From the IMG/VR virus record IMGVR_UViG_3300034196_000024, positions 1 through 57,283 of that record: a stretch of 57,283 bases of DNA; one strand, given 5' to 3'. Positions 1-57,283 of the stretch are shown in pieces. Position 1 is the stretch's first letter; each line of letters opens with the position of its first letter. Origin of the DNA: a virus. The notes beneath the pieces are model-generated. The model was not told the origin of the DNA. It searched no databases and saw only the letters and a program-made list of their open reading frames with translations. The position numbers and the translations under genes are program-made.

Positions 1-118
1 ACCCCGGCCTCACCCTCGGCGAATGGGAATGGGATATGGGAATGAGAGAAGGGGAAGGGAGAAGGAGAAGGAGTAGGAAAGGGCATGAATGAGGAAGGTG
101 ATATGAGGAAGGGTATAT

Positions 119-150
119 GGGGCGGGGGCGTATATAGGGGGTATTAGGGG
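119..150 (+). other. Potential G-quadruplex motif
   Basis: Four G-runs are seen: GGGG (119-122), GGGGG (124-128), GGGGG (137-141) and GGGG (147-150), with loops of 1, 8 and 5 bases. This fits the usual pattern for an intramolecular G-quadruplex. A weaker run of GGG triplets lies at 24-60. Confidence 0.5.
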
Positions 151-615
151 ATAGGATATGATTACATATGATTGCTGATGCATGATGATGCATGATCATT
201 CCCATTCCCCAATGCATGATCATCGATCATTCCTAATCAATCCTCAATCGCCTCAATTGATGCGATGCGCGCGATGATGCATTATGCGATGCCTATATCG
301 ATGCGCCTTTCTCCTCATCATCCTATTCGATACTCTTGCTCTTTGCGCGCGATGATTCATTGCATGATGATGATCCTTTCCTATCCTAAATACCTTCCTC
401 GATATGCATTCCTCAATCCGATGATTCTCATTCCACACCACGCATTCTTCATTCTCGAATGAATCCGCGAAGAACGAACCCCCCCGGGGAAATAACGCCG
501 CATAACTCCGCCCCCGTGAAACGGACCATGCTACGGCACCGCTGTGTCTCTCCGTGAAAAAAGTGCTACCACGGTCTCCTCCAAGAGATCCGGGCACAGG
601 CATACCTTCCCCACC

Positions 616-645
616 TTGACACCACCACCCTCCTCTCATTAGCAT
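616..645 (+). promoter_or_regulatory. Sigma70-like promoter, leaderless
   Basis: TTGACA (616-621), 18-base spacer, TAGCAT (640-645). The ATG of the next gene is 6 bases past the -10 box, where transcription should start, so the message is probably leaderless. No Shine-Dalgarno sequence precedes that ATG. Confidence 0.75.
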
Positions 646-651
646 TGCTGC

Positions 652-1311
652 ATGACTACCTCACAGCACGACCTCCAGAAGATCATCCACAAGTTCGAGA
701 AGGACCTCAAGAAGCTCGGTCGTCACCTCGACAAGCTCCGGACCTTCGAGAACCAGATCCCCATCCTGCCCGAGAAGAGCGCACCTCGCTCTGACGTTCC
801 CTCCATGGTCGACACCCCGGAGACGCTGGACGCGCTGCATGCCCGCTGGCAGTTCAGCCACGACGTCTATGGGCCGGAGGTCGCACGCAACGCCACCCGC
901 GTGCTGCTCGCCCTGGCCGACAATGACATCGCCGCCGCACAAGCCATGCGGGCTTACGCAATCATCGCCGCACGGGCCCTGCACGACCCCACCGCTCCTC
1001 GACCCAGCGACTCCACTTCACCTCCCAACGACGAGGAGATCGGTCGCTTCCTCAGCGAGTGGCTCGACGACTCCGCGCCGCTAAACATCCGCAGGTACGT
1101 CCTCGCGGCTCGAGCGCTTGCCCGGAAGTTCCCCCTCCTCGGGATCACCTATGGCACGAGCCTCGCCGACCCTGGTGTGGACCCGGCAGAAGCCCAGCTC
1201 GAGGAGAAGTGCAGCTTCTGCGGACACTCGCGCAAGCGGCACATGGGGGTCAAGCACTGCGTGGGGGGAAGTCTCGAGGGCCCCAACTGCAACTGCTCCT
1301 GGTTCCGGTAA
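652..1311 (+). CDS. Unknown protein with C-terminal zinc-cluster
   Basis: I do not recognise this 219-residue protein. Residues 1-45 are a charged helical, possibly coiled-coil segment. The middle is Ala/Arg-rich helix. The last 35 residues carry a compact cysteine/histidine cluster (C187, C190, H192, H197, H202, C203, C213, C215) that looks like a zinc-binding module. The ATG at 652 is chosen because it sits exactly where the promoter at 616-645 should start transcription. It opens a run of small rightward genes and is followed 2 bases later by the next gene. Confidence 0.75.
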   Translation: MTTSQHDLQKIIHKFEKDLKKLGRHLDKLRTFENQIPILPEKSAPRSDVPSMVDTPETLDALHARWQFSHDVYGPEVARNATRVLLALADNDIAAAQAMRAYAIIAARALHDPTAPRPSDSTSPPNDEEIGRFLSEWLDDSAPLNIRRYVLAARALARKFPLLGITYGTSLADPGVDPAEAQLEEKCSFCGHSRKRHMGVKHCVGGSLEGPNCNCSWFR

Positions 1312-1313
1312 CC

Positions 1314-1523
1314 ATGATCATCACCATCTATCCCGGAGCGGGCAACGGCTGGGTCGCGGCGGTCAACGGGGTCTGGATTCCAGGCGGATACGACACCGGG
1401 CAGACGGCGATGTACGCGTGCCAGTTTCCCGACGAGGTGCTCCAGCCGATCAACGACAAGATCTACTCGGTAAATGGCGAGGATCGGCCTATCACAATGG
1501 CTGACCTGCCCCCTCAGCCTTGA
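1314..1523 (+). CDS. Small hypothetical protein (69 aa)
   Basis: Function unknown. The sequence is Gly/Val/Ile-rich with alternating hydrophobic residues near the start (MIITIYPGAG, then WVAAVNGVW), suggesting a small beta-rich fold. The ATG lies 2 bases after the previous stop, so it is probably translationally coupled. Its stop codon is embedded in the -35 box of the next promoter, which is compact packing typical of phage early regions. Confidence 0.65.
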   Translation: MIITIYPGAGNGWVAAVNGVWIPGGYDTGQTAMYACQFPDEVLQPINDKIYSVNGEDRPITMADLPPQP

Positions 1524-1548
1524 CATCCCCTACCCCAGCCCATAGCAT
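1520..1548 (+). promoter_or_regulatory. Sigma70-like promoter, leaderless
   Basis: TTGACA (1520-1525), 17-base spacer, TAGCAT (1543-1548), then TGCAGC and an ATG at 1555. The context TAGCATTGCWGCATG is almost identical to that at 640-654, so two early genes share the same leaderless arrangement. Confidence 0.8.
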
Positions 1549-1554
1549 TGCAGC

Positions 1555-1878
1555 ATGACCACCACACCCGACCCCAAGCCCATCACCACTTCCAACCCGC
1601 GTCCCGACGTCCGGCGCTTCCAGCCGGTGATCGTCGACTTCTCCAAGGCCCCGCACTTCCAGCTGAAGGACCCCAGCGGCACGTACGAGGTGGAGATCGA
1701 GGACTACTGGGACAAGCTCACGGGCAAGTCCTGGATGAACTCCGCTGGCAACCCCGCGGCGATCATCTACGCCATGCGCTCCGGCCTCGGCAGTCTCCCC
1801 ATCGACGACAACGTGCTCTACGTCAAGCTGGGGGGCATCGGGGTCCTGGTCCACACCAGCGAGGTGACCTTCCAGTGA
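1555..1878 (+). CDS. Hypothetical early protein (107 aa)
   Basis: Unrecognised. The first 17 residues are Thr/Pro-rich and probably disordered; the rest is mixed alpha/beta with an acidic patch (YEVEIEDYW) and a hydrophobic C-terminal strand. It starts at the predicted transcription start, so it should be made from a leaderless mRNA. The next gene starts at a GTG overlapping this stop (GTGA). Confidence 0.75.
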   Translation: MTTTPDPKPITTSNPRPDVRRFQPVIVDFSKAPHFQLKDPSGTYEVEIEDYWDKLTGKSWMNSAGNPAAIIYAMRSGLGSLPIDDNVLYVKLGGIGVLVHTSEVTFQ

Positions 1879-2093
1879 AGGAGCCCACGAACAAGCACAA
1901 GCAGTTCCGGATGCAGAAGGGCGCCTGGAGCGAAGCAACACCGAAGGAGAAGAGCTGGCCCTCCAGTGTCTACTACCCGTACACGGGGTGCCCTATCTTC
2001 TTCCTCGCTCATGCGGCACATGGCCATGTCAAGGAATGGTGCCAGCAGGGCCAGGAAGGCCGGGGGGTCAAGCACGATGGTGGCCACCACTGA
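1875..2093 (+). CDS. Small hypothetical protein (72 aa)
   Basis: Function unknown. It starts at GTG 1875 overlapping the upstream stop, which implies translational coupling. The protein is basic and aromatic at its N-terminus, with C-x22-C spaced cysteines and several histidines in the C-terminal half (motif HGHVKEWC), so metal binding is possible but not shown. Its stop overlaps the next ATG (TGATG). Confidence 0.6.
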   Translation: MKEPTNKHKQFRMQKGAWSEATPKEKSWPSSVYYPYTGCPIFFLAHAAHGHVKEWCQQGQEGRGVKHDGGHH

Positions 2094-2254
2094 TGGCCAA
2101 GAAGAGCAAGGCCAGAGTCAACCACATGAAGGTGCGGTTGAGCTGGCGGCAGTACCGCAGGGACCGAGACAAGTTCGTTGCTGAGGAGCTTCAGCTCTGG
2201 AGCATCTGGCAGAAGTACAAAGAAGGAGAGAACAATGACCATCTCAGTTACTGA
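2093..2254 (+). CDS. Small basic protein (53 aa)
   Basis: Unrecognised basic protein; begins MAKKSKARVN and contains a Trp/Arg-rich helix (SWRQYRRDRDKF). The start overlaps the upstream stop as TGATG. Its 3' end overlaps the next gene by 20 bases and holds that gene's ribosome binding site. Confidence 0.6.
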   Translation: MAKKSKARVNHMKVRLSWRQYRRDRDKFVAEELQLWSIWQKYKEGENNDHLSY

Positions 2255-2687
2255 GCTGATGCTGAAGAGCCTCGCTCCGGAGAACAGCACGGTGCCGTAC
2301 GACGACGATCCGCTGGTGACGGTGATCGACGTCTTCGCGGTCAAGGTGGTAGTGAGGAAGGACGCCGACCGCGAGGCATTCGTCCAGTTCATCCGTGAAC
2401 GGGCCGTTGCTGGCGCGGGCATCTTCTGCGACATCGATGTCCACCGGCTCGCCGAAGGGCCCTCCTACCTCGAGCTGGGTGCCTGGCTGGGCGACCAGAA
2501 GATCGCTCTCACGGTGATGGCTCTTGGGGTCCACCACAAGGCCTGGCAGGTCATCACGCCCACCAGCCTGGGCTTCACCGGCAAGGAGGCAACCGAGATG
2601 GCGGGTCTGGGGCTCCTCCTGATCGACGGGCTGAGCCCCGAGTTCCGCGCCGAGCTCTGCGCCACCCCCACACCCACCGAGACCTGA
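2235..2687 (+). CDS. Hypothetical protein (150 aa)
   Basis: Unknown function. ATG 2235 is preceded by AAGGAGAG at good spacing. The fold looks alpha/beta: two beta segments around residues 26-45 and 65-90, then a glycine-rich helical segment (EMAGLGLLLIDG) and a Thr/Pro tail. No catalytic motif is visible. It overlaps the preceding gene by 20 bases and its stop overlaps the next start (TGATG). Confidence 0.7.
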   Translation: MTISVTELMLKSLAPENSTVPYDDDPLVTVIDVFAVKVVVRKDADREAFVQFIRERAVAGAGIFCDIDVHRLAEGPSYLELGAWLGDQKIALTVMALGVHHKAWQVITPTSLGFTGKEATEMAGLGLLLIDGLSPEFRAELCATPTPTET

Positions 2688-2845
2688 TGTCCCCCCGGCT
2701 GGCCCGACAGGTCACGTGGTGCTGGACCAACTGGACGTTCGGGGTCTACTCGGTCAAGCTCTCGCGGTCACAACGGGCCTACGGCATCGACTTCGGCCCC
2801 CTGGAGATCATCTGGCGCCGGAAGCTCTCACGCAGTAGGCCTTGA
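2687..2845 (+). CDS. Small Trp-rich protein (52 aa)
   Basis: Function unknown. The core is aromatic and conserved-looking (WCWTNWTFGVYSV, then YGIDFGPLEIIWRR), an arrangement I associate with small proteins in other actinobacteriophages, though no role is known to me. The start overlaps the upstream stop; the stop (2843-2845) lies inside the -35 box of the next promoter. Confidence 0.6.
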   Translation: MSPRLARQVTWCWTNWTFGVYSVKLSRSQRAYGIDFGPLEIIWRRKLSRSRP

Positions 2846-2870
2846 CATCCCGGCTCCAGGCCGATAGCAT
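2842..2870 (+). promoter_or_regulatory. Sigma70-like promoter
   Basis: TTGACA (2842-2847), 17-base spacer, TAGCAT (2865-2870). The next start codon is about 45 bases on, so this message has a short leader. Confidence 0.7.
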
Positions 2871-2915
2871 TTCATCACCGATTACCGCGCAGTCGAGGGA
2901 GAGGGGGCCGCCACG

Positions 2916-3053
2916 ATGCTCTACTGCATCTGCTTTCCGCCGCTCCTCTTCCTGTTGCCGGTAAGCTTCGGTCCGGGTGAGGCGAACTACGACCTCCCTC
3001 GGGAGAGGGCTAACCACCTCTTCCCGCACAACAGACACGGGCACCCGCCGTAG
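2916..3053 (+). CDS. Small putative membrane peptide (45 aa)
   Basis: Short open frame just downstream of the promoter at 2842-2870, with a purine-rich GAGGGAGAGGGGG upstream. Residues 2-18 (LYCICFPPLLFLLPVSF) are strongly hydrophobic and could span or insert into a membrane; the rest is charged, with histidines. No homologue is known to me. Promoter position and a plausible ribosome binding site are the main support. Confidence 0.45.
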   Translation: MLYCICFPPLLFLLPVSFGPGEANYDLPRERANHLFPHNRHGHPP

Positions 3054-3303
3054 GTACGCCACCTACTCTAGGGGTCACTGACTCACTCGTCACCCCCCCG
3101 GGAACATCGCAGCAGGGATCCAGGCAGGCGATCACCGTATCGACCCTCAGTCGGACCCTCTCACCCCCGCTTCCCGAGGCATACACGGAGCAGACCCCAC
3201 TCACACCCTACCCTCAGATGATACCGCACTACCAAGAGCCCCGCAGCAACCTGCCGACCGCCTGCGGGGCTCCTTGGTGTGGACTCTGGCCGGCCGGTCG
3301 ACC
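3054..3303. other. Non-coding spacer with terminator
   Basis: About 250 bases without a credible gene. It holds a strong hairpin near its right end and otherwise nothing I can name. Confidence 0.6.
3231..3278 (+). terminator. Long hairpin terminator
   Basis: ACCAAGAGCCCCGCAG (3231-3246) pairs with CTGCGGGGCTCCTTGGT (3262-3278), a 16-bp stem with one bulge. There is no T-tract, as is common for terminators in high-GC hosts. It separates the first operon from the promoter at 3304. Confidence 0.65.
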
Positions 3304-3332
3304 TTGACACAGAGTCAGGGAGCGCATAGCAT
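3304..3332 (+). promoter_or_regulatory. Sigma70-like promoter
   Basis: TTGACA (3304-3309), 17-base spacer, TAGCAT (3327-3332). The leader of about 30 bases carries AAGGAG before the ATG at 3370. Confidence 0.75.
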
Positions 3333-3369
3333 GATAAGTACCTGATCATCACACTAAGGAGCAGAAACA

Positions 3370-4164
3370 ATGGCCGAGTTCCGTGACCTGCAGTCTGACT
3401 ATGAGGAGCGCCGGCTGGCTGCTCGAGCCGCACACAGGGCCAAGATCGTGGACCGTGACAAGTCGGTGCCGCTCGACATGCGGAACGCCGACTTGCGCGG
3501 CATCGACCTCGCCGGGCATGACCTGACCAACATCGACTTCAGCCACGCGCTGTTCCACAACGCCAAGCTCGCGGGGTCGACGTTCTCGGGCGACCGGATG
3601 GAGGGGGTGACGTTCGAGAACACCGATGCTCGTAGTGCTGACTTCTCGCGCGCCGACCTCAACCGCAGCCACCTCGCCGCCAGCCGCCTGGAGAGTACTG
3701 ACTTCTTCCAGGCCAACCTGGAGCACGCCGTCCTGGTGCAGTGCCAGCTGAGCGACGCGACGTTTACCTCTGCCAACCTCTTCGGGGTGAACTTCGTGGG
3801 AGGGGGCTTCCGAGACACGGGGGGCAACCTGCTGATGGTCACGGGGATGGCCTCGGGCATCGGCACGATGGTCCCCACCCACAGCGGGTGGCAGGTGAGG
3901 GTCGGCTGCTGGAAGGGCACGGTCGACTCGCTGCAGGAGCTCATCCGGCAGGACACCGGATGGCCCGAGGCCTACGGCCACGAGCTCCAGCGCCGACGCC
4001 CGGTGCTGCAGGCGTTCATTCAGCTGGCCAGGGTCTACATGGAGACCTACCCCCAGATGATCGAGCAGGCCAAGAACGCCTGGGGGCCGAAGCCGAAGCC
4101 GGCTGTCGCTGAGTTCTCCCTGACCCCGCCGGTGGTCGATGCCCACGACGACGAGCTCTTCTGA
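3370..4164 (+). CDS. Pentapeptide-repeat protein
   Basis: 264 residues. From about residue 35 to 165 the sequence follows the A(D/N)LxG-type five-residue periodicity (NADLRGIDLAGHDLTNIDFS and onward), which builds a right-handed quadrilateral beta helix. Some family members mimic DNA and protect gyrase; whether this one does is unknown. The C-terminal 100 residues form a separate helical domain with several Trp (HSGWQV, CWKGTVDSL) seen in many pentapeptide proteins. Start ATG follows AAGGAG. It leads its own operon. Confidence 0.8.
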   Translation: MAEFRDLQSDYEERRLAARAAHRAKIVDRDKSVPLDMRNADLRGIDLAGHDLTNIDFSHALFHNAKLAGSTFSGDRMEGVTFENTDARSADFSRADLNRSHLAASRLESTDFFQANLEHAVLVQCQLSDATFTSANLFGVNFVGGGFRDTGGNLLMVTGMASGIGTMVPTHSGWQVRVGCWKGTVDSLQELIRQDTGWPEAYGHELQRRRPVLQAFIQLARVYMETYPQMIEQAKNAWGPKPKPAVAEFSLTPPVVDAHDDELF

Positions 4165-4166
4165 TC

Positions 4167-4649
4167 ATGGGTAATCAGACAAAAGAAGCGCTTGAGGCGC
4201 TCGAACGGGTGTTCTACCAGGCAGCCTCTACCATGGGGGCTCGTCGCGGGGGTAAGACCAAGCTGCGGGCCGACTTGGTGCTCATCCAGACCGCTCTTCT
4301 GCGTGAGACTTCCGAGCCCACAACTGGAGCAGAGCTGATCGCTGCCGAGCGCAAGCGACAGGTCGAGGTCGAGGGCTACACCGCGGAACGGGACCAGGCG
4401 AACGCCACGGTCCACACCCTCACGCAGGCGGCCCGGTGCTACGCCATAGACGCTGCCTACCGCCAGGAGGTCTTCCTCAGTGGGGGCTGGGTACCCAATG
4501 GGTGGCCCTGGCTGACGGCCGAGTGGAAGCCCTCCCCGAGTGACCGCAAGCGCGAGCTGGTGAAGGCCGGGGCACTCATCGCTGCAGCCATCGACCTGCT
4601 CAGGGCAGAGCTTGGGGAGCTGACTCAGAACCTCGACGATCAGTCCTAG
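4167..4649 (+). CDS. Conserved phage protein, IAAERxRQ-motif family
   Basis: 160 residues, starting 2 bases after the previous stop. It contains ELIAAERKRQVEVEGYTAER (about residue 54 on) followed by a helical region and a Trp-rich segment (NGWPWLTAEWKP) and KRELVKAGALIAAAID. This arrangement is widespread in phage and prophage proteins of unknown function. No catalytic motif is evident. Confidence 0.7.
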   Translation: MGNQTKEALEALERVFYQAASTMGARRGGKTKLRADLVLIQTALLRETSEPTTGAELIAAERKRQVEVEGYTAERDQANATVHTLTQAARCYAIDAAYRQEVFLSGGWVPNGWPWLTAEWKPSPSDRKRELVKAGALIAAAIDLLRAELGELTQNLDDQS

Positions 4650-4657
4650 GTCGGTCC

Positions 4658-4686
4658 TTGACAAGTTGGACATTTGGTGCAAGGAT
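4658..4686 (+). promoter_or_regulatory. Possible promoter with weak -10
   Basis: A perfect TTGACA (4658-4663) is followed 17 bases later by AAGGAT (4681-4686), a poor -10 box. It sits just ahead of the gene at 4711. Confidence 0.4.
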
Positions 4687-4710
4687 TGACCTACCGAGAA
4701 AGGAGACCTC

Positions 4711-5181
4711 ATGAGTCTCGGACAAGAGGCGGGGCAGCTCTACGAAGCTGCGAGACACACGGGACACCGGATTGACAGCACTCCCTGGCTGGAGCTGCCC
4801 CCCGGAGCCCAGGAGCCCTGGATTGCAGTGGCGATTCAGGCTCGACGGATCCACGCTACTGCCCCTGAGCTGCGTGAGGTTCTGCGAGGGCACGATCACC
4901 TGAGTATCAGGTGTGCTATCAGCAAGAGCCTGACCGAGCTGGTCACATCCATCGAAGCGGGTTCTCCTCGGCTGCCCGCGGAGGGCCACGGATTCTGGTC
5001 TATCACCGACTGGGAGATCTGGTCCAACGAGGTGGCAGCACTGATGCCCGGAGACTGGGATGGTGACGAGTCCCAGGAAGACATCATCCAGCGGTTCGTC
5101 GCCTACGCCTCTCGGCACCTGACCACCTGCCCCCACGAGTACGCCATCGGGCGTAACCTCGTCTTCCCCCCGGAGGGATAG
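4711..5181 (+). CDS. Hypothetical protein (156 aa)
   Basis: Function unknown. ATG 4711 has AAAGGAGA upstream. The protein is mostly helical with conserved-looking Trp residues (SITDWEIWSNEVAAL, MPGDWDGDES) and ends in a His/Cys-containing segment. It is followed by a 1-base gap and the BldC-like gene. Confidence 0.65.
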   Translation: MSLGQEAGQLYEAARHTGHRIDSTPWLELPPGAQEPWIAVAIQARRIHATAPELREVLRGHDHLSIRCAISKSLTELVTSIEAGSPRLPAEGHGFWSITDWEIWSNEVAALMPGDWDGDESQEDIIQRFVAYASRHLTTCPHEYAIGRNLVFPPEG

Positions 5182-5182
5182 C

Positions 5183-5527
5183 ATGGCAAAGCAAAAGAAG
5201 ATGGACCTTCGTTGCCTGGTCCAGGCCCCGACTCTTGGAGGTAGCCCCTCCGTGAACTTCTGTCAGCGGCCGGCAATCCCGGCCCACCGTGAGCACGCCG
5301 ATGGACTCATGATCTGGACCACCTCACCTCAGGGCCAGGCAGGTGAGCTGCTGACCCCTCGAGAGGTAGCTCGTCTGCTCCACGTCGACCCCAAGACCGT
5401 GACGAGGTGGGCCGACGCCGGCAAGCTGGGGGTCATCCGTACCCCGGGGGGCCACCGTCGCTTCGACCGCGCGGAGGTTCACAGCATGGCTACGCCCATC
5501 CACCAGGTCTCGCAGAAGGTGACCTGA
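5183..5527 (+). CDS. BldC/MerR-like DNA-binding protein
   Basis: 114 residues. Residues about 56-103 form a MerR-type winged helix-turn-helix: LLTPREVARLLHVDPKTVTR, then WADAGKLG and IRTPGGHRRF. This is the signature of BldC-type regulators and phage excisionase-like HTH proteins, which bind DNA as small single-domain factors. The first 50 residues are unusual for the family and may be disordered; an internal ATG at 5309 could give a shorter form. Start ATG 5183 follows GGAGG. Likely a regulator of phage transcription; without an integrase nearby an excisionase role is not supported. Confidence 0.75.
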   Translation: MAKQKKMDLRCLVQAPTLGGSPSVNFCQRPAIPAHREHADGLMIWTTSPQGQAGELLTPREVARLLHVDPKTVTRWADAGKLGVIRTPGGHRRFDRAEVHSMATPIHQVSQKVT

Positions 5528-5727
5528 TGGCCCAGCTCACACCCTCGCCGGGACCGCCATTCATCGTGGCGACCATCACCGCAAGCTCCATCGATGGGTA
5601 CACACATCTGTTCATGTTGCCGATGGACCCCGAGAAGTACCGATACGTGACTTCTCTGTACGCATGGTCTGATGGGGTCGTTACCTGGTCTGAGGATCGT
5701 CAAGATCTGACGCCGAGGCCTTCCTGA
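5527..5727 (+). CDS. Small hypothetical protein (66 aa)
   Basis: Unrecognised. The start overlaps the upstream stop as TGATG, so it is probably coupled to the BldC-like gene. Mixed polar/aromatic composition with two Trp-containing strands near the C-terminus (YAWSDGVVTWSED). Its stop overlaps the next start in the same way. Confidence 0.55.
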   Translation: MAQLTPSPGPPFIVATITASSIDGYTHLFMLPMDPEKYRYVTSLYAWSDGVVTWSEDRQDLTPRPS

Positions 5728-5873
5728 TGGCCGCGCCCGACCCGCTATCAGTCAGGTGCCCGCGATGCAATGCGGCGCCTGGGGAGCCGTGCAGGCCTAC
5801 CAGCGGTACTCATCACCAGCGCCGTGCAGTCGCTGAGCACCGAGCGCGAAGAGGTCAAAGCCGACGGCGGTAG
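5727..5873 (+). CDS. Small phage zinc-finger protein (48 aa)
   Basis: Contains CPRCNAAPGEPCRPTSGTHH followed by R, matching the CPxCxAxxGxxC...H..R pattern of a small phage zinc-binding family. C11, C14, C22 and a histidine at 29 or 30 are the likely ligands. The C-terminus is Arg-rich. Role unknown; nucleic-acid binding is plausible. The start overlaps the preceding stop. Confidence 0.6.
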   Translation: MAAPDPLSVRCPRCNAAPGEPCRPTSGTHHQRRAVAEHRARRGQSRRR

Positions 5874-5885
5874 GACTATTCGTCC

Positions 5886-5914
5886 TTGACATGGTGGTTA
5901 TGTCGCGATAGACT
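5886..5914 (+). promoter_or_regulatory. Sigma70-like promoter
   Basis: TTGACA (5886-5891), 17-base spacer, TAGACT (5909-5914). It drives the sortase-anchored surface protein with a leader of about 36 bases. Confidence 0.7.
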
Positions 5915-5956
5915 GACTTGACCGATATTTCCTACCACCTCTCTTCGGGGGAACCA

Positions 5957-6682
5957 ATGAAGAAGCTCATCGCCCTCCTCACCTTGCTGGGGCTCGCCCT
6001 GCTCGGTGTGGGACTGGCTCTTCCGGCCTCGGCTACTCAGGCCAAGACCACCGAACGCTCCTGGCTCATCGCCGAGAGCTCTTCCCGCTGGGCTCCCTTC
6101 GCCGGGGGTCCTCAGACCGTCTACGACCCCGCATCCTGCGGCAACGGGCTGATCCAGGTCGACATCTACAAGTACGACACCCGGGCTAACCGGGCGATCG
6201 TCGATGCTCTGGACGACGATGGTCTGCTGACGGCTTGGGAGGACTCCCAGGTCTACATCTCGCATACCTGGGCTTCTCAGACTCCCTGCGTCGAGCCGAC
6301 TCCTACCCCAACTCCGACGCCCGAGCCCACCACCACCCCCACACCGACCCCTGAGCCGACTCCCGAGCCGACGGTGACTCCTGAGCCGACGCCTACTCCC
6401 ACCCCCGAGGTGACGCCATCTCCGACTCCGACCCCCACCCCGACGACTCAGCCGACCCCGACGCCGAGCTCGAGTCCATCGCTCATCGCCTCGCCGAGTG
6501 CGGAGCCCTCACCGACGCCGACGCCCGGTGGTACGTCGACCAAGCCGTCCACTCCTTCGGCTTCGCCGACCCAGCTGGCCGCCACGGGACTCTCCGCGGC
6601 CGGCCGGTTCGCGATCATCGCGGGTTCTCTGATCCTGCTGGGCTCTTTGACCCTGGCGATGAAGTACCGGCTGACCCGCTGA
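5957..6682 (+). CDS. Sortase-anchored surface protein (LAATG)
   Basis: 241 residues with the layout of a cell-wall-anchored protein. Residues 1-27 are a signal peptide (MKK, hydrophobic core, cleavage near ASA). Residues 28-111 are a small extracellular domain with C61 and C111 that could form a disulfide. Residues 112-200 are a Pro/Thr/Glu repeat spacer. LAATG (207-211) is followed by a hydrophobic helix (217-235) and a K/R tail. LAxTG signals are used by class E sortases of Actinobacteria. The phage has no sortase, so host sortase must attach it. Displaying a phage protein on the infected cell suggests superinfection exclusion or surface modification (inference). A TTG at 5918 is a possible alternative start. 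Confidence 0.8.
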
Positions 6683-6763
6683 CCTAGTAGTCGCCCTGCG
6701 CAGTAGGCTGCCTGCCCGTTCGAGCCGGGCTAGGGTACTCGACAACACAACAAAGGAGCACTC

Positions 6764-7237
6764 ATGACGATGCCCGATCTGTCTCAGGAAACGTCCAACC
6801 TCGTGAAGCACGCGATCACCGAGCTGCACCTCGCCGGGTTCTACGATCAGACATCTGGTGACTCTCTGGATCCCTACTTCGAGAAGGTCGCAGACGATGT
6901 GGTGCAGCTGGTCCGTCTGTTTGCTTCACATGCCAACTCGGGTATGTCCGCCGAGATCACCACCTCACTGCTCGAGGCGCTGCTGCAGTTCAAGCCGCTC
7001 ACCCCACTCACCAACGACCCCGCCGAGTGGAACCAGTTCGGCGACATGGGCTGGCAGTCCACTCGCGATTCCTCAGCTTTCTCGCTCGATGGGGGCAAGA
7101 CCTACTACCTGCTCGACGAGAAGCGCCGGTGGGTCGCCAAGCTGGTGTGGAAGCTGCCGGCAAAACTCAGAAACCGCCTCAGCAACTCGAAGCTGGTGTT
7201 TCCCTACCACAAGGCCGTTGACAAGCCCCTCGCCTAA
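6764..7237 (+). CDS. Conserved phage hypothetical protein (157 aa)
   Basis: Acts in an unknown step. ATG 6764 follows AAAGGAGC. The N-terminal half is helical. The segment LLEALLQFKPLTPLTNDPAE followed by WNQFGDMGWQ and SAFSLDGGKTYY resembles a family I know only as conserved phage hypothetical proteins. Its 3' end overlaps the -35 of the next promoter. Confidence 0.65.
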   Translation: MTMPDLSQETSNLVKHAITELHLAGFYDQTSGDSLDPYFEKVADDVVQLVRLFASHANSGMSAEITTSLLEALLQFKPLTPLTNDPAEWNQFGDMGWQSTRDSSAFSLDGGKTYYLLDEKRRWVAKLVWKLPAKLRNRLSNSKLVFPYHKAVDKPLA

Positions 7238-7247
7238 GTGATAGCAT
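7218..7247 (+). promoter_or_regulatory. Sigma70-like promoter
   Basis: TTGACA (7218-7223), 18-base spacer, TAGCAT (7242-7247). It lies across the end of the upstream gene and is followed by a leader with GAAGGAGC before ATG 7284. Confidence 0.7.
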
Positions 7248-7283
7248 AACATAGCTATCAGGCCCTACTGAAGGAGCACTAAC

Positions 7284-7505
7284 ATGACCCAGCTTACTTC
7301 CGACGCTCCCGCCACGGAGTTCCCTCGGGAGAAGATGATCGAGACCATCATCGGGCACACCTTCCGGAACGCCGACCTGGACCTCTCCAAGCTGCTCACG
7401 GTGAGGCTGCGCGGCTGGTCGAAGCACCGGCTCTCGCTGCTCTTCGACCTCGTCGAGAAGAAGGCCTACGACCGCGCCCGCGCCCAGATCATGAGGTGGT
7501 TGTGA
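7284..7505 (+). CDS. Small hypothetical protein (73 aa)
   Basis: Unrecognised helical protein, basic in its C-terminal half (VRLRGWSKHRLSLLFDLVEK). A short leader with a good ribosome binding site precedes it. The next gene overlaps its stop. Possibly a small nucleic-acid-binding or regulatory protein, but nothing in the sequence proves this. Confidence 0.6.
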   Translation: MTQLTSDAPATEFPREKMIETIIGHTFRNADLDLSKLLTVRLRGWSKHRLSLLFDLVEKKAYDRARAQIMRWL

Positions 7506-7813
7506 TGCAGCACGCGAGAACCACCACCTTCGTCATGGGTGAGGCGCTGCAGAGCATCCCCGAGAGTGACCTCACCATGATGGTTCTGTTCGAAGACAAG
7601 AACATCTTTCGGGCGACCATCACTCGGAACGAGGGCGACCTCGTCAACCGGTACCTGGTTCGCCTGCAGCAGTACCTGCTCACCGGGCAGGGACTCTTCA
7701 CATGGACTCGACCCAAGTACCAGGCGGCGGCTGATGTGCTGATCGCCACCATGACGCGACGAGGTGCTGAGAAGGTCGCCCAGGACCTTCTTGACACCTT
7801 CGCCCGGGTCTAG
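7505..7813 (+). CDS. Hypothetical protein (102 aa)
   Basis: Function unknown. ATG 7505 overlaps the upstream stop (TGATG); GTG codons at 7496 and 7502 are alternatives. Predicted alpha/beta with a long central helix (NRYLVRLQQYLL). It is the last gene before the terminator that closes the left-arm operons. Confidence 0.6.
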   Translation: MQHARTTTFVMGEALQSIPESDLTMMVLFEDKNIFRATITRNEGDLVNRYLVRLQQYLLTGQGLFTWTRPKYQAAADVLIATMTRRGAEKVAQDLLDTFARV

Positions 7814-7818
7814 CTGCT

Positions 7819-7838
7819 GGCCTCGCTTCGGCGGGGCC
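7819..7838 (+). terminator. UUCG-capped hairpin terminator
   Basis: GGCCTCGC, loop TTCG, GCGGGGCC: an 8-bp stem with one T-G pair and a stable UUCG tetraloop. It lies 6 bases past the last early gene and ahead of the late promoter. Confidence 0.7.
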
Positions 7839-7915
7839 TAGTAGTGTGTCAATACAGGAATGAAGTCATGCGGTCATTTTTGGCCAGACAGGACGCGGAG
7901 TGCTCCGGCTAAAGG

Positions 7916-7944
7916 TTGACTGCGGGCGGCACAGGCAATAGAGT
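7916..7944 (+). promoter_or_regulatory. Promoter of the structural operon
   Basis: TTGACT (7916-7921), 17-base spacer, TAGAGT (7939-7944), followed by TATCCC. The -10 differs from the TAGCAT of the early promoters but matches those at 38096, 46333 and 56075. The leader of about 55 bases ends in AGGAGGTGA. No other strong promoter is seen for the next 25 kb. Confidence 0.65.
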
Positions 7945-8007
7945 TATCCCAACTCCAAACTTGTCTACGCCATAGAATGGCGGCTACCGCAGGAGGTGAC
8001 TCGCTTC

Positions 8008-8517
8008 ATGGCCCTGCCTACCACATTCAACACGATCCTCGTGGAGAATGACTACGTCGATCTCTCCGGTGCAATCGGTGTGGGAACCGTCACCTTCGAG
8101 CCGGTGGTGGATGGCTTCCTCAATGCCATCACCGACGAGGTCATGGTTATCCCCAAGACGATGGTCGCCACGGTTGACCCGGCCGGGCACATGTCGATCA
8201 CCCTCCCCTTCACCAACGACCCTGATGTCGTGCCGACGTTCACCTACCGGGTGACCGAGCAGATCTCGGGGAAGACTCGAAGCTTCAACATTGAGCTGGT
8301 GGCCACCCTGATTGGCCCCGTCAAGCTCTCGAAGTTGGCTCCAGTGGGGGCCTCTTCACTCGGTACTACTGCGCTGACCAAGGCGATGGCCGATGCGCTG
8401 TATGCCCCCCTCGGGACGGGTCCCACCTTCCAGCTTCGGATGTGGCCGCCGTCGACCGTCGCTCCCACTGAGCTGGACGGGGTTCTCGAGGGCGACCTCT
8501 GGATTCAGCTGCCATGA
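8008..8517 (+). CDS. Probable tail-fibre N-terminal protein
   Basis: 169 residues. The sequence reads as tandem beta sandwich repeats: FNTILVENDYVDLSGAIGVG, then TVTFEPV, a conserved-looking VATVDPAGHMSITLP strand pair, and a C-terminal part (TALTKAMADALYAPLG) like trimeric fibre shafts. Similar proteins open the fibre cassettes of other actinobacteriophages. ATG 8008 was chosen because AGGAGG is 12 bases upstream; GTG 7996 overlaps that site. It is first in the late operon. Confidence 0.6.
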   Translation: MALPTTFNTILVENDYVDLSGAIGVGTVTFEPVVDGFLNAITDEVMVIPKTMVATVDPAGHMSITLPFTNDPDVVPTFTYRVTEQISGKTRSFNIELVATLIGPVKLSKLAPVGASSLGTTALTKAMADALYAPLGTGPTFQLRMWPPSTVAPTELDGVLEGDLWIQLP

Positions 8518-9656
8518 GCCCCTCGCTTCGAGTTCGGTCAGGTACCAGCTGGCTACCGGTCAGCGGTGAAGGTCCGATCTTCACGAACGCCCCTCCTTCC
8601 ACACCTACCGGGCTGACCGCTACGGCGGGGTCGCCGAGTCAGACTTCAGTGGTTCTTACCTGGTCTGCTGGCTATGACCCCGATGGCTCCGTAGTTTCAT
8701 ACCAGGTTCGGGTGAATGGGGTTCTCAAGGGTACTCCTACTTCTCCCACCCTTACCATCACCGGGCTGACTGCCGCGACTTCCTACACGGCAACCGTACG
8801 CGCAATTGATGATGATGGGGCGATGAGCGCCGAGGCCTCCCTGGGCTTCTCTACGGCATCCCCAAGCACTGGCTGGCCTGATGCTGAAAGCACCGGGGCG
8901 CATGGCACGCTTTCCGCTGGCTGGGATCAGTACGACTTCTACGGTGCGACTGATGGTCAGGTCTTCGAGAACTACGAGATCAACATCACCGCGCCGATGG
9001 AGTTCGATGCTTCCCATGCCGGCCGCGTCATCACCTTCCGGAACTGCATCTTCCTTGACGGTGGAGTCTACCGCCTGGTGCTGAATGAGCACGGGGCTAT
9101 CCTGGTCTTCGAGGATTGCACGTTCATCTGCGGCGGGGCAGATAACCCGGCTAACGCAGAAGCGCTGAATGGGTCAGACATCACCACTCTCCGGTGCAAC
9201 ATCTACAATGGGGGGGATGGGATCAAGGCCGGGGTCAACGTCAAGATCTACGACACCTGGATTCATGACCTCTATACCCAGGAGGGAAGCCACAACGACT
9301 GCGTCCAGATCATGGGTACGCAGGGGGATGGCACCGAGGGCTCTGGAGTTCATATCCGAGGTTCTCGACTCGATGCGCAGAACGGAGCTACCTGCATTAC
9401 CCTCTCCACTGGGTCGGCCTGGGGTATGAAGGACATCCTGGTCGAAGAGAACCTCCTCTACTGCAACGGTATTGCGGTTACTGGTGGCTACCAGGCTGGG
9501 GTGGACAACCCTGATAAGGTCTCCAACATCATCTACCGCGACAACAAGGTCAAGTACCCCTCAGGTTCGCCTATCTTCACCTCGGTGGATTCGCCCGTAG
9601 TGGTGACAGGCACAACCTGGTTCGATGGTCCCAACGCTGGAGAGGCAGTCTCATGA
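8514..9656 (+). CDS. Tail fibre: FN3 plus beta-helix
   Basis: 380 residues. Residues 26-118 form a fibronectin type III domain (PTGLTATAGS, VVLTWSAG, YQVRVNG, YTATVRAIDDDG). From about residue 120 to 370 the sequence has the short-turn repeats of a right-handed beta-helix (FRNCIFLDGG, FEDCTFICGG, LRCNIYNGGD, IYDTWIHDLY), the fold of phage depolymerases and pectate lyases. It is probably a receptor-binding or glycan-degrading fibre; no catalytic site can be assigned. The start overlaps the upstream stop (ATGA). Confidence 0.75.
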   Translation: MSPSLRVRSGTSWLPVSGEGPIFTNAPPSTPTGLTATAGSPSQTSVVLTWSAGYDPDGSVVSYQVRVNGVLKGTPTSPTLTITGLTAATSYTATVRAIDDDGAMSAEASLGFSTASPSTGWPDAESTGAHGTLSAGWDQYDFYGATDGQVFENYEINITAPMEFDASHAGRVITFRNCIFLDGGVYRLVLNEHGAILVFEDCTFICGGADNPANAEALNGSDITTLRCNIYNGGDGIKAGVNVKIYDTWIHDLYTQEGSHNDCVQIMGTQGDGTEGSGVHIRGSRLDAQNGATCITLSTGSAWGMKDILVEENLLYCNGIAVTGGYQAGVDNPDKVSNIIYRDNKVKYPSGSPIFTSVDSPVVVTGTTWFDGPNAGEAVS

Positions 9657-10795
9657 GCAACGTCTTTGGCTCCACTGTTCCGGCGAACACCACCGGATCG
9701 ACGACTGGACCGAAGGGCATCCACACCAGGTTCTCGATCTCGGCCAATGGGACGTTGACCGCTGTTCGGTACTACACCATGGCAGGAATGGCCGCTACCG
9801 ATATCTACTTCGGTATCTTCTCGCCGGGTGGAACTACCATGCTTGCCGACTGGTACCAGACTCCTGATCTGGCCGTTGGTTGGCACACCTACAACCTGCC
9901 GACACCCATCGCCCTGGTGACTGGGGTGGAGTACGACCTGCTCATCGGCAAGGAGTCAGGTACGATCAACTACTCCTATGCCCTGGGTGCCCTGCCGATC
10001 ACCGCCAACAACATCACCTTCCTCGCCTCACTGGTTCGAGTGGGTGCCAGCTTCGTCTGGGCAGAATGGGTCAGCGCCAACGAGTTCGATAACTACTATG
10101 TCGACCTCGAGATGACCTTCGCCTCGGCCCTCGACATCTCGGTTGGTGTGGATCAGGCTATCTATACCGGCCAGACTGCAGACCTGGTCGGCACCGCAGT
10201 TGGTGGATCGGGCGGTAAGACTTACGCCTGGACCAAGACGAGCGGCCCTTCGGGTACCTTCGGCAGCCCGCTGGCTGCGGCTTCGACGTTCACCCCCTCT
10301 GGGGCTGGTACCTACGTCCTGCGATGCACGGTTACTGACGGCTCTGGTACAGACTTCGACGAGCTCACGGTTACCGTCTCGACAGTTCCTACGAAGGTGC
10401 CCCTGGCCACCATCAACTCGGCAGTTGACTGGACAGTCTTCGGTGGTGGTACGGTCCAGGAAGTCCTGGCTGATACCTCATCTTCTACCGGGGTACAGTC
10501 GGTTGACAACCCGACCAATGTCGTCATCGACGGAGTCTTCGGGGCAGTGACCGAGCCCCCAGTCGACAGCAGCTTCACGGTCGAGGTGGAGGCTCAGCGA
10601 CTGGAGGGTACTTCAGGTACCTTCGTTGCTCGGCTCTACGAGGGGGCTACCCTTCGATCGACCCAGACCATCTCAGTTCCTTCTGCCCTGACAGTTCTGC
10701 AGATCGTGTTCCCACCAGAAGACATCGCGGTGATCGCCTCTGGTTCCTGGACTTCGGGGCTTCGCTTCACGCTGACCGGAACTGCGGCTCCGTAG
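9653..10795 (+). CDS. Tail fibre with DUF4082- and Ig-like domains
   Basis: 380 residues. Residues 1-165 begin VFGSTVPANTTGSTTGPKGI and resemble DUF4082, a beta-sandwich found in carbohydrate-associated proteins. Residues 166-245 look like an Ig/PKD domain (GGKTYAWTKTSGPSG, STFTPSGAGTYVLRCTVTDG). The C-terminal 130 residues form another beta sandwich. Extracellular sugar binding at the tail is likely. The start overlaps the upstream stop by 4 bases. Confidence 0.65.
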   Translation: MSNVFGSTVPANTTGSTTGPKGIHTRFSISANGTLTAVRYYTMAGMAATDIYFGIFSPGGTTMLADWYQTPDLAVGWHTYNLPTPIALVTGVEYDLLIGKESGTINYSYALGALPITANNITFLASLVRVGASFVWAEWVSANEFDNYYVDLEMTFASALDISVGVDQAIYTGQTADLVGTAVGGSGGKTYAWTKTSGPSGTFGSPLAAASTFTPSGAGTYVLRCTVTDGSGTDFDELTVTVSTVPTKVPLATINSAVDWTVFGGGTVQEVLADTSSSTGVQSVDNPTNVVIDGVFGAVTEPPVDSSFTVEVEAQRLEGTSGTFVARLYEGATLRSTQTISVPSALTVLQIVFPPEDIAVIASGSWTSGLRFTLTGTAAP

Positions 10796-10796
10796 C

Positions 10797-11132
10797 ATGG
10801 CCGTCTCACTCAAGATCGTCAAGATCACTGGTGGGCTTTGGCCTCGACTGAAGGTTACTCAGGTCTCGGCTATCTCTCACTCAGGAGCTAGACTCCGAGT
10901 TACCAGAGTTTCCGCTCTTTCGCCCACGATCCCGCCTCCCGCTCGAAGCCTGCGGATCATGAAGATTTCCGCCTTCAGCTACCCGAACTCTAAGCTTCGG
11001 GTCACTCAGATCAAGGCTATCTCAGAAGCTCATGCTCCTACTCTCTGGCGACGCTACGTCGATGGTGAGTGGGAAGTGCTCGTGGGTACCGTGAAGTCCT
11101 ACGCCGGTAACGGCTCATGGGTTAAGGTTTAG
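10797..11132 (+). CDS. Short protein of four tandem repeats
   Basis: 111 residues, basic and almost free of acidic residues over the first 75. Four related blocks are visible: LKVTQVSAIS, LRVTRVSALS, LRIMKISAFS and LRVTQIKAIS, about 20 residues apart. The C-terminus (WRRYVDGEWEVLVG...GSWVKV) resembles the end of the fibre at 29599-30936 (KKDGSWVI). It is probably a small fibre or fibre-associated protein. Confidence 0.6.
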   Translation: MAVSLKIVKITGGLWPRLKVTQVSAISHSGARLRVTRVSALSPTIPPPARSLRIMKISAFSYPNSKLRVTQIKAISEAHAPTLWRRYVDGEWEVLVGTVKSYAGNGSWVKV

Positions 11133-11142
11133 GGAGGACGTC

Positions 11143-11580
11143 ATGGACGGTAACCTGCTAATGATGGTCTACCTGACTCTCCTGGTTGCTCTGGTCTTGC
11201 ACCGACTCCACCAGATGGACAAGGCTGCTCGAGACCGACACAAGGAAGTCATGGCTCTTCAGCGATCTCGGCAGCGGACGATGGCCTTCGGTCGACAGAC
11301 CCGTCCCGCACCTCAGGTCGACGCTCACTCGGTAACCACGAGACGTGATACTGATGATCTACCACGAACCGGCCGGGAAGGCCGAGCTCGCATGGTTTAC
11401 AAGGGAGGAGATCTCCATGGCGACAGTGATGACAGTGGACTTTCGGTCAGTTCCCGAACATCGGCAGCACAAGTCGGGGAAGCTACAGGACCGGATTCCG
11501 ACCAACGCTCGACCCCGCTCGGCGGATGGGAAGCTCCTGACACCGAAGCAGATCCGAGCACGAGCCCGCCGTCGAGCTAA
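11143..11580 (+). CDS. Putative single-span membrane protein
   Basis: 145 residues. Residues 4-20 (NLLMMVYLTLLVALVLH) are a transmembrane helix, followed by a basic amphipathic helix to about residue 55. The remaining 90 residues are polar and low-complexity and overlap the start of the small terminase by 164 bases, which is unusual. The real product may be shorter, or the tail may be translated without selection. ATG 11143 follows GGGAGGACGTC. A role in lysis or at the envelope is possible. Confidence 0.45.
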   Translation: MDGNLLMMVYLTLLVALVLHRLHQMDKAARDRHKEVMALQRSRQRTMAFGRQTRPAPQVDAHSVTTRRDTDDLPRTGREGRARMVYKGGDLHGDSDDSGLSVSSRTSAAQVGEATGPDSDQRSTPLGGWEAPDTEADPSTSPPSS

Positions 11581-12154
11581 CCGCGCTACCCTCCTGACCG
11601 AGCAGGAGATGGAGATCATGTTCCCCAAGCCCATCGATGAGTGGGATATGGAGGAACTAGCCCGAGGCCGACCCCGAGACTCTCGCGGAGGCTTCCGGGG
11701 CCCCAAGCCGAAGTGGATCACCCGGGTGGTTCACGAACAGTCGATGGAGCGCTTCAAGGCAGCGATTAAGAGCGACATGAATGCGACTACGGTCACGGCC
11801 ATGGATGCTCTTCGTGGAGTGATCAACAACGAGCAGGTTGACGATAAGGGTAAGCCCCTCGTCCCTGCCTCAGTCAAGGTGGACGCCGCCAAGTTCCTGA
11901 TCGAACACGTCGTTGGCAAGCCCAAGCAGCAGCTCGAGGCCGATGTCTCGGTGCAGCTCCAGGGCATTCTTGCCGTGGTCATGGCGAACCCGACCGAGAC
12001 ACTGATGGCTCAGGCCTCAGGCGGTCAGGGATATACCGTTGGCCACTTCCCTGGAGTCACCATTCCTCTAGGGATCGACGACACCATCGATGCCGAGATC
12101 GTGGATGACGACTACGACGACTTCGAGGCTGCCGAGGAGGCGCTCAGTGGATAG
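11417..12154 (+). CDS. terS: Probable small terminase subunit
   Basis: 245 residues from the ATG at 11417, which has GGGAGGAG upstream; a GTG at 11345 in the same frame is an alternative. Basic N-terminal part (QIRARARRRANRATLL), then a helical segment of terminase small subunit character (ERFKAAIKSDMNATTVTAMD, VDAAKFLIEHVVGKPKQQ), and an acidic C-terminus. Small terminases recognise phage DNA and feed the large subunit; the position just upstream of the large terminase supports this. Sequence recognition alone is moderate. Confidence 0.65.
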   Translation: MATVMTVDFRSVPEHRQHKSGKLQDRIPTNARPRSADGKLLTPKQIRARARRRANRATLLTEQEMEIMFPKPIDEWDMEELARGRPRDSRGGFRGPKPKWITRVVHEQSMERFKAAIKSDMNATTVTAMDALRGVINNEQVDDKGKPLVPASVKVDAAKFLIEHVVGKPKQQLEADVSVQLQGILAVVMANPTETLMAQASGGQGYTVGHFPGVTIPLGIDDTIDAEIVDDDYDDFEAAEEALSG

Positions 12155-12398
12155 CTGCCAGATATGCGAACAGTCGAGGGAAGCTCACAACTCCCCCGAC
12201 ATTCACCACGTCTTCTCGGTGGATGGTCGACTGCTTGCCAAGCCGCCCAAGAAGCGCCCGGGGGCTTCTAGCACAGAAGAGGGTCAGGTAGTCCTTCGGC
12301 TCATCAGCCTCCTCCGAGCCAAGGGCCTTCTCTCGACCGAGGACCTCGGGATTCTCTTTCCCGCTCCGGCGGTACCCAGTGATTCTCACCCTGAGTAA
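12147..12398 (+). CDS. Small CxxC protein (83 aa)
   Basis: Starts at GTG 12147 inside the end of the terminase gene. The N-terminus carries C4 and C7 (CQICEQS) and a histidine cluster (DIHHVFS), so metal binding is possible. The C-terminal half has a helix-loop-helix (QVVLRLISLLRAKGLLSTED). Function unknown; its position between terminase subunits suggests a packaging accessory. Confidence 0.55.
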   Translation: MDSCQICEQSREAHNSPDIHHVFSVDGRLLAKPPKKRPGASSTEEGQVVLRLISLLRAKGLLSTEDLGILFPAPAVPSDSHPE

Positions 12399-12732
12399 CG
12401 CCACGCTGCTCAAGCTCAACAACATCGGAGAGCTTCGCCGGCCTTCAGAAGCCGTCGGGGTTATCGTCCACACCAACCGAGTGATCGAGCTTCCCAACAG
12501 GAGTGATCGACCGCACGACCGCTTCCTCTTCGGTGTGGAAGACCTCATGATGGAGCTAGACAACAACCGGGTGACCATGTCCGAGCAAGACTGGGAAGAC
12601 ATGGTCATCTGGCACACTCACCCTGGGGGCCTAGTTGGACCCAGCAGTCTTGACCTGGTAAACAGGGTGGCTCCAGTACAACACCTGGTGATCACCCTTA
12701 CCCCAGAAGGCCCTATTCCGACGCTTTACTAA
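12379..12732 (+). CDS. JAMM (JAB/MPN) metalloprotease
   Basis: 117 residues. The full JAMM zinc motif is visible: E24 in PSEAVG, then H79-T-H81 and S89-x-x-D92 (WHTHPGGLVGPSSLD). JAB domains are isopeptidases or proteases; in lambdoid phages a JAB domain forms part of tail protein K. Here it stands alone between the terminase genes, not in the tail tip. It starts at GTG 12379, overlapping the previous gene by 20 bases. It may mature a virion protein or remove host ubiquitin-like tags (inference). Confidence 0.8.
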   Translation: MILTLSNATLLKLNNIGELRRPSEAVGVIVHTNRVIELPNRSDRPHDRFLFGVEDLMMELDNNRVTMSEQDWEDMVIWHTHPGGLVGPSSLDLVNRVAPVQHLVITLTPEGPIPTLY

Positions 12733-12741
12733 GGAGGAGTG

Positions 12742-12999
12742 ATGGATCTCTCAGGTCACAGTGAGTACGAGGGTGGGGGCGTGATGCCCAACACCGTCTT
12801 TCCCAAGGGGTCCGACGCTCTGACTCCTTCGGACAAGCTTCGACTTCAGTCCATCACGGGGCAGGAGGACGATGCGACGGTTGCGCCGAACCCCTACCAC
12901 TGGCACGGCAATGTTCGCCCCGACCCGATCACGCCTGGTCCGACCGAGGCTGAGATCTACCGGGACGAACGGGATCGGTATCGCGAGACACCCTACTGA
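12742..12999 (+). CDS. Small hypothetical protein (85 aa)
   Basis: ATG 12742 follows AAGGAGG. Pro/Asp-rich, probably extended (HWHGNVRPDPITPGPTEAEI), with an acidic, Arg-rich end. It lies between the JAMM gene and the large terminase. No family recognised. Confidence 0.55.
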   Translation: MDLSGHSEYEGGGVMPNTVFPKGSDALTPSDKLRLQSITGQEDDATVAPNPYHWHGNVRPDPITPGPTEAEIYRDERDRYRETPY

Positions 13000-13134
13000 T
13001 CGATCGCGTGATGCGACGATCGGGGATGACTCAATGGCCGTCCCAAACGCTTCTCTGGGCGATCCAGAGGGGCTGAGCTGACTGATCGGGTCATCGAGCA
13101 GTCTAAGAACGCGAGGGATTCGCGAGGAGGCATG

Positions 13135-14529
13135 ATGGCTCTCAGGATACCGGAAGGCAACGTCTTCCGCAAGGATGAATGGTTCACGCAGACCGGCTAC
13201 TTCCCTCACGATGGCCAGAAGGTCATCCACTACGACCCGACTCGCCACCGAGTGCTCTGCAACGGACGACGGTGGGGCAAGACCATGCTGGGGGGTAAGG
13301 AGTGCGAGACTTTCGCATTCCTGAAGAACTTCCGTGGTGAGCCCATGCGCGGCTGGATCATCGGCCCCGAGTACACCGACTGCGAGAAGGAGTTTCGGGT
13401 CCTTCACGACACCTTCAAGAAGCTTGGTATTGACAAGATCTCCAACAAGTTCCTCAACAACACCGAGAACGGCAACATGCGGATTGCCACCCGGTGGGGG
13501 TTCGATGTTGAGTGCAGGTCCGCCCGTCACCCGGAAAGCCTCGTTGGTGAAGGCCTGGACTTTGTGCTACTGGTTGAAGCTGGACGTCACCGACGCCGCA
13601 TGTTCGGTGACTACGTTCGACCTGCGCTCTCTGACAAGCGCGGCATCAGCATCATGTCGGGGGTTCCTGAGGAGGCAAGCGAACAGTCGCTCCTCTACTG
13701 GGCCTATAACCGCGGTCAGGACATCACGAAGACGCAGTGGAAGTCATGGCGCATGCCCAGCTGGACCAACCCGATCGTCTTTCCCGGGGGTCGGCTCGAC
13801 CCAGAGATCCTCGAGGCTGAGGACGACCTGACCGAGGATGAGTTCCGCCGGCAGTACGGCGGGGAGTTTGTCCAGCGCCATGGTCGAGTCATGACCGAGT
13901 GGGACGACGAGGTGCATGTCAAGAGCCTCGAGTACCGACCCGACTGGCCCCTCTTCGCTGCCGTCGACTTCGGCTTTACCAACGACTGGGTGTGGCTCTG
14001 GATTCAGATCGACCCGATGTACCACACCGTTTACGTGATCGGCGAACACCGATTCCGTCTACGGGACAGTGAGGACATCGCGAGGACTGAGTTCAAGGAT
14101 CACCCGCTCACGCAGAAGCTGGTTGCAATCTACGTCGACCCTGCTTCACCCGATGACGCCAGCATTCTTCGCCGTCACCTGGGAGTTCCGACTCGGGCAA
14201 ACACCGGCGGTGAGCTGAAGACTCGGCTCTCGCTGATCCGGGCTTCGCTCAAGACTCGCCCGGAGCACCTGCCGATCGACCACCCCGAGCGACGTGCTGG
14301 TCTCTACGTCGACAAGTCATGCCACCAGTTGATCTGGGAGATGCGAGAGGGCTATCGCTGGCCCGAGCGCAACCAGGGGGCTGACAACCGCAACTCCAGT
14401 GAGATGCCGCTTGACAAGGACAACCACGGCCCCGAGGCTCTCGGGCGCTTCTACAAGGGTCACATGGAACGATTCGAGACAGCCCGGAAGTCGCGGATGG
14501 GCTCGGTAAAGAAGAGGAGGGTTGCATAG
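13135..14529 (+). CDS. terL: Terminase large subunit
   Basis: 464 residues. The ATPase domain has an adenine-side Gln (DGQKV), Walker A GRRWGKT (44-50) and a Walker B-like FVLLVEAG. The nuclease domain has the RNase H-like first motif AAVDFGFTND. Together these are diagnostic for the motor that packages DNA and cuts the concatemer. ATG 13132 is adjacent, but 13135 is spaced better from GAGGAGG (13124-13130). It is followed directly by the portal gene. Confidence 0.93.
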   Translation: MALRIPEGNVFRKDEWFTQTGYFPHDGQKVIHYDPTRHRVLCNGRRWGKTMLGGKECETFAFLKNFRGEPMRGWIIGPEYTDCEKEFRVLHDTFKKLGIDKISNKFLNNTENGNMRIATRWGFDVECRSARHPESLVGEGLDFVLLVEAGRHRRRMFGDYVRPALSDKRGISIMSGVPEEASEQSLLYWAYNRGQDITKTQWKSWRMPSWTNPIVFPGGRLDPEILEAEDDLTEDEFRRQYGGEFVQRHGRVMTEWDDEVHVKSLEYRPDWPLFAAVDFGFTNDWVWLWIQIDPMYHTVYVIGEHRFRLRDSEDIARTEFKDHPLTQKLVAIYVDPASPDDASILRRHLGVPTRANTGGELKTRLSLIRASLKTRPEHLPIDHPERRAGLYVDKSCHQLIWEMREGYRWPERNQGADNRNSSEMPLDKDNHGPEALGRFYKGHMERFETARKSRMGSVKKRRVA

Positions 14530-14530
14530 C

Positions 14531-16141
14531 ATGGGTAACTTCACGCAGTGGTCCACTCTTGCCGGGCTTCTGAGCAAGAAGCAGACTTGGGTACCCACTG
14601 AGGATCAGGACCGGCTTGCGGCCTACAACAAGTACGACGAGATGTACTGGAATGACCCTACCCAGTTCGCTCTTCGTGTACTCGAGGATGAGCAGCCCCT
14701 GTACATCCCCAACGCTCGCACCGTGGTTGACACCACGGCTCACTACGTGCTGAAGGGGCTGAACCTTAAGGTCCCCAACGCCGAGGGTGGGAGCAAGTCG
14801 CTGCGGGTTGCTCTGGATGCCTTCCTGGATCGGGAGCTCTTCTACTCGCGGTTTCACATCGCGAAGCACGCGGGAGTCGCTCGAGGTGACTTCGTCTTCC
14901 ACCTCACCGCTGACCCTCGGAAGCCCGCAGGTCGACGGATCTCACTCAACGCGGTTGACCCGGCTTCGGTCTTCCCGATCTACGACGATGACCTTCCAGA
15001 CAAGATGGTTGGGTGCCACCTGGCTGAGGAGTACTACCTGCCGGATGAGCCCGACCGAACTCGGGTGCGTCGACTCACCTACCGGCTGGAGGAGCAGAGC
15101 GACGGTACTCGCCGAGTCTCTCGCGAGGAAGCCATCTTTGCTCTCGAGCCGAAGTGGTATGGCCCCAAGGCGGAGAGGATCAAGACAACCATCCCCTTCG
15201 GGTACCTTGACTCTGCCATCCAGGCCCTGCCCATCTACTGGTTCAAGAACCTGGACTGGGACGGTCAGCTCTTCGGGTCCTCGGAACTTCGCGGCTTCGA
15301 GTCGATCCTCCAGAGCGTAAGCCAGGGGTCAACCGACGTTTCAACCTCTCTGGCTCTCGAGGGCCTGGGGGTTTACGCCACTGATGGCGGTCGACCGGTC
15401 AACAATGACGGCACTGAGTCGGACTGGGAGGTTTCTCCCGGTAAGGTGATGGAGGTTCCCTCTGGCTCCTACTTCCGTCGAGTGGAGGGTGTGGGAAGTA
15501 TTACTCCCGCCACTGATCAGCTGAACTACCTCGAGACCAAGCTACGCGAGGGAACCGCCCTGAGTGATGTAGCTCTGGGTAGGGTTGATGTCCAGACGGC
15601 GTCTTCGGGTATCGCGCTGGCGATCAAGTTCATGCCGACCCTCGCTAAGGTCGAGGAACGAGACACCGCCGGCTTGGGTCGCCTCAAGCAGATGTTCTAC
15701 GACTGGAAGATTTGGCACCAGGTCTTCGAGCACGAGACTCTCGAGGGTGAGATCGTCCCCGAGATCGGCGACAAGCTTCCGAGCAACCGTACTGAGCGGG
15801 TCAATGAGCTGAACAACATGCTCGACCGCAAGGTCATCTCCAAGAAGTACTACCGCGAGGAGATGGGTAAGCTCGGTTACGTCTTCCCCCCCGACATCGA
15901 GGGGGAGATCGAGAAGGAGCTCCAGAAGGATGCAGAGCGAGCGGCAGCGACCGCCCCTGCGGGGCTCCAGGACAACGCGGCGGCGGCTGCTACAGGCGCT
16001 CTTCCCCCTCCCGCCGGTGGTGGCATGGCCGAGAAGGCCGCTGCCAACCGCAGCAACAACAAAGATCGTCCGAACGAGAGTTCCGGCACCGAGTCCGGTC
16101 AGCCTCTCGAGCGGCAAGCACGGGGCGGGACGTCCCGATGA
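14531..16141 (+). CDS. Portal protein
   Basis: 536 residues, the usual length for a siphovirus portal. It starts with TQWSTLAGLLSKKQ and a helical clip/stem region. A conserved portal-like segment (NARTVVDTTAHYVL) lies near residue 65, and the C-terminus is Ala/Glu-rich. It forms the dodecameric ring through which DNA enters. Position directly after the terminase and before a scaffold-like protein makes the call firm. ATG 14531 is 1 base after the terminase stop, with GAGGAGGG upstream. Confidence 0.88.
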   Translation: MGNFTQWSTLAGLLSKKQTWVPTEDQDRLAAYNKYDEMYWNDPTQFALRVLEDEQPLYIPNARTVVDTTAHYVLKGLNLKVPNAEGGSKSLRVALDAFLDRELFYSRFHIAKHAGVARGDFVFHLTADPRKPAGRRISLNAVDPASVFPIYDDDLPDKMVGCHLAEEYYLPDEPDRTRVRRLTYRLEEQSDGTRRVSREEAIFALEPKWYGPKAERIKTTIPFGYLDSAIQALPIYWFKNLDWDGQLFGSSELRGFESILQSVSQGSTDVSTSLALEGLGVYATDGGRPVNNDGTESDWEVSPGKVMEVPSGSYFRRVEGVGSITPATDQLNYLETKLREGTALSDVALGRVDVQTASSGIALAIKFMPTLAKVEERDTAGLGRLKQMFYDWKIWHQVFEHETLEGEIVPEIGDKLPSNRTERVNELNNMLDRKVISKKYYREEMGKLGYVFPPDIEGEIEKELQKDAERAAATAPAGLQDNAAAAATGALPPPAGGGMAEKAAANRSNNKDRPNESSGTESGQPLERQARGGTSR

Positions 16142-16881
16142 CACAGCAGCGCGAGATGCGCGGAAAGGTTCTCACCATGTTCCACACCAACAGGCTTCCC
16201 AAGTGGCTCCAGGCCATCGACTCCTTCACGGGGGCTGAGGGCGAGGACGACGCTGCTGCTCAGGCCGCGGCTGCAGAAGCTGCCGCTGCGGAGGCGGCGG
16301 CCAAGGCGGCCGAGGACGATGACGATGGTGATCTTCCCGAGGAGTTCGAAGACCTCGCGGCTGACCACCCGGTTCGCAAGGCTCTCATCGCGGAGCGGGC
16401 TCTTCGCAAGACCGAGTCCAAGGCTCGCAAGGCTGCTGAGCGAGAGGCTCGGGAGCGCAAGGAGGCCGACGACGCACGAGAGCTCGAGAAGCAGGACACC
16501 GTCACCAGGGAGAAGACTCTGAGGGAGCGTGCTGAGGCCAAGGCTGAGAAGCTCGCCGCGGGCTTCCTCAAGACGGCTCTCACTGCGGCGATCACCAAGG
16601 CTGCGGACCAGCTGAAGTTCATCGACCCCGACGACGCCCTCCAGGGTGTGGATCGCAGCAAGATCATTGTCACTCAGGACAAGGACGACCCCGCCGAGGT
16701 GACCATCGACTCCAAGTCGGTGGAGGCCGCGGTCAAGGTCCTGGCTGACAAGAAGAAGCACCTCATCAAGTCGGGCACCGACGACGACCAGCCTTCTGGC
16801 TCTCCCTTCGGGGGCGGTAAGGGCGGGAAGGGCAAGATCGACGACGACCGGATGAAGGAGCTGTACCCCTCGCTGAGGTAA
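16138..16881 (+). CDS. Scaffolding-like protein
   Basis: 247 residues, very rich in Ala, Lys and Glu. Residues 35-60 are an Ala/Glu run, 80-145 a long coiled coil (KAAEREARERKEADDARELE), and the C-terminus is Gly/Lys-rich and ends in KELYPSLR. Scaffolds guide capsid assembly and then leave; composition and position between portal and capsid genes support this. The start overlaps the portal stop as ATGA. Confidence 0.75.
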   Translation: MTQQREMRGKVLTMFHTNRLPKWLQAIDSFTGAEGEDDAAAQAAAAEAAAAEAAAKAAEDDDDGDLPEEFEDLAADHPVRKALIAERALRKTESKARKAAEREARERKEADDARELEKQDTVTREKTLRERAEAKAEKLAAGFLKTALTAAITKAADQLKFIDPDDALQGVDRSKIIVTQDKDDPAEVTIDSKSVEAAVKVLADKKKHLIKSGTDDDQPSGSPFGGGKGGKGKIDDDRMKELYPSLR

Positions 16882-16926
16882 GAACCAAACTCACCACTCA
16901 CCACACTCTCTTAGGGAGAACCAATC

Positions 16927-17367
16927 ATGGCACGGTACGACAAGTACGACGGGATCGTCGGTGGTTTCCGAGCGGCGCTCGAAGCCGACATCACGGGGAA
17001 CGCGGCGGGCGAGTTCGGCCCGGTGGGTGTCTCCATCAACACCGCGGGTCGAGCGATCGTGGGTTCGGCCGGGGCCTCGGGCCTCGTCGGCATCCTGGTC
17101 AAGAACGCGCCCAAGCAGCCGGTGCAGCGCTTCAGCACCGACCTCAACGGCACGCCGGCGCCCCGGGCCTGGCTCGGTCAGAAGGCGGGCGATGTCGTCG
17201 ACATCATGACCGCTGGCGAGATCGTCGGGGTCACCGGCTGGAACCCGGGCGACATCGTCTACGCGGCGACGACCGGGGTGCTCAGCACCACGAACACCGG
17301 GGTCAAGGTCGGCTGGATCGTCGGCTCCGGTACCAAGCTCCGCATGGTCATCCGCTTCGCGGCCTGA
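16927..17367 (+). CDS. Capsid decoration / head-fibre-like protein
   Basis: 146 residues, Gly/Val/Ala-rich beta protein (GPVGVSINTAGRAIVGSAGA, then LVGILVKNAP). The pattern resembles DUF2190-type decoration proteins found just before major capsid genes in actinobacteriophages. It would bind the capsid surface. ATG 16927 has AGGGAGA upstream. Confidence 0.65.
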   Translation: MARYDKYDGIVGGFRAALEADITGNAAGEFGPVGVSINTAGRAIVGSAGASGLVGILVKNAPKQPVQRFSTDLNGTPAPRAWLGQKAGDVVDIMTAGEIVGVTGWNPGDIVYAATTGVLSTTNTGVKVGWIVGSGTKLRMVIRFAA

Positions 17368-17409
17368 TCCCAACCCATCTCACAAGCACAAAAGAAAGGA
17401 CTACCCCTC

Positions 17410-18579
17410 ATGGGTAAGACGGATCAGTTCGTGATGCCGCACTGGCTCACGCTCGGCGCCTCGCAGTACATGGGTGCTGAGGAGCTGGGTGGCTTCAACG
17501 AGCGCGCCGATGCAGTCGCCGCCGCCGACGGGACCGACCTCAACGAGTTCTGGCAGGAGATCCAGGCTGCCATCCGGCTGCGGAACGTCGCCAAGGACCG
17601 CCTGATCGACATGCTCTCGGTTCGGGTCACCGACCGTACGAGCGAGGTCAGCATGCCTTCCGAGGCGACCTTCGAGAAGGCTTCGGAGTTCGGCCAGCCG
17701 GTCGGTATCCGTGCCGGGGGCGTTCGGCTCTGGCGCGGCTACGACTTCGACTTCTACGACCTGGCCATCCGGTACACCTGGATGTTCATCGCCCAGGCTG
17801 ACATCGCCCAGCTTCGGAACCTCAACAACATGGCTCTGGAGGCGGACACCACCCTGGTGTTCCGCAAGGTCATGACCACCCTCTTCAACCCGCTCAACGC
17901 GGAGGGTGTGACCGACCATGACGAGCCGGTCACGGTCTACAAGTTCTACAACGCCGATGGTGAGACGCCCCCCGCGTACAAGGGGACGACCTTCTCCAGC
18001 TCGCACAACCACTACCTCGTCTCGGGCAACACGGCGATCACGCCGGCGAACCTCAAGACGCTGGCGGACTCGGTCGGCGAGCACGGCTACACCCTGCAGG
18101 CCGGCTACAAGCTGGTGCTCTGGATCAACAAGCAGGAAGCCGCGATCATCAAGACGTTCCGCGTCGCCACAGGGGCGGAGTTCGACTTCGTGCCGAACCC
18201 CAACTACTACGGCGGCGCCGTCTTCGTGCCCAACAACGGCTCCTACGTCGGGGGCCCCACGGGTACGGTGCCCGGCGAGATCGGGACCTACGGGCCCTTC
18301 CATGTCGTCGAGGAGGAGTACATCCCCGCCGGCTACGTCGCCGCGATCGTCACGGGCGGCCCGAACAACCTCCAGAACCCCATCGGTATCCGGGAGCACG
18401 CCAACCCGGCCTACCGCGGGCTCAAGGTCATCCCGGGTCAGCGGTCGCAGTACCCGCTGCTCGACTCGTTCTACCGCCGCGGCGTTGGCGCGGGCATCCG
18501 GCAGCGCGGCGGTGGCGCGCTCATGCAGGTCAAGGCATCCGGCAGCTTCGTCGTCCCGGCGGCCTACACCACCGTCTGA
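17410..18579 (+). CDS. Major capsid protein
   Basis: 389 residues. Codon use is strongly biased to C/G-ending codons, as expected for the most highly made protein. The N-terminal arm is followed by a region rich in helices, then beta-rich A-domain segments (GYKLVLWINKQEAAII, FDFVPNPNYYGG) typical of HK97-fold shells. It sits after scaffold and decoration genes and before the connectors. AAAGGACTACCCCTC precedes ATG 17410. A strong terminator follows. Confidence 0.88.
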   Translation: MGKTDQFVMPHWLTLGASQYMGAEELGGFNERADAVAAADGTDLNEFWQEIQAAIRLRNVAKDRLIDMLSVRVTDRTSEVSMPSEATFEKASEFGQPVGIRAGGVRLWRGYDFDFYDLAIRYTWMFIAQADIAQLRNLNNMALEADTTLVFRKVMTTLFNPLNAEGVTDHDEPVTVYKFYNADGETPPAYKGTTFSSSHNHYLVSGNTAITPANLKTLADSVGEHGYTLQAGYKLVLWINKQEAAIIKTFRVATGAEFDFVPNPNYYGGAVFVPNNGSYVGGPTGTVPGEIGTYGPFHVVEEEYIPAGYVAAIVTGGPNNLQNPIGIREHANPAYRGLKVIPGQRSQYPLLDSFYRRGVGAGIRQRGGGALMQVKASGSFVVPAAYTTV

Positions 18580-18596
18580 CCCAACCCCGACTCACT

Positions 18597-18633
18597 CGGT
18601 GTGGAGCTTCAGTAATCGGGGAGCTCCACACCG
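18597..18633 (+). terminator. Hairpin after the capsid gene
   Basis: CGGTGTGGAGCT (18597-18608) pairs perfectly with AGCTCCACACCG (18622-18633). It probably attenuates transcription into the connector genes. Both arms contain the GGTGTGGA octamer discussed in the findings. Confidence 0.7.
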
Positions 18634-18657
18634 GGTGGGTACTGAGAGGAGTACAGC

Positions 18658-19209
18658 ATGAGTCTCACAACTGAGTCCGACGCGCCGGTGGTCTTCGAGA
18701 TCGACGGTGTCGAGGTCAGCAACGATCCCCGCTGGCACGAGCAGCAGGAGCTCACCCGGCTCCAGGCGATCCTCACCGAGAACGCCAACCGCACGGTCAC
18801 CGAGCTCAAGGCCGCTGCCACTGCCGTCACGGATGCCGTCAAGGCGTCCAAGGATGGCCAGCACAAGGTGGTCGAGGACCTCACCCTCCTCACCGTTCCC
18901 GAGCTGAAGCAGATGGCCGAGGACCGCAAGCTCTCGCTCGAGGGCATCAAGAAGAAGAGCCAGCTCGTGGCGCTGCTCGAGGAGGACAACGCGCTTCGCG
19001 CCGGCTCTCTCCTGACGGGGCAGACCGCGGGTCGCATCCTCCCCGTGACCGACGCCCCGGTGACCGACGCCCCCGAGGGAGAGGCTCCTCAGGAGACCAC
19101 CCCCGAGGAGACCACGCCGGTCACTCCCGACTCGACGCTCGAGGACGATGAGGAGGAGGACTCCGACAACGAGGACTCTGACGAAGAGGACTCCGACGAG
19201 GAGAACTGA
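18658..19209 (+). CDS. SAP/Rho-N-like protein with acidic tail
   Basis: 183 residues. Residues about 78-104 (LTVPELKQMAEDRKLSLEGI followed by KKKSQLVALLE) look like a SAP or Rho-N-type helix-extended-loop-helix, a small nucleic-acid-binding fold. The last 40 residues are almost only Asp, Glu and Ser. Such proteins often follow the capsid gene in actinobacteriophages; their role is uncertain, perhaps DNA end handling at the connector. ATG 18658 follows GAGAGGAG. Confidence 0.6.
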   Translation: MSLTTESDAPVVFEIDGVEVSNDPRWHEQQELTRLQAILTENANRTVTELKAAATAVTDAVKASKDGQHKVVEDLTLLTVPELKQMAEDRKLSLEGIKKKSQLVALLEEDNALRAGSLLTGQTAGRILPVTDAPVTDAPEGEAPQETTPEETTPVTPDSTLEDDEEEDSDNEDSDEEDSDEEN

Positions 19210-19538
19210 TGGCTCTCGAGACTGACATCACAAGCCTCCGGGCCATGGTGGGGGAACCCCTCGCCACGGACGTACTCGAAGAGGACACCCTGTTCACTGA
19301 CCTCCGGTTGGGTCAGATGATCGATGGAGCAGGTGGGAGTCTCGAGCGGGCGGCTTACGAAGCCTGGCGCGAGAAGGCAGGCTTGCTTGCCAGTCTCGTG
19401 AACGTGACCGAGGGTGCAGCATCCCGTGAGATGAGCGAGCTTCACAGCAAGGCTCTCGAGATGATCAAGCTCTACGCTCGGTCTTCCACCGGCCCTACCG
19501 AGGGTCGAACCCGGATCGGGAGGATCGTACGACGATGA
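19209..19538 (+). CDS. Head-tail connector (adaptor-like)
   Basis: 109 residues, mostly helical (ITSLRAMVGE, LERAAYEAWREKAGLLASLV). Length, helix content and location as the first small gene of the connector block fit the gp15/gp6-type adaptor that sits under the portal. The start overlaps the previous stop. Confidence 0.65.
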   Translation: MALETDITSLRAMVGEPLATDVLEEDTLFTDLRLGQMIDGAGGSLERAAYEAWREKAGLLASLVNVTEGAASREMSELHSKALEMIKLYARSSTGPTEGRTRIGRIVRR

Positions 19539-19921
19539 TCAACAAGGTGGAGCTTATCGTTCGACGACGGTTGGTACGCGAGTTCATCAAGGCGGACTTC
19601 GTGGACGTTGAGCTCACCCGTCGTACCGGTCGTACGAAGACTGCGGGGGGAGGATGGACTACAGTTCCGGCTGTACCCCTCCCCCCGCAGATCGCCCGCA
19701 TCATCCCGAGTAAGCGGCGGTTTGATAACGGCTTGGTTAACGCCGAGGCCGGGGCCCTCCCCAAATCCGAGTACCTCCTGCTTGGTTCTCATCGGATGGA
19801 CGTCGAGGTTGACGACTCCTTCTTCTGGCAGGGGAACTACTACAAGATCACGGGCATCCTCCCGCACCGCGAGGAGAGGACGCTCTGCTCGATGTACTAC
19901 CTCGGGCCTGAAAATGGCTGA
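19535..19921 (+). CDS. Head-tail connector (stopper-like)
   Basis: 128 residues, beta-rich after an N-terminal basic segment (IVRRRLVREFIKADFVDVEL). The pattern DVEVDDSFFWQGNYYKITGI is typical of stopper proteins that plug the connector. It overlaps the previous gene by 4 bases and the next by 8. Confidence 0.65.
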   Translation: MINKVELIVRRRLVREFIKADFVDVELTRRTGRTKTAGGGWTTVPAVPLPPQIARIIPSKRRFDNGLVNAEAGALPKSEYLLLGSHRMDVEVDDSFFWQGNYYKITGILPHREERTLCSMYYLGPENG

Positions 19922-20279
19922 CGAGAGTGACTTCATAGTAGAGGATGGCTTCGGAGCCCTGATCATGGGCACGATTGACCCGAGCCAGCAAGCTGAAGAT
20001 GTCTTCCTTCAGTACGCCATCATCATCCTCCAGTACGCCAAGGATAACGCCCCCTGGGCTGACCGAACGGGCGACGCTCGTAACGGGTTGGATGTCGATG
20101 TCTACCAAGAGGGAGATCAAGTAGTTCTTGAGCTTTACCACACCGTCTCATATGGTGAGTGGCTTGAGACTATCCAGGATGGGGCCTTCGCCACCATCAT
20201 GCCAACGCTTGAGCGCTTTGCCGCCGAGGTCTTCGAGGCTGCCGGCGGTACCGTAACCGACGTTGAGGAAGGGGGCTGA
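19914..20279 (+). CDS. HK97 gp10-like neck protein
   Basis: 121 residues from ATG 19914. The core ILQYAKDNAPWADRTGDARN followed by a beta hairpin (VVLELYHTVSYGEWLE) is the hallmark of HK97-gp10-like tail-completion proteins. It should join the head-tail interface ahead of the tail terminator. Confidence 0.75.
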   Translation: MADESDFIVEDGFGALIMGTIDPSQQAEDVFLQYAIIILQYAKDNAPWADRTGDARNGLDVDVYQEGDQVVLELYHTVSYGEWLETIQDGAFATIMPTLERFAAEVFEAAGGTVTDVEEGG

Positions 20280-20281
20280 GG

Positions 20282-20695
20282 GTGACTCTTCGTACTTACC
20301 TCTACAACCAGCTCACCGCGCCGGCGGAGGTTGAGCTTCGCGCGATCTTCGGTGATCGCATCTTCCCCAAGCGATCGATGACCTCAACAGTGGAGGAAAC
20401 TCCCTACCTGACCTTCAAGCTGGGGAATGATTCTTCAGTCGACCTCTCCGAGGAATCGACTGCCAACCAGCAGTACTTCCAGATCTGGGTACATGACTTC
20501 ACCGACACCAAGACTGCCGACTACACCCTGGTGGACGAGGGTCTCGCGGCAGTGAAAGCTCTTCTCCACGGCGCCTACTCGGGCCCGGACAACATCCTCA
20601 ACATCAAGTTCCTGGAGACTAGCCAGGACCTCAACGACGATACCCTCGGGACCGTCTTCCGCTATTCGCGCTACATCGCCACGCTAGGGAGCTGA
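20282..20695 (+). CDS. Tail terminator protein
   Basis: 137 residues, starting at GTG 20282. N-terminal helix, then RIFPKRSMTS and a beta sheet with FQIWVHD, followed by a helix with AVKALLHGAY. This order matches tail terminator (gpU/DUF3168-like) proteins that cap the tail tube. Its place just before the major tail protein agrees. Confidence 0.72.
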   Translation: MTLRTYLYNQLTAPAEVELRAIFGDRIFPKRSMTSTVEETPYLTFKLGNDSSVDLSEESTANQQYFQIWVHDFTDTKTADYTLVDEGLAAVKALLHGAYSGPDNILNIKFLETSQDLNDDTLGTVFRYSRYIATLGS

Positions 20696-20698
20696 ACC

Positions 20699-21043
20699 AT
20701 GTTCGTCACTTTCACCGGGTTTGCTGACCACCGAACCCTCACCCCTCAGGACTTCCAGGCCCTGGGCACTTCCAACCCCTCGCAGATCGTCTTCCTCCGC
20801 AACGAGCCGGTCGAGGTGCCCGACGAGCTCGGTCAGCTGCTGGTCTCCGACCCCCGACTCGGTGGGTCCTTCGTGGCCTTCACCGCGCCTGCCTCGATCC
20901 CCGAGGGAGTGCAGCTGCCCGAGGGCCTCCTGACACCCGAGGGTCTCCTGCCGGCCCCCGAGCCCATCCCCGGTGTGGAGGCCCCCAAGGTGCTCGAGTC
21001 CGACCCCGAGGTCGAGCAGGTCAGGTCGAAGCGCAAGGCCTGA
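20699..21043 (+). CDS. Hypothetical protein (114 aa)
   Basis: Residues 1-62 form a small beta-rich domain (FVTFTGFADHRTLTPQDFQA); residues 63-114 are Pro/Glu/Val-rich and likely disordered, ending in SKRKA. Unknown role in head-tail joining or tail assembly. It follows the tail terminator by 3 bases. Confidence 0.6.
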   Translation: MFVTFTGFADHRTLTPQDFQALGTSNPSQIVFLRNEPVEVPDELGQLLVSDPRLGGSFVAFTAPASIPEGVQLPEGLLTPEGLLPAPEPIPGVEAPKVLESDPEVEQVRSKRKA

Positions 21044-21050
21044 TCGATCA

Positions 21051-21173
21051 TCGATGCGTGCTGCCCCTCGCCGTCCTAACGGCTTCTCTAAGCGACCGGC
21101 ATGGGGTCAGCCGCATCATCAAGCATCGGGCGTTCTAGGACGCTCGAGGAAGCGCAGGGCAATATGGCCATAG
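21051..21173 (+). CDS. Possible small Arg-rich protein (39 aa)
   Basis: Short open frame filling the gap between two genes. It begins MRAAPRRPNGFSKRPAWG and ends RSRKRRAIWP; Arg, Pro and His dominate, and its 3' end overlaps the next start by 10 bases. The composition is protein-like and tight packing favours a gene, but there is no clear ribosome binding site. Confidence 0.35.
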   Translation, partial: SMRAAPRRPNGFSKRPAWGQPHHQASGVLGRSRKRRAIWP

Positions 21174-21355
21174 AACTCCGGTGCGCTGGGACGCTGCACG
21201 GCATCCTGATCGATAGCACGCACCTCGAAGTCAAGTGCAAGCGGCGTGCCTGCGGTGCTCGTCCGGGGGTCGTGGTCCTCCACACCATCTCGCTCGAGAC
21301 GGGCAAGGTCACATCGACCGAGAAGTACTCAGACCCAGCAAGAAAGGTTCACTAA
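21164..21355 (+). CDS. Com-like small zinc-ribbon protein (63 aa)
   Basis: Starts MAIELRCAGTLHG and contains C7, C27 and C32 around VKCKRRACGAR. This resembles the small zinc-ribbon proteins of the Mu Com type, which bind RNA to control translation of a neighbour. Here it sits just before the major tail protein, so it could control tail gene translation (inference). No strong Shine-Dalgarno is present. Confidence 0.6.
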   Translation: MAIELRCAGTLHGILIDSTHLEVKCKRRACGARPGVVVLHTISLETGKVTSTEKYSDPARKVH

Positions 21356-21906
21356 TGGCTCTCTCGTCCAGTGCCCTGCCCTTCGGTCTTCGGCAGGTCA
21401 AGCTCACCCCCATCCTCGACGATGGTTCTCTTTCCGGTACGGGGTCCGTACTCCTGCCGGCCTCCCGCACGTTCTCCTTCTCCGAGACGGAGGACTTCGA
21501 GGAGCTCCAGGGCGACGACACGACGGTCGCCTCGCACGGTGCCGGCCCGGTGGTCGAGTGGGACATGGAGGGTGGCGGTATCTCCCTCGCTGTCTGGCGA
21601 CTGCTCGCTGGCGGTACGGTCGCCGAGACCGGCATCTCGCCGGCTGGAGTCCGCACCTACTCGAAGCTGGCGACGGACGCCCGACCGTACTTCCAGGTCG
21701 AGGGCCGCGCGATCTCCGACTCCGGCGGCGACTTCCACGGCCTCGTCTACCGCTGCAAGGCGGACGGCGACCTCGAGGCGGAGCTCAGCAACGGGTCCTT
21801 CCTCCTCACCAAGGCCAGCGGCAAGGGGTACGGTCGCCTCGACAACGCCAAGCTCTACGACTTCATCCACAATGAGACGCCGGTCGCTCTGACCGCCGGC
21901 TCCTGA
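21355..21906 (+). CDS. Major tail protein
   Basis: 183 residues, beta-rich with little helix, and heavily biased codon use like the capsid gene. Segments such as RTFSFSETEDFEELQGDD and VVEWDMEGGGISLAVWRLL are typical of tail tube monomers with an immunoglobulin-like sheet. Position between the tail terminator and the chaperones supports the call. ATG 21355 follows AAGAAAGG. Confidence 0.8.
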   Translation: MALSSSALPFGLRQVKLTPILDDGSLSGTGSVLLPASRTFSFSETEDFEELQGDDTTVASHGAGPVVEWDMEGGGISLAVWRLLAGGTVAETGISPAGVRTYSKLATDARPYFQVEGRAISDSGGDFHGLVYRCKADGDLEAELSNGSFLLTKASGKGYGRLDNAKLYDFIHNETPVALTAGS

Positions 21907-22126
21907 CCTCATCCGGCTAGGTCCTCTCCTCACAAGGAATAACGAGGAAACGACCGGAGCAGCCAGATCACTCGTGCATGGTATCGCGGGCACGTTGCGT
22001 TTTGATTCGTTTGATAATACCCTTTACGGGTATATCAATCAGACGAACGAAACGAAACAAGCCCACGGTATCTTTGCACCAACGCAACAAACCAAACGAA
22101 AGACCCCGATCCCCAGGAGGACCACG
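21907..22126. other. AT-rich spacer between tail tube and chaperones
   Basis: About 220 bases with no credible gene, AT-rich against its surroundings. It holds a hairpin at 22012-22037 and several CGAAAC repeats (22049-22105). CGAAACGAAA also occurs upstream of the gene at 52917. The ribosome binding site CAGGAGG precedes ATG 22127. Confidence 0.55.
22012..22037 (+). terminator. Hairpin, attenuator candidate
   Basis: TGAT-A-ATACCC (22012-22022), loop TTTAC, GGGTATATCA (22028-22037): a 10-bp stem with one bulged A. It may reduce transcription from the highly expressed tail tube gene into the chaperones, or act as a protein-binding site. Confidence 0.45.
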
Positions 22127-22621
22127 ATGGGTAAGTCCGGAAACCCCGCCATTGCCGCCGTTGCTCGTGCCAGCGCACCGCAGGACTTCAAGAAGAAGAG
22201 GGCGGGCACTTTCGAGCTGCCCTCGGGTCTCTTCATGAAGCTCCGCAATCCAGGCGGCCTCAAGATCTTCCTGAGCGAGGGCATCATCCCTAACTCGCTC
22301 ATGAGCACTGTCCACAACGCTCTCGACGGCAAGAAGATGGACGCTGAAGAGATGCTGAACGAAGCCGGCGGAGTCGACGAGAGTCAGATCGCCGACATGA
22401 TGGCTCTCATGGACGCCATGATGGTCCGGTGCGCTATCGAACCCAAGGTCCACCCCGTTCCCGAGAACGAGGACGACAGAGACGACGAGCTGCTCTACGC
22501 CGATGAGCTCGACGACAACGACAAGATGTTCGTCTTCCAGTGGGTCACCGGGGGTACCACCGACCTCGAGCGATTTCGTGAGCAGCACACGAAGAACATG
22601 GCTGCTCTGGACCGAAGCTAG
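22127..22621 (+). CDS. Tail assembly chaperone, short form
   Basis: 164 residues. A helical protein of tail assembly chaperone type: FELPSGLFMKLRNPGGLKIF, then MDAMMVRC and the conserved-looking WVTGGTTDLERFREQH just before the stop. Chaperones coat the tape measure protein while the tail tube forms. The next frame carries the usual C-terminal extension, so this is the unshifted product. Confidence 0.78.
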   Translation: MGKSGNPAIAAVARASAPQDFKKKRAGTFELPSGLFMKLRNPGGLKIFLSEGIIPNSLMSTVHNALDGKKMDAEEMLNEAGGVDESQIADMMALMDAMMVRCAIEPKVHPVPENEDDRDDELLYADELDDNDKMFVFQWVTGGTTDLERFREQHTKNMAALDRS

Positions 22622-22865
22622 TCGCTGGAACTGCAGGGCCTCGGAGCTCCTCGGCTTGAAGTCGGGGAGCTACGAAGCGTATTGCCTCGACCAAGCCGTC
22701 GGCTATGTTGGGGCGGTTATTCAGAACGCCTTGGAAGAGGCTGGGTCTAAGCCCTCCAAGAGCGAGCGCAATGCACAAGCCGCAAGGGAAAAGGTACTGA
22801 AGAAGTACCTAGGCGATGAGTCAGAAACGACTGCCTACGCCGACCCTTCGGCTTTCTTCGGGTAA
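22127..22865 (+). CDS. Tail assembly chaperone, frameshifted long form
   Basis: A second frame (22503-22865, +1 relative to the short form) has no good start codon near the overlap end but encodes a protein-like domain: EASRWNCRASELLGLKSG then YEAYCLDQAVGYVGAVIQNA. A +1 shift after GAC (22610-22612), skipping the C at 22613, would join AALD to EASRWN and give about 245 residues. A -2 slip on GGGGGT (22550s) reaches the same frame but replaces a conserved-looking stretch. Frameshift fusion is known for this gene pair in most long-tailed phages; the exact site here is inference. Confidence 0.65.
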
Positions 22866-22896
22866 CACCACACAACCCCGCGAGGAGGTGGCTTAG

Positions 22897-25755
22897 TTGG
22901 CTGGCACTCTTGGAACCATTCGTGGTCAGATGGTTCTTGATGTGAAGCAGGCTATCGCCAGTTATACGTCAGCTCGTCTCGCTCACCTTCAGACGGTTAC
23001 GGCGCTCAGGACTGGTGCCGGCGCCATGATTGCTTCTGGAGCAGGGATCGCGGCGGTAGGAGTCGCCATCCTCGCGGGGTTCAAGGTTGCGGCAGATGCT
23101 GCGGCGACCTTCGAGAGGAAGATGGACTATGTCGGGGCAGTCACTAATGCCACGGCATCTGAGATGGAGGCCCTTCGGACAAAGGCCATCCAGCTTGGTC
23201 AGGACACTATTTACTCGGCTGGCGAGATTGCCGACTCGTTCGTGGAGCTGGCTAAGTCCGGTGTTACGACTAAGGACATCATCGGTGGTATTGGCGAGGC
23301 TGTTACTAACCTCGGTGCAGCTGCAGATATCCCCCTAGATACTGCCTCCAACATCATCATGGCCGCGGTGCAGACGTTCCAGCTGGGTGCGGATCAGGCT
23401 GTTCACGTCGCTGACCTGCTGGCTGGTGCTGCCAATGCATCCATCGTTGATGTTGAGGACCTCGGAGTCTCTCTCAAGTATGTTGGTGGAGTTGCTTCAG
23501 CCCTCGGCATTCCCATCGAGAGTGTCACCGATGCCATTGCCCTGCTCGGTACTTACGGGATCAAGGGCTCTACTGCTGGTACTTCTCTTCGGCAGATGCT
23601 TGTTTCTCTGGGTGGTGCTACTGACCCGGCACGCAAGGCGCTTCGAGAGATGGGCATCATCACCGAGGATGGCGGCAACAAGTTCTTCACCGCCGAGGGT
23701 AAGGCCAAGTCCCTTGCAGAGATCTTCCAGGTTCTGCAGGATGCGACTGCTGGCTACACCGACAAGCAGAAGGTTGCGGCTTTCCGCACGATCTTCCAGA
23801 ACCGAGCCCTGGCTGCTGCCCTTGACCTGACCAAGGCTGGCGCGGCAGGGTTCGATGAGATGAACGCGGCCATCAGCAAGACTACCGCCGCGGATGTCGC
23901 TAGTAAGCGACTTGACAACCTCTCTGGTGACATTGAGATCCTCCGGGGGAACCTCGAGACACTCGCCATTGAGAATGGGTCGCAGCTGCAGGAGTTCCTT
24001 CGCAGCCTGGTGCAGAACATCACCTCGGTAGTGGGCTGGTTCGCTAACCTGAGTGCTGGTACCCAGGAAACCATTCTTAAGGTCCTCGGCGTGATCGCGG
24101 TTATCGCGCTGATCGTGGGCACCTTCGGCATCTTCGCCGGCATGATCATGAACATCATTGCCCTAGGACTCCAGCTGGCACCAGTCTTCAAGCTCATTGG
24201 TGCCGGGATCAAGGCAGTCACAGTCAGTACTTGGGCTTTCAACAGTGCCCTGCTGGCTAACCCCATCGCCTGGATCATCATCGCAATCGTGGCTCTTATC
24301 GCCATCTTCGTGCTGCTCTGGAAGAACAATGAGGGCTTCCGGAACTTCATGATCGGCATGTGGGATGCCATCGTAGCGGCTTTCCGTGCCGCGGTTGACT
24401 GGTTCCAGAGTCTCCCCGCCTGGTTCAGCTCGGTGTGGAACAGCATCACATCTGGGGTAAGTACGGCTTGGAACGGCATCATCGAGTTCTTCAAGTCGAT
24501 CCCTGGTATGATCCTGAGCTTCTTCTTGAACTGGACACTGCCAGGGCTCCTCATCAGTCACTGGTCAGAGATTCAGGCGATGGCGGTAACGGCCTGGAAC
24601 AACATCTTGACCTTCTTCCAGGAGCTGCCCGGGCGGATGGCGTCCTTCTTCGCCGAGCTGCCGGGGAGGATCGGGTACTGGATCGGGTTCATGATCGGTA
24701 CTGTGATCGGTCTGCTGATCGACTTCGGTACTGCGGCGATCGATCGTACTACCACCGCATGGAACAACATCGTCGACTTCTTCCAGGCGCTTCCTGAGCG
24801 TATCCTGACCTTCGTGCGCTTCCTGGTTGACCAGGCTATTACGCTCATCGTCAACTTCGTGACGTCCGCGGTGGCTAAGTGGATTGAGTTCCGCGACAAC
24901 ATGGTGGAGACGATCCGGGAGCTTCCTGGGAAGATCCTTAACTTCTTCATCGAGCTCTTCGTCAACGTGGTTAATAAGCTCTTGGAGCTTCGGGAAGCAG
25001 CTCGTACGAAGGCTCTTGAGATTGCCCAGGCCATCGTTCGAGAGATCGAGGCTCTACCTGGTAAGGTGCTCGGCTTCTTCAGTGACGTCTACACCTTCGT
25101 TACCGACAAGCTGGGGCAGGCTCGAGACCAGGCGAAGAGCCTGGGCACTGGCATCTACAACGGAGTTCGAGACGCTATCTTGGGTTTGCCTGACCTGGCT
25201 AAGGACATCTTCGACAAGGTGGTCAAGGCTATCAAGGGCCAGGTTACTAAGGCCTTCGACGCGGTTAAGGACTTCGCTAGTGGCCTCTGGGAGGGCTTCA
25301 AGGATGGGCTGGGTATTCACTCGCCCTCCTACATCGAGCGCGCCATGTGGCAGATCACCGATGTCGTGGGTACTGAGACCCAGAACATGAAGTCTCAGGT
25401 CCGTACCCTTCAGAACCTGGGGAATGGGATCGCTGACCTTGGCACGAACGTTGGTAGTGGGTTCGGCGATAACTTCGCCAAGGAGATCAACACCGTTACC
25501 AGCGAACTTGCGCGGGTCAAGGCCTACCAGGCTGAGCTGGCTAACCTCGGGGTGTCCTCGACTCTCGGGCTGAATGCCGCCAAGGCCACTGGGGTTACTT
25601 CCACACCGACCGTGCAGGTACAGGCTGGCGACACCATCACCCTCGACGTTGACTGGCACGCAGCGCCCAACGACACTATCTCTACGCAACAGCAGGCGCT
25701 CAGTTTGCTGGGGAAGGCTATAACCGTCGTGACCGATGAGGTGGTTACACCATGA
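22897..25755 (+). CDS. Tape measure protein
   Basis: 952 residues starting at TTG 22897, with GAGGAGGTG upstream. Residues 65-320 match the TP901-type tape measure domain (MDYVGAVTNATASEMEALRT, YSAGEIADSFVELAKSGVTT, LLGTYGIKGSTAGTSLRQML). Strongly hydrophobic helices lie around 385-480; the rest is a long series of aromatic-rich helical repeats (FFQELPGRMASFF, FFQALPERILTF). Its length sets tail length and it may form the channel for DNA. Longest gene in the window. Confidence 0.93.
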   Translation: MAGTLGTIRGQMVLDVKQAIASYTSARLAHLQTVTALRTGAGAMIASGAGIAAVGVAILAGFKVAADAAATFERKMDYVGAVTNATASEMEALRTKAIQLGQDTIYSAGEIADSFVELAKSGVTTKDIIGGIGEAVTNLGAAADIPLDTASNIIMAAVQTFQLGADQAVHVADLLAGAANASIVDVEDLGVSLKYVGGVASALGIPIESVTDAIALLGTYGIKGSTAGTSLRQMLVSLGGATDPARKALREMGIITEDGGNKFFTAEGKAKSLAEIFQVLQDATAGYTDKQKVAAFRTIFQNRALAAALDLTKAGAAGFDEMNAAISKTTAADVASKRLDNLSGDIEILRGNLETLAIENGSQLQEFLRSLVQNITSVVGWFANLSAGTQETILKVLGVIAVIALIVGTFGIFAGMIMNIIALGLQLAPVFKLIGAGIKAVTVSTWAFNSALLANPIAWIIIAIVALIAIFVLLWKNNEGFRNFMIGMWDAIVAAFRAAVDWFQSLPAWFSSVWNSITSGVSTAWNGIIEFFKSIPGMILSFFLNWTLPGLLISHWSEIQAMAVTAWNNILTFFQELPGRMASFFAELPGRIGYWIGFMIGTVIGLLIDFGTAAIDRTTTAWNNIVDFFQALPERILTFVRFLVDQAITLIVNFVTSAVAKWIEFRDNMVETIRELPGKILNFFIELFVNVVNKLLELREAARTKALEIAQAIVREIEALPGKVLGFFSDVYTFVTDKLGQARDQAKSLGTGIYNGVRDAILGLPDLAKDIFDKVVKAIKGQVTKAFDAVKDFASGLWEGFKDGLGIHSPSYIERAMWQITDVVGTETQNMKSQVRTLQNLGNGIADLGTNVGSGFGDNFAKEINTVTSELARVKAYQAELANLGVSSTLGLNAAKATGVTSTPTVQVQAGDTITLDVDWHAAPNDTISTQQQALSLLGKAITVVTDEVVTP

Positions 25756-27266
25756 GCGCCGATCAGATCCTGACTTTGTCTAACCAGTTCGACACCATCG
25801 ACCTCTACACCTGGCTCAACCAGGGTGAGGGGGGCGAAGGTCTTGAAGCCTTGGGAGGAATCCTGGGGTTTGGGATGACGGGTCAGAAGAATCACTGGAG
25901 TGAGGGAGCGGGACATGGGGCTCTCTACCGAGGGTCTCGTATCCTCCCCCGAGAGATGAGCATCCCCCTTCGTGCTCAGGCGCGAGACAGGGGGAAGCTC
26001 AACGAGGTTCTCTCTCGGATGTCCTCCATGTTCCTGCCTGACAACGGCCTGGTTCGACTTACTTATGGCCTTCCCGGCGGTGAGACCTGGTACTGCGATG
26101 TTATCCGAGAGGGTGGTGGAGACTTCGCTCGTCGTAGTAAGGACTCCAATAACCGCACCTGGTACAAGGCCACCGTCCTACTGAAGGCCGGCGACCCCTT
26201 CTGGTCGAGGAACACTCCCGGAGTTCTGGTAGTGACTCAGGACACCTCGGGCCGTGGTCTGCTGCCGATGCTCGCTGAGCTTCAGCTCTCGTTTACTCGG
26301 GCCTTCGGTAGTATCACCATCACGAACCCCGGCAACGTGGTCTCGCCGCTCGAGTGGGAAGCCAACGGCCCCTTCACCGAGCTCATTCTCACCGGCTCGA
26401 ATGGCGAGGTCTTGCACTGGATTGGGGAGATCGATGCTGGAGAGGGTCTCAGGATTCGTCGAGGGCGAGTCTTGGACTTCACTGGGGCGAACCGATACGA
26501 CGGCCTCCAGCCCTCTCCCAAGTTCTGGGGCATTGCTCCTGGAGTCTCGCAGATCACAGTGCAGGCCGAGGGTACTTCACTTGGTGCCCTTACTCCCATC
26601 GGCCCTACTCTCAGGACAAACCTGGCAGAGAACCCCTCTTCGGACACGGCTACTAACTCGTTCAACGACCCGGCGTTCGGAACTGAGTCGACTACTCGAG
26701 AAGCTACCCTGGGTTACTCGGGTATCGGGTTTACTCGCATGCTCTGGAGTGCCCCCAGTACTACAACGGCCAGTGGAGTTCAGCTCTCCGGTGGTGCTCG
26801 TAGTATTGGGAATGCCTCGCTTACGGTGCTTGCCGGAGATCACTACTCGTTCTCTGCCTACGTCCGCTGCAACCGGGCTCGCACGCTTCGGCCCGTCATC
26901 ATGCACTCAAGCAGCCCGACGGTCTATGGGCCGGTAGTCAACATCCCAGCTAATACCTGGGTTCGTATGGCCATCGAAGAGACCATGACCGCCAATGACA
27001 CCGCAGTGGGGCTGGCGATCTATGCAGCCGCGGGCAGCCCTTCGCCCACCTGGTCTGCCGGAGACACTCTCGACATCGACGCAGTTCTTATCGAACAGGG
27101 TCCTCTGGGGTCGTTCTTCGATGGAAACTCCCTGCGATCTGAGGCCGGCTGGTACGATTGGGTGGGAACTGCGGGCAACAGCCAGTCGTTCTCACGAGCT
27201 GCTGAGTTCCAGGGGGTCTCTTCAGTCATTGGTCGCTGGCGGCCGCAACGATGGGCGGTGGTCTGA
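25752..27266 (+). CDS. Distal-tail-type minor tail protein with C-terminal sugar-binding-like domain
   Basis: 504 residues, overlapping the tape measure stop (ATGA). Residues 1-270 have the pattern of actinophage distal tail proteins (LYRGSRILPREMSIPLRAQA, then FLPDNGLVRLTYGLP and KATVLLKAGDPFW). Residues 280-490 look like a jelly-roll carbohydrate-binding module (NLAENPSSD at its start, then SFSAYVRC, VNIPANTWVRM, DIDAVLIEQGPLGSFFDGNS). It would form the tail-tip ring and contribute to host recognition. Confidence 0.72.
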   Translation: MSADQILTLSNQFDTIDLYTWLNQGEGGEGLEALGGILGFGMTGQKNHWSEGAGHGALYRGSRILPREMSIPLRAQARDRGKLNEVLSRMSSMFLPDNGLVRLTYGLPGGETWYCDVIREGGGDFARRSKDSNNRTWYKATVLLKAGDPFWSRNTPGVLVVTQDTSGRGLLPMLAELQLSFTRAFGSITITNPGNVVSPLEWEANGPFTELILTGSNGEVLHWIGEIDAGEGLRIRRGRVLDFTGANRYDGLQPSPKFWGIAPGVSQITVQAEGTSLGALTPIGPTLRTNLAENPSSDTATNSFNDPAFGTESTTREATLGYSGIGFTRMLWSAPSTTTASGVQLSGGARSIGNASLTVLAGDHYSFSAYVRCNRARTLRPVIMHSSSPTVYGPVVNIPANTWVRMAIEETMTANDTAVGLAIYAAAGSPSPTWSAGDTLDIDAVLIEQGPLGSFFDGNSLRSEAGWYDWVGTAGNSQSFSRAAEFQGVSSVIGRWRPQRWAVV

Positions 27267-28837
27267 TGCTACTCGGTGACATCAATGTTGAGGTTCGCGA
27301 CAAGTCGCTGAAGATCCTGGGCCAGATCGAGCCCAAGTACTTGGACATCCAGGCGGTTCGTCGGCACCTCAAGGTTGGTAGCTGGAAGCTGAAGCTGCCC
27401 CAGGAACATGAGCTGGCCGGCGAGCTCTGGAAGCCCGGATCGGGCATCATCATCCGCCTCCGCGATCAGCCCTGGATGTCTGGCCCTACGGATCGCCCCA
27501 AGGAGGAAGCCTCCAAGGACGACCCCACGGGCACCCTCACCTTCTCTGGTGTGGACGATAACATCCTGCTCGACGACGCTCGGGCTTGGCCATCTCCTGC
27601 CCAAGGGAACATCGCGCTTCAGACGGCCTCGAATGACACTCGGTCGGGGCTTTCCGAGACGCTGATGAAGCAGTATGTCAGTGCCAACATCGGGCCTGCT
27701 GCACCTACCTCCCGACGCGGGCTGTTCGCTCAGAAGCTCATCATCCAGGCTGACAGCCACCGCGGACCCACCATCACGAAGAGCCCCCGGTTCCAGAAGC
27801 TCATCGAGCTCTTGGCTGAGATCGGGGTGTACTCTAGCCTTGGGTTTCGGGTCATTCAGGTGGGCGAGCTTCTTGAGTTCCAGGTGTACGACGTTACAGA
27901 CCGTCGACCTTTTGTTCGCTTCGACATCGAGAACGGCTCTCTTGAGAGTGAGTCGATCGAGGTTAGCCCCCCCTCCCTTACTCGAGCCCTTGTTGCGGGT
28001 CAGGAGAAGGGGGTAGATCGACAGCTCCTTCAGCGAACGACTACCGTCTCACTTGCGGCCGAGCTGGCTTGGGGACGACAGATCGAGATGTTCATCGATC
28101 AGCGGCAGACGGCGGATGTTCCCGAGCTTGAGCAGGCGGGTGATGGGAAGCTGGCCGAGGGCGGCTTTACTGCTACTGCGGTGAAGGCTATCCCCTCCGA
28201 CGATGAGTCTCGAGAGTACCTCCTGGACTGGTTCGAGGGCGACCAGGTTATGGTGGTAGTCAACGGCCAGGAGGCGGCAAGTACCATCACAGAGGCCTCA
28301 TTCGTCGCATCGAGTGAGGGCATCGCGATCGCTGCTGCTCTGGGAGACGTCACGGGCTTCAAGGCCGATTCCGCACTCGGTGCACGGGTCGATGATACGC
28401 AACGTCGAGTGGAAGCCCTGGAGCGCAATACAGGTACCGACCTCTCGATGTCCTACGACCAGATGAGGGGGGCATCTTCAGTTAACTCAGGGGCTCTTGG
28501 GCCTGGGGTTAGCATCTGGTCTCATGCCTTCCCCAGCCTCCCTATGAAGACTAAGGTCTTCGTAAAGGCCCTGGGTCATGCGGGGTACCCGGCTACTGCT
28601 CTTCAGCTAATGATGTCGGGAACTGCTCCGGGGGGCACCATCACCGAAAACTCATCTCCCCAGTTCATGGGGTGCGCAGCTGCCAGTTGGATCTCTGCAG
28701 CGGAGGGGTTTGCTTTTACCATCCCCGAAGATACTGCGGTAACAGGCTCATTCATCTCAGACCATACCGGAGGAACTACTTATCCGGTCTACTGGCGGCT
28801 CTTTGTTGAGTGGGAGCGAGTCTCCTGGCCGTCCTAG
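27266..28837 (+). CDS. Gp37-like tail tip protein
   Basis: 523 residues. The N-terminus (VEVRDKSLKILGQIEPKYLD, VGSWKLKLP, ELWKPGSGIIIRL) matches the family named after Rhodococcus phage ReqiPepy6 Gp37, a tail hub-like protein of actinobacteriophages. A later stretch (SLAAELAWGRQIEMFIDQRQ) also fits. The last 110 residues form a separate beta-rich domain. ATG 27266 overlaps the upstream stop; ATG 27251 in the same frame is an alternative. Confidence 0.75.
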   Translation: MLLGDINVEVRDKSLKILGQIEPKYLDIQAVRRHLKVGSWKLKLPQEHELAGELWKPGSGIIIRLRDQPWMSGPTDRPKEEASKDDPTGTLTFSGVDDNILLDDARAWPSPAQGNIALQTASNDTRSGLSETLMKQYVSANIGPAAPTSRRGLFAQKLIIQADSHRGPTITKSPRFQKLIELLAEIGVYSSLGFRVIQVGELLEFQVYDVTDRRPFVRFDIENGSLESESIEVSPPSLTRALVAGQEKGVDRQLLQRTTTVSLAAELAWGRQIEMFIDQRQTADVPELEQAGDGKLAEGGFTATAVKAIPSDDESREYLLDWFEGDQVMVVVNGQEAASTITEASFVASSEGIAIAAALGDVTGFKADSALGARVDDTQRRVEALERNTGTDLSMSYDQMRGASSVNSGALGPGVSIWSHAFPSLPMKTKVFVKALGHAGYPATALQLMMSGTAPGGTITENSSPQFMGCAAASWISAAEGFAFTIPEDTAVTGSFISDHTGGTTYPVYWRLFVEWERVSWPS

Positions 28838-28882
28838 TTCAACAACCCCTTCCAGTCACCGCTTAAGTCAGGAGTCCACACC

Positions 28883-29596
28883 ATGACGACAAACAGCTGG
28901 CCTTTCGTTAGTCAGCCCACGACCGACCTGCAGTACTCCAAGCTCTTCCGTGCGCTCCAGCGAACCGGCGTGGTCGGGGTAGTGAACGACACCCAGCTGA
29001 AGGGAAGCGCTAGCTCTGCGGGCATGACCACTTCTGTCGCGCTGGGGGCAGCATTCATCCGGGGCTTCTGGTTCGAAGTGGTTGAGACCCCTGAGACCAT
29101 GGTTCACGCCAACTCCACATCACTGCCTCGGATCGACCGGACAGTCCTGCGGCTGGACTTCAACCAGACCCTGGTGGATCGGGTACAGCTAGCGATCGTG
29201 CAGGGCGCCCATGCTTCCAACCCCTCCTTGCCCTCGCTCACTCAGGACGTCGATGGAATCTGGGAGATGCCGCTGTACCGTACGACCATCGGCTCGGGCA
29301 TCAGCTCGATTGCATCTTCTGCCGTCCTCGACGAGCGACCGTTCATCGGTCACCAAGTCGATCAGTGGACGACTGACACTCGCCCGAACCCTCCGACCAA
29401 GTACGATGTGGGGTTCAATGAGACTCTTGCTCGATGGGAGTTCTGGAACGGGACGACCTGGGCCAAGCTCTGGCAGGGCATCTCCTGGGCAGACATCTCT
29501 GACCGTCCGGTTAGCAGCACACTGGATGGTCGTGACATCTTCGTTCAAGCGACCGCCCCGGTCGGGAAGAACGGCGACATCTGGTTTGAGGCGTAA
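28883..29596 (+). CDS. Minor tail / upper fibre protein
   Basis: 237 residues. The start NSWPFVSQPTTDLQYSKLFR and the following beta region (TSVALGAAFIRGFWFEVVET, RIDRTVLRLDF) are characteristic of actinobacteriophage minor tail proteins that link hub and fibre. The C-terminal 80 residues (YDVGFNETLARWEFWNGTTW) are fibre-like. A 45-base gap precedes it with no obvious promoter; AAGTCAGGAGTC provides the ribosome binding site. Confidence 0.72.
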   Translation: MTTNSWPFVSQPTTDLQYSKLFRALQRTGVVGVVNDTQLKGSASSAGMTTSVALGAAFIRGFWFEVVETPETMVHANSTSLPRIDRTVLRLDFNQTLVDRVQLAIVQGAHASNPSLPSLTQDVDGIWEMPLYRTTIGSGISSIASSAVLDERPFIGHQVDQWTTDTRPNPPTKYDVGFNETLARWEFWNGTTWAKLWQGISWADISDRPVSSTLDGRDIFVQATAPVGKNGDIWFEA

Positions 29597-29598
29597 CC

Positions 29599-30936
29599 AT
29601 GGCCATCGAGTACGGCGGAGTCTCGGGGAAGCTGCGGGTAGGTATCGATGTCCGAGTCGATGCCTATGACACCAACACGCCCTCCATCAATGTCTACTAC
29701 GACTTCTACGTTCGGAGTGAGGCCTGGGGGTTCAACGACGACCAGGTCCTCAACGTGGGTGGTAGTCGCGGCGGTAGCTTCGGTTACCACATGTCTTCGG
29801 GCAGTGGCCAGACGGTTGAGCTATACGTAGGAACCCTGGTCATCGAAGGCCAGGGCCAGAACTACGGCGGTGGCCCCGTCTACAGCATGTCTGCGACGGT
29901 GTCGGGGAACTCCCAGGGTGGGGCGGCCTCACACAGTCGAGACTTCTCCCTGCCGGCACGACCGCCGAATGTTCCTGGCCTGCCAGGGATCGCGGGGATC
30001 GACAACATCACGCCGACCTCAGCCCGCATTGTGGTTACTGCCGCTGATCCTCGAGGCGCGGGCATCGATGCTTACACCGTCCGAGTACACCGGGTTAGCG
30101 ACGGTGCTCACATGGGGGACCAGGGTGGGGGAACTACAACCTTCACCAACCTGAGTCGAGCTACGGCCTATCACGCCTACGCCAATGCCCACAATGGGGT
30201 TGGCTGGAGTGGTTGGGCTGGACCAGCGCCATTCACCACTGCCGCCACAGTCCCTGACCCCTGCGGAACACCCACAGCATCCAGCATTGGGGCAACGTCC
30301 GCTTACATCAGCTGGGGTATCCCCTCCGATGGTGGCTCTGGCTTCACGGGCTGGCAGCTTCAGGTCGCTCGAGATGCTGGCTTCACCCAGCTGGTGTATG
30401 ACGGCAACATCGGCTATGCCACAGTCTCGGGGCTGCTTCGAAACACTCGGTACTACATCCGAGCTCGGGCATTCAACGCCGTCGGAGCGGGTGGCTGGTC
30501 AGGGACAGGGTTCTTCGACACGGTGGCTGCAGTCCCCGCGGCACCTACGGGCCTGACTGCCACGGCCGTCTTCCCCGATGGCGTCAACCTCTCCTGGGTG
30601 GCTCCCGACAACGGCGGTACACCCATCACGAACTACCTCATTCAAGCCGCTACCAATGCCTCCTTCACCACCGGGCTGACATCTCAGAACTCGGGGACGT
30701 CACTCATCACCGGCGTTGGTAGCCTGCTGCCCGCTACTACCTACTACTTCCGAGTCTTCGCGCAGTCGCTGGCGGGAACTGGCCCCGCATCAGCAGTCTA
30801 CTCCACGGTGACCACTTCCAGCGCCAGAGTCAAGAAGAACAACCTCTGGACCAACGTCCGAGTCTGGGTCAAGGTCGCGGGGGTGTGGAAGGTACCCCGC
30901 ACTCACAAGAAGAAGGACGGTTCCTGGGTCATCTGA
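29599..30936 (+). CDS. Tail fibre with FN3 domains
   Basis: 445 residues. Residues 1-120 are a beta-sandwich N-domain (YYDFYVRSEAWGFNDDQVLN). About 125-410 are three fibronectin type III repeats, each with a PxxPxxxxxT...VVT/SW...Y pattern (NITPTSARIVVTAADPRG; SSIGATSAYISWGIPSDG; TAVFPDGVNLSWVAPDNGG). The C-terminus is Lys/Trp-rich. FN3 domains on tails are thought to give weak carbohydrate contacts. Starts 2 bases after the previous stop. Confidence 0.75.
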   Translation: MAIEYGGVSGKLRVGIDVRVDAYDTNTPSINVYYDFYVRSEAWGFNDDQVLNVGGSRGGSFGYHMSSGSGQTVELYVGTLVIEGQGQNYGGGPVYSMSATVSGNSQGGAASHSRDFSLPARPPNVPGLPGIAGIDNITPTSARIVVTAADPRGAGIDAYTVRVHRVSDGAHMGDQGGGTTTFTNLSRATAYHAYANAHNGVGWSGWAGPAPFTTAATVPDPCGTPTASSIGATSAYISWGIPSDGGSGFTGWQLQVARDAGFTQLVYDGNIGYATVSGLLRNTRYYIRARAFNAVGAGGWSGTGFFDTVAAVPAAPTGLTATAVFPDGVNLSWVAPDNGGTPITNYLIQAATNASFTTGLTSQNSGTSLITGVGSLLPATTYYFRVFAQSLAGTGPASAVYSTVTTSSARVKKNNLWTNVRVWVKVAGVWKVPRTHKKKDGSWVI

Positions 30937-30958
30937 CCTATCCAACCAAGGAGGACGA

Positions 30959-31087
30959 ATGAGCGAGATCCCCGTTGCTGACGCAACGAACTCGAACGAC
31001 GGCGAGCTTCTCGAGCAGACCGAGTTCCCGCCTGACGAGTACCCTGAGCTTCCTCAGGTGACCGTCGACCTCGGCAGGGAGGCCTGA
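30959..31087 (+). CDS. Small acidic protein (42 aa)
   Basis: ATG 30959 follows AAGGAGG. Acidic and Pro-rich (ELLEQTEFPPDEYPELPQ), probably unstructured. Its stop overlaps the endolysin start (TGATG), so it may serve mainly to couple endolysin translation. No family recognised. Confidence 0.55.
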   Translation: MSEIPVADATNSNDGELLEQTEFPPDEYPELPQVTVDLGREA

Positions 31088-32235
31088 TGTCTCTCGCAGG
31101 AGTTCTTGCCGCTGCGGCAAGTCAGATCGGCTACTACGTCAAGCCGGGAGGTCGTACCAAGTTCGGCGAGTGGTACGGCCTGCCCACCGGCCAGTGGTGC
31201 GCCATGTTCGTCTCCTGGTGCGCCGAGCAAGGTGGCGCACAGGCGGCCATCCCGAAGCACGCCTACACCCCCTCCGGCGTGGCCTGGTTCAAGAAGCAGG
31301 GTCGCTGGCACGATGGCACATCGGGTATCGCCCGAGGTGACGTCGTCTACTTCGACTTCCCCGGGGCTCCCGACCGCGTCTCTCACGTGGCGCTCGTGGA
31401 GTCGGTGAACGGCGATGGTTCAATCAACACGATCGAGGGTAACACCTCAGGCCCGAGTGGCGACCAGCGCAACGGCGGGCTCTGTGCTCGCAAGCAGCGC
31501 AAGTCGTACATCGTCGGCTACGGCCGGCCCAACTACGACGCCATCGACGATGACGCCGCGAAGGGCTACCTCGAGCTCGGGGATGAGGGTGAGGCTGTCC
31601 GCGTCATGCAGCTCGCCCTGATCGCAGCGGGCTTCCCGGTCGGCGACGCAGGAGCCGATTCGGACTTCGGCAGTGACACCGAGGCGGCGCTGATCGCCTA
31701 CCAGGCTGCCAAGGGTCTCGAGCCCGACGGCATCTTCGGCGCCCAGAGTCAGACCTCGCTGTATGGAGCCCCGAGTACTCCGACCCCGGCTCCCGCACCT
31801 GCTCCCGCGCCGGCTCCGGTCGACACCACTCCCCGAAACGCCGATGGGTCCATCACCATCGATCAGGACGGGGACGAAGGTGACCAGACCATCTCTCGGT
31901 GGCAGGAGGTCATGGGTACACCCATCGACGGGGTGATCGACAAGGTGAGTACGCTCATCGAAGCCGACCAGCGGTTCCTCAACTCGGTGGTTGCCGCCTC
32001 CCAGATCAAGGACCTCACCGGGAAGTCCCAGCTCAAGACCGATGGCATCCGGGGCCCGAAGACCGACATCGTTCGGCAGTTCTGGCTTCGGAACGCGGTC
32101 AACCCGATCCACCAGCAGAACCTCATCGGACACCCGCTCGACTTCGATGGCATCTGGGGTCGGGAGTCGACTCTCGTCATGCAGTTCGCGCTCAACCACG
32201 CAACAACTCGATCCGGCCAGTACGGTCGAGTCTGA
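31087..32235 (+). CDS. Endolysin: CHAP plus peptidoglycan-binding
   Basis: 382 residues. Residues 1-145 are a CHAP amidase/endopeptidase domain with C38 (GQWCAMFVSW), H100 (VSHVALVE) and E117 as catalytic candidates. Residues 158-205 are a PG_binding_1 domain (LGDEGEAVRVMQLALIAAGF, GLEPDGIFGAQSQ). A Pro/Ala linker (215-230) leads to a C-terminal domain of 150 residues that may bind the cell wall. It hydrolyses peptidoglycan at the end of infection and precedes membrane proteins that could release it. Confidence 0.9.
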   Translation: MSLAGVLAAAASQIGYYVKPGGRTKFGEWYGLPTGQWCAMFVSWCAEQGGAQAAIPKHAYTPSGVAWFKKQGRWHDGTSGIARGDVVYFDFPGAPDRVSHVALVESVNGDGSINTIEGNTSGPSGDQRNGGLCARKQRKSYIVGYGRPNYDAIDDDAAKGYLELGDEGEAVRVMQLALIAAGFPVGDAGADSDFGSDTEAALIAYQAAKGLEPDGIFGAQSQTSLYGAPSTPTPAPAPAPAPAPVDTTPRNADGSITIDQDGDEGDQTISRWQEVMGTPIDGVIDKVSTLIEADQRFLNSVVAASQIKDLTGKSQLKTDGIRGPKTDIVRQFWLRNAVNPIHQQNLIGHPLDFDGIWGRESTLVMQFALNHATTRSGQYGRV

Positions 32236-32243
32236 CGCAGGAC

Positions 32244-32267
32244 GGGGGCCTCAGCGATGGGGCCCCC
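32244..32267 (+). terminator. Short GC hairpin after endolysin
   Basis: GGGGGCC (32244-32250) pairs with GGCCCCC (32261-32267) across a 10-base loop. It may attenuate transcription into the membrane-protein genes. Confidence 0.45.
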
Positions 32268-32298
32268 ACACCTGCTGGGCGAGAGGGGAGGCAAAGTA

Positions 32299-32664
32299 AT
32301 GGAGGAGTTCTTCACGAATAGCTACGTGGGGACCGCGGGCCCTTGGGTCCTCGTTACTCTGTTCGTGATCGCGCTGCTAAGGGGGTTCGTTGTCCCCCGA
32401 TCTGTCCTCCTCGATGTTAGAAGTGACCGAGACGCTCGCCTGGCAGAACTCACTCGTGAGAAGGAGCTTCGGGAAGCCAACCTCATCCAAGAACGCGAGG
32501 ATTGGAAGGAAGCATTCTTCAACTCTGAGCAATCTCGTCGTATCGGCCTAGAACAAATCGCCGAGCTGACTGAGTTGGCTCGGACTGGTACGGCAGTCAT
32601 GAGAAACCTACCCATGATCCCCTCACCGGGAATGGAGGAGCCCCATGGATCGCCCCCCTCGTAG
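32299..32664 (+). CDS. Membrane protein, lysis cassette
   Basis: 121 residues. Residues 14-34 (WVLVTLFVIALLRGFVV) are a transmembrane helix; 38-95 are a charged coiled coil (RDARLAELTREKELREANLI). One-span proteins with a cytoplasmic coiled coil are common beside actinophage holins. ATG 32299 has GAGGGGAGG upstream. It overlaps the next gene by 20 bases. Confidence 0.6.
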   Translation: MEEFFTNSYVGTAGPWVLVTLFVIALLRGFVVPRSVLLDVRSDRDARLAELTREKELREANLIQEREDWKEAFFNSEQSRRIGLEQIAELTELARTGTAVMRNLPMIPSPGMEEPHGSPPS

Positions 32665-32842
32665 CCACCCAGGAGGTCAGCCCATCACAGCAGCAGAGGC
32701 TAAGCAGTCCTCCCAGGATCATCTCGAGCAGGACACTCAAAGGTGGCGAGAGATTCGACCTCTCACCAGCTTCCTACGGCGTAGCCGCATCGACAATCAC
32801 TTGAGCCAGCGCATGGAAATAGGATGGAAGGAGTTCCGATGA
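32645..32842 (+). CDS. Small polar protein (65 aa)
   Basis: Unrecognised; polar and Arg/Gln-rich with a helical second half (RPLTSFLRRSRIDNHLSQRM). It fills the gap between two membrane-protein genes and overlaps both, which is its main support. Confidence 0.5.
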   Translation: MDRPPRSHPGGQPITAAEAKQSSQDHLEQDTQRWREIRPLTSFLRRSRIDNHLSQRMEIGWKEFR

Positions 32843-33195
32843 CCGGGGCCGAATGGTCAGATTTCTTGGCTACAGGGTTCCTCTACGCCAGCACCGTCGC
32901 GACTTTTGTTCTTATCCTGAGCTATGGCACGCTGGCTCGGTGGGAGAAGACCACCATGGGCAGGCACCTGATGGTGTTCTCGGTCGCGATGTTCCTGGTG
33001 CTTCTTCAGAGGTCACTTGGGGTTCACGAGAACGACTACCCCGGCCACCTCTTCCTGAGACCAGCAACCTACATCATGGTCTTCTCGGTCTGGGTGTGGA
33101 GGTTGAGCATCTTCTTCCGCGACTACCGTGAGGCCAAGAAGCAGTTACCCCAAGACCAACTCGTAGACACCAACACCTCTGGAGGTTCCACGTGA
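32839..33195 (+). CDS. Two- or three-span membrane protein, holin candidate
   Basis: 118 residues from ATG 32839, with AAGGAG upstream; the start overlaps the preceding stop. Hydrophobic segments lie near 14-35 (FLYASTVATFVLILSYG), 45-62 (LMVFSVAMFLVLLQRS) and 78-95 (YIMVFSVWVWRLSIFF). Similar proteins accompany holins in actinobacteriophage lysis cassettes; whether this or its neighbour forms the lethal hole cannot be told. Confidence 0.62.
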   Translation: MTGAEWSDFLATGFLYASTVATFVLILSYGTLARWEKTTMGRHLMVFSVAMFLVLLQRSLGVHENDYPGHLFLRPATYIMVFSVWVWRLSIFFRDYREAKKQLPQDQLVDTNTSGGST

Positions 33196-33542
33196 GTTTC
33201 ACCTTCGACCTGTCCTTCTGGGTCATCCTGCAGCTCTTCATCCTGCCGGTCGCGCTGCCCCTGCTCGTCGGCCTGGTCACCACGAGGGTCACCTCGAGCC
33301 TTGCCAAAGCGATCTGGCTCCTGGCGCTCTCGGTCGTGACCTCCCTTCTGACGAACATGCTCGCCGCGTTCCAGTCAGGAGCCGAGGCCTTCGATCTCGG
33401 GCTGGCCCTCATGACCGCGTTCGTGACCTTCGTCGCCGGCGTCGGAGTCCACACCGGCCTGCTGAAAGCCGAGAACAGCGAGGGGGTTAGCCTTACCTCT
33501 CTCGCTCAGGCCAACGGCCGTCACGAGAAGACCACCAACTAG
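33192..33542 (+). CDS. Holin candidate
   Basis: 116 residues starting at GTG 33192. Three hydrophobic segments (residues 8-30, 38-58, 66-88: FWVILQLFILPVALPLLVGL, IWLLALSVVTSLLTNML, LGLALMTAFVTFVAGVGV) and a short polar tail fit a class I-type holin. It is the last gene of the lysis cassette and ends just before a strong terminator. Confidence 0.65.
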   Translation: MSFTFDLSFWVILQLFILPVALPLLVGLVTTRVTSSLAKAIWLLALSVVTSLLTNMLAAFQSGAEAFDLGLALMTAFVTFVAGVGVHTGLLKAENSEGVSLTSLAQANGRHEKTTN

Positions 33543-33564
33543 GAGGGGATCCACCCATCTCCAT

Positions 33565-33608
33565 GAAGCCCCCGCTCGGCCTGGGAGAACAGGTCAGGCG
33601 GGGGCTTC
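33565..33608. terminator. Bidirectional terminator of late operon
   Basis: GAAGCCCCCGC (33565-33575) and GCGGGGGCTTC (33598-33608) form a perfect 11-bp stem. The next gene is on the other strand and ends 9 bases away, so one hairpin serves both directions. Confidence 0.75.
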
Positions 33609-33616
33609 TTGGTGTG

Positions 33617-34000
33617 TCACCAGAGGATGGAGATGGTGTCGTCGTCGAGCATCCCCATACCCTTGGCATACTTTCCTGCGGCCCGGGCCAGGGCGATCAG
33701 CTGAGCCTTGTAGGTCCGCTTGCCGAAGCGGGTGATGTCGAGCTGGACCCGGACGTGGCGACCGTCGCGGAGCGTACCCCAGCAGTATGAGAGGTCAAGG
33801 AAGGGATAGCCCTGGTCGGTGACGAAGCGGATCCGGTCGATCTGGATGAGGTCAGCGGACCCCAGGTAGACGGCCCCAGCTGAGTAGTCGACCTGGCTGG
33901 AGTCGTAGTCGGCCATGAAGAGCGGGACATCCTCGCGGATTCCGAGGGCGGCCATCGCGAGCCCGGTGTGGAGGTGGCTGTCATTCGGTGTCGATGTCAT
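33617..34000 (-). CDS. Hypothetical protein (127 aa)
   Basis: Unknown. First leftward gene of the window. Alpha/beta composition (DSSQVDYSAGAVYLGSADLI, YPFLDLSYCWGTL), with a basic C-terminal helix (GKRTYKAQLIALARAAGKY). The ATG lies 6 bases after the -10 box of its promoter, so it should be a leaderless message. No domain recognised. Confidence 0.7.
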   Translation of the reverse strand: MTSTPNDSHLHTGLAMAALGIREDVPLFMADYDSSQVDYSAGAVYLGSADLIQIDRIRFVTDQGYPFLDLSYCWGTLRDGRHVRVQLDITRFGKRTYKAQLIALARAAGKYAKGMGMLDDDTISILW

Positions 34001-34006
34001 ACCTAC

Positions 34007-34035
34007 ATACTATGTCATCCTCAAGCCCCTGTCAA
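34007..34035 (-). promoter_or_regulatory. Leftward promoter, leaderless
   Basis: On the minus strand TTGACA (34035-34030), 17-base spacer, TAGTAT (34012-34007), then GTAGGT and the ATG at 34000. The 6-base gap is the same as at 652 and 1555. Confidence 0.75.
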
Positions 34036-34189
34036 GGTGACTCATCGATCGATCGCGCGAGCATGATCCCCATGACCCGATGAGCCTTCCTGATGGCGGG
34101 CCAGATCGCCGCGCACCGGGTCACCCGATCAATCATGTCACTTTGGGGGTCGAGGCGATTAGGGATCAACCTGATGCATCCAGCTACAA

Positions 34190-34236
34190 GTCGACCCCCG
34201 AAGCATCATGGGGGCATGTTAGCCTCGGGGGTCGAC
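34190..34236. repeat. 12-bp perfect inverted repeat
   Basis: GTCGACCCCCGA (34190-34201) and TCGGGGGTCGAC (34225-34236) are perfect complements around 23 bases. A related GGGGGTCGAGGC lies at 34145. It could be a terminator for the leftward gene at 34576 or a protein-binding site. Confidence 0.55.
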
Positions 34237-34442
34237 ATCAAAGGGGCGCGTGGTTGTTGGCGGACAACCTTGTCGTTTGTAGTACCCCGAGCAAGTGGTT
34301 CAGAAGATGTCCCTTAGCCATCCTCACCGTTCCCTTGCAGAGGGCCCCTATGTGTTGTTATCAAGTCGGTGCGCGGGAGGGGGGTCTGGTAGGCGTTGAT
34401 ACCCTAGTCCCTGTTACCCTCGGCCTAGTCGAGCCCGCGCGT

Positions 34443-34551
34443 CGTATTCAGTTGTGTCTGTACCTTTTCGGGTAGGGGTGGTTTTAGTGACGATTACCAC
34501 CCCGATTTGTCGCCCAGTCTTTCGGATGTCACCTGGGCGTATTCAGTTGTG
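34443..34551 (+). repeat. 14-bp direct repeat, two copies
   Basis: CGTATTCAGTTGTG occurs at 34443-34456 and 34538-34551, 95 bases apart. Between them GGGGTGGT (34475-34482) and ACCACCCC (34496-34503) form a hairpin. Confidence 0.55.
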
Positions 34552-34575
34552 GGTCATGCGCCGGCGAAGATCAGA

Positions 34576-35112
34576 TCAGGACTCGTCGTCCTCGTCGTCC
34601 TCGATCTCCTCGTCGTCGTCGTCCTCGACGACCGGGGCCGGCTTGGCCTTGGCGGCCTTCTTGTCCGCCTTCGCCTGCGCGGCGGCCGCGGCGGCCTTCT
34701 GCTCGGCCTTGCGGGCCTTCAGCGCGTCGAGCTTCTCCTTCTTGTCGGCGTCGAGCTCGCCGGCGGAGAAGGCCTTCAGCACCGCGACGACCTCGGGGTC
34801 CTTGGGGCCCGACCAGTCGTACCGCGACCGGTTGCCGGCGACGATCTCGCGGTTGAGGCGGCCGTCGCGGGCCATCTTCCGGAGGAGGGTCCGCAGCTCG
34901 CGGGTGGTCGTGTCCTTGCCGGTCTTGGTCTTGATCAGGGCGACCAGGTCGGCGACGCCGAAGGTGATCTCGGGGGTCTTCGAGGTGGTCTCCTCCTCGA
35001 GCTCCTCGACCTCGTCGTCGTCCTCCTCGGCAGCCGCGGCAGCAGCCGCCTCGGCAGCGGCCTTCGCCTTGGCCGCGGCAGCAGCCTTCTTCTGTGCAGC
35101 AGTGAGTGCCAT
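34576..35112 (-). CDS. Basic/acidic DNA-binding-like protein
   Basis: 178 residues. The N-terminus is Ala/Lys-rich, the middle (about 50-115) looks like a winged helix (FGVADLVALIKTKTGKDTTT, RELRTLLRKMARDGRL, YDWSGP), and the C-terminus passes from Lys/Ala repeats to an all Asp/Glu tail. A histone- or Lsr2-like chromosome-coating role is possible but unproved. The same build recurs in the gene at 50807-51499. GGAGGG precedes the ATG at 35112. Confidence 0.65.
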   Translation of the reverse strand: MALTAAQKKAAAAAKAKAAAEAAAAAAAEEDDDEVEELEEETTSKTPEITFGVADLVALIKTKTGKDTTTRELRTLLRKMARDGRLNREIVAGNRSRYDWSGPKDPEVVAVLKAFSAGELDADKKEKLDALKARKAEQKAAAAAAQAKADKKAAKAKPAPVVEDDDDEEIEDDEDDES

Positions 35113-35220
35113 GATGGGTGGAATCCCTCCACTTGAACCGAGACCAATAACCCTTGTGTCTTGATCTTCAGCCAACTTGTGTGTTTGTGGTGTGCCCTTT
35201 GCGGGGGGCGAGCAAGTACA

Positions 35221-35249
35221 AATCTATGCGCTTGGGGCAGCAATGTCAA
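35221..35249 (-). promoter_or_regulatory. Leftward promoter
   Basis: Minus strand TTGACA (35249-35244), 17-base spacer, TAGATT (35226-35221). The leader to the ATG at 35112 is about 100 bases, the longest of any promoter assigned here. Confidence 0.65.
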
Positions 35250-35275
35250 GGTGGCGGAAGCTTGACTTGCCAGCC

Positions 35276-35304
35276 TTGACGGGGCAAGCCGGATGTATTA
35301 GTAT
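35276..35304 (+). promoter_or_regulatory. Rightward promoter of replication region
   Basis: TTGACG (35276-35281), 17-base spacer, TAGTAT (35299-35304), then TGCATC and an ATG at 35311. It is divergent from the promoter at 35221-35249. Confidence 0.65.
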
Positions 35305-35310
35305 TGCATC

Positions 35311-35340
35311 ATGCGCTCATACCACATAGGGGAAAGCTGA
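35311..35340 (+). CDS. Possible leaderless 9-residue leader peptide
   Basis: An ATG exactly 6 bases after the -10 box opens a 9-codon frame, MRSYHIGES, ending at TGA 35338-35340. The stop lies next to GAGGA and 9 bases before the ATG of the main gene. It could couple or regulate translation downstream. The evidence is position only. Confidence 0.35.
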   Translation: MRSYHIGES

Positions 35341-35348
35341 GGAATGAG

Positions 35349-35735
35349 ATGGGTAGGTACATTCTCCTCGAGTTCGATGACGATGATCAGGCGGAGAAGT
35401 TCGGCAGTAAGATCATCGCAGCACACGCACGAGGAGCTCGCTTCAGCATCATCGGCATCTTCCAGAAGCCGCCCACGAAACGCTGCGAGTGCCTGAATCG
35501 GTCGACCGAGCCCAAGAACACTGAGAACCGTCGACACAAGAAGACCGGGTTTTGGTACTGCAGTCGCTGCAAGCGAGTTCGACCCGGGTGGCAGAGCCCC
35601 AGGAACTTCCTCGACGATCCCGCGCTGACGCCCAACTGGTTCAGCCGAGGTCAGGCAAAGGAGGCTACTCTGCACCTTGACAACCAGGGCCGGCCCCTTC
35701 AGAATTACCCCATCACTGATCGACTGGGAGCCTGA
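35349..35735 (+). CDS. Zinc-ribbon protein, first of tandem pair
   Basis: 128 residues. Begins with a beta strand (MGRYILLEFDDDDQAEKF), then KRCECLN and YCSRCKRV, giving two CxC/CxxC knuckles. The next gene has the same order (MPYLVVLQF..., YCRCN, CKVCGK), so the two are probably diverged tandem duplicates. Role unknown. Confidence 0.6.
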   Translation: MGRYILLEFDDDDQAEKFGSKIIAAHARGARFSIIGIFQKPPTKRCECLNRSTEPKNTENRRHKKTGFWYCSRCKRVRPGWQSPRNFLDDPALTPNWFSRGQAKEATLHLDNQGRPLQNYPITDRLGA

Positions 35736-35736
35736 T

Positions 35737-36030
35737 ATGCCCTACCTAGTTGTGCTCCAGTTCCGCAATCATGAGGATCTGGACATGTTCTACAACGTTC
35801 ACAATGATGACGCGACCGAGGGGTTCGTGATGGGCGAGTACTACCTGCCCTCCACCAACACCTACTGCCGCTGCAACCCTAAGACTCGAGTCCGGGGTGA
35901 CAACTGGAAGCGCCACGCCAAGTATGGCCTGTTCGTCTGCAAGGTCTGCGGTAAGCCCAGCAAGGCTTGGCGGATGGGCTTCCTGGCTCGCCTCGGTGAG
36001 GCTCTCGGCAAGAACCAGCGGCCTGTCTGA
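35737..36030 (+). CDS. Zinc-ribbon protein, second of tandem pair
   Basis: 97 residues from ATG 35737. N-terminal MPYLVVLQFRNHEDLDMFYN parallels the upstream protein; cysteines in YCRCN and FVCKVCGKPSK should bind one zinc. Its stop overlaps the next start (TGATG). Function unknown. Confidence 0.6.
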   Translation: MPYLVVLQFRNHEDLDMFYNVHNDDATEGFVMGEYYLPSTNTYCRCNPKTRVRGDNWKRHAKYGLFVCKVCGKPSKAWRMGFLARLGEALGKNQRPV

Positions 36031-36500
36031 TGCAGACCTTCCTTCCCTATCGCGACTTCATCAGTAGTGCCATGGTGCTGGACCGTCAGCGACTTGGCAA
36101 GCAGCGGGTCGAGACCATGCAGATCATGAAGGCACTCACGGTTCCCGGAGCCGGTTGGGCCAACCACCCCGTTACGAAGATGTGGCGGGGGTATGAAGGT
36201 TCTCTGATCAGATACCAAGAAGCCATCTGCCATGAATGGGTGAGTCGAGGCTACAAGGATACTTGCCTTGCCAAGACCTGGGCACTCTATGACGAGTTCA
36301 CCAAGTCAGACACTGACTACGCCAACAGTCATCGATTCACGGCTCCTCCCTGGTGGGGCCTGAAGCGCTTCCATAGCGCCCATCGGGCCAACTTGCTGCG
36401 TAAAGACTCAGCGTACTACGGGCAGTTCGCCTGGCGCGAGGAGCCCTCGGACATTTACTGGTATCCCCGCCTTGACAGCAGCGGATGCCTGGTGGGATAA
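36030..36500 (+). CDS. Pyrimidine-dimer-glycosylase-family-like protein
   Basis: 156 residues. MQTFLPYRDFISSAMVLD, RLGKQRVETMQIMKAL and NHPVTKMWRGYEGSLIRYQE match the MSMEG_6728-like family, grouped by fold with DenV-type pyrimidine dimer glycosylases. Cellular activity of these actinobacterial members is not established. A conserved-looking PPWWGLKRFHSAHRANLLRK follows. It could repair UV damage. It overlaps the SNF2 gene's promoter. Confidence 0.55.
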   Translation: MQTFLPYRDFISSAMVLDRQRLGKQRVETMQIMKALTVPGAGWANHPVTKMWRGYEGSLIRYQEAICHEWVSRGYKDTCLAKTWALYDEFTKSDTDYANSHRFTAPPWWGLKRFHSAHRANLLRKDSAYYGQFAWREEPSDIYWYPRLDSSGCLVG

Positions 36501-36501
36501 T
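36472..36501 (+). promoter_or_regulatory. Promoter, leaderless, for helicase
   Basis: TTGACA (36472-36477), 18-base spacer, GATAAT (36496-36501), then CGACTC and ATG 36508. It lies inside the end of the upstream gene and repeats the 6-base leaderless spacing. Confidence 0.7.
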
Positions 36502-36507
36502 CGACTC

Positions 36508-38076
36508 ATGCCTCAGAAATACCGGTTCAAACAGCGCCCGTACAAGCATCAGGTGTTGGCTGTCAAGAAGCTGCTGGCCACTGGCTGGGGTGGCGCGCTC
36601 TTGATGGAGCCTCGTACGGGTAAGACGAAGGTGGCCATCGACTACATGTCGATCCTTCACCAAGCTGGGCATGTCAATCGCGTGCTCGTGGTGGGCCCCA
36701 CCGTCGCCGCCGGGGTGTGGAGTCAACAGCTTGAGGCGAACTGCCCCCTGCCATACTCTTTTCTTCACTGGAACCGGAAGATCAGGAAGACTACTCGTCG
36801 GCGAGCAGTAGCAGGACTGAATGGTCGGAAGCAACGAGTGACCGTCAGAAACACTCAGTATCAGGCTCTGCCCCCGTTCGGTCGTGATCGACTGGACGTT
36901 GTATTCCTGAACTACGACGCCTTCGCTGCCCCTGGCGCCATCCGCAAGAAGACTGACGAAGAGATCATTCGCTCTCGTTCTCGTGGCGGTCGGTTCGACA
37001 TGAAGAAGGCGATCATCGCCTGGCAGCCCCAGCTGATCATCCTGGATGAAAGCCACCGGATCAAGACGCCATCTGCCAAGAAGTCCACCATGATCCACTC
37101 TCTTCAGAAGATCCCTGACTACCGAGTTATCATGACCGGTACAGTAGTGACCAAGAGCAAGCGACTCTTCGACGTCTACAGCCAGTGGAAGTTCCTCAAC
37201 CCCGAGCGATTCGGAGGGATGACCTTCGCCCAGTTCAAGACTCGGTATGGCAAGTGGGAAGCGCGCGAGAAGTACTCGGTGTGGAAGGGTAACCAGAACG
37301 AGGACGAGCTCCATGCTCTGATCCACCAAGATGCCTTCAGCATTACCCGAGAGGAATGCTACGACCTGCCTCCGGTAACGTCTCAGATCATTCCCGTCGA
37401 GCTTGAGGAGTCTGCCGAGCTCTACGACCAGATGGCTGAAGACATGGTTGCCCGCATCTATACGGGGGAGATCACCGAGGCTTCAATCCGGCTGGTTCAG
37501 ACCTTGCGCCTGCAGCAGATCACCAGTGGTATTAGCAAGACCTCACCCTCCATCGAATTCCCGCGAGGTCGGCTCGTAGTCATCGGCTCAGAGAAGCTGA
37601 GGGCGATCCAGAATCGCCTCGAAGACCTCATGGAGATGGATGAGAAGGTGGTTATCGGGGCCCTCTTCAAGGCTGACATCGCTCGACTCCAGGCTCTTGT
37701 GAAGAAGCTCAAGGTCCCTTGCTTCACCATCCAGGGGGGAATGAAGGACGCAGATCGAGACAAGGCCTGGCAGCAGTTCCCGAAGGTAAAGGGTGGTGCC
37801 GTCTTCATCGGTCAGCCCGCGGCCGCCGGTGAGGCTATCGACTTGTCTTGCGCCAGCATCATGCAGTGGTACTCCCTACCTTCTTCCTGGGTTAACTACA
37901 CTCAGTTCTCAGACCGCGTGGCCCTGAGCGGCCGGCCGGTTTTCTACGAGTACTTCCTCGCAACGGGGACCGTTGACTACCTCCGCAAGGAGTCCTTGGA
38001 CGAAGACACTAGCATTGGGAAGAAGATGATCTCTAGCCCCGAACGACTGCTCCGGTTGCGAGAATCGGGCCTTTGA
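36508..38076 (+). CDS. SNF2/DEAD-type helicase
   Basis: 522 residues. Motif I MEPRTGKT (33-40), motif II LIILDESHRIK (177-187), motif III VIMTGT, and a C-terminal RecA-like half ending in an SF2 motif VI-like SDRVALSGR. This is the compact SNF2-like helicase common in phages, an ATP-driven DNA translocase for replication or recombination. No nuclease domain is fused. The ATG is at the predicted transcription start. Confidence 0.85.
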   Translation: MPQKYRFKQRPYKHQVLAVKKLLATGWGGALLMEPRTGKTKVAIDYMSILHQAGHVNRVLVVGPTVAAGVWSQQLEANCPLPYSFLHWNRKIRKTTRRRAVAGLNGRKQRVTVRNTQYQALPPFGRDRLDVVFLNYDAFAAPGAIRKKTDEEIIRSRSRGGRFDMKKAIIAWQPQLIILDESHRIKTPSAKKSTMIHSLQKIPDYRVIMTGTVVTKSKRLFDVYSQWKFLNPERFGGMTFAQFKTRYGKWEAREKYSVWKGNQNEDELHALIHQDAFSITREECYDLPPVTSQIIPVELEESAELYDQMAEDMVARIYTGEITEASIRLVQTLRLQQITSGISKTSPSIEFPRGRLVVIGSEKLRAIQNRLEDLMEMDEKVVIGALFKADIARLQALVKKLKVPCFTIQGGMKDADRDKAWQQFPKVKGGAVFIGQPAAAGEAIDLSCASIMQWYSLPSSWVNYTQFSDRVALSGRPVFYEYFLATGTVDYLRKESLDEDTSIGKKMISSPERLLRLRESGL

Positions 38077-38101
38077 CTTCCGAACGCGGTAATGATAGAG
38101 T
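38073..38101 (+). promoter_or_regulatory. Promoter for nucleotide-metabolism operon
   Basis: TTGACT (38073-38078), 17-base spacer, TAGAGT (38096-38101), then TATTCC. Almost identical to the late promoter at 7916-7944 (TTGACT, TAGAGT, TATCCC), so the two may share timing. Confidence 0.7.
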
Positions 38102-38130
38102 TATTCCACACCAACTTGAGCGGAGGAAGC

Positions 38131-38718
38131 ATGATCATTCTGGAAGGCCCCGATGGTGGGGGTAAGAGCACACTGGCAAAGCAGCTGGCGGTTCTCTGGG
38201 ACCTGCCCATCGCGGAACGAGTGGTCTCCAAGGACACCGAGGCCATGATCGATCTTAAGGCCTGGACCGAAGAGAACGTCCGCAACATGGGGCCGCTTCA
38301 GGTCTACGACCGCCACCGCCTGATCTCGGAACCGATCTATGGCCCGATCCTTCGGGCTGGTCGACCGCAGCCTGGGTTCGAGTCGCTGGGCTGGCTGAGT
38401 GCGATGACGCAGGAGTTCTACCGTCACCAGCCCATCATCATCTACTGCATCCCCCCGCTCGAGGTGGTGATGGAGAACCTCAGGGATGACCCCGACAACG
38501 AGGTGGTCAGGGACCAGATCCAGTCGATCTATGCCCTGTACACCACTCGAGCAGCCATGGACGTCGCCCTTCGCCCGACCATGACCGCCATCTGGGACTA
38601 CACCACCGATGGTCGAGAGGACCACCCGCTGGCTACCTTCCGTCGATGGACTGCCCAGATCAACCACATCAAGGACATCGACCGGCTTCGTGACCAAGTA
38701 AGGAAGGCTTCCAAATGA
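38131..38718 (+). CDS. Deoxynucleoside monophosphate kinase
   Basis: 195 residues. P-loop GPDGGGKS (6-13), then YDRHRLISEPIYG, the thymidylate-kinase-like DR motif. It phosphorylates a dNMP with ATP. The lid region is reduced. GGAGGAAG precedes ATG 38131. As first gene of the operon with two thymidylate-synthase-like enzymes it could phosphorylate a modified dNMP (inference). Confidence 0.75.
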   Translation: MIILEGPDGGGKSTLAKQLAVLWDLPIAERVVSKDTEAMIDLKAWTEENVRNMGPLQVYDRHRLISEPIYGPILRAGRPQPGFESLGWLSAMTQEFYRHQPIIIYCIPPLEVVMENLRDDPDNEVVRDQIQSIYALYTTRAAMDVALRPTMTAIWDYTTDGREDHPLATFRRWTAQINHIKDIDRLRDQVRKASK

Positions 38719-39248
38719 CCGCCGATGACGTGCCCGGCTGGGACCGCTTGAGCAAGCTGCTCGAGGCCCAGAGGGAGCTGCAGCTTCACGCCAAGCCGCT
38801 CAACCGTGACCCGAGCAAGATCACCGATCCCGAGGAGAGGGCCCAGTTCATCAAGGACATGGTGCTGGCCCTCACCGACGAGCTGCACGAGGCGCTCGAT
38901 GAGGTCGGGTGGAAGCCCTGGGCTACATCCCGACACGTGAACCGGGACGCCTACATGGGCGAGCTCATCGATGCCTTCCACTTCTTCATGAACCTCATGC
39001 TGGTGGTCGACATGACCGCCGACGAGCTCTTCTTGGGGTACATGGAGAAGCGGCAGAGGAACAAGGCTCGGTGGGCTGCCGAGGGTGGCTACACCGGTCT
39101 CGACAAGTGCTCCGAGTGCAAGCGGGCCATCGACGACATCGCTCACCACCTGGGGTTGCCCAAGGAGCGAGTCTTCGTACATGGGCCTGATCGGGGACTG
39201 CTTGTCTGCCTCGAGTGCGCTGGGCACCCGGTGATCGTCGATGACTGA
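38715..39248 (+). CDS. Dimeric dUTPase / MazG-fold NTP pyrophosphatase
   Basis: 177 residues. The all-alpha pyrophosphatase motif is visible: LALTDELHEALDEVGWKPW with paired acidic residues, and GELIDAFHFFMNL, then MTADELFLGYMEK. This matches dimeric dUTPases, which hydrolyse dUTP to dUMP. A C-terminal extension of 45 residues carries C-x2-C twice (KCSECKR and CLECAG), an added zinc ribbon not usual for the family. It overlaps both neighbours by 4-8 bases. Confidence 0.75.
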   Translation: MTADDVPGWDRLSKLLEAQRELQLHAKPLNRDPSKITDPEERAQFIKDMVLALTDELHEALDEVGWKPWATSRHVNRDAYMGELIDAFHFFMNLMLVVDMTADELFLGYMEKRQRNKARWAAEGGYTGLDKCSECKRAIDDIAHHLGLPKERVFVHGPDRGLLVCLECAGHPVIVDD

Positions 39249-39390
39249 GAAGCCGCCCATCCCTCGGTCTGCTGAGATCTTCGCTCAGCTGATGACCATC
39301 CTGGTCATGATCGCTCTGTTTGGTCTCGCCCTCGTGCTCGCCGCCCTGATCTTCTTCGGATTCATCACTCTCCTTGGAGCCATCCTGTGA
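39241..39390 (+). CDS. Small membrane protein (49 aa)
   Basis: Residues 15-48 (FAQLMTILVMIALFGLALVL onward to the end) are a continuous hydrophobic stretch long enough for one or two spans, after a short polar N-terminus. It overlaps the dUTPase stop and the next start (TGTGA), so it belongs to the operon. A link to nucleotide metabolism is not obvious. Confidence 0.6.
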   Translation: MTEKPPIPRSAEIFAQLMTILVMIALFGLALVLAALIFFGFITLLGAIL

Positions 39391-40418
39391 GGTCGTACTC
39401 CGCCGATACCCTGACCGAGCTGCACGAAATGCTCTGTCGCTCCCTGATCGAAGCCAAGGAGGACGAGCTGGATGTCATCAGCTCGGTGGATGTCCAGATC
39501 CACGATGTCATCGCCGAGGCCAAGTCGATGGCCTGGGAGTTCGACCTGAAGTCCATGTGGCTGACCAAGAGCCGCTGGTCACAGATGGTCCGCCAGTACA
39601 TCGACCCCGAGGAGCTCGAGGCCTGGATCGGCAACTGCACGGCCAAGATCGGAACCAAGGGTCGGGGGATCGCGGTTCTTCGTACCAAGGTCGTCAAGCC
39701 TCGGGGTGGGGCCGCAACGGGGCACACCAACAAGGAGACCCGACGCTGGGGCTCTTGCATGCTGGCCATCTCGTACAAGGCTCGCCCTCGGCCCCAGATC
39801 ACCCTCCACTCGCGTACCTCCTACCTGGGGTATATCGGAGCTCTCGACCTCTCAGTGGCCTGGATGATCGCGAGGTACCTGGCCAAGGAGATGGGGATCA
39901 AGGTCGAGGACATCTCCTTCGTCTGGCAGATCGAGGCGATCCAGTGGCACAACTTCAAGTCGCTGGCCTACGTGCTGAACCACAAGGACGTCGAGATCAG
40001 GGACAACTACCGGGCCATGCTTGCGGGTGAGGCCAGTAGCTTGACGGTGCCTCAGAAGCGATCCGTCCTCGCGGCCCCAGCCCTGAAGCTTTCGCGCAAG
40101 TGGCTCCGCAAGGTGGTTGCCGACGACGTTGCCGGCCGCACCTATGGCGACATGACCTACAACACCTTCCGCCGGATCGTGAGGCGCTTCCACACCGAGG
40201 TCTACGGTGAGGACTACGCTCGGGGCTTCGAGGGGTGGAGCTACTACAAGAAGGGGGAGAATGCTGGAGAGCAGAAGGAGTTCTTCAAGTTCTACCCCTT
40301 GCTCCCTCACTGCTCGATCGATACCCTTGACTTCTCGCCGATCGGTATGCCGATCACTCGGAAGTACGGCGAACCCTTCGTCGGAGGCGAAACAGAGGAG
40401 GATGACGACGATGAGTGA
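39387..40418 (+). CDS. Thymidylate-synthase-superfamily protein 1 (Asp type)
   Basis: 343 residues. C124 in WGSCMLAIS is the likely nucleophile, R143 in HSRTSYLGY the phosphate ligand, and D154 in GALDLSVAW lies 11 residues after it, where dUMP-methylating ThyA has Asn (FNIA). FVWQIEAIQWH then replaces the usual FVW...H segment. In T4 dCMP hydroxymethylase that Asn is Asp, which selects cytosine. So a dCMP-modifying enzyme is predicted. The C-terminal 120 residues, ending in acidic residues, are unassigned. It starts at GTG 39387. Confidence 0.68.
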   Translation: MRSYSADTLTELHEMLCRSLIEAKEDELDVISSVDVQIHDVIAEAKSMAWEFDLKSMWLTKSRWSQMVRQYIDPEELEAWIGNCTAKIGTKGRGIAVLRTKVVKPRGGAATGHTNKETRRWGSCMLAISYKARPRPQITLHSRTSYLGYIGALDLSVAWMIARYLAKEMGIKVEDISFVWQIEAIQWHNFKSLAYVLNHKDVEIRDNYRAMLAGEASSLTVPQKRSVLAAPALKLSRKWLRKVVADDVAGRTYGDMTYNTFRRIVRRFHTEVYGEDYARGFEGWSYYKKGENAGEQKEFFKFYPLLPHCSIDTLDFSPIGMPITRKYGEPFVGGETEEDDDDE

Positions 40419-40629
40419 CCGTCCGATTAACAGTACGGTCTCGATGGATGTACAACAGCTCACCATCGGGCAGCTGCGGGAGTTCTTGGACGCGATCAAC
40501 TGGGCTCCCGCTACGACTCCCATCCGACTGACCGAGCACCGAGGTAATCAGCTCGACCCCACCTACTGGACGATCCAGGCGACTGTCCCCCTTCGCCCCC
40601 CTGCCCGATCAACCGTCGACCCGTACTAG
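40411..40629 (+). CDS. Small hypothetical protein (72 aa)
   Basis: ATG 40411 overlaps the upstream stop by 8 bases. The core QQLTIGQLREFLDAINWAPA is a helix; the rest is beta (TYWTIQATVPL). Similar short proteins occur in many phages; function unknown. Confidence 0.6.
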   Translation: MSDRPINSTVSMDVQQLTIGQLREFLDAINWAPATTPIRLTEHRGNQLDPTYWTIQATVPLRPPARSTVDPY

Positions 40630-40668
40630 ACGCTTTGACCCGCTTCCCTGCGATCCTGGAGAACTGAT

Positions 40669-41535
40669 ATGACCCTCACTGCACGATCGGGCGACGACTT
40701 CGAGGCCCTGTTCAAGTACTTCCAGCACGAGCTCATCCAGACCGACATCGTCGCCACGGGCGAGTGGCAGTCGCAGGACATCAGCGACAAGCCCATGCTC
40801 GCGACCTACGAGATGACCAACGTCAGCTTCGACCTCGCCCTCCCGGCTGGTGTGGAACAGTTGGCCGAGATCACCGGCGCACACCTGCCCTGGGCTGAGG
40901 ACCACTTCCAGGAGCGAGTCGGGGGCGAGCCGCTGAACCCGCCTCCCGCTGAGGAGTGGTGGCCCTTCGCTCAGAAGGTCAACCGCGACCACAAGTCCGA
41001 GGCTGGGGGGAAGTTCTCGCACACCTACCCCGAGCGCATGTGGCCGAAGTGGGCAGGCGAGACCTATGAGGACATGAGCGAGTCCATCTCGGTCGCCTGG
41101 GAACCCATGCACGGCATCCGGTTCGACTATGGCGATCTGCAGGACGTGGTCAACCAGCTCGCTCGGGGACCACTCACTCGGCAGGCCTACCTACCCATCT
41201 GGTTCCCCGAGGACACGGGTGCGGTGCACGGCAAGCGGGTCCCCTGCACGCTCGGGTACCACTTCATGATCCGCAACAACCTGCTTCAGATCACGTACTA
41301 CATGCGCTCGTGCGACCTCATCCGCCACTTCCAGGACGACGTCTACATGGCTGGCCGCCTCGCCCAGTGGGTGGTTAACGAGCTGAACAGCCTTTGGACG
41401 CACCAGGGGGGTACTGGCCAGCCTCCGCTGAAGGTCGGGTCGCTCTACATGCACATCGTCAGTCTCCACTGCTTCGCCGGCGACCAGGCGATGATGAGCT
41501 ACCGAGACAAGAAGGGCCTGGCATGGAACGTCTGA
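40669..41535 (+). CDS. Thymidylate-synthase-superfamily protein 2 (Asp type)
   Basis: 288 residues. VPCTLGYHF (C193), RSCD (R213-D216), exactly 20 residues on as in ThyA, then HFQDDVYMA with D224 at the Asn position, and MHIVSLH (H262) where ThyA has HLYSNH. RQAYLPIW (R171) may bind phosphate. So the fold and nucleophile are clear, but the Asn is Asp and the usual Tyr is Val. It should methylate or hydroxymethylate a pyrimidine dNMP, perhaps dCMP. GATCCTGGAGAACTGAT precedes the ATG. Confidence 0.78.
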   Translation: MTLTARSGDDFEALFKYFQHELIQTDIVATGEWQSQDISDKPMLATYEMTNVSFDLALPAGVEQLAEITGAHLPWAEDHFQERVGGEPLNPPPAEEWWPFAQKVNRDHKSEAGGKFSHTYPERMWPKWAGETYEDMSESISVAWEPMHGIRFDYGDLQDVVNQLARGPLTRQAYLPIWFPEDTGAVHGKRVPCTLGYHFMIRNNLLQITYYMRSCDLIRHFQDDVYMAGRLAQWVVNELNSLWTHQGGTGQPPLKVGSLYMHIVSLHCFAGDQAMMSYRDKKGLAWNV

Positions 41536-42071
41536 CTCGGCCTGAGATGCTTATGGAGATGGCCCAGATCGTCGCCAAGCGGGGTACTTGCCCCCGGCTC
41601 CAGGTGGGCGCGGTCTTCAGCAAGGAAGGCCGGGTGATCGCCATGGGCTATAACGGAGTACCGGCCGGCCTCCCCCACTGCGAGCACATCCTCTGGGAAG
41701 TGGGCAAGGGTACGCCCTGTCCCGAAGAGCTCAAGGCCACGGCTCGGCACTTCAAGATCTTGCCTAAGCCGGGCTATACCTGGGAATGGGATGGACAGGC
41801 GCTCAACGTCTACCAGGGCTCGGAAGTCCGGGGCTGTCAGCGAGCTGAGCACGCCGAGCGGAATGGCATCGCCTTCGCTGCTCGCTATGGGGTGGCACTC
41901 GATGGGAGCGAACTGCATGTGACTCACGCCCCCTGTGCGGCCTGCGCCATGAGCATCATCAATGCCGGCATCGTCACCGTGACTTACGACACTCCGTACC
42001 GCATCACTGCTGGTGTGGAGCTGCTCAGAAGCGCGGGACTCGAGGTCATTGCCCTCCGGCTTCTCGAGTGA
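41523..42071 (+). CDS. dCMP deaminase
   Basis: 182 residues. Zinc ligands are seen as H110-A-E112 and P137-C138-A-A-C141, with E112 catalytic. N-terminal RGTCPRLQVGAVF and MGYNGVPAGLPHC are typical of phage and bacterial dCMP deaminases. A 40-residue insertion (about 55-95) before the HAE motif is longer than usual. It converts dCMP to dUMP. It overlaps the upstream synthase by 13 bases. Confidence 0.88.
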   Translation: MERLTRPEMLMEMAQIVAKRGTCPRLQVGAVFSKEGRVIAMGYNGVPAGLPHCEHILWEVGKGTPCPEELKATARHFKILPKPGYTWEWDGQALNVYQGSEVRGCQRAEHAERNGIAFAARYGVALDGSELHVTHAPCAACAMSIINAGIVTVTYDTPYRITAGVELLRSAGLEVIALRLLE

Positions 42072-42077
42072 TAGGAT
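42049..42077 (+). promoter_or_regulatory. Possible promoter
   Basis: TTGCCC (42049-42054), 17-base spacer, TAGGAT (42072-42077), then 5 bases to ATG 42083. The -35 is imperfect but the leaderless geometry is nearly the same as elsewhere. Confidence 0.45.
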
Positions 42078-42082
42078 GACTC

Positions 42083-42232
42083 ATGCGCTACTTCTATTGC
42101 CCCAAGTGCCGAGCTCTGCTTCATCCCGTAGAGGTGAATCAGAAGGACCTGACTCACGAGCTCATGGTCTTCCTGACCGCTTCCGGTGAGGAGCGATCCG
42201 TCATTCACACGGGCCTCATCCAGGAGGACTGA
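42083..42232 (+). CDS. Small zinc-knuckle protein (49 aa)
   Basis: Starts MRYFYCPKCRALLHP, a CPxCxxLLxP-type zinc ribbon half, followed by an acidic helical segment. Likely leaderless. Function unknown. Confidence 0.55.
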   Translation: MRYFYCPKCRALLHPVEVNQKDLTHELMVFLTASGEERSVIHTGLIQED

Positions 42233-42235
42233 CCG

Positions 42236-42430
42236 ATGGCCACATTCGAAGAGACCGAAGACTCGATCACCGAGTCTAGCGCGGTCATTGTCGACATGAC
42301 CTGGGACGAACTGAAGCGGCTGCCGGGCATGAACCGCATCCGGAAGGGCATGCTGCGCGCTGCTCTCGAGCACTGGGTCGAGTTCGGGTATGTCGTGGTG
42401 CCTGACGACTACCGCGAAGATGAGGCCTGA
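42236..42430 (+). CDS. Small helical protein (64 aa)
   Basis: Acidic N-terminus, then WDELKRLPGMNRIRKGMLRA with HWVEFGYVVVPDD. A helix-turn-helix is possible. The stop overlaps the polymerase start (TGATG). Confidence 0.55.
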   Translation: MATFEETEDSITESSAVIVDMTWDELKRLPGMNRIRKGMLRAALEHWVEFGYVVVPDDYREDEA

Positions 42431-44973
42431 TGCTCCAGGGGATTCGTAACCCCAACTGTACGATGTGCAAGTTGCATCGGGCAACTGAAGTAGTCTGTAA
42501 GATCGGGTCGGGGCCGCCTTCTGCCAAGATCATGGTGGTCGGCAAGATGCCCAACTCTCGTGACTACCAACGCGACTTCGAGATGCAGCTGCTCGAGCTG
42601 GGGCTAGACCCCGGGGAGATTTACTACACCCAGGCACTGAAGTGCCGAACGTTCGACCTGAACCCCAGCAATGGGGATGTGAAGAAGTGCAAGCCCTACC
42701 TTGACCAGGAGATCGAGCAGGTTCAGCCAAAGTTCATCTTGGCCCTAGGTAACGAAGCCCTTCTTGCTACCACCGGTAAGTCGGGCATTACCAAGTATCG
42801 CGGCCGGCCGTTCGATCACCCGAGCGGGGCTAAGGTTCTTGCCACTGTTTCACCATCAGCGGTCAACAGAAACCCCGGCCAGAAGCCTGCATACATGGCC
42901 GATCTTCGTCTCTTCGTTAACTTGGTCAAGGGTCTGGATGGGGGCATCAAGAAGCCCAAGTACTTGACTGTTGATACCAAGGAAAAGCTGAAGAAGCTTG
43001 AGAAGATCCTCACCCGCTGTCTCGAGATCGACTTCGACATAGAGACCACTGGTGAGTACTATCGTGATGATGGCAAGATCGTCTCGCTCTCAGCTACCTG
43101 CGAGATTCTGGGGGATGATGGCAAGGTTAGGCTGTTCGTCTTCGCCATCCCTCTCTATCACCCCGAGTCAGTCTGGCAGCGATCCTGGAAAGCGGTGCTT
43201 CGGTTCCTCAAGAAGGTCTTCGAGAGGATTCCCAAGGTAGTCGCTCACAACTCATCGTTCGACTGCAAGTGGATGGTCTGGAATGGGGTCGAGATGCTGC
43301 CCACATTCGACACCATGCTCGCTGTCCACATCTTGAATGAGAACGTACAAAAGGGCCTCAAGCCCCAGGCACAGGCCCGACTGGGTGTGGAACCCTGGGG
43401 TATCGATACGAGAGACCTGCTCTCCCAGCCATTGTCTGACATTCTGCCCTACAATGTTCTAGACACTTGGTACATGTATCACATTCGACAGCAGTTGAAG
43501 AAGGAGCTGAAAGAACAGCCCCGTCTTGCCCGAGTGCTGATGAAGCTCACCATGCCGGCACAGCGCGACCTGATCTACTCCGAGATTCGTGGGATTTGGA
43601 TCGACGTAGACCGGCTCAAGGAACGCCACCCTATCGCTCTCGAGAACTTGCGCGAGGTTGAGCAACGCATTCGGATAGCCGCCAATCTGGGGACTGACAA
43701 GGATGACCCCTGGGGTAGTACCTACCCTGGCCACCCTGACTGGCCGGTAGATGCTAAGGGTAAGCCACGGGCTGAGAACTTCAACGCCTCGATCTTCGCA
43801 CGATGGATGCTCTTCGAGTGGTGCGAGCTGCCCATTGCGGAGCGCGGTAAGGACAAGGATGATGGCCGGCCGGGTGACCCCAGCATGGCTGAGGGTGTTC
43901 TCATGGCTCTTAAGGACTTGCACCCTGTAGTACCCGCCATGCTCGATCGAGTAACCAAGCAGAAACACATCAGTAGCTTCTTCAACCCTTACTTGGAGCT
44001 GTACGATGAGGAATGGCGAATCCATACTAACTTCAAGCTCGCTGGCACCGTTACAGGTCGGCTCAGTAGTGGAAAGGACGACGCTGATAAGATATCTGGA
44101 CGCGCGGGCAAACTTAGGGGTGTTAACCTCCAGCAAGTACCTCGTGATCCGTTTATCCGAGGACTCTTTGGAGCTCCTCCCGGTTGGACATTCGTTGAAG
44201 CCGACTACTCGCAGGTCGAGCTCCGAATCGCCGCCTTCCTAGCCAACGAGACAACGATGAAGCACCTCTACTCCATCGGTGCTGACATCCACACCATCAC
44301 GGCAGCTCGCATCGCAGGTATCCCCGAGAGCGCGATGACGAAGAAGATCCGCAAGGAACTGGGTAAGCCGGTTAACTTCGGCTTCCTCTATGGCATGGGT
44401 TGGAAGAAGTTCATCCAGACGGCCTTCGAGACCTACGGTTCGTCCTTCGACGAAGCCGGGGCACGAGCTGCTCGAGAGACCTACTTCCAGCTCTACCCCA
44501 AGCTTCTCCCCTGGCACAATCGGCAGCGACGCCTGGTCAATGAGTACGGTCGCGTAGAGAGCCCCCTAGGACGCGTGAGGCACCTGCCTGACATCAACTC
44601 GCCCGACGAAGGGGTGCGCCGCGAAGCCGAACGACAGGCGATCAACTCACCCGTGCAGGGGTTCGCTTCTGACCTCGCCGTACTGAGCATGATCCATGTT
44701 AACCGGCAATTCAGAGAACGCAACATCGCAGCACACTGCCTGGGGTTGGTACATGACGCCATTAACCTCGAGGTTCGCAATGACATGCTGAGTCAAGCAC
44801 TACCCATTCTGAAGGATACGATGGAAGATATGAGCATTGTACGCAAGACCTTCGGGGTGCATGTCGACATCCCCATCGTCGCTGATGTCTCGGTGGGGCA
44901 GCACTGGGGTGACAAGAAAGAGCTCACCCCTGACCAGGTCTACGACTTCAAGCTGGAATACAAGGGAGCATGA
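42430..44973 (+). CDS. DNA polymerase I-type with N-terminal UDG-like Fe-S domain
   Basis: 847 residues. Residues 1-170 are a family 4-type uracil-DNA glycosylase fold with four cysteines set for a 4Fe-4S cluster (C10, C13, C72, C87), but its active-site motifs are degraded (GKMPN at 38-42 in place of GEAPG; VSPS at 140-143 in place of HPS). Residues about 195-370 are a 3'-5' exonuclease ([17 protein letters not shown]). The polymerase part has motif [11 protein letters not shown], motif [16 protein letters not shown] and motif C GLVHDA. A UDG-like N-terminal domain is known in SPO1-type polymerases. It replicates the phage genome. Confidence 0.9.
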
Positions 44974-45365
44974 TGAGGATTCTTGTTACCGGGTCTCGAG
45001 ACTGGGATGACCGGGAGGCTGTTAAGGAGGCCCTCTACCGAGCATTCAATGCTCAGCCTCGTGATTGGACTGGGGGGTTTGAGAACCCATATGATGTGAC
45101 TCTAGTTTCCGGGGCCTGTCCCACCGGAGCTGATCGCATCGCTGAGGAAGTCTGGGCAGAACAGGGGCTACCCATCGAGCGACACCCCGCTGACTGGGAA
45201 ACCTATGGAAAATGGGCCGGGTTTCGTCGTAATGCCGAGATGGTTCGCCTGGGGGCTGACCTTTGTCTCGCCTTCATCAAGAACCAGTCCAAGGGGGCAA
45301 TTCACACCGCAGGACTAGCTGAGGCCGCGGGTATCCCCACTACTCGATACACCATGGAGTCATGA
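44970..45365 (+). CDS. SLOG-domain protein (YspA/DprA-like)
   Basis: 131 residues. [13 protein letters not shown], then [18 protein letters not shown] and [20 protein letters not shown] give the Rossmann-like nucleotide-binding fold of the YAcAr/SLOG group related to DprA and LOG. These bind ligands such as ADP-ribose or nucleotides; phage roles are unclear. ATG 44970 overlaps the polymerase stop. Confidence 0.78.
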
Positions 45366-45526
45366 TGGACTGGCTTGACATCGTTCGTAACTCCAAGACT
45401 GTGGTTCTCTATGAGGGGCGTAAGGGGTACCCTCCTCGGCCCGACACTGATAAGCCCGTCAAGTACGTGGGGAGGGGTATACCCACCGATAGTCGGGATG
45501 GCGATATCTGGGAGCAGCCGGTCTGA
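45362..45526 (+). CDS. Small hypothetical protein (54 aa)
   Basis: [20 protein letters not shown] followed by a Pro/Asp-rich C-terminus. It overlaps the stops and starts of both neighbours (ATGA and TGATG), which is the main support for it. Function unknown. Confidence 0.5.
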
Positions 45527-45729
45527 TGATCAGAACACCAGAAGAGAAAGCCGCTCAAGCGGAGTACATGCGGGAGTATCGTCGACGGAACCCGCAGGTG
45601 AAGGTCAACCAACGCAGGAATGCCAAGATTCGTCAGAAAGCTCTCCTGGCTCTTGCTCGACTACACCCCAAGGAGTTTGAACTCCTAGTAGTTCGGGAAC
45701 GAGAGAAGATGGAGGGGTCACATGACTGA
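45526..45729 (+). CDS. Small basic helical protein (67 aa)
   Basis: RTPEEKAAQAEYMREYRRRN and QRRNAKIRQKALLALARLHP are long basic helices. Proteins of this composition are common in phages and probably bind nucleic acid, but no fold is assigned. Starts at ATG 45526, overlapping the previous stop. Confidence 0.55.
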   Translation: MIRTPEEKAAQAEYMREYRRRNPQVKVNQRRNAKIRQKALLALARLHPKEFELLVVREREKMEGSHD

Positions 45730-45901
45730 GTGCCACACCCCCGCTGATCACTGCGGGTTCCCCCGAGACCATGATCGTCACCCCATGAGCGATGGTCAGC
45801 AGATATGCACAGGGAAGGCATGCCCCGTCGCTGCCGAGCGACTTGCCCAGGCCAATGCCGAGATCAATGAGAGGGGAAGATTTACGGTTGACAATGGCTA
45901 G
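45722..45901 (+). CDS. Small Cys/His-rich protein (59 aa)
   Basis: C4, H5, H10, C11, H17, H20, C29 and C34 suggest metal binding; the rest is a helix (AAERLAQANAEINE). Its stop lies inside the next promoter. Function unknown. Confidence 0.5.
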   Translation: MTECHTPADHCGFPRDHDRHPMSDGQQICTGKACPVAAERLAQANAEINERGRFTVDNG

Positions 45902-45915
45902 GGTGTTGATATGAT
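45888..45915 (+). promoter_or_regulatory. Sigma70-like promoter
   Basis: TTGACA (45888-45893), 16-base spacer, TATGAT (45910-45915). An ATG at 45911 falls inside the -10 box, so translation more likely begins at 45953, which has AAGGAG upstream. Confidence 0.6.
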
Positions 45916-45952
45916 TGCTACAAGGCAATTCGATCAACAAGGAGTTGAACGC

Positions 45953-46132
45953 ATGAAGAGCTTTGTAGTCGCCCGCACAGGGTCCGGTCGCCCCTCGCTG
46001 ATGCACCTGACCGACACGAACATCCTTGTTACCAGGTGCGGACTCATCATGCGAGGCTGGTCCCGCGCTTACACAAACACCCCTATCCCTGCCATCCTCT
46101 GCAAGAAGTGCGCGAAGAAGGTGAACCTATGA
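45953..46132 (+). CDS. Small zinc-ribbon protein (59 aa)
   Basis: MKSFVVARTGSGRPS is followed by TRCGLIMRGW and ILCKKCAKK, so up to three cysteines can bind zinc. The pattern looks like small phage zinc ribbons linked to translation or RNA, without proof. It starts with AAGGAG spacing and is followed by the next gene at an overlapping stop. Confidence 0.55.
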   Translation: MKSFVVARTGSGRPSLMHLTDTNILVTRCGLIMRGWSRAYTNTPIPAILCKKCAKKVNL

Positions 46133-46332
46133 AGAAGCGACGCTACCGCTGCAACAGAGAGCACAAGTTCATCTTCTGGACCGAGCTCGATGCCAAGATG
46201 GCCCTCGCCACCCGGGTGTGGAAGGACAAGGGCGAGATCAGGTACTATCCCTGCGGCGATCACTTCCACCTCACCAGTCAGGAGCGGAAAGGGCAAACCT
46301 CCGAGTCGTTGACCAGTTCTTCCGCTGCATGA
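46129..46332 (+). CDS. Small conserved phage protein (67 aa)
   Basis: MKKRRYRCNREHKFIFWTEL, ALATRVWKDKGEIRYYPCGD and HFHLTSQ: this Cys/His-containing layout resembles a small conserved actinophage family of unknown function. Two Cys and two to three His could bind a metal. Ends in a Ser-rich tail that carries the -35 box of the next promoter. Confidence 0.55.
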   Translation: MKKRRYRCNREHKFIFWTELDAKMALATRVWKDKGEIRYYPCGDHFHLTSQERKGQTSESLTSSSAA

Positions 46333-46338
46333 TAGAGT
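46309..46338 (+). promoter_or_regulatory. Promoter for recombination operon
   Basis: TTGACC (46309-46314), 18-base spacer, TAGAGT (46333-46338). Same -10 as the promoters at 7939 and 38096. The best start codon, 46361, follows GAGGAGGAAC. Confidence 0.6.
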
Positions 46339-46360
46339 GATGGCTCAACAGAGGAGGAAC

Positions 46361-47515
46361 ATGTCTACAGACCTGGGAATGCCCGCCGCCTCGCGGGAAG
46401 ACTTCGAGGAAGGCCGCGACCGCAAGGCCATCGCTGAGGTTATGGCTGGGCTCTACTGGGACCCCGAGGCCAACGATGGCCAGGGGGCACGCATCAGTAC
46501 GCACTCCATGCTGAAGACCTTCCGCCGATGCCCCAAGCAGGCGGAGTTCAAGTACGTCCATCGGTTGAAGCCCCGAGTTCTGGGCTCACCGCTGAAGCGG
46601 GGGACCTGGGTCCACCAGCTGCTCGAGGTTCACCACCAGGGTCAGGACTGGCGCCCTCTTCACGCCAAGCTCAGCGCTCAGTTCGCGCAGCTCTTCGACG
46701 AGGAGAAGGACTACTACGGTGACATGCCGACCGAGATCAAGGTCATCATGGAGTCGTACGAGTGGCACTACGCCGCTGACCCCTGGAAGGTTCTCGAGAC
46801 TGAGTTCCAGATCGAGACTGAGTTTCCCGATGGCACCATCTACCGGGGTAAGGTTGACGCGCTCATCGAGAACCAGTTCGGGCTCTGGGTGGTCGACCAC
46901 AAGACGCACAAGACCCTCCCCGATCACAGCTTCCGGCTTCTCGACGCACAGTCTGCTCTGTATCTCTGGGCCTGTCTGCGCAACAAGATCCCTGTCCAGG
47001 GCTTCATCTGGAACTATGTTCGGTGGAAGGCTCCGAGCATACCGCAGATCGTCGATCGCAACCGTCGGCTCTCCAAGAGTGCTTGCGACACTGACTACCC
47101 GACGATGTACCGAACGCTGAAGAAGTACAAGGCCGAGTACCCCACATTCACCATCTCGGATGACGATCGCGCGAAGCTTCGCCGACTGAAGGCTCAGCGC
47201 TACGAGTTCGGCCGGCCGCAGGAGTCTTCCTTCTTCCGTCGCGACACTCTCGAGAAGAGTCGAGGCATGCTTCGCCGAGTGGCTTTGGAGAATTACGTGA
47301 CCTCTCTGAGGATGCACGGATACGACTTCTCTAACCCCGATCGCGTCGAGCGAGTCGTCGAGCGAGGCTGCACCTTCAGCTGCAGTTACACCGACATCTG
47401 TTCCGCCGAACTGAAGGGGGCCAACCTGAAGCCGCTCATCAAGCAGAACTACACCACCGGCGACCCGAACAGCTACTACAACGACAAGGCCGGCGACGTG
47501 CCGGAGAAGGAGTGA
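46361..47515 (+). CDS. Cas4/RecB-like PD-(D/E)XK nuclease with Fe-S cysteines
   Basis: 384 residues. H85, D166 in RGKVDALIE, D179 and K181 in VVDHKT, and Q197 match the PD-(D/E)XK/RecB core. C57 near the N-terminus and C338-x3-C342-x5-C348 near the C-terminus resemble the Cas4/AddB 4Fe-4S arrangement. Such enzymes resect DNA for recombination. It lies upstream of a Sak4-like ATPase and a probable ssDNA-binding protein, a typical phage recombination set. GTG 46337 and ATG 46340 in the same frame are alternatives. Confidence 0.8.
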   Translation: MSTDLGMPAASREDFEEGRDRKAIAEVMAGLYWDPEANDGQGARISTHSMLKTFRRCPKQAEFKYVHRLKPRVLGSPLKRGTWVHQLLEVHHQGQDWRPLHAKLSAQFAQLFDEEKDYYGDMPTEIKVIMESYEWHYAADPWKVLETEFQIETEFPDGTIYRGKVDALIENQFGLWVVDHKTHKTLPDHSFRLLDAQSALYLWACLRNKIPVQGFIWNYVRWKAPSIPQIVDRNRRLSKSACDTDYPTMYRTLKKYKAEYPTFTISDDDRAKLRRLKAQRYEFGRPQESSFFRRDTLEKSRGMLRRVALENYVTSLRMHGYDFSNPDRVERVVERGCTFSCSYTDICSAELKGANLKPLIKQNYTTGDPNSYYNDKAGDVPEKE

Positions 47516-47519
47516 GATC

Positions 47520-47636
47520 ATGGACAAGCGACACACCGTCGTCACGACTACCTACACCTACGACACGGAAGGTCGACCGGAAAAGGTGGTCGTGGAGACC
47601 GTGAGTGAGTACACCGAGGAGCCCTCTCATGACTGA
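47520..47636 (+). CDS. Small hypothetical protein (38 aa)
   Basis: MDKRHTVVTTTYTYDTEGRP and an acidic end: a short beta-hairpin-like peptide. AAGGAG is upstream and it overlaps the next gene by 8 bases. Unknown role. Confidence 0.5.
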   Translation: MDKRHTVVTTTYTYDTEGRPEKVVVETVSEYTEEPSHD

Positions 47637-47847
47637 CAGCACTGGCGGGCACTACACTGCCGTCGTGGAGATCGTGCACTCCACACCGAAGACGATCCTC
47701 AACAACACTCGGGGGATCGGCACGAGCACGGAATCGGCGGAGCGAGTGAAGCGAGATGTCGCGCGGGTCATCATCCGCAGTGATAGCATTGCTGATCTCA
47801 CCGCACAGGTGCAGGCCCATCTCGCTCTCGTGAAGGACTACCGCTGA
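47629..47847 (+). CDS. Small hypothetical protein (72 aa)
   Basis: HYTAVVEIVHSTPKTILNNT, then SAERVKRDVARVIIRSDSIA: an alternating beta-alpha-beta-alpha fold is likely. Its stop overlaps the ATPase start. Function unknown, linked to recombination by position. Confidence 0.58.
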   Translation: MTDSTGGHYTAVVEIVHSTPKTILNNTRGIGTSTESAERVKRDVARVIIRSDSIADLTAQVQAHLALVKDYR

Positions 47848-48647
47848 TGGCAGGTAAGGACTACAAAGCGATCGCTGCGAAGCGGATCCATCGGCCGGCG
47901 GACATCAAGAGGAAGCCCAAGCTTCTGGTCTACTCCCGCAACAAGAAGGGGAAGACCACTTTCAGCCTCTCCGCCGGCATCGACAAGACCCTCGTCCTTG
48001 ACCCCGAGCACGGCACCGACGAGATGAAGCTGAAGAACCCGAACGTCTGGCCCATCGATCGCTGGGAAGACATCGACGACGCCTTCTACTATCTCCGTGG
48101 GGGTGATCACCCGTACCTCTGGGTTTCGGTCGATGGCATGACCAAGTTCGCCAACCTCGCGCTGAAGTACGTGATGCGGCTTCAGGAGGAGAAGTCCCTC
48201 GACCGCATCCCCGGCATGGTCCAGCAACGGGACTACGGCAAGGCCGGGGAGCTGATGAAGGACATGATCGAGCGGTTCCACAAGCTAGACATGGGGGTTG
48301 TCTTCACTGCTCAGGAGAGGCAGGAAGACCCCGGTGACAGCGAGGAAGATGAGGACTCAGAGGATGCCTCGGGGTCCATCTACATCCCCGACTTGCCGCG
48401 CGGGGTCAGGGGGTACCTCAACTCCATCGTCGACGTGATCGGCCGGCTCTATGTGGTCAATGTCGACGGAGTCTCCGAACGACGACTCTGGCTCAGTGAG
48501 TCGATCAGGTACGACACCGGGTATCGGTCTGACTTCGGGCCGCTCCCGGACTACCTTCGCAAGCCCACGATCCCTCGACTGGTCCTGCTCATGAGGACCG
48601 GCTCGAGCACCCGACCGGCAACGCCGGCCACCAAGACCCCTCGCTAA
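47847..48647 (+). CDS. Sak4-like RecA-fold ATPase
   Basis: 266 residues. Fits the AAA_24/Sak4 group: LLVYSRNKKGKTTFS gives the P-loop at 30-37 and LVLDPEHGTDEM follows, then LWVSVDGMTKF as Walker B and MGVVFTAQER as sensor. The first Gly of the Walker A motif is Ser (S30). Sak4 proteins assist single-strand annealing in phage recombination together with an ssDNA-binding protein, here the next gene. An acidic loop near residue 165 is unusual. Confidence 0.75.
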   Translation: MAGKDYKAIAAKRIHRPADIKRKPKLLVYSRNKKGKTTFSLSAGIDKTLVLDPEHGTDEMKLKNPNVWPIDRWEDIDDAFYYLRGGDHPYLWVSVDGMTKFANLALKYVMRLQEEKSLDRIPGMVQQRDYGKAGELMKDMIERFHKLDMGVVFTAQERQEDPGDSEEDEDSEDASGSIYIPDLPRGVRGYLNSIVDVIGRLYVVNVDGVSERRLWLSESIRYDTGYRSDFGPLPDYLRKPTIPRLVLLMRTGSSTRPATPATKTPR

Positions 48648-48657
48648 GCGCTTAGCG
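48642..48657. repeat. 16-bp perfect palindrome at gene end
   Basis: CGCTAAGCGCTTAGCG spans the stop codon of the ATPase gene. It could be an attenuator hairpin between ATPase and ssDNA-binding genes or a binding site. No T-tract. Confidence 0.5.
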
Positions 48658-48680
48658 GGACAAGGAAAGGAAACCGCAAC

Positions 48681-49472
48681 ATGGCTACTGCCAGAACCGT
48701 TGACTTCACCTCCGTCCAGGATGGTGGTGGGTTCAACAAGCACCGAGTGCCCGAGGGCGACTACCTCGCCACGATCGTGAAGTGCGAGGACGCCAAGTCC
48801 AAGTCGGACGACGTCTTCCAGTACCTCTTCACGATCAAGCTCAACAAGCACACCGGGTACGCCTACCCGTACTACTGCAAGCTCCAGGAGAACCAGCTCT
48901 GGAAGCTGCGCAACCTCGCCATCGCCGCCGGCCTCAACGTCCCGAAGAAGCGGATCAAGTTCGATCCCTCCAAGGTCATCGGGAAGACCATCGGGGTCAC
49001 GATGGAGGACGACGAGTACGAGGGCAAGCTGCAGTCCAACATCGCCGCGCTCTTCCCCTCGGCCGAGCTGATGGACGGCAACGTCGCGACGCCGGCTGAC
49101 GACGACGAGGACATCGCCGACGACGAGCCGGACGAGGACATCGAGGACGACGTCGAGGAGGACGAGGACGAGGACACGACCGACGAGTTCGACGCGATGG
49201 ACCGCGCCCAGCTCAAGGCCGCGCTGAAGGCCCAGGACGCCAGCTTCGTCGCCAAGAAGTCCCAGACCGACGACGACCTCCGCGACCTGCTCCGCGAGTC
49301 CGGTGACGAGGAGGAGGAGGACGAGGAGGACGAGCCCGAGCCGACGCCTCCCCCCCGTCGCGCCAAGGCTGCAACCAAGGCCCCCGTCAAGGCCGCGGCC
49401 AAGAAGCCGGCACGCAAGGCTGCTGAGGTCACGGACGAGGAGCTCGAGGAGCTGGACATCGACGACATCTGA
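48681..49472 (+). CDS. Probable ssDNA-binding protein (DUF669-like)
   Basis: 263 residues. The first 130 (HRVPEGDYLATIVKCEDAKS, FQYLFTIKLN, QLWKLRNLAIAAGLNVPKKR, GKTIGVTMEDDEYEGK) match DUF669-type proteins, often placed beside Sak4 and taken as phage ssDNA-binding proteins. The rest is a long acidic region, then an Ala/Lys/Pro segment and an acidic tip, the tail type by which SSBs recruit partners. GGAAAGGAAACC precedes ATG 48681. Confidence 0.72.
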   Translation: MATARTVDFTSVQDGGGFNKHRVPEGDYLATIVKCEDAKSKSDDVFQYLFTIKLNKHTGYAYPYYCKLQENQLWKLRNLAIAAGLNVPKKRIKFDPSKVIGKTIGVTMEDDEYEGKLQSNIAALFPSAELMDGNVATPADDDEDIADDEPDEDIEDDVEEDEDEDTTDEFDAMDRAQLKAALKAQDASFVAKKSQTDDDLRDLLRESGDEEEEDEEDEPEPTPPPRRAKAATKAPVKAAAKKPARKAAEVTDEELEELDIDDI

Positions 49473-49503
49473 GGTCACTCGACCCCAGTAGTCATCATTT
49501 CCA

Positions 49504-49538
49504 CACCGGCCCTGCCTGATCATTGGGTGGGGCCGGTG
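49504..49538 (+). terminator. Hairpin after recombination operon
   Basis: CACCGGCCC (49504-49512) pairs with GGGCCGGTG (49530-49538). It closes the operon that starts at 46309. Confidence 0.65.
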
Positions 49539-49562
49539 CCTCGTGTAGAGAGAATGTGGGAG

Positions 49563-49592
49563 TTGACAGGAATAGTACCTAGCGATTAGCAT
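49563..49592 (+). promoter_or_regulatory. Promoter of hairpin RNA / nuclease gene
   Basis: TTGACA (49563-49568), 18-base spacer, TAGCAT (49587-49592). Transcription should start near 49599, about 16 bases before a very strong hairpin. Confidence 0.7.
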
Positions 49593-49598
49593 TACCTA

Positions 49599-49664
49599 GG
49601 TACGCTAATCAGAAGGGGCGTATCTCAGGGCCTTCCTGGTTCGAACCCTGAGATACGCCCCTTT
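49599..49664 (+). ncRNA. Putative small hairpin RNA or attenuator
   Basis: GGGGCGTATCTCAGGG (49615-49630) and CCCTGAGATACGCCCC (49646-49661) form a perfect 16-bp stem, extended to 18 bp by AA/TT, with the loop CCTTCCTGGTTCGAA and a TTT end. The loop and 3' arm hold GGTTCGAACC, a tRNA T-arm-like sequence. It may be a terminator making a ~65-nt RNA, or an attenuator for the gene at 49683. No other tRNA parts are present. Confidence 0.5.
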
Positions 49665-49682
49665 AGTGGCTGGAGGGTAATC

Positions 49683-50003
49683 ATGGCTCAGGCTGAAGCG
49701 AAGCTTAGCCGCAAGATCATGGATGAACTGAGACGGAGTGGATACTTTTGCTTCAAGGTACATGGAAGCGAGTACATGATGGCTGGCCTACCGGATATCA
49801 TAGTCTGCGCCGATGGCTTGTTCATTGGGCTGGAGACGAAGATGCCGGCGAAACGGGAGAACACCTCCTCAAGGCAGGAGTACGTGCATGGGCTCATTCG
49901 GCAGGCGAATGGGATTGCCGAGGTTGTCTGCTCCCCGACCGAAGCCCTAGTGGTGGTGCATCGCACGCTCAAGCAGCACAAGTCGGGGGGAAAGCCAGAG
50001 TGA
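49683..50003 (+). CDS. VRR-NUC-like PD-(D/E)XK nuclease
   Basis: 106 residues. EAKLSRKIMDELRRSGYF, GLPDIIV (P37-D38) and GLETK (E51, K53), then SSRQEYVHGLIRQANGIAEV: the small VRR-NUC nuclease pattern, related to Holliday-junction resolvases. It probably cuts branched DNA. GGAGGGTAATC precedes the ATG. It follows the hairpin RNA and is coupled to the next gene at GTGA. Confidence 0.78.
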   Translation: MAQAEAKLSRKIMDELRRSGYFCFKVHGSEYMMAGLPDIIVCADGLFIGLETKMPAKRENTSSRQEYVHGLIRQANGIAEVVCSPTEALVVVHRTLKQHKSGGKPE

Positions 50004-50323
50004 GCTTCCAACTACCACTCCCAGAATCAGGGCGAGAGTGGGCTGAAGGGCTGGATGACACGACCCTCCGGAGTATCAATCGGGACTACATCAAAGGCGA
50101 TCACAGTCCCGAAGCGATCGATGCTCACGACGAGTACCTCAGGCGTCGAGCCGCAGGAACGCTGACCAAGAAGCGCAAGTCTCTGCGCCCCAGTAGCTGG
50201 GCATTCCCCTATCGCTGCCCCAAGCATCAAACAGCGCGCTACACGGGGAACTGCAAGGAATGCCGCGAGCTGAACCGTGATCCTGGAGTAGTCCCTAATC
50301 GCCCTGACCCCCCGCAAGGGTGA
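50000..50323 (+). CDS. Hypothetical zinc-binding protein (107 aa)
   Basis: GTG 50000 overlaps the upstream stop. Basic middle (TLTKKRKSLRP), then YRCPKHQTARYTGNCKECRE with C-x14-C-x2-C and H, a zinc ribbon. An N-terminal helix includes DDTTLRSINRDYIKG. Function unknown; it travels with the VRR-NUC gene. Confidence 0.6.
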   Translation: MSFQLPLPESGREWAEGLDDTTLRSINRDYIKGDHSPEAIDAHDEYLRRRAAGTLTKKRKSLRPSSWAFPYRCPKHQTARYTGNCKECRELNRDPGVVPNRPDPPQG

Positions 50324-50426
50324 TTGATCGGCCGCCCCCCATTGCGGCGATTAGGAACTGCTTTAGGAAGGCCCTACGCGTCATCGGGATGACTCGATGC
50401 GCGATGATTGCGCGAGGGGCATACCG

Positions 50427-50474
50427 ACACCAAAGGGCCCTGCTTCCCAGATGAGAGGCAGGGCCAGTTGGTGT
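50427..50474. terminator. Bidirectional hairpin terminator
   Basis: ACACCAA (50427-50433) with TTGGTGT (50468-50474), and GGCCCTGC (50436-50443) with GCAGGGCC (50458-50465), separated by a small internal loop. It lies between convergent genes. Confidence 0.65.
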
Positions 50475-50482
50475 GGAGAGGG

Positions 50483-50662
50483 TTACTCCCGAACGTGTTC
50501 CTCGGCGCGCTTGTCCCGGGCCGACTTGGTGGCGTAGGTCTTGCCGTTGATGTTGCACGGGGTGCAGCTGAAGCAGTAGACGGTAACCCTCACCCCGTCG
50601 ACCTTGGCATCAGTTGCGTACTTCCGGATGAAGTGCTTGTTCAGCGCCGAGGGCGAGTGCAT
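50483..50662 (-). CDS. Small CxxC protein, leftward (59 aa)
   Basis: MHSPSALNKHFIRKYATDAK, then TVYCFSCTPCNINGKTYAT: three Cys in C-x2-C-x2-C. The C-terminus is a basic/acidic helix. Its ATG overlaps the stop of the gene upstream (TGATG). Function unknown. Confidence 0.55.
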   Translation of the reverse strand: MHSPSALNKHFIRKYATDAKVDGVRVTVYCFSCTPCNINGKTYATKSARDKRAEEHVRE

Positions 50663-50802
50663 CAGTCACTCACCGCAGCCCGAAGATCGACCAGTTCGTC
50701 GTCGGTCAAGAGCAGGGAGTAGGTCTCTCCCTCGGGTCCTCTGATGGTCAGCATCCAGGGCTTGCCGTTGGGGTTGACCTGGTGCAGGAGAGCGAACTGC
50801 AT
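50662..50802 (-). CDS. Small protein, leftward (46 aa)
   Basis: MQFALLHQVNPNGKPWMLTI, then GETYSLLLTDDELVDLRAAV: a beta hairpin followed by a helix. Coupled to the downstream gene by stop/start overlap. Function unknown. Confidence 0.5.
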   Translation of the reverse strand: MQFALLHQVNPNGKPWMLTIRGPEGETYSLLLTDDELVDLRAAVSD

Positions 50803-50806
50803 GGCG

Positions 50807-51499
50807 TCAGCCGTCCAGCTCGTCGTCGTCCAGCTCGTCGTCGATCTCGAGCTCCTCGTCGTCGGGCTCCATGTCGTCGAGGTCGAGCTCCTCGTCGTCT
50901 TCGACGATCGCGGTGGCGGGCACCTCGCGGCGGCGGCCGGCGGCCGGCTTGTCGGAGGCGGCCTTGGGGGTGCGGGTTCGAGCCGTCGACTGGTACTTCT
51001 CGAACTCGGCCTTGATCTGGGGGAGGTCGGACTTGGCGAACTCGTAGCGCCCGCCCTGACCGCAGGCCTCGACCGTCGAGGAGGCCGAGCGGAAGAACTT
51101 CCGCAGCGTCTTCGCGTCGGTGCCGATGCGGGTGGCGATCTGCTTGGCCGTGTAGGTCTCGCCGTTGGGCTCGATCTTGTCGACCGGGTCGCCCTTGGTC
51201 GGCTTGGTGCCCTTGGGAGCGGTGTTGACCTTCTTCGTCGCGACCGGCTCGGGCACCTCGTCGTCGTCGAGCTCGTCGTCCTCTTCGTCGTCGTCGGGCT
51301 CCGAGTCGACGATGGGGTTGTCGTCCTCTTCCTCGTCCTCGTCGTCGACCTCGTCGTAGTACTCGGTGATCATCTCGATGAGCTGCGCCTTGCGGAGACC
51401 CTTGATGTCGTCGGCGTCGAAGAGCTCACCGGCGATGGACCTCAGCTTGGGCAGCGTCATCGCGCTGATCTCGTCAGCCGTGGGTGTTGCCTTGGTCAT
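50807..51499 (-). CDS. DNA-binding-like protein with Rho-N and HTH segments
   Basis: 230 residues. Residues 14-46 (MTLPKLRSIAGELFDADDIK then GLRKAQLIEMI) look like a Rho-N/SAP-type fold. An acidic stretch (48-80) follows. Residues 115-170 look like an HTH (TYTAKQIATRIGTDAKTLRK, GGRYEFAKSDLPQIKAEF), and the end is acidic again. The HTH part has a counterpart in the gene at 34576. It probably coats or regulates phage DNA. GGAGGAAGTC precedes the ATG at 51499. Confidence 0.65.
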   Translation of the reverse strand: MTKATPTADEISAMTLPKLRSIAGELFDADDIKGLRKAQLIEMITEYYDEVDDEDEEEDDNPIVDSEPDDDEEDDELDDDEVPEPVATKKVNTAPKGTKPTKGDPVDKIEPNGETYTAKQIATRIGTDAKTLRKFFRSASSTVEACGQGGRYEFAKSDLPQIKAEFEKYQSTARTRTPKAASDKPAAGRRREVPATAIVEDDEELDLDDMEPDDEELEIDDELDDDELDG

Positions 51500-51545
51500 G
51501 ACTTCCTCCCTGGTTCGGGTGCCCTCGATTGGGGGCGATGGTGAA

Positions 51546-51575
51546 ATGCTATGCCCCTTTGCCAGCCGGTGTCAA
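51546..51575 (-). promoter_or_regulatory. Leftward promoter
   Basis: Minus strand TTGACA (51575-51570), 18-base spacer, TAGCAT (51551-51546). It drives 51499 to 50483 with a leader of about 40 bases. Confidence 0.7.
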
Positions 51576-51606
51576 GGCAGGGAAGGGGGCACTTGATCGA
51601 CAATCC

Positions 51607-51963
51607 TCAAGCGGTTTTGGGAGCATAGGCCGGCCGCCGCGAAGCTCGACCCCATCGGTAGGCGAAGGACAGGTGCTTGACTAGGACATACTGGCGAAAC
51701 TCCATGTCACGAACCGGATCCACACCAGAGGCCTTGACCATCTCGTCGTAGACCGGTTGCGGACCTTCTATGTGGAGACGAGTCAGCACCTGAGAGGCGA
51801 GCGCCCGATCGATGGGCCGGGTGTTGTGCCCCATCGCTTCAGCGCGGGCGAGGATGCGCGAGGACTTGATCCTCATCCGGGGAAGTGAGATCGCGTAGTC
51901 GGGGTAGTCGCGCTCTCGGCGAGCGATCTCGGATGGGATGACTTCGTTGTCGTAGCTATCCAT
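51607..51963 (-). CDS. Hypothetical protein, leftward (118 aa)
   Basis: MDSYDNEVIPSEIARRERDY, then a basic helical body (RMRIKSSRILARAEAMGHNT) and a Trp/Arg-rich end (FAYRWGRASRRPAYAPKTA). GGAGG is well placed before the ATG at 51963. Unknown function. Confidence 0.6.
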   Translation of the reverse strand: MDSYDNEVIPSEIARRERDYPDYAISLPRMRIKSSRILARAEAMGHNTRPIDRALASQVLTRLHIEGPQPVYDEMVKASGVDPVRDMEFRQYVLVKHLSFAYRWGRASRRPAYAPKTA

Positions 51964-52153
51964 TGGATCCTCCAGGGCACTCGGCGTCGATGGTCTCCAG
52001 GTTGAGGGGGGCAGAACAGAGCCAGCACCCATGACCGGCATCGTCGCCGGCAATCTCGATGGCCATCTCAGTGGCGTAGGTGTCGATCTTCCCCGCCACT
52101 ACTTGGGCTTCAATAGGGACCATGGTGATGGTCACCCAACTGTGCTTAGGCAT
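51956..52153 (-). CDS. Small protein with Cys cluster, leftward (65 aa)
   Basis: MPKHSWVTITMVPIEAQVVA, then HGCWLCSAPL and a C-terminal Cys. The N-terminal part is beta, the rest acidic. Overlaps neighbours at both ends. Function unknown. Confidence 0.55.
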   Translation of the reverse strand: MPKHSWVTITMVPIEAQVVAGKIDTYATEMAIEIAGDDAGHGCWLCSAPLNLETIDAECPGGSNG

Positions 52154-52707
52154 CAAGCACCTCTCAGGACAACGATGCGTTCGGAAGCTCCGCAGATGCA
52201 GCAGCGCTTGATGGTGGGGTCGAGTGGCATCCCACCCAGCTTCCTGTTAGACAGGGCGTGGTGTGAGACGAAGTAGTTGAAGACCGTAGGTCGCCGGCAG
52301 TAAGGGCACCAGAAGTGTTCCTGGAACTCATCTGCAGGCATCCGGGGCTTCCAGTCCACGATGCGCGTGAGCTGCTTCTTCTGCCCCGCCGCGTCGAGGA
52401 CGAACTTCCCCGCCTTCGTGGTCTGGTACTTCCCCTTGATCTTCACCACTCGGTGTGGAGGACGAGCGGGGACTGCCTTCGAGTTGATCGCTGCATCGGC
52501 GACTCGGGGCATGAGGGACTTCAGCTTGAGGAAGGCCTCCTTGTACGTATGGAAGTCCCGGGTGCGCCAGCGATCTTCGCCTTTGTACCGAACGAACAGG
52601 CGATAGGGCTTGGCTTCCGGGACCTTCATGTGGGGTGGCAGGGCGGGTACCTTGCAGAAGAACTCCTTGTATCGCGAGTCCTCAAGCAAGTCGTGGATAG
52701 ACAGCAT
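52153..52707 (-). CDS. Zinc-finger protein, leftward (184 aa)
   Basis: Basic first 120 residues (RLFVRYKGEDRWRTRDFHTY), then two knuckles, FWCPYCRRPTVFNYF and RCCICGASERI, with HH between them. These could form one or two zinc ribbons contacting nucleic acid. First gene of a leftward operon; GAAAGG is upstream. No family recognised. Confidence 0.62.
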   Translation of the reverse strand: MLSIHDLLEDSRYKEFFCKVPALPPHMKVPEAKPYRLFVRYKGEDRWRTRDFHTYKEAFLKLKSLMPRVADAAINSKAVPARPPHRVVKIKGKYQTTKAGKFVLDAAGQKKQLTRIVDWKPRMPADEFQEHFWCPYCRRPTVFNYFVSHHALSNRKLGGMPLDPTIKRCCICGASERIVVLRGA

Positions 52708-52744
52708 CAGAGCCTTTCGTCAGGTCGTGCGAGTTGACTTAGTC

Positions 52745-52773
52745 ATACTATGTTATCCGCGTCTGATTGTCAA
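52745..52773 (-). promoter_or_regulatory. Leftward promoter
   Basis: Minus strand TTGACA (52773-52768), 17-base spacer, TAGTAT (52750-52745). It diverges from the rightward promoter at 52828. Confidence 0.7.
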
Positions 52774-52827
52774 GGCGGTCATTCTGCGTGAGAACGAACA
52801 TACTCCCTGGTCGGGAATGACAGTACC

Positions 52828-52856
52828 TTGACATGGGGCGCGATTACGCATAGCAT
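52828..52856 (+). promoter_or_regulatory. Rightward promoter
   Basis: TTGACA (52828-52833), 17-base spacer, TAGCAT (52851-52856). The leader of about 55 bases carries CGAAACGAAAG and CGGAGG before ATG 52917. Confidence 0.72.
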
Positions 52857-52916
52857 TTCGTCATATCACGACCGGCCGCACGAAACGAAAGACGAAACAA
52901 ACCCCCGGAGGCGATC

Positions 52917-53141
52917 ATGCCCGACAAGTTTCCCCCTGTTGACACAGAGCAGTTCGAACTCGGCCGTAAGCAGGGCCGACTGGAAGGCTTCCAGGAGGTG
53001 CTGAGCCTGCTCGAGACCAAGTACATGAGCGATGACATCGAGCCGAAGACCCCGGAAGCTGAGGCGATCCTCACCCTGGTTTCGGAGGTTGGCAAGGCGC
53101 TCGCGACCTCCATCATCCAGGGAGCACAGACACTCGAATGA
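52917..53141 (+). CDS. Small helical protein (74 aa)
   Basis: Charged N-terminal helix (FELGRKQGRLEGFQEVLSLL) and a second helix (LVSEVGKALATSIIQG). The strong ribosome binding site GGAGG and a clear promoter support it. Function unknown. Confidence 0.6.
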   Translation: MPDKFPPVDTEQFELGRKQGRLEGFQEVLSLLETKYMSDDIEPKTPEAEAILTLVSEVGKALATSIIQGAQTLE

Positions 53142-53545
53142 AGCGGCGCTCGATTGTACTGCCCGTGCATGAGGGGGACCCTATCCCCTCGTCTAGCGAG
53201 GTGTTCGATCGGCCCTTCCCACTGTACCATTGGTCTCCTAGCAGTCGTCGTAAGGGGATCATGAGGTATGGGTTGAGGCCCGGGCACTTCTCAACCGATC
53301 GACTCTGGCGACCTCCAGTGATCTGCTACGCCGATGACCCTGCCACGGCATGGCAGTTGTCTGCGGGTACAGGGAGGGGTCAGGCCATCGACGAATGGGA
53401 CCTCTGGATGATCTGGTCTGACACCCCCTCAGGGCTGGAGATCATTCCATACGACAATGGAGTGCCGAAGGAATACCGGGTGTACGAACGCATCTACAAG
53501 AAGGATGTCTGGTTCGTGGGATCAAGGAGACAGAACAATGGATAA
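53138..53545 (+). CDS. ART-like fold candidate (135 aa)
   Basis: LYHWSPSSRRKGIMRYGLRPG near residue 29, then WRPPVICYADDP and EWDLWMIW. The pattern LYHxS...I...GL.PG followed by a core strand resembles ADP-ribosyltransferase/KptA-like folds; H31, Y64 and E118 could form an H-Y-E-like triad. This is pattern resemblance, not proof. It overlaps both neighbours. Confidence 0.4.
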   Translation: MKRRSIVLPVHEGDPIPSSSEVFDRPFPLYHWSPSSRRKGIMRYGLRPGHFSTDRLWRPPVICYADDPATAWQLSAGTGRGQAIDEWDLWMIWSDTPSGLEIIPYDNGVPKEYRVYERIYKKDVWFVGSRRQNNG

Positions 53546-53843
53546 CTCGGTGAGGTATGTGAAACTTACCCTGATCCTCGAGCAGGATGGGGTAACCAGA
53601 ACCCTGGATGTGCCTCGAGGAACTCATTTTGAGTTCCATGAGGTTTGGGATGAGGAGGATGAGATGCGGTGGCCAACCGATGACTCTCCTCTGCTGTTGC
53701 GCTCCCCAACCCTCCAGTCAATCAACTTCAGCATTCGTCCCGAGAAGGTTGAACCGCAGGGCCGGTACTACACCGTCACTCACACTCCCGCTCCCGAGCC
53801 CGAGAGCCCCGCGAAGCTGAGGATCGTGCCCAATGAATCGTAG
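53538..53843 (+). CDS. Hypothetical protein (101 aa)
   Basis: Beta-rich (RYVKLTLILEQDGVTRTLDV) with an acidic middle (EVWDEEDEMRW) and a Pro-rich end. ATG 53538 follows AAGGAG. The stop overlaps the primase gene by 11 bases. Function unknown. Confidence 0.6.
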   Translation: MDNSVRYVKLTLILEQDGVTRTLDVPRGTHFEFHEVWDEEDEMRWPTDDSPLLLRSPTLQSINFSIRPEKVEPQGRYYTVTHTPAPEPESPAKLRIVPNES

Positions 53844-55908
53844 GGATATCGAACGCAACCTGCGGATCATCAGCAAGGCCTGGGGGAAGAAGCAATCGGG
53901 GTACGCGTTCTTCCCCTACATCGACCGTGAAGCCCAGAAGGCGAGTGGCTCTCGCAAGGCTGGGTTCCACGAAGGGCCCGCGTTCAAGTGGCCGGCCGAT
54001 CGGGAAGCGATCATCACGCACTGCCTCTCCCACACCAGGGAGGATCTCTACTGGTCGTGCAACCTGTTCGAGTACCCCATCCGCCGCGAAGATGCAGCGA
54101 TGGATGAGCATGCGCTCTGGGCTGACCTGGATAAGGTCGACCCCAGCACGCTCGACGAGTACCCCCCGACGATCGCATGGGAGACATCCCCCGGGTCCTA
54201 TCAGGCTCTCTGGATCGCCGCATCGGGTGACTTCCAGGGTGCGAGCTGGGCGGGTAATGAGAACCAGCGGATGACCTACATGACCGGGGCTGACACCGGC
54301 GGGTGGTTCGCGACGAAGCTGCTGCGATTCCCCGAGTGGGACAACCACAAGCCTGAGTATGAGGAGAATGGGAAGTTCCCCAAGGGTCAGGTGCTCTGGA
54401 CCGATGGCCCCACCTATCACCCAGGTGACTTCGCCTCACTGCCCGAGATTCAAGGGGTCAGCGGGTCCCTAACTGACGCGCTTGAGACTGACATCGAGAA
54501 CGTCGACCGCCATGCGGTTCTCGCCCGGGTCAAGCTGAAGCTCAATCGCAAAGCTCGCGAGTTGCTCGCTGCCCGTGAGGTATCGGGTGACCGCAGCGAC
54601 AGCCTCTGGTACCTGATTCGTTGCCTAGCCGATGCCGGTTGCTCCGTCGCCGAGATCGTCGCCATCGTTCGCGAGTCGGTGTGGAACAAGTTCAAAGACC
54701 GCGGCGATGAGGTTAAGCGCCTTATGCTCGAGGCCTCCAAGGCCATCGCACAACGCAGCGAAGAGACGGTCAAGGCTGCGGAGTTCGAAGAGGAAGAGAT
54801 CGAACGCTCTGCACCTCAACGCCTCGGTTTCTTGCTCGCCAACATCAAGCGGCCGCGGTATGTCATCGACAAGATCTTGACTGAGGGCTCATGTGGGTTC
54901 ATCGCCGGCGAGCCGAAGTGCTACAAGTCTTGGGTTGGCCTGGACATGATCCTCTCGGTTGCTACGGGAGCACCATTCATGGGTGAGTTCCGGGTCACGA
55001 ACCCGGGCCCCGTGCTCTACATCCAGGAAGAGGACCCGCCATCGATCATCAAGCAGCGGTCCGCCAAGATCTGGAGCGGGAAGTCAACCGACAAGTTCGA
55101 GCTCCAGCCCGACAGCAACGAGATTCTATGGTTGCCCCCTGAGCGATCGCCAGAGTTCGACCCAGACATCAATGCCTACATCCAGAAGGGGGTGATCATC
55201 TCCGACGAGGCCTGGCAGCTTTGGCTGGATGACACGATCGCTGCCGGCATGGATGGGGAGGCATACCGCATGATCTTGGTCGACACGCTGATGATGACCG
55301 CTGGTGATGTCGAAGAGACCAGGGCTCAGGAGATGACCACCAAGATCTTCAAGCCGCTCAAGACTCTTGCCCGTAAGCACAACATCGCGGTGGTCGTGAT
55401 CCACCACATGGGCAAGGCGGATAAGCCCCGGTCAGGACAGCGCATGCTGGGGTCAGTAGCCAACCACGCCTGGTCTGAAGACTCTATCTACCTCAGCCGC
55501 TCAGGTGCGGAGAACATCAAGATGGAGGTAGAGTCTAAGACTGCCCCGGGTGGCACATACCGCATCGACAATCTCGCCAACACACGCTGGGAGCCGCACA
55601 TCGGCCCCTGGCGCCCGGAAGATGCTCCGGTCACGCCTCCACACCAGCAGCGACAGCCGGGGGCACGGTCACGAAGGCCCGCTACGCCGGGCAAGGCCGA
55701 TGTCAGCCAGGCCAAGCTCATTGAAGTCGTCAAAATGGCTGGCACGGCGGGGATCACTACAGCACAAGTGGCCGAGGCCCTCTCCATCAATCGCTCTACT
55801 GCGCACAAGCGGCTGGTCCGACAGCTGGAGTATGGAACAGTCGATCGCCAGCAGACGCCCGACGGTAGTAATGCTTGGGCAATCACCGAAGCAGAAGTTC
55901 AGGCCTGA
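53833..55908 (+). CDS. Primase-helicase (RepB-like AEP plus RecA-like ATPase)
   Basis: 691 residues. Residues 30-210 are an archaeo-eukaryotic-type primase: WADLD (D98, D100) as motif I, SPGSYQALW, then RFPEWDNHK as in RepB-like primases. Residues 335-590 are a RecA-like ATPase with P-loop GEPKCYKS (359-366), YIQEED, and Walker B MILVDTLMM. Residues 640-685 are a winged helix (TTAQVAEALSINRSTAHKRL). It would unwind DNA and make primers. The P-loop has Tyr where most have Gly, as in some members of this group. Confidence 0.83.
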   Translation: MNRRDIERNLRIISKAWGKKQSGYAFFPYIDREAQKASGSRKAGFHEGPAFKWPADREAIITHCLSHTREDLYWSCNLFEYPIRREDAAMDEHALWADLDKVDPSTLDEYPPTIAWETSPGSYQALWIAASGDFQGASWAGNENQRMTYMTGADTGGWFATKLLRFPEWDNHKPEYEENGKFPKGQVLWTDGPTYHPGDFASLPEIQGVSGSLTDALETDIENVDRHAVLARVKLKLNRKARELLAAREVSGDRSDSLWYLIRCLADAGCSVAEIVAIVRESVWNKFKDRGDEVKRLMLEASKAIAQRSEETVKAAEFEEEEIERSAPQRLGFLLANIKRPRYVIDKILTEGSCGFIAGEPKCYKSWVGLDMILSVATGAPFMGEFRVTNPGPVLYIQEEDPPSIIKQRSAKIWSGKSTDKFELQPDSNEILWLPPERSPEFDPDINAYIQKGVIISDEAWQLWLDDTIAAGMDGEAYRMILVDTLMMTAGDVEETRAQEMTTKIFKPLKTLARKHNIAVVVIHHMGKADKPRSGQRMLGSVANHAWSEDSIYLSRSGAENIKMEVESKTAPGGTYRIDNLANTRWEPHIGPWRPEDAPVTPPHQQRQPGARSRRPATPGKADVSQAKLIEVVKMAGTAGITTAQVAEALSINRSTAHKRLVRQLEYGTVDRQQTPDGSNAWAITEAEVQA

Positions 55909-56090
55909 TGGCTCATCTAGAGGCCGCTGACTCGCGCGGATGCGGGTGCGTGAAGTCGATCATGCTCATATCCTTTAGGATAATGAGCGATGATCTCCAC
56001 AATAAGGACGAACACCCCGTTAGAGGAGAACGAACATACTTGACGAAAGACGCAACGCCCCATCATTATCGTGATAGAGTTACGATATGA
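55908..56090 (+). CDS. Possible small protein (60 aa)
   Basis: ATG overlaps the primase stop (TGATG). MAHLEAADSRGCGCVKSIML is protein-like, but the second half overlaps a palindrome and the next promoter, so it may be chance. Function unknown. Confidence 0.3.
   Translation: MAHLEAADSRGCGCVKSIMLISFRIMSDDLHNKDEHPVRGERTYLTKDATPHHYRDRVTI
55964..55988. promoter_or_regulatory. Palindromic operator-like site
   Basis: GCTCATATCCT (55964-55974), TT, AGGATAATGAGC (55977-55988) form an almost perfect inverted repeat with one extra base in the right arm. It lies about 100 bases before the gene at 56087. It could bind a dimeric regulator such as the winged-helix protein it precedes. Confidence 0.45.
56075..56080 (+). 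promoter_or_regulatory. -10 box, leaderless
   Basis: TAGAGT (56075-56080) then TACGAT and ATG 56087. TTGACG at 56040 is too far to be its -35, so the -35 is weak or an activator is needed. Confidence 0.5.
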
Positions 56091-56542
56091 AAAGGTACAG
56101 GATCACACTCGATGTACTGACTGATGTTCCGGAGAAACAGCTGGAGAAGGCCATCCGAGGGCTGCAGAAGTCAGGCAAGGTTCAGGTCAAGTTCTACAGC
56201 TCAGAGCTGAGGCATGATCCTGGTCGACCTGCGGGGCAGCGGGAGAAGATCTTCGCTCTGCTTGCTAAGGCAAAGGCCCCGATGAGCATCCGCAAGATCA
56301 ACCGTAAGACTCAAGTGCCGAGCATCACAGTCTGGCGCAATGTCAAACGAGGGGTGGAACGGGGTGATGTTATTGAGGAGTACAGCGACCAGTGGCATTG
56401 CATGATGTACTCCCTCTCACCCGAGTTCGTTGCAGCACAGGCCGTCCCGCTTGGCTTCGCCAGCGGTACCGCCACAACAACAATACAGGGGAAAGATGGG
56501 GATGTAGACGTGGACGTGGAAGAAGGTAGGGAGAATGGCTGA
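56087..56542 (+). CDS. Winged-helix DNA-binding protein
   Basis: 151 residues. N-terminal MKRYRITLDVLTDVPEKQLE, then a winged helix at about 48-100 (REKIFALLAKAKAPMSIRKI, VPSITVWRNVKRGVERGDVI). The C-terminus is acidic. It probably binds DNA and may regulate transcription or assist replication. Likely leaderless. Confidence 0.62.
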   Translation: MKRYRITLDVLTDVPEKQLEKAIRGLQKSGKVQVKFYSSELRHDPGRPAGQREKIFALLAKAKAPMSIRKINRKTQVPSITVWRNVKRGVERGDVIEEYSDQWHCMMYSLSPEFVAAQAVPLGFASGTATTTIQGKDGDVDVDVEEGRENG

Positions 56543-57149
56543 GAACGCTAGGGCTTCACAGAAGGCTGGGGCTGGACGAGACGAGGGGAAGGGCGATGGA
56601 AGCACTGGAGTTCGTGGCCAAAGTACTGGCGGTCTGGGAAAGTCTCTCGCCCAGCTACAGGCAGAGAATATTGCGCAGAGGCTATACGCGGACTTTCTGG
56701 CTAGCGCCGGAGTCTCTCACACACGTCTCTCTCAGGAAGTACTCTTCTTCCTACCTCGTCCGTTCATCGATGCTTATTCCGAGGTCTTCTACGCCGCCTT
56801 CGCCGGTAAGGATGACGGCGGGGTCAACGCTCGGGGACAGTCGCAAGCTGAGCAGGGACAACTCCAGAAGGGGAAGACTGCTGCTCGCACGAACGGGAAG
56901 AAGTTCAAGAGGCACTGGGTCATCGCTGACGAGGCTGCTGTTGAGCTGAAGGATCGCATCGACAAGAGGCTCCGCGCGCTGGCTCGGGAGATGAGGGAGG
57001 AGATTGGAGATGGCTCGGGTACTGACGAAGATCGGGGAGGGAGAATGGCCCTGGCTGGGAAGCAGTGCTCACAGTGCGGACGGATTCAAGGAGAGGGCTG
57101 GAAGTTCTGCCCGAATGATGGGACAAGCAACTCGACAGGTGAGGGGTGA
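56535..57149 (+). CDS. Hypothetical protein with C-terminal zinc ribbon
   Basis: 204 residues, starting 8 bases inside the previous gene. Gly/Ala/Gln-rich N-terminus, a helical middle (AQLQAENIAQRLYADFLASA) and a basic helix (KDRIDKRLRALAREMREEIG). The end holds CSQCGRIQGEGWKFCPNDG, a zinc ribbon with three Cys. Function unknown. Confidence 0.58.
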   Translation: MAENARASQKAGAGRDEGKGDGSTGVRGQSTGGLGKSLAQLQAENIAQRLYADFLASAGVSHTRLSQEVLFFLPRPFIDAYSEVFYAAFAGKDDGGVNARGQSQAEQGQLQKGKTAARTNGKKFKRHWVIADEAAVELKDRIDKRLRALAREMREEIGDGSGTDEDRGGRMALAGKQCSQCGRIQGEGWKFCPNDGTSNSTGEG

Positions 57150-57157
57150 CAGGCGCT

Positions 57158-57283
57158 ATGAGTGAACCTGGGGACAGCTCAGAGAAGCAAGGATCAGGTG
57201 ACTCGATCGGCCGAATCAGAATCACCAGCCTGGAGACAGGTGAGGTGGTCTACGAAGGCCCGGTAAAGCCAGGAGGAGCGGTG
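57158..57283 (+). CDS. Small protein running off the right end
   Basis: The frame opens at ATG 57158 with MSEPGDSSEKQGSGDSIGRI and LETGEVVYEGPV and has no stop before base 57283. Joined to base 1 it continues in frame and stops at 45, giving 56 residues. This supports a circular map. No strong ribosome binding site; function unknown. Confidence 0.5.
   Translation, partial: MSEPGDSSEKQGSGDSIGRIRITSLETGEVVYEGPVKPGGAV

What the first reader, a model, noticed from the sequence alone, without database searches (positions are those of the whole stretch)
39387..41535. Two thymidylate-synthase-like enzymes, both with Asp at the Asn position that selects dUMP
Both proteins keep Cys and Arg at ThyA-like spacing and carry Asp 11 residues after the Arg (D154; D224). 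In T4 dCMP hydroxymethylase the same Asn-to-Asp change gives dCMP preference. With a dNMP kinase, dUTPase and dCMP deaminase in the same operon, this suggests a modified-cytosine pathway (methyl or hydroxymethyl) in phage DNA. The two are very diverged from each other, so they may do successive or different steps.
Basis: partly seen in the sequence, partly recalled or inferred. Interest (0 to 1): 0.66.

Follow-up and report, generated by a model that had tools for sequence, protein, structure and literature searches.

The report
Paired phage enzymes for altered cytosine
This virus, like many unrelated phages, carries two neighbouring and very different enzymes built on the thymidylate-synthase plan, both fitted for cytosine nucleotides, which suggests that it makes a chemically altered cytosine for its DNA; one of the two belongs to a family of unknown function.

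Summary
Protein 1 (39387-40418, "TS1") and protein 2 (40669-41535, "TS2") both have a catalytic-type Cys, then Arg, then Asp exactly 11 residues after the Arg. The Arg-Asp spacing holds in 62/62 TS1 and 73/73 TS2 relatives. TS2 is a thymidylate-synthase (TS) family member by Pfam and fold. TS1 has no Pfam hit and sits in a PHROG of unknown function, but its confident model (pLDDT 93.5) has the TS fold; its best match is a phage dCMP hydroxylase. TS1 lies just upstream of TS2 in 57 of 62 viral loci that hold enough sequence, and the pair also occurs in phages of Gram-negative hosts. A dNMP-kinase-like gene, a dUTPase/dCTPase-type gene, a dCMP deaminase and PolA-UDG flank it. A pre-replicative cytosine-modification cassette is the best reading. 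Methyl or hydroxymethyl is not established: both proteins lack the Gly and Tyr conserved in folate-dependent enzymes, and closest-fold relatives include a flavin-dependent dCMP 5-hydroxylase. TS1 seems to have no room for the segment carrying the folate-site Trp and catalytic Tyr, so it probably acts as partner or second step rather than a second hydroxymethylase. No modified base has been measured.

The parts
38092..38718 (+). dNMP-kinase-like P-loop protein (phrog_761, 'thymidylate kinase'), 208 aa
   Evidence: PHROG match E 1.7e-16; same PHROG as RB69 ORF045c, which lies near the RB69 TS-family cytosine enzyme
38715..39248 (+). all-alpha NTP pyrophosphatase, dUTPase_2 (possible dCTPase/dUTPase), 177 aa
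   Evidence: PF08761 E 1.5e-10; phrog_18650 E 7e-28 and phrog_173 E 3.7e-17, both of which also match RB69 gp56 dCTPase/dUTPase
39387..40418 (+). TS1: TS-fold protein, phrog_13667 (unknown function), 343 aa, C124/R143/D154, invariant Y71 and R263
   Evidence: PHROG E 8.6e-107; invariant columns; model; fold matches
40411..40629 (+). small ORF (72 aa) between TS1 and TS2; small ORFs lie at the same place in Shrew (gp75) and Huwbert (gp66) but with no obvious similarity
40669..41535 (+). TS2: thymidylate synthase family protein with Asp224 at the Asn177 position, 288 aa, C193/R213/D224/H267
   Evidence: PF00303 E 5.5e-7; 24 invariant columns; model; fold matches
41523..42071 (+). dCMP deaminase (ATG start at 41523 overlaps the TS2 end)
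   Evidence: PF00383 E 4.9e-20; phrog_174 E 1.8e-46
42430..44973 (+). family A DNA polymerase with an N-terminal uracil-DNA-glycosylase-like domain and exonuclease domain
   Evidence: PF00476, PF03167, PF01612; conserved next to the cassette in 63 of 73 loci
36472..38076 (+). SNF2-type helicase upstream of the cassette, conserved neighbour
   Evidence: PF00176 E 1.1e-11

Best explanation
A phage cassette that makes a C5-modified dCMP before replication, using two TS-fold proteins. TS2 binds dCMP (Asp224 reading the cytosine, Cys193 attacking C6) and adds a small group at C5, most likely hydroxymethyl. The kinase-like protein would raise the product to the di/triphosphate, the dUTPase_2 protein would clear dUTP and perhaps dCTP, and the dCMP deaminase would feed dUMP to dTMP synthesis. 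TS1 is a second TS-fold cytosine-nucleotide enzyme or subunit, tied to TS2, that seems to have no room for the canonical folate segment: it either completes TS2 as a partner or does a second, folate-free step on the nucleotide. Shown here: folds, invariant catalytic and specificity residues, gene linkage. Inferred: substrate, product, order of steps, physical association.
For: C/R/D invariant in both families with exact R-to-D spacing. Asp at position 177 and Thr/Ser at 147 in TS2 match the cytosine-type pattern of T4 gp42 and RB69 enzymes, against Asn and His in ThyA (PMC8670742). TS2 keeps the Glu58, Tyr94 and Asp169 equivalents (E77, Y120, D216), and Ser167/Arg126 equivalents that MilA work ties to deoxy substrates (S214, R171, PMC5175136). 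It ends about 21 residues after H267, like the short T4 and RB69 enzymes, so it lacks the C-terminal part that closes ThyA. TS fold for TS1: VIA Z 16.1 to 9iqu (185 aligned, rmsd 3.6 A), 15.0 to MilA. Pairing: 57/62 loci, all five extra contigs from genome bins, actinophages and Gram-negative phages. RB69-like kinase and dCTPase families. Huwbert has its own Asn-type ThyA besides the pair.
Against: No modified base has been measured in any phage with this cassette that I could read about. TS2 has lost Gly173 (H/Y/F) and Tyr209 (mostly F), which are fixed in the ThyA and T4 families aligned here, so a folate-dependent reaction is uncertain. No glycosyltransferase or other decorating enzyme was found among the larger ORFs scanned or in the conserved neighbourhood. 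Sequence-only comparison of TS1 with TS families is weak (hhalign E 0.011 to the RB69 family, 0.034 to TS2).
Confidence: 0.6

Rival explanations
1. The cassette makes 5-hydroxy-dCMP directly with a flavin instead of folate, as the RB69 / HY126 AfhB enzyme does; TS2 or TS1 is the hydroxylase.
For: AfhB (9iqu/9iqc) is the top fold match of TS1 (Z 16.1) and ties for the top of TS2 (Z 18.6). Like the RB69 family, both lose Gly173; TS2 mostly has Phe at 209 and TS1 Leu at 176 as RB69 does. The kinase PHROG is shared with RB69's hydroxycytosine cluster. The RB69-type enzyme is described as a 5-hodCMP synthase of the TS superfamily (PMC13390438).
Against: TS2 keeps Asp169, which the RB69 family has changed to Asn in 12/12; ThyA folds score within 0.2 Z of AfhB for TS2. 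No flavin reductase is conserved in the neighbourhood. The residues that bind FAD in AfhB were not available to test.
Confidence: 0.25
2. TS1 is not an independent enzyme but an obligate subunit: TS1 and TS2 form a heterodimer in place of the usual TS homodimer, sharing residues across the interface.
For: TS1 was not found without TS2 except where the contig ends; TS2 without TS1 was seen only in five loci, all with Asn at position 223 (as in T4), while every Asp223 locus with enough sequence has TS1. TS1 seems to lack the helix C-E segment of other TS enzymes.
Against: C124, R143 and D154 are invariant in 62/62 TS1, which argues for chemistry of its own. TS1 (mostly) and TS2 both keep a basic residue at the Arg126 position and have lost Arg127, so no complementary loss is seen. 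No complex prediction could be run.
Confidence: 0.35
3. TS2 makes 5-methyl-dCMP, and the adjacent dCMP deaminase turns it into dTMP: a cytosine-first route to thymidylate with canonical DNA.
For: TS2 and the deaminase genes overlap and are close together in most loci; an Asn-to-Asp TS is known to become a dCMP methylase (cited in PMC8670742).
Against: TS2 lacks the C-terminal closure of ThyA that favours hydride transfer; Huwbert keeps a normal ThyA as well; it leaves TS1 unexplained.
Confidence: 0.1
4. Ordinary thymidylate supply: both proteins work on dUMP and the phage DNA is unmodified.
For: TS2 and its relatives are annotated as thymidylate synthase; no base modification is reported in the library for these phages.
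Against: Asp177 is invariant in both families and Thr147 replaces His in TS2; substitution to Asp switches TS to dCMP (PMC8670742).
Confidence: 0.07

Closest known systems
T4 gp42 deoxycytidylate 5-hydroxymethylase (1b49/1b5d)
   Same: TS fold, Cys, Arg, Asp at 177, Thr at 147 (TS2), short C-terminus, works with dCTPase/dUTPase and kinase functions
   Different: T4 family keeps Gly173, Asn176 and Tyr209 in 35/35; TS2 has H/Y/F, mostly D, mostly F; T4 has no TS1-like partner known to me
Phage HY126 AfhB / RB69 ORF048c 5-hydroxy-dCMP synthase (9iqu, 9iqc)
   Same: closest fold of TS1, tied for TS2; loss of Gly173, Phe209 (TS2), Leu176 (TS1); same kinase PHROG nearby in RB69
   Different: RB69 family has Asn169 where TS2 has Asp and TS1 Tyr/Glu; single TS-like gene in a sugar-gene cluster; flavin use not tested here
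MilA CMP 5-hydroxymethylase (5b6d/5b6e)
   Same: TS fold, Asp at 177, second-best fold match of TS1 (Z 15.0)
   Different: MilA prefers ribo-CMP with Lys133/Ala176; TS2 has the deoxy-type Arg and Ser
Canonical ThyA thymidylate synthase
   Same: fold, catalytic Cys, phosphate Arg
   Different: Asn177, His147, Gly173, Tyr209 and closing C-terminus are absent from TS2 and TS1
phrog_13667 / phrog_34294 (unknown function)
   Same: TS1 is a member of phrog_13667; Gram-negative TS1-like proteins match phrog_34294
   Different: neither has an assigned function; some records label the Gram-negative form 'pyrimidine hmase synthase'

Membership tests
Thymidylate synthase superfamily (PF00303 fold) | sequence match above Pfam cut-off | tested here: met
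   TS2 29.4 bits vs cut-off 24.3. TS1 fails by sequence: no Pfam match
Thymidylate synthase superfamily (PF00303 fold) | TS fold | tested here: met
   TS1 Foldseek E 2.1e-7, prob 1.00, VIA Z 16.1; TS2 VIA Z 18.6
Thymidylate synthase superfamily (PF00303 fold) | nucleophilic Cys and phosphate-binding Arg | tested here: met
   invariant in both families
dCMP hydroxymethylase (T4 gp42 type) | Asp at the Asn177 position | tested here: met
   D154 in 62/62 TS1, D224 in 73/73 TS2
dCMP hydroxymethylase (T4 gp42 type) | Gly173 and Tyr209 conserved as in the T4 and ThyA families | tested here: not met
   TS2 H/Y/F and F/H/W; TS1 I/L/M and H
dCMP hydroxymethylase (T4 gp42 type) | methylene-THF-dependent hydroxymethylation of dCMP | not testable with these tools
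   needs enzyme assay
5-hydroxy-dCMP synthase (RB69 ORF048c / AfhB type) | closest overall fold | tested here: inconclusive
   top for TS1 (Z 16.1 vs MilA 15.0), tied with ThyA for TS2 (18.6 vs 18.4)
5-hydroxy-dCMP synthase (RB69 ORF048c / AfhB type) | Asn169 and Val173 as in the RB69 family | tested here: not met
   TS2 Asp/His, TS1 Tyr/Ile
5-hydroxy-dCMP synthase (RB69 ORF048c / AfhB type) | flavin binding and O2-dependent hydroxylation | not testable with these tools
   needs purified protein
Canonical thymidylate synthase (ThyA) | Asn177 and His147 | tested here: not met
   Asp and Thr/Ser (TS2), Asp and Met/Leu (TS1)

The most novel reading that the evidence does not exclude
TS1 and its diverged relatives are an unnamed branch of the TS fold that works without folate: either as the obligate partner in a two-protein TS, or as a Cys-dependent enzyme that reacts with a C5-substituted dCMP made by TS2, giving a new cytosine modification in phages of actinobacteria, proteobacteria and others.
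Probability: 0.35. Interest if true: 0.8.

Novelty: new variant of a known kind. Interest (0 to 1): 0.6.

Why it matters
Cytosine modification decides which restriction, CRISPR and modification-dependent defences a phage escapes. Phages with this cassette include Mycobacterium phage Muddy, which (from my own knowledge) has been used in therapy against M. abscessus. A two-gene TS-fold module conserved in phages of very different hosts, one half of it mostly annotated as hypothetical, gives a clear set of isolated phages (Muddy, Serbin, Huwbert, Lebethron) in which one mass-spectrometry run would show whether a new or known modified cytosine is present.

Tried and rejected
Searching solved structures by TS1 sequence profile gave no hit; profile-profile comparison of TS1 with TS2, T4, ThyA was weak or meaningless, RB69 the least weak. 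A scan of viral contigs with the Serratia TS1-like protein found nothing and the TS1 alignment was too diverse for a genome scan. Strict complementarity of phosphate Args between TS1 and TS2 (a heterodimer signature) was looked for and not seen. A one-to-one link between Asn/Asp223 and TS1 was rejected: TS1 also occurs with Asn223. One intermediate TS2 profile contained the Huwbert ThyA by iteration, so its score against ThyA was ignored and a clean set used. The 5-hydroxycytosine pathway preprint (Lee 2025) and a paper on Gordonia phage GTE2 were not held.

Full report
What is there. The window is a single IMG/VR virus record of 57,283 bases. In order on the + strand lie a helicase (36472), a kinase-like protein (38092), a dUTPase_2 protein (38715), TS1 (39387-40418), a small ORF (40411-40629), TS2 (40669-41535), a dCMP deaminase (41523) and a family A polymerase with a uracil-glycosylase-like domain (42430). 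The nearest isolated relatives are Curtobacterium phage Shrew (TS1 71% identical) and Microbacterium phages Huwbert and Triscuit.

TS1 C124, R143, D154 and TS2 C193, R213, D224 are at the stated places. In 62 TS1-type sequences Y71, C124, R143 and D154 are invariant; an alignment of 52 of them gives Y71, C124, P136, R143, D154 and R263. In 73 TS2 sequences that cover the site C, R and D are invariant; the R-to-D distance is 11 without exception in both families. TS2 is a Pfam thymidylate synthase. TS1 has no Pfam or NCBIfam match and belongs to phrog_13667 of unknown function.

Fold. AlphaFold gave TS1 pLDDT 93.5 / pTM 0.90 and TS2 84.5 / 0.87. TS1's best solved matches are 9iqu and 9iqc, a phage HY126 dCMP hydroxylase crystallised with dCMP and FAD (Z 16.1 and 15.9), then MilA CMP hydroxymethylase (15.0), then ThyA enzymes (about 12). 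For TS2 the hydroxylase (18.6) and ThyA enzymes (18.4 and below) tie. Among viral models TS1's best match is an uncharacterised Myoviridae protein, then an uncharacterised Ackermannviridae protein and a Pseudomonas phage PMBT14 protein, then TS and dCMP hydroxymethylases. PMBT14 carries the TS1-like gene of the Gram-negative group, and its 262-residue uncharacterised protein is taken to be that gene's product, so the group is tied in by structure as well as by its C-R-D motif.

How the two differ. TS1's model goes from a helix at 61-71 to a helix at 74-88 and a strand at 95-99 that leads to the Cys strand at 125-131. I read the second helix as the one that precedes the Arg126 strand in ThyA. 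If so, the roughly 45-residue segment of ThyA that holds Trp80, Trp83 and Tyr94 is missing. Without coordinates this is an inference from element order and spacing. TS2 keeps that region (Y120 aligns with Tyr94 and E77 with Glu58) but ends soon after H267, as T4 and RB69 enzymes do, so it lacks the C-terminal part that closes ThyA.

Diagnostic positions (E. coli numbering). ThyA: His147, Asp169, Gly173, Asn177, Tyr209. T4 gp42 family: Thr, Asp, Gly, Asp, Tyr. RB69 5-hydroxy-dCMP synthase family: Thr, Asn, Val, Asp, Phe. TS2: Thr/Ser, Asp, His/Tyr/Phe, Asp, mostly Phe. TS1: Met/Leu, Tyr/Glu, Ile/Leu/Met, Asp, His. Asp177 together with position 147 is the published mark of TS proteins from cytosine-modified phage contigs (PMC8670742), so a cytosine substrate is well supported for TS2 and likely for TS1. 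The chemistry is not settled: TS2 mixes features of the folate enzymes (Glu58, Tyr94, Asp169) with features of the flavin enzyme (no Gly173, Phe209). Glu58 and Tyr94 are also present in the RB69 family alignment, so Asp169 is the one feature that sets TS2 apart from it on the folate side.

Pairing. TS1 or a diverged TS1-like gene lies upstream of TS2 in 57 of the 62 viral loci with enough sequence or with the gene in view: 46 by profile, 6 by a Gram-negative profile, 5 by the C-R-x10-D motif only. These loci are not independent (some contigs are near copies). The five exceptions all have Asn at TS2 position 223, and no Asp223 locus with enough sequence lacks TS1. All five contigs found among bacterial and archaeal genome bins have the pair too, one by motif only. 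The gene order kinase, dUTPase, TS1, TS2, deaminase, PolA is kept in Curtobacterium, Microbacterium, Streptomyces and Mycobacterium phages (in Muddy the gene at the deaminase position is annotated hypothetical but groups with the deaminases) and in Serratia, Yersinia and Pseudomonas phages with small insertions. Clustering of neighbours in 73 loci showed no conserved glycosyltransferase, flavin reductase or other modifying enzyme (families judged by position and sequence), and 28 window ORFs scanned by Pfam gave none.

Context. The kinase and dUTPase genes belong to the same PHROGs as RB69 ORF045c and RB69 gp56 dCTPase/dUTPase, which fits clearing the normal pool and phosphorylating a modified dCMP; this is inference. 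Huwbert carries a normal Asn-type ThyA besides TS1 and TS2, which argues that the pair is not there to make dTMP.

Verdict. A cytosine-modification cassette is the best reading (0.6). Hydroxymethyl is the favoured product, with 5-hydroxy the main rival. The more interesting part is TS1, an unannotated, widely paired branch of the TS fold that seems to lack the folate segment and whose role (partner or second step) is open.

Noticed in passing
window 42430-44973: Family A polymerase fused to an N-terminal uracil-DNA-glycosylase-like domain; from memory the usual catalytic motifs look altered (VVGKMPN, VSPSAV), so it may be a non-cleaving sensor.
   Followed up: no
window 36030-36500: Pyrimidine-dimer DNA glycosylase (PF03013) just upstream of the helicase, with a homologue in six of the neighbourhoods compared, Shrew among them.
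   Followed up: no
L048:4095-6004: One viral contig carries two tandem TS1-type genes upstream of TS2.
   Followed up: no
L002:12242-13045 (Microbacterium phage Huwbert gp68): Third TS gene, a canonical Asn-type ThyA, directly after TS2.
   Followed up: partly
L259-L263: Contigs binned as Polynucleobacter, Acidobacteria, Spirochaetaceae, Pacearchaeota and Proteobacteria carry the phage cassette; they are probably phage contigs in the bins.
   Followed up: partly
window 40669-41535 and L094:10498-11214: The best NCBIfam match of TS2 and of the RB69 enzyme is the methanogen thymidylate synthase TIGR03283, far below its cut-off, hinting at a shared deep branch.
   Followed up: no
window 3370-4164: Pentapeptide-repeat protein.
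   Followed up: no
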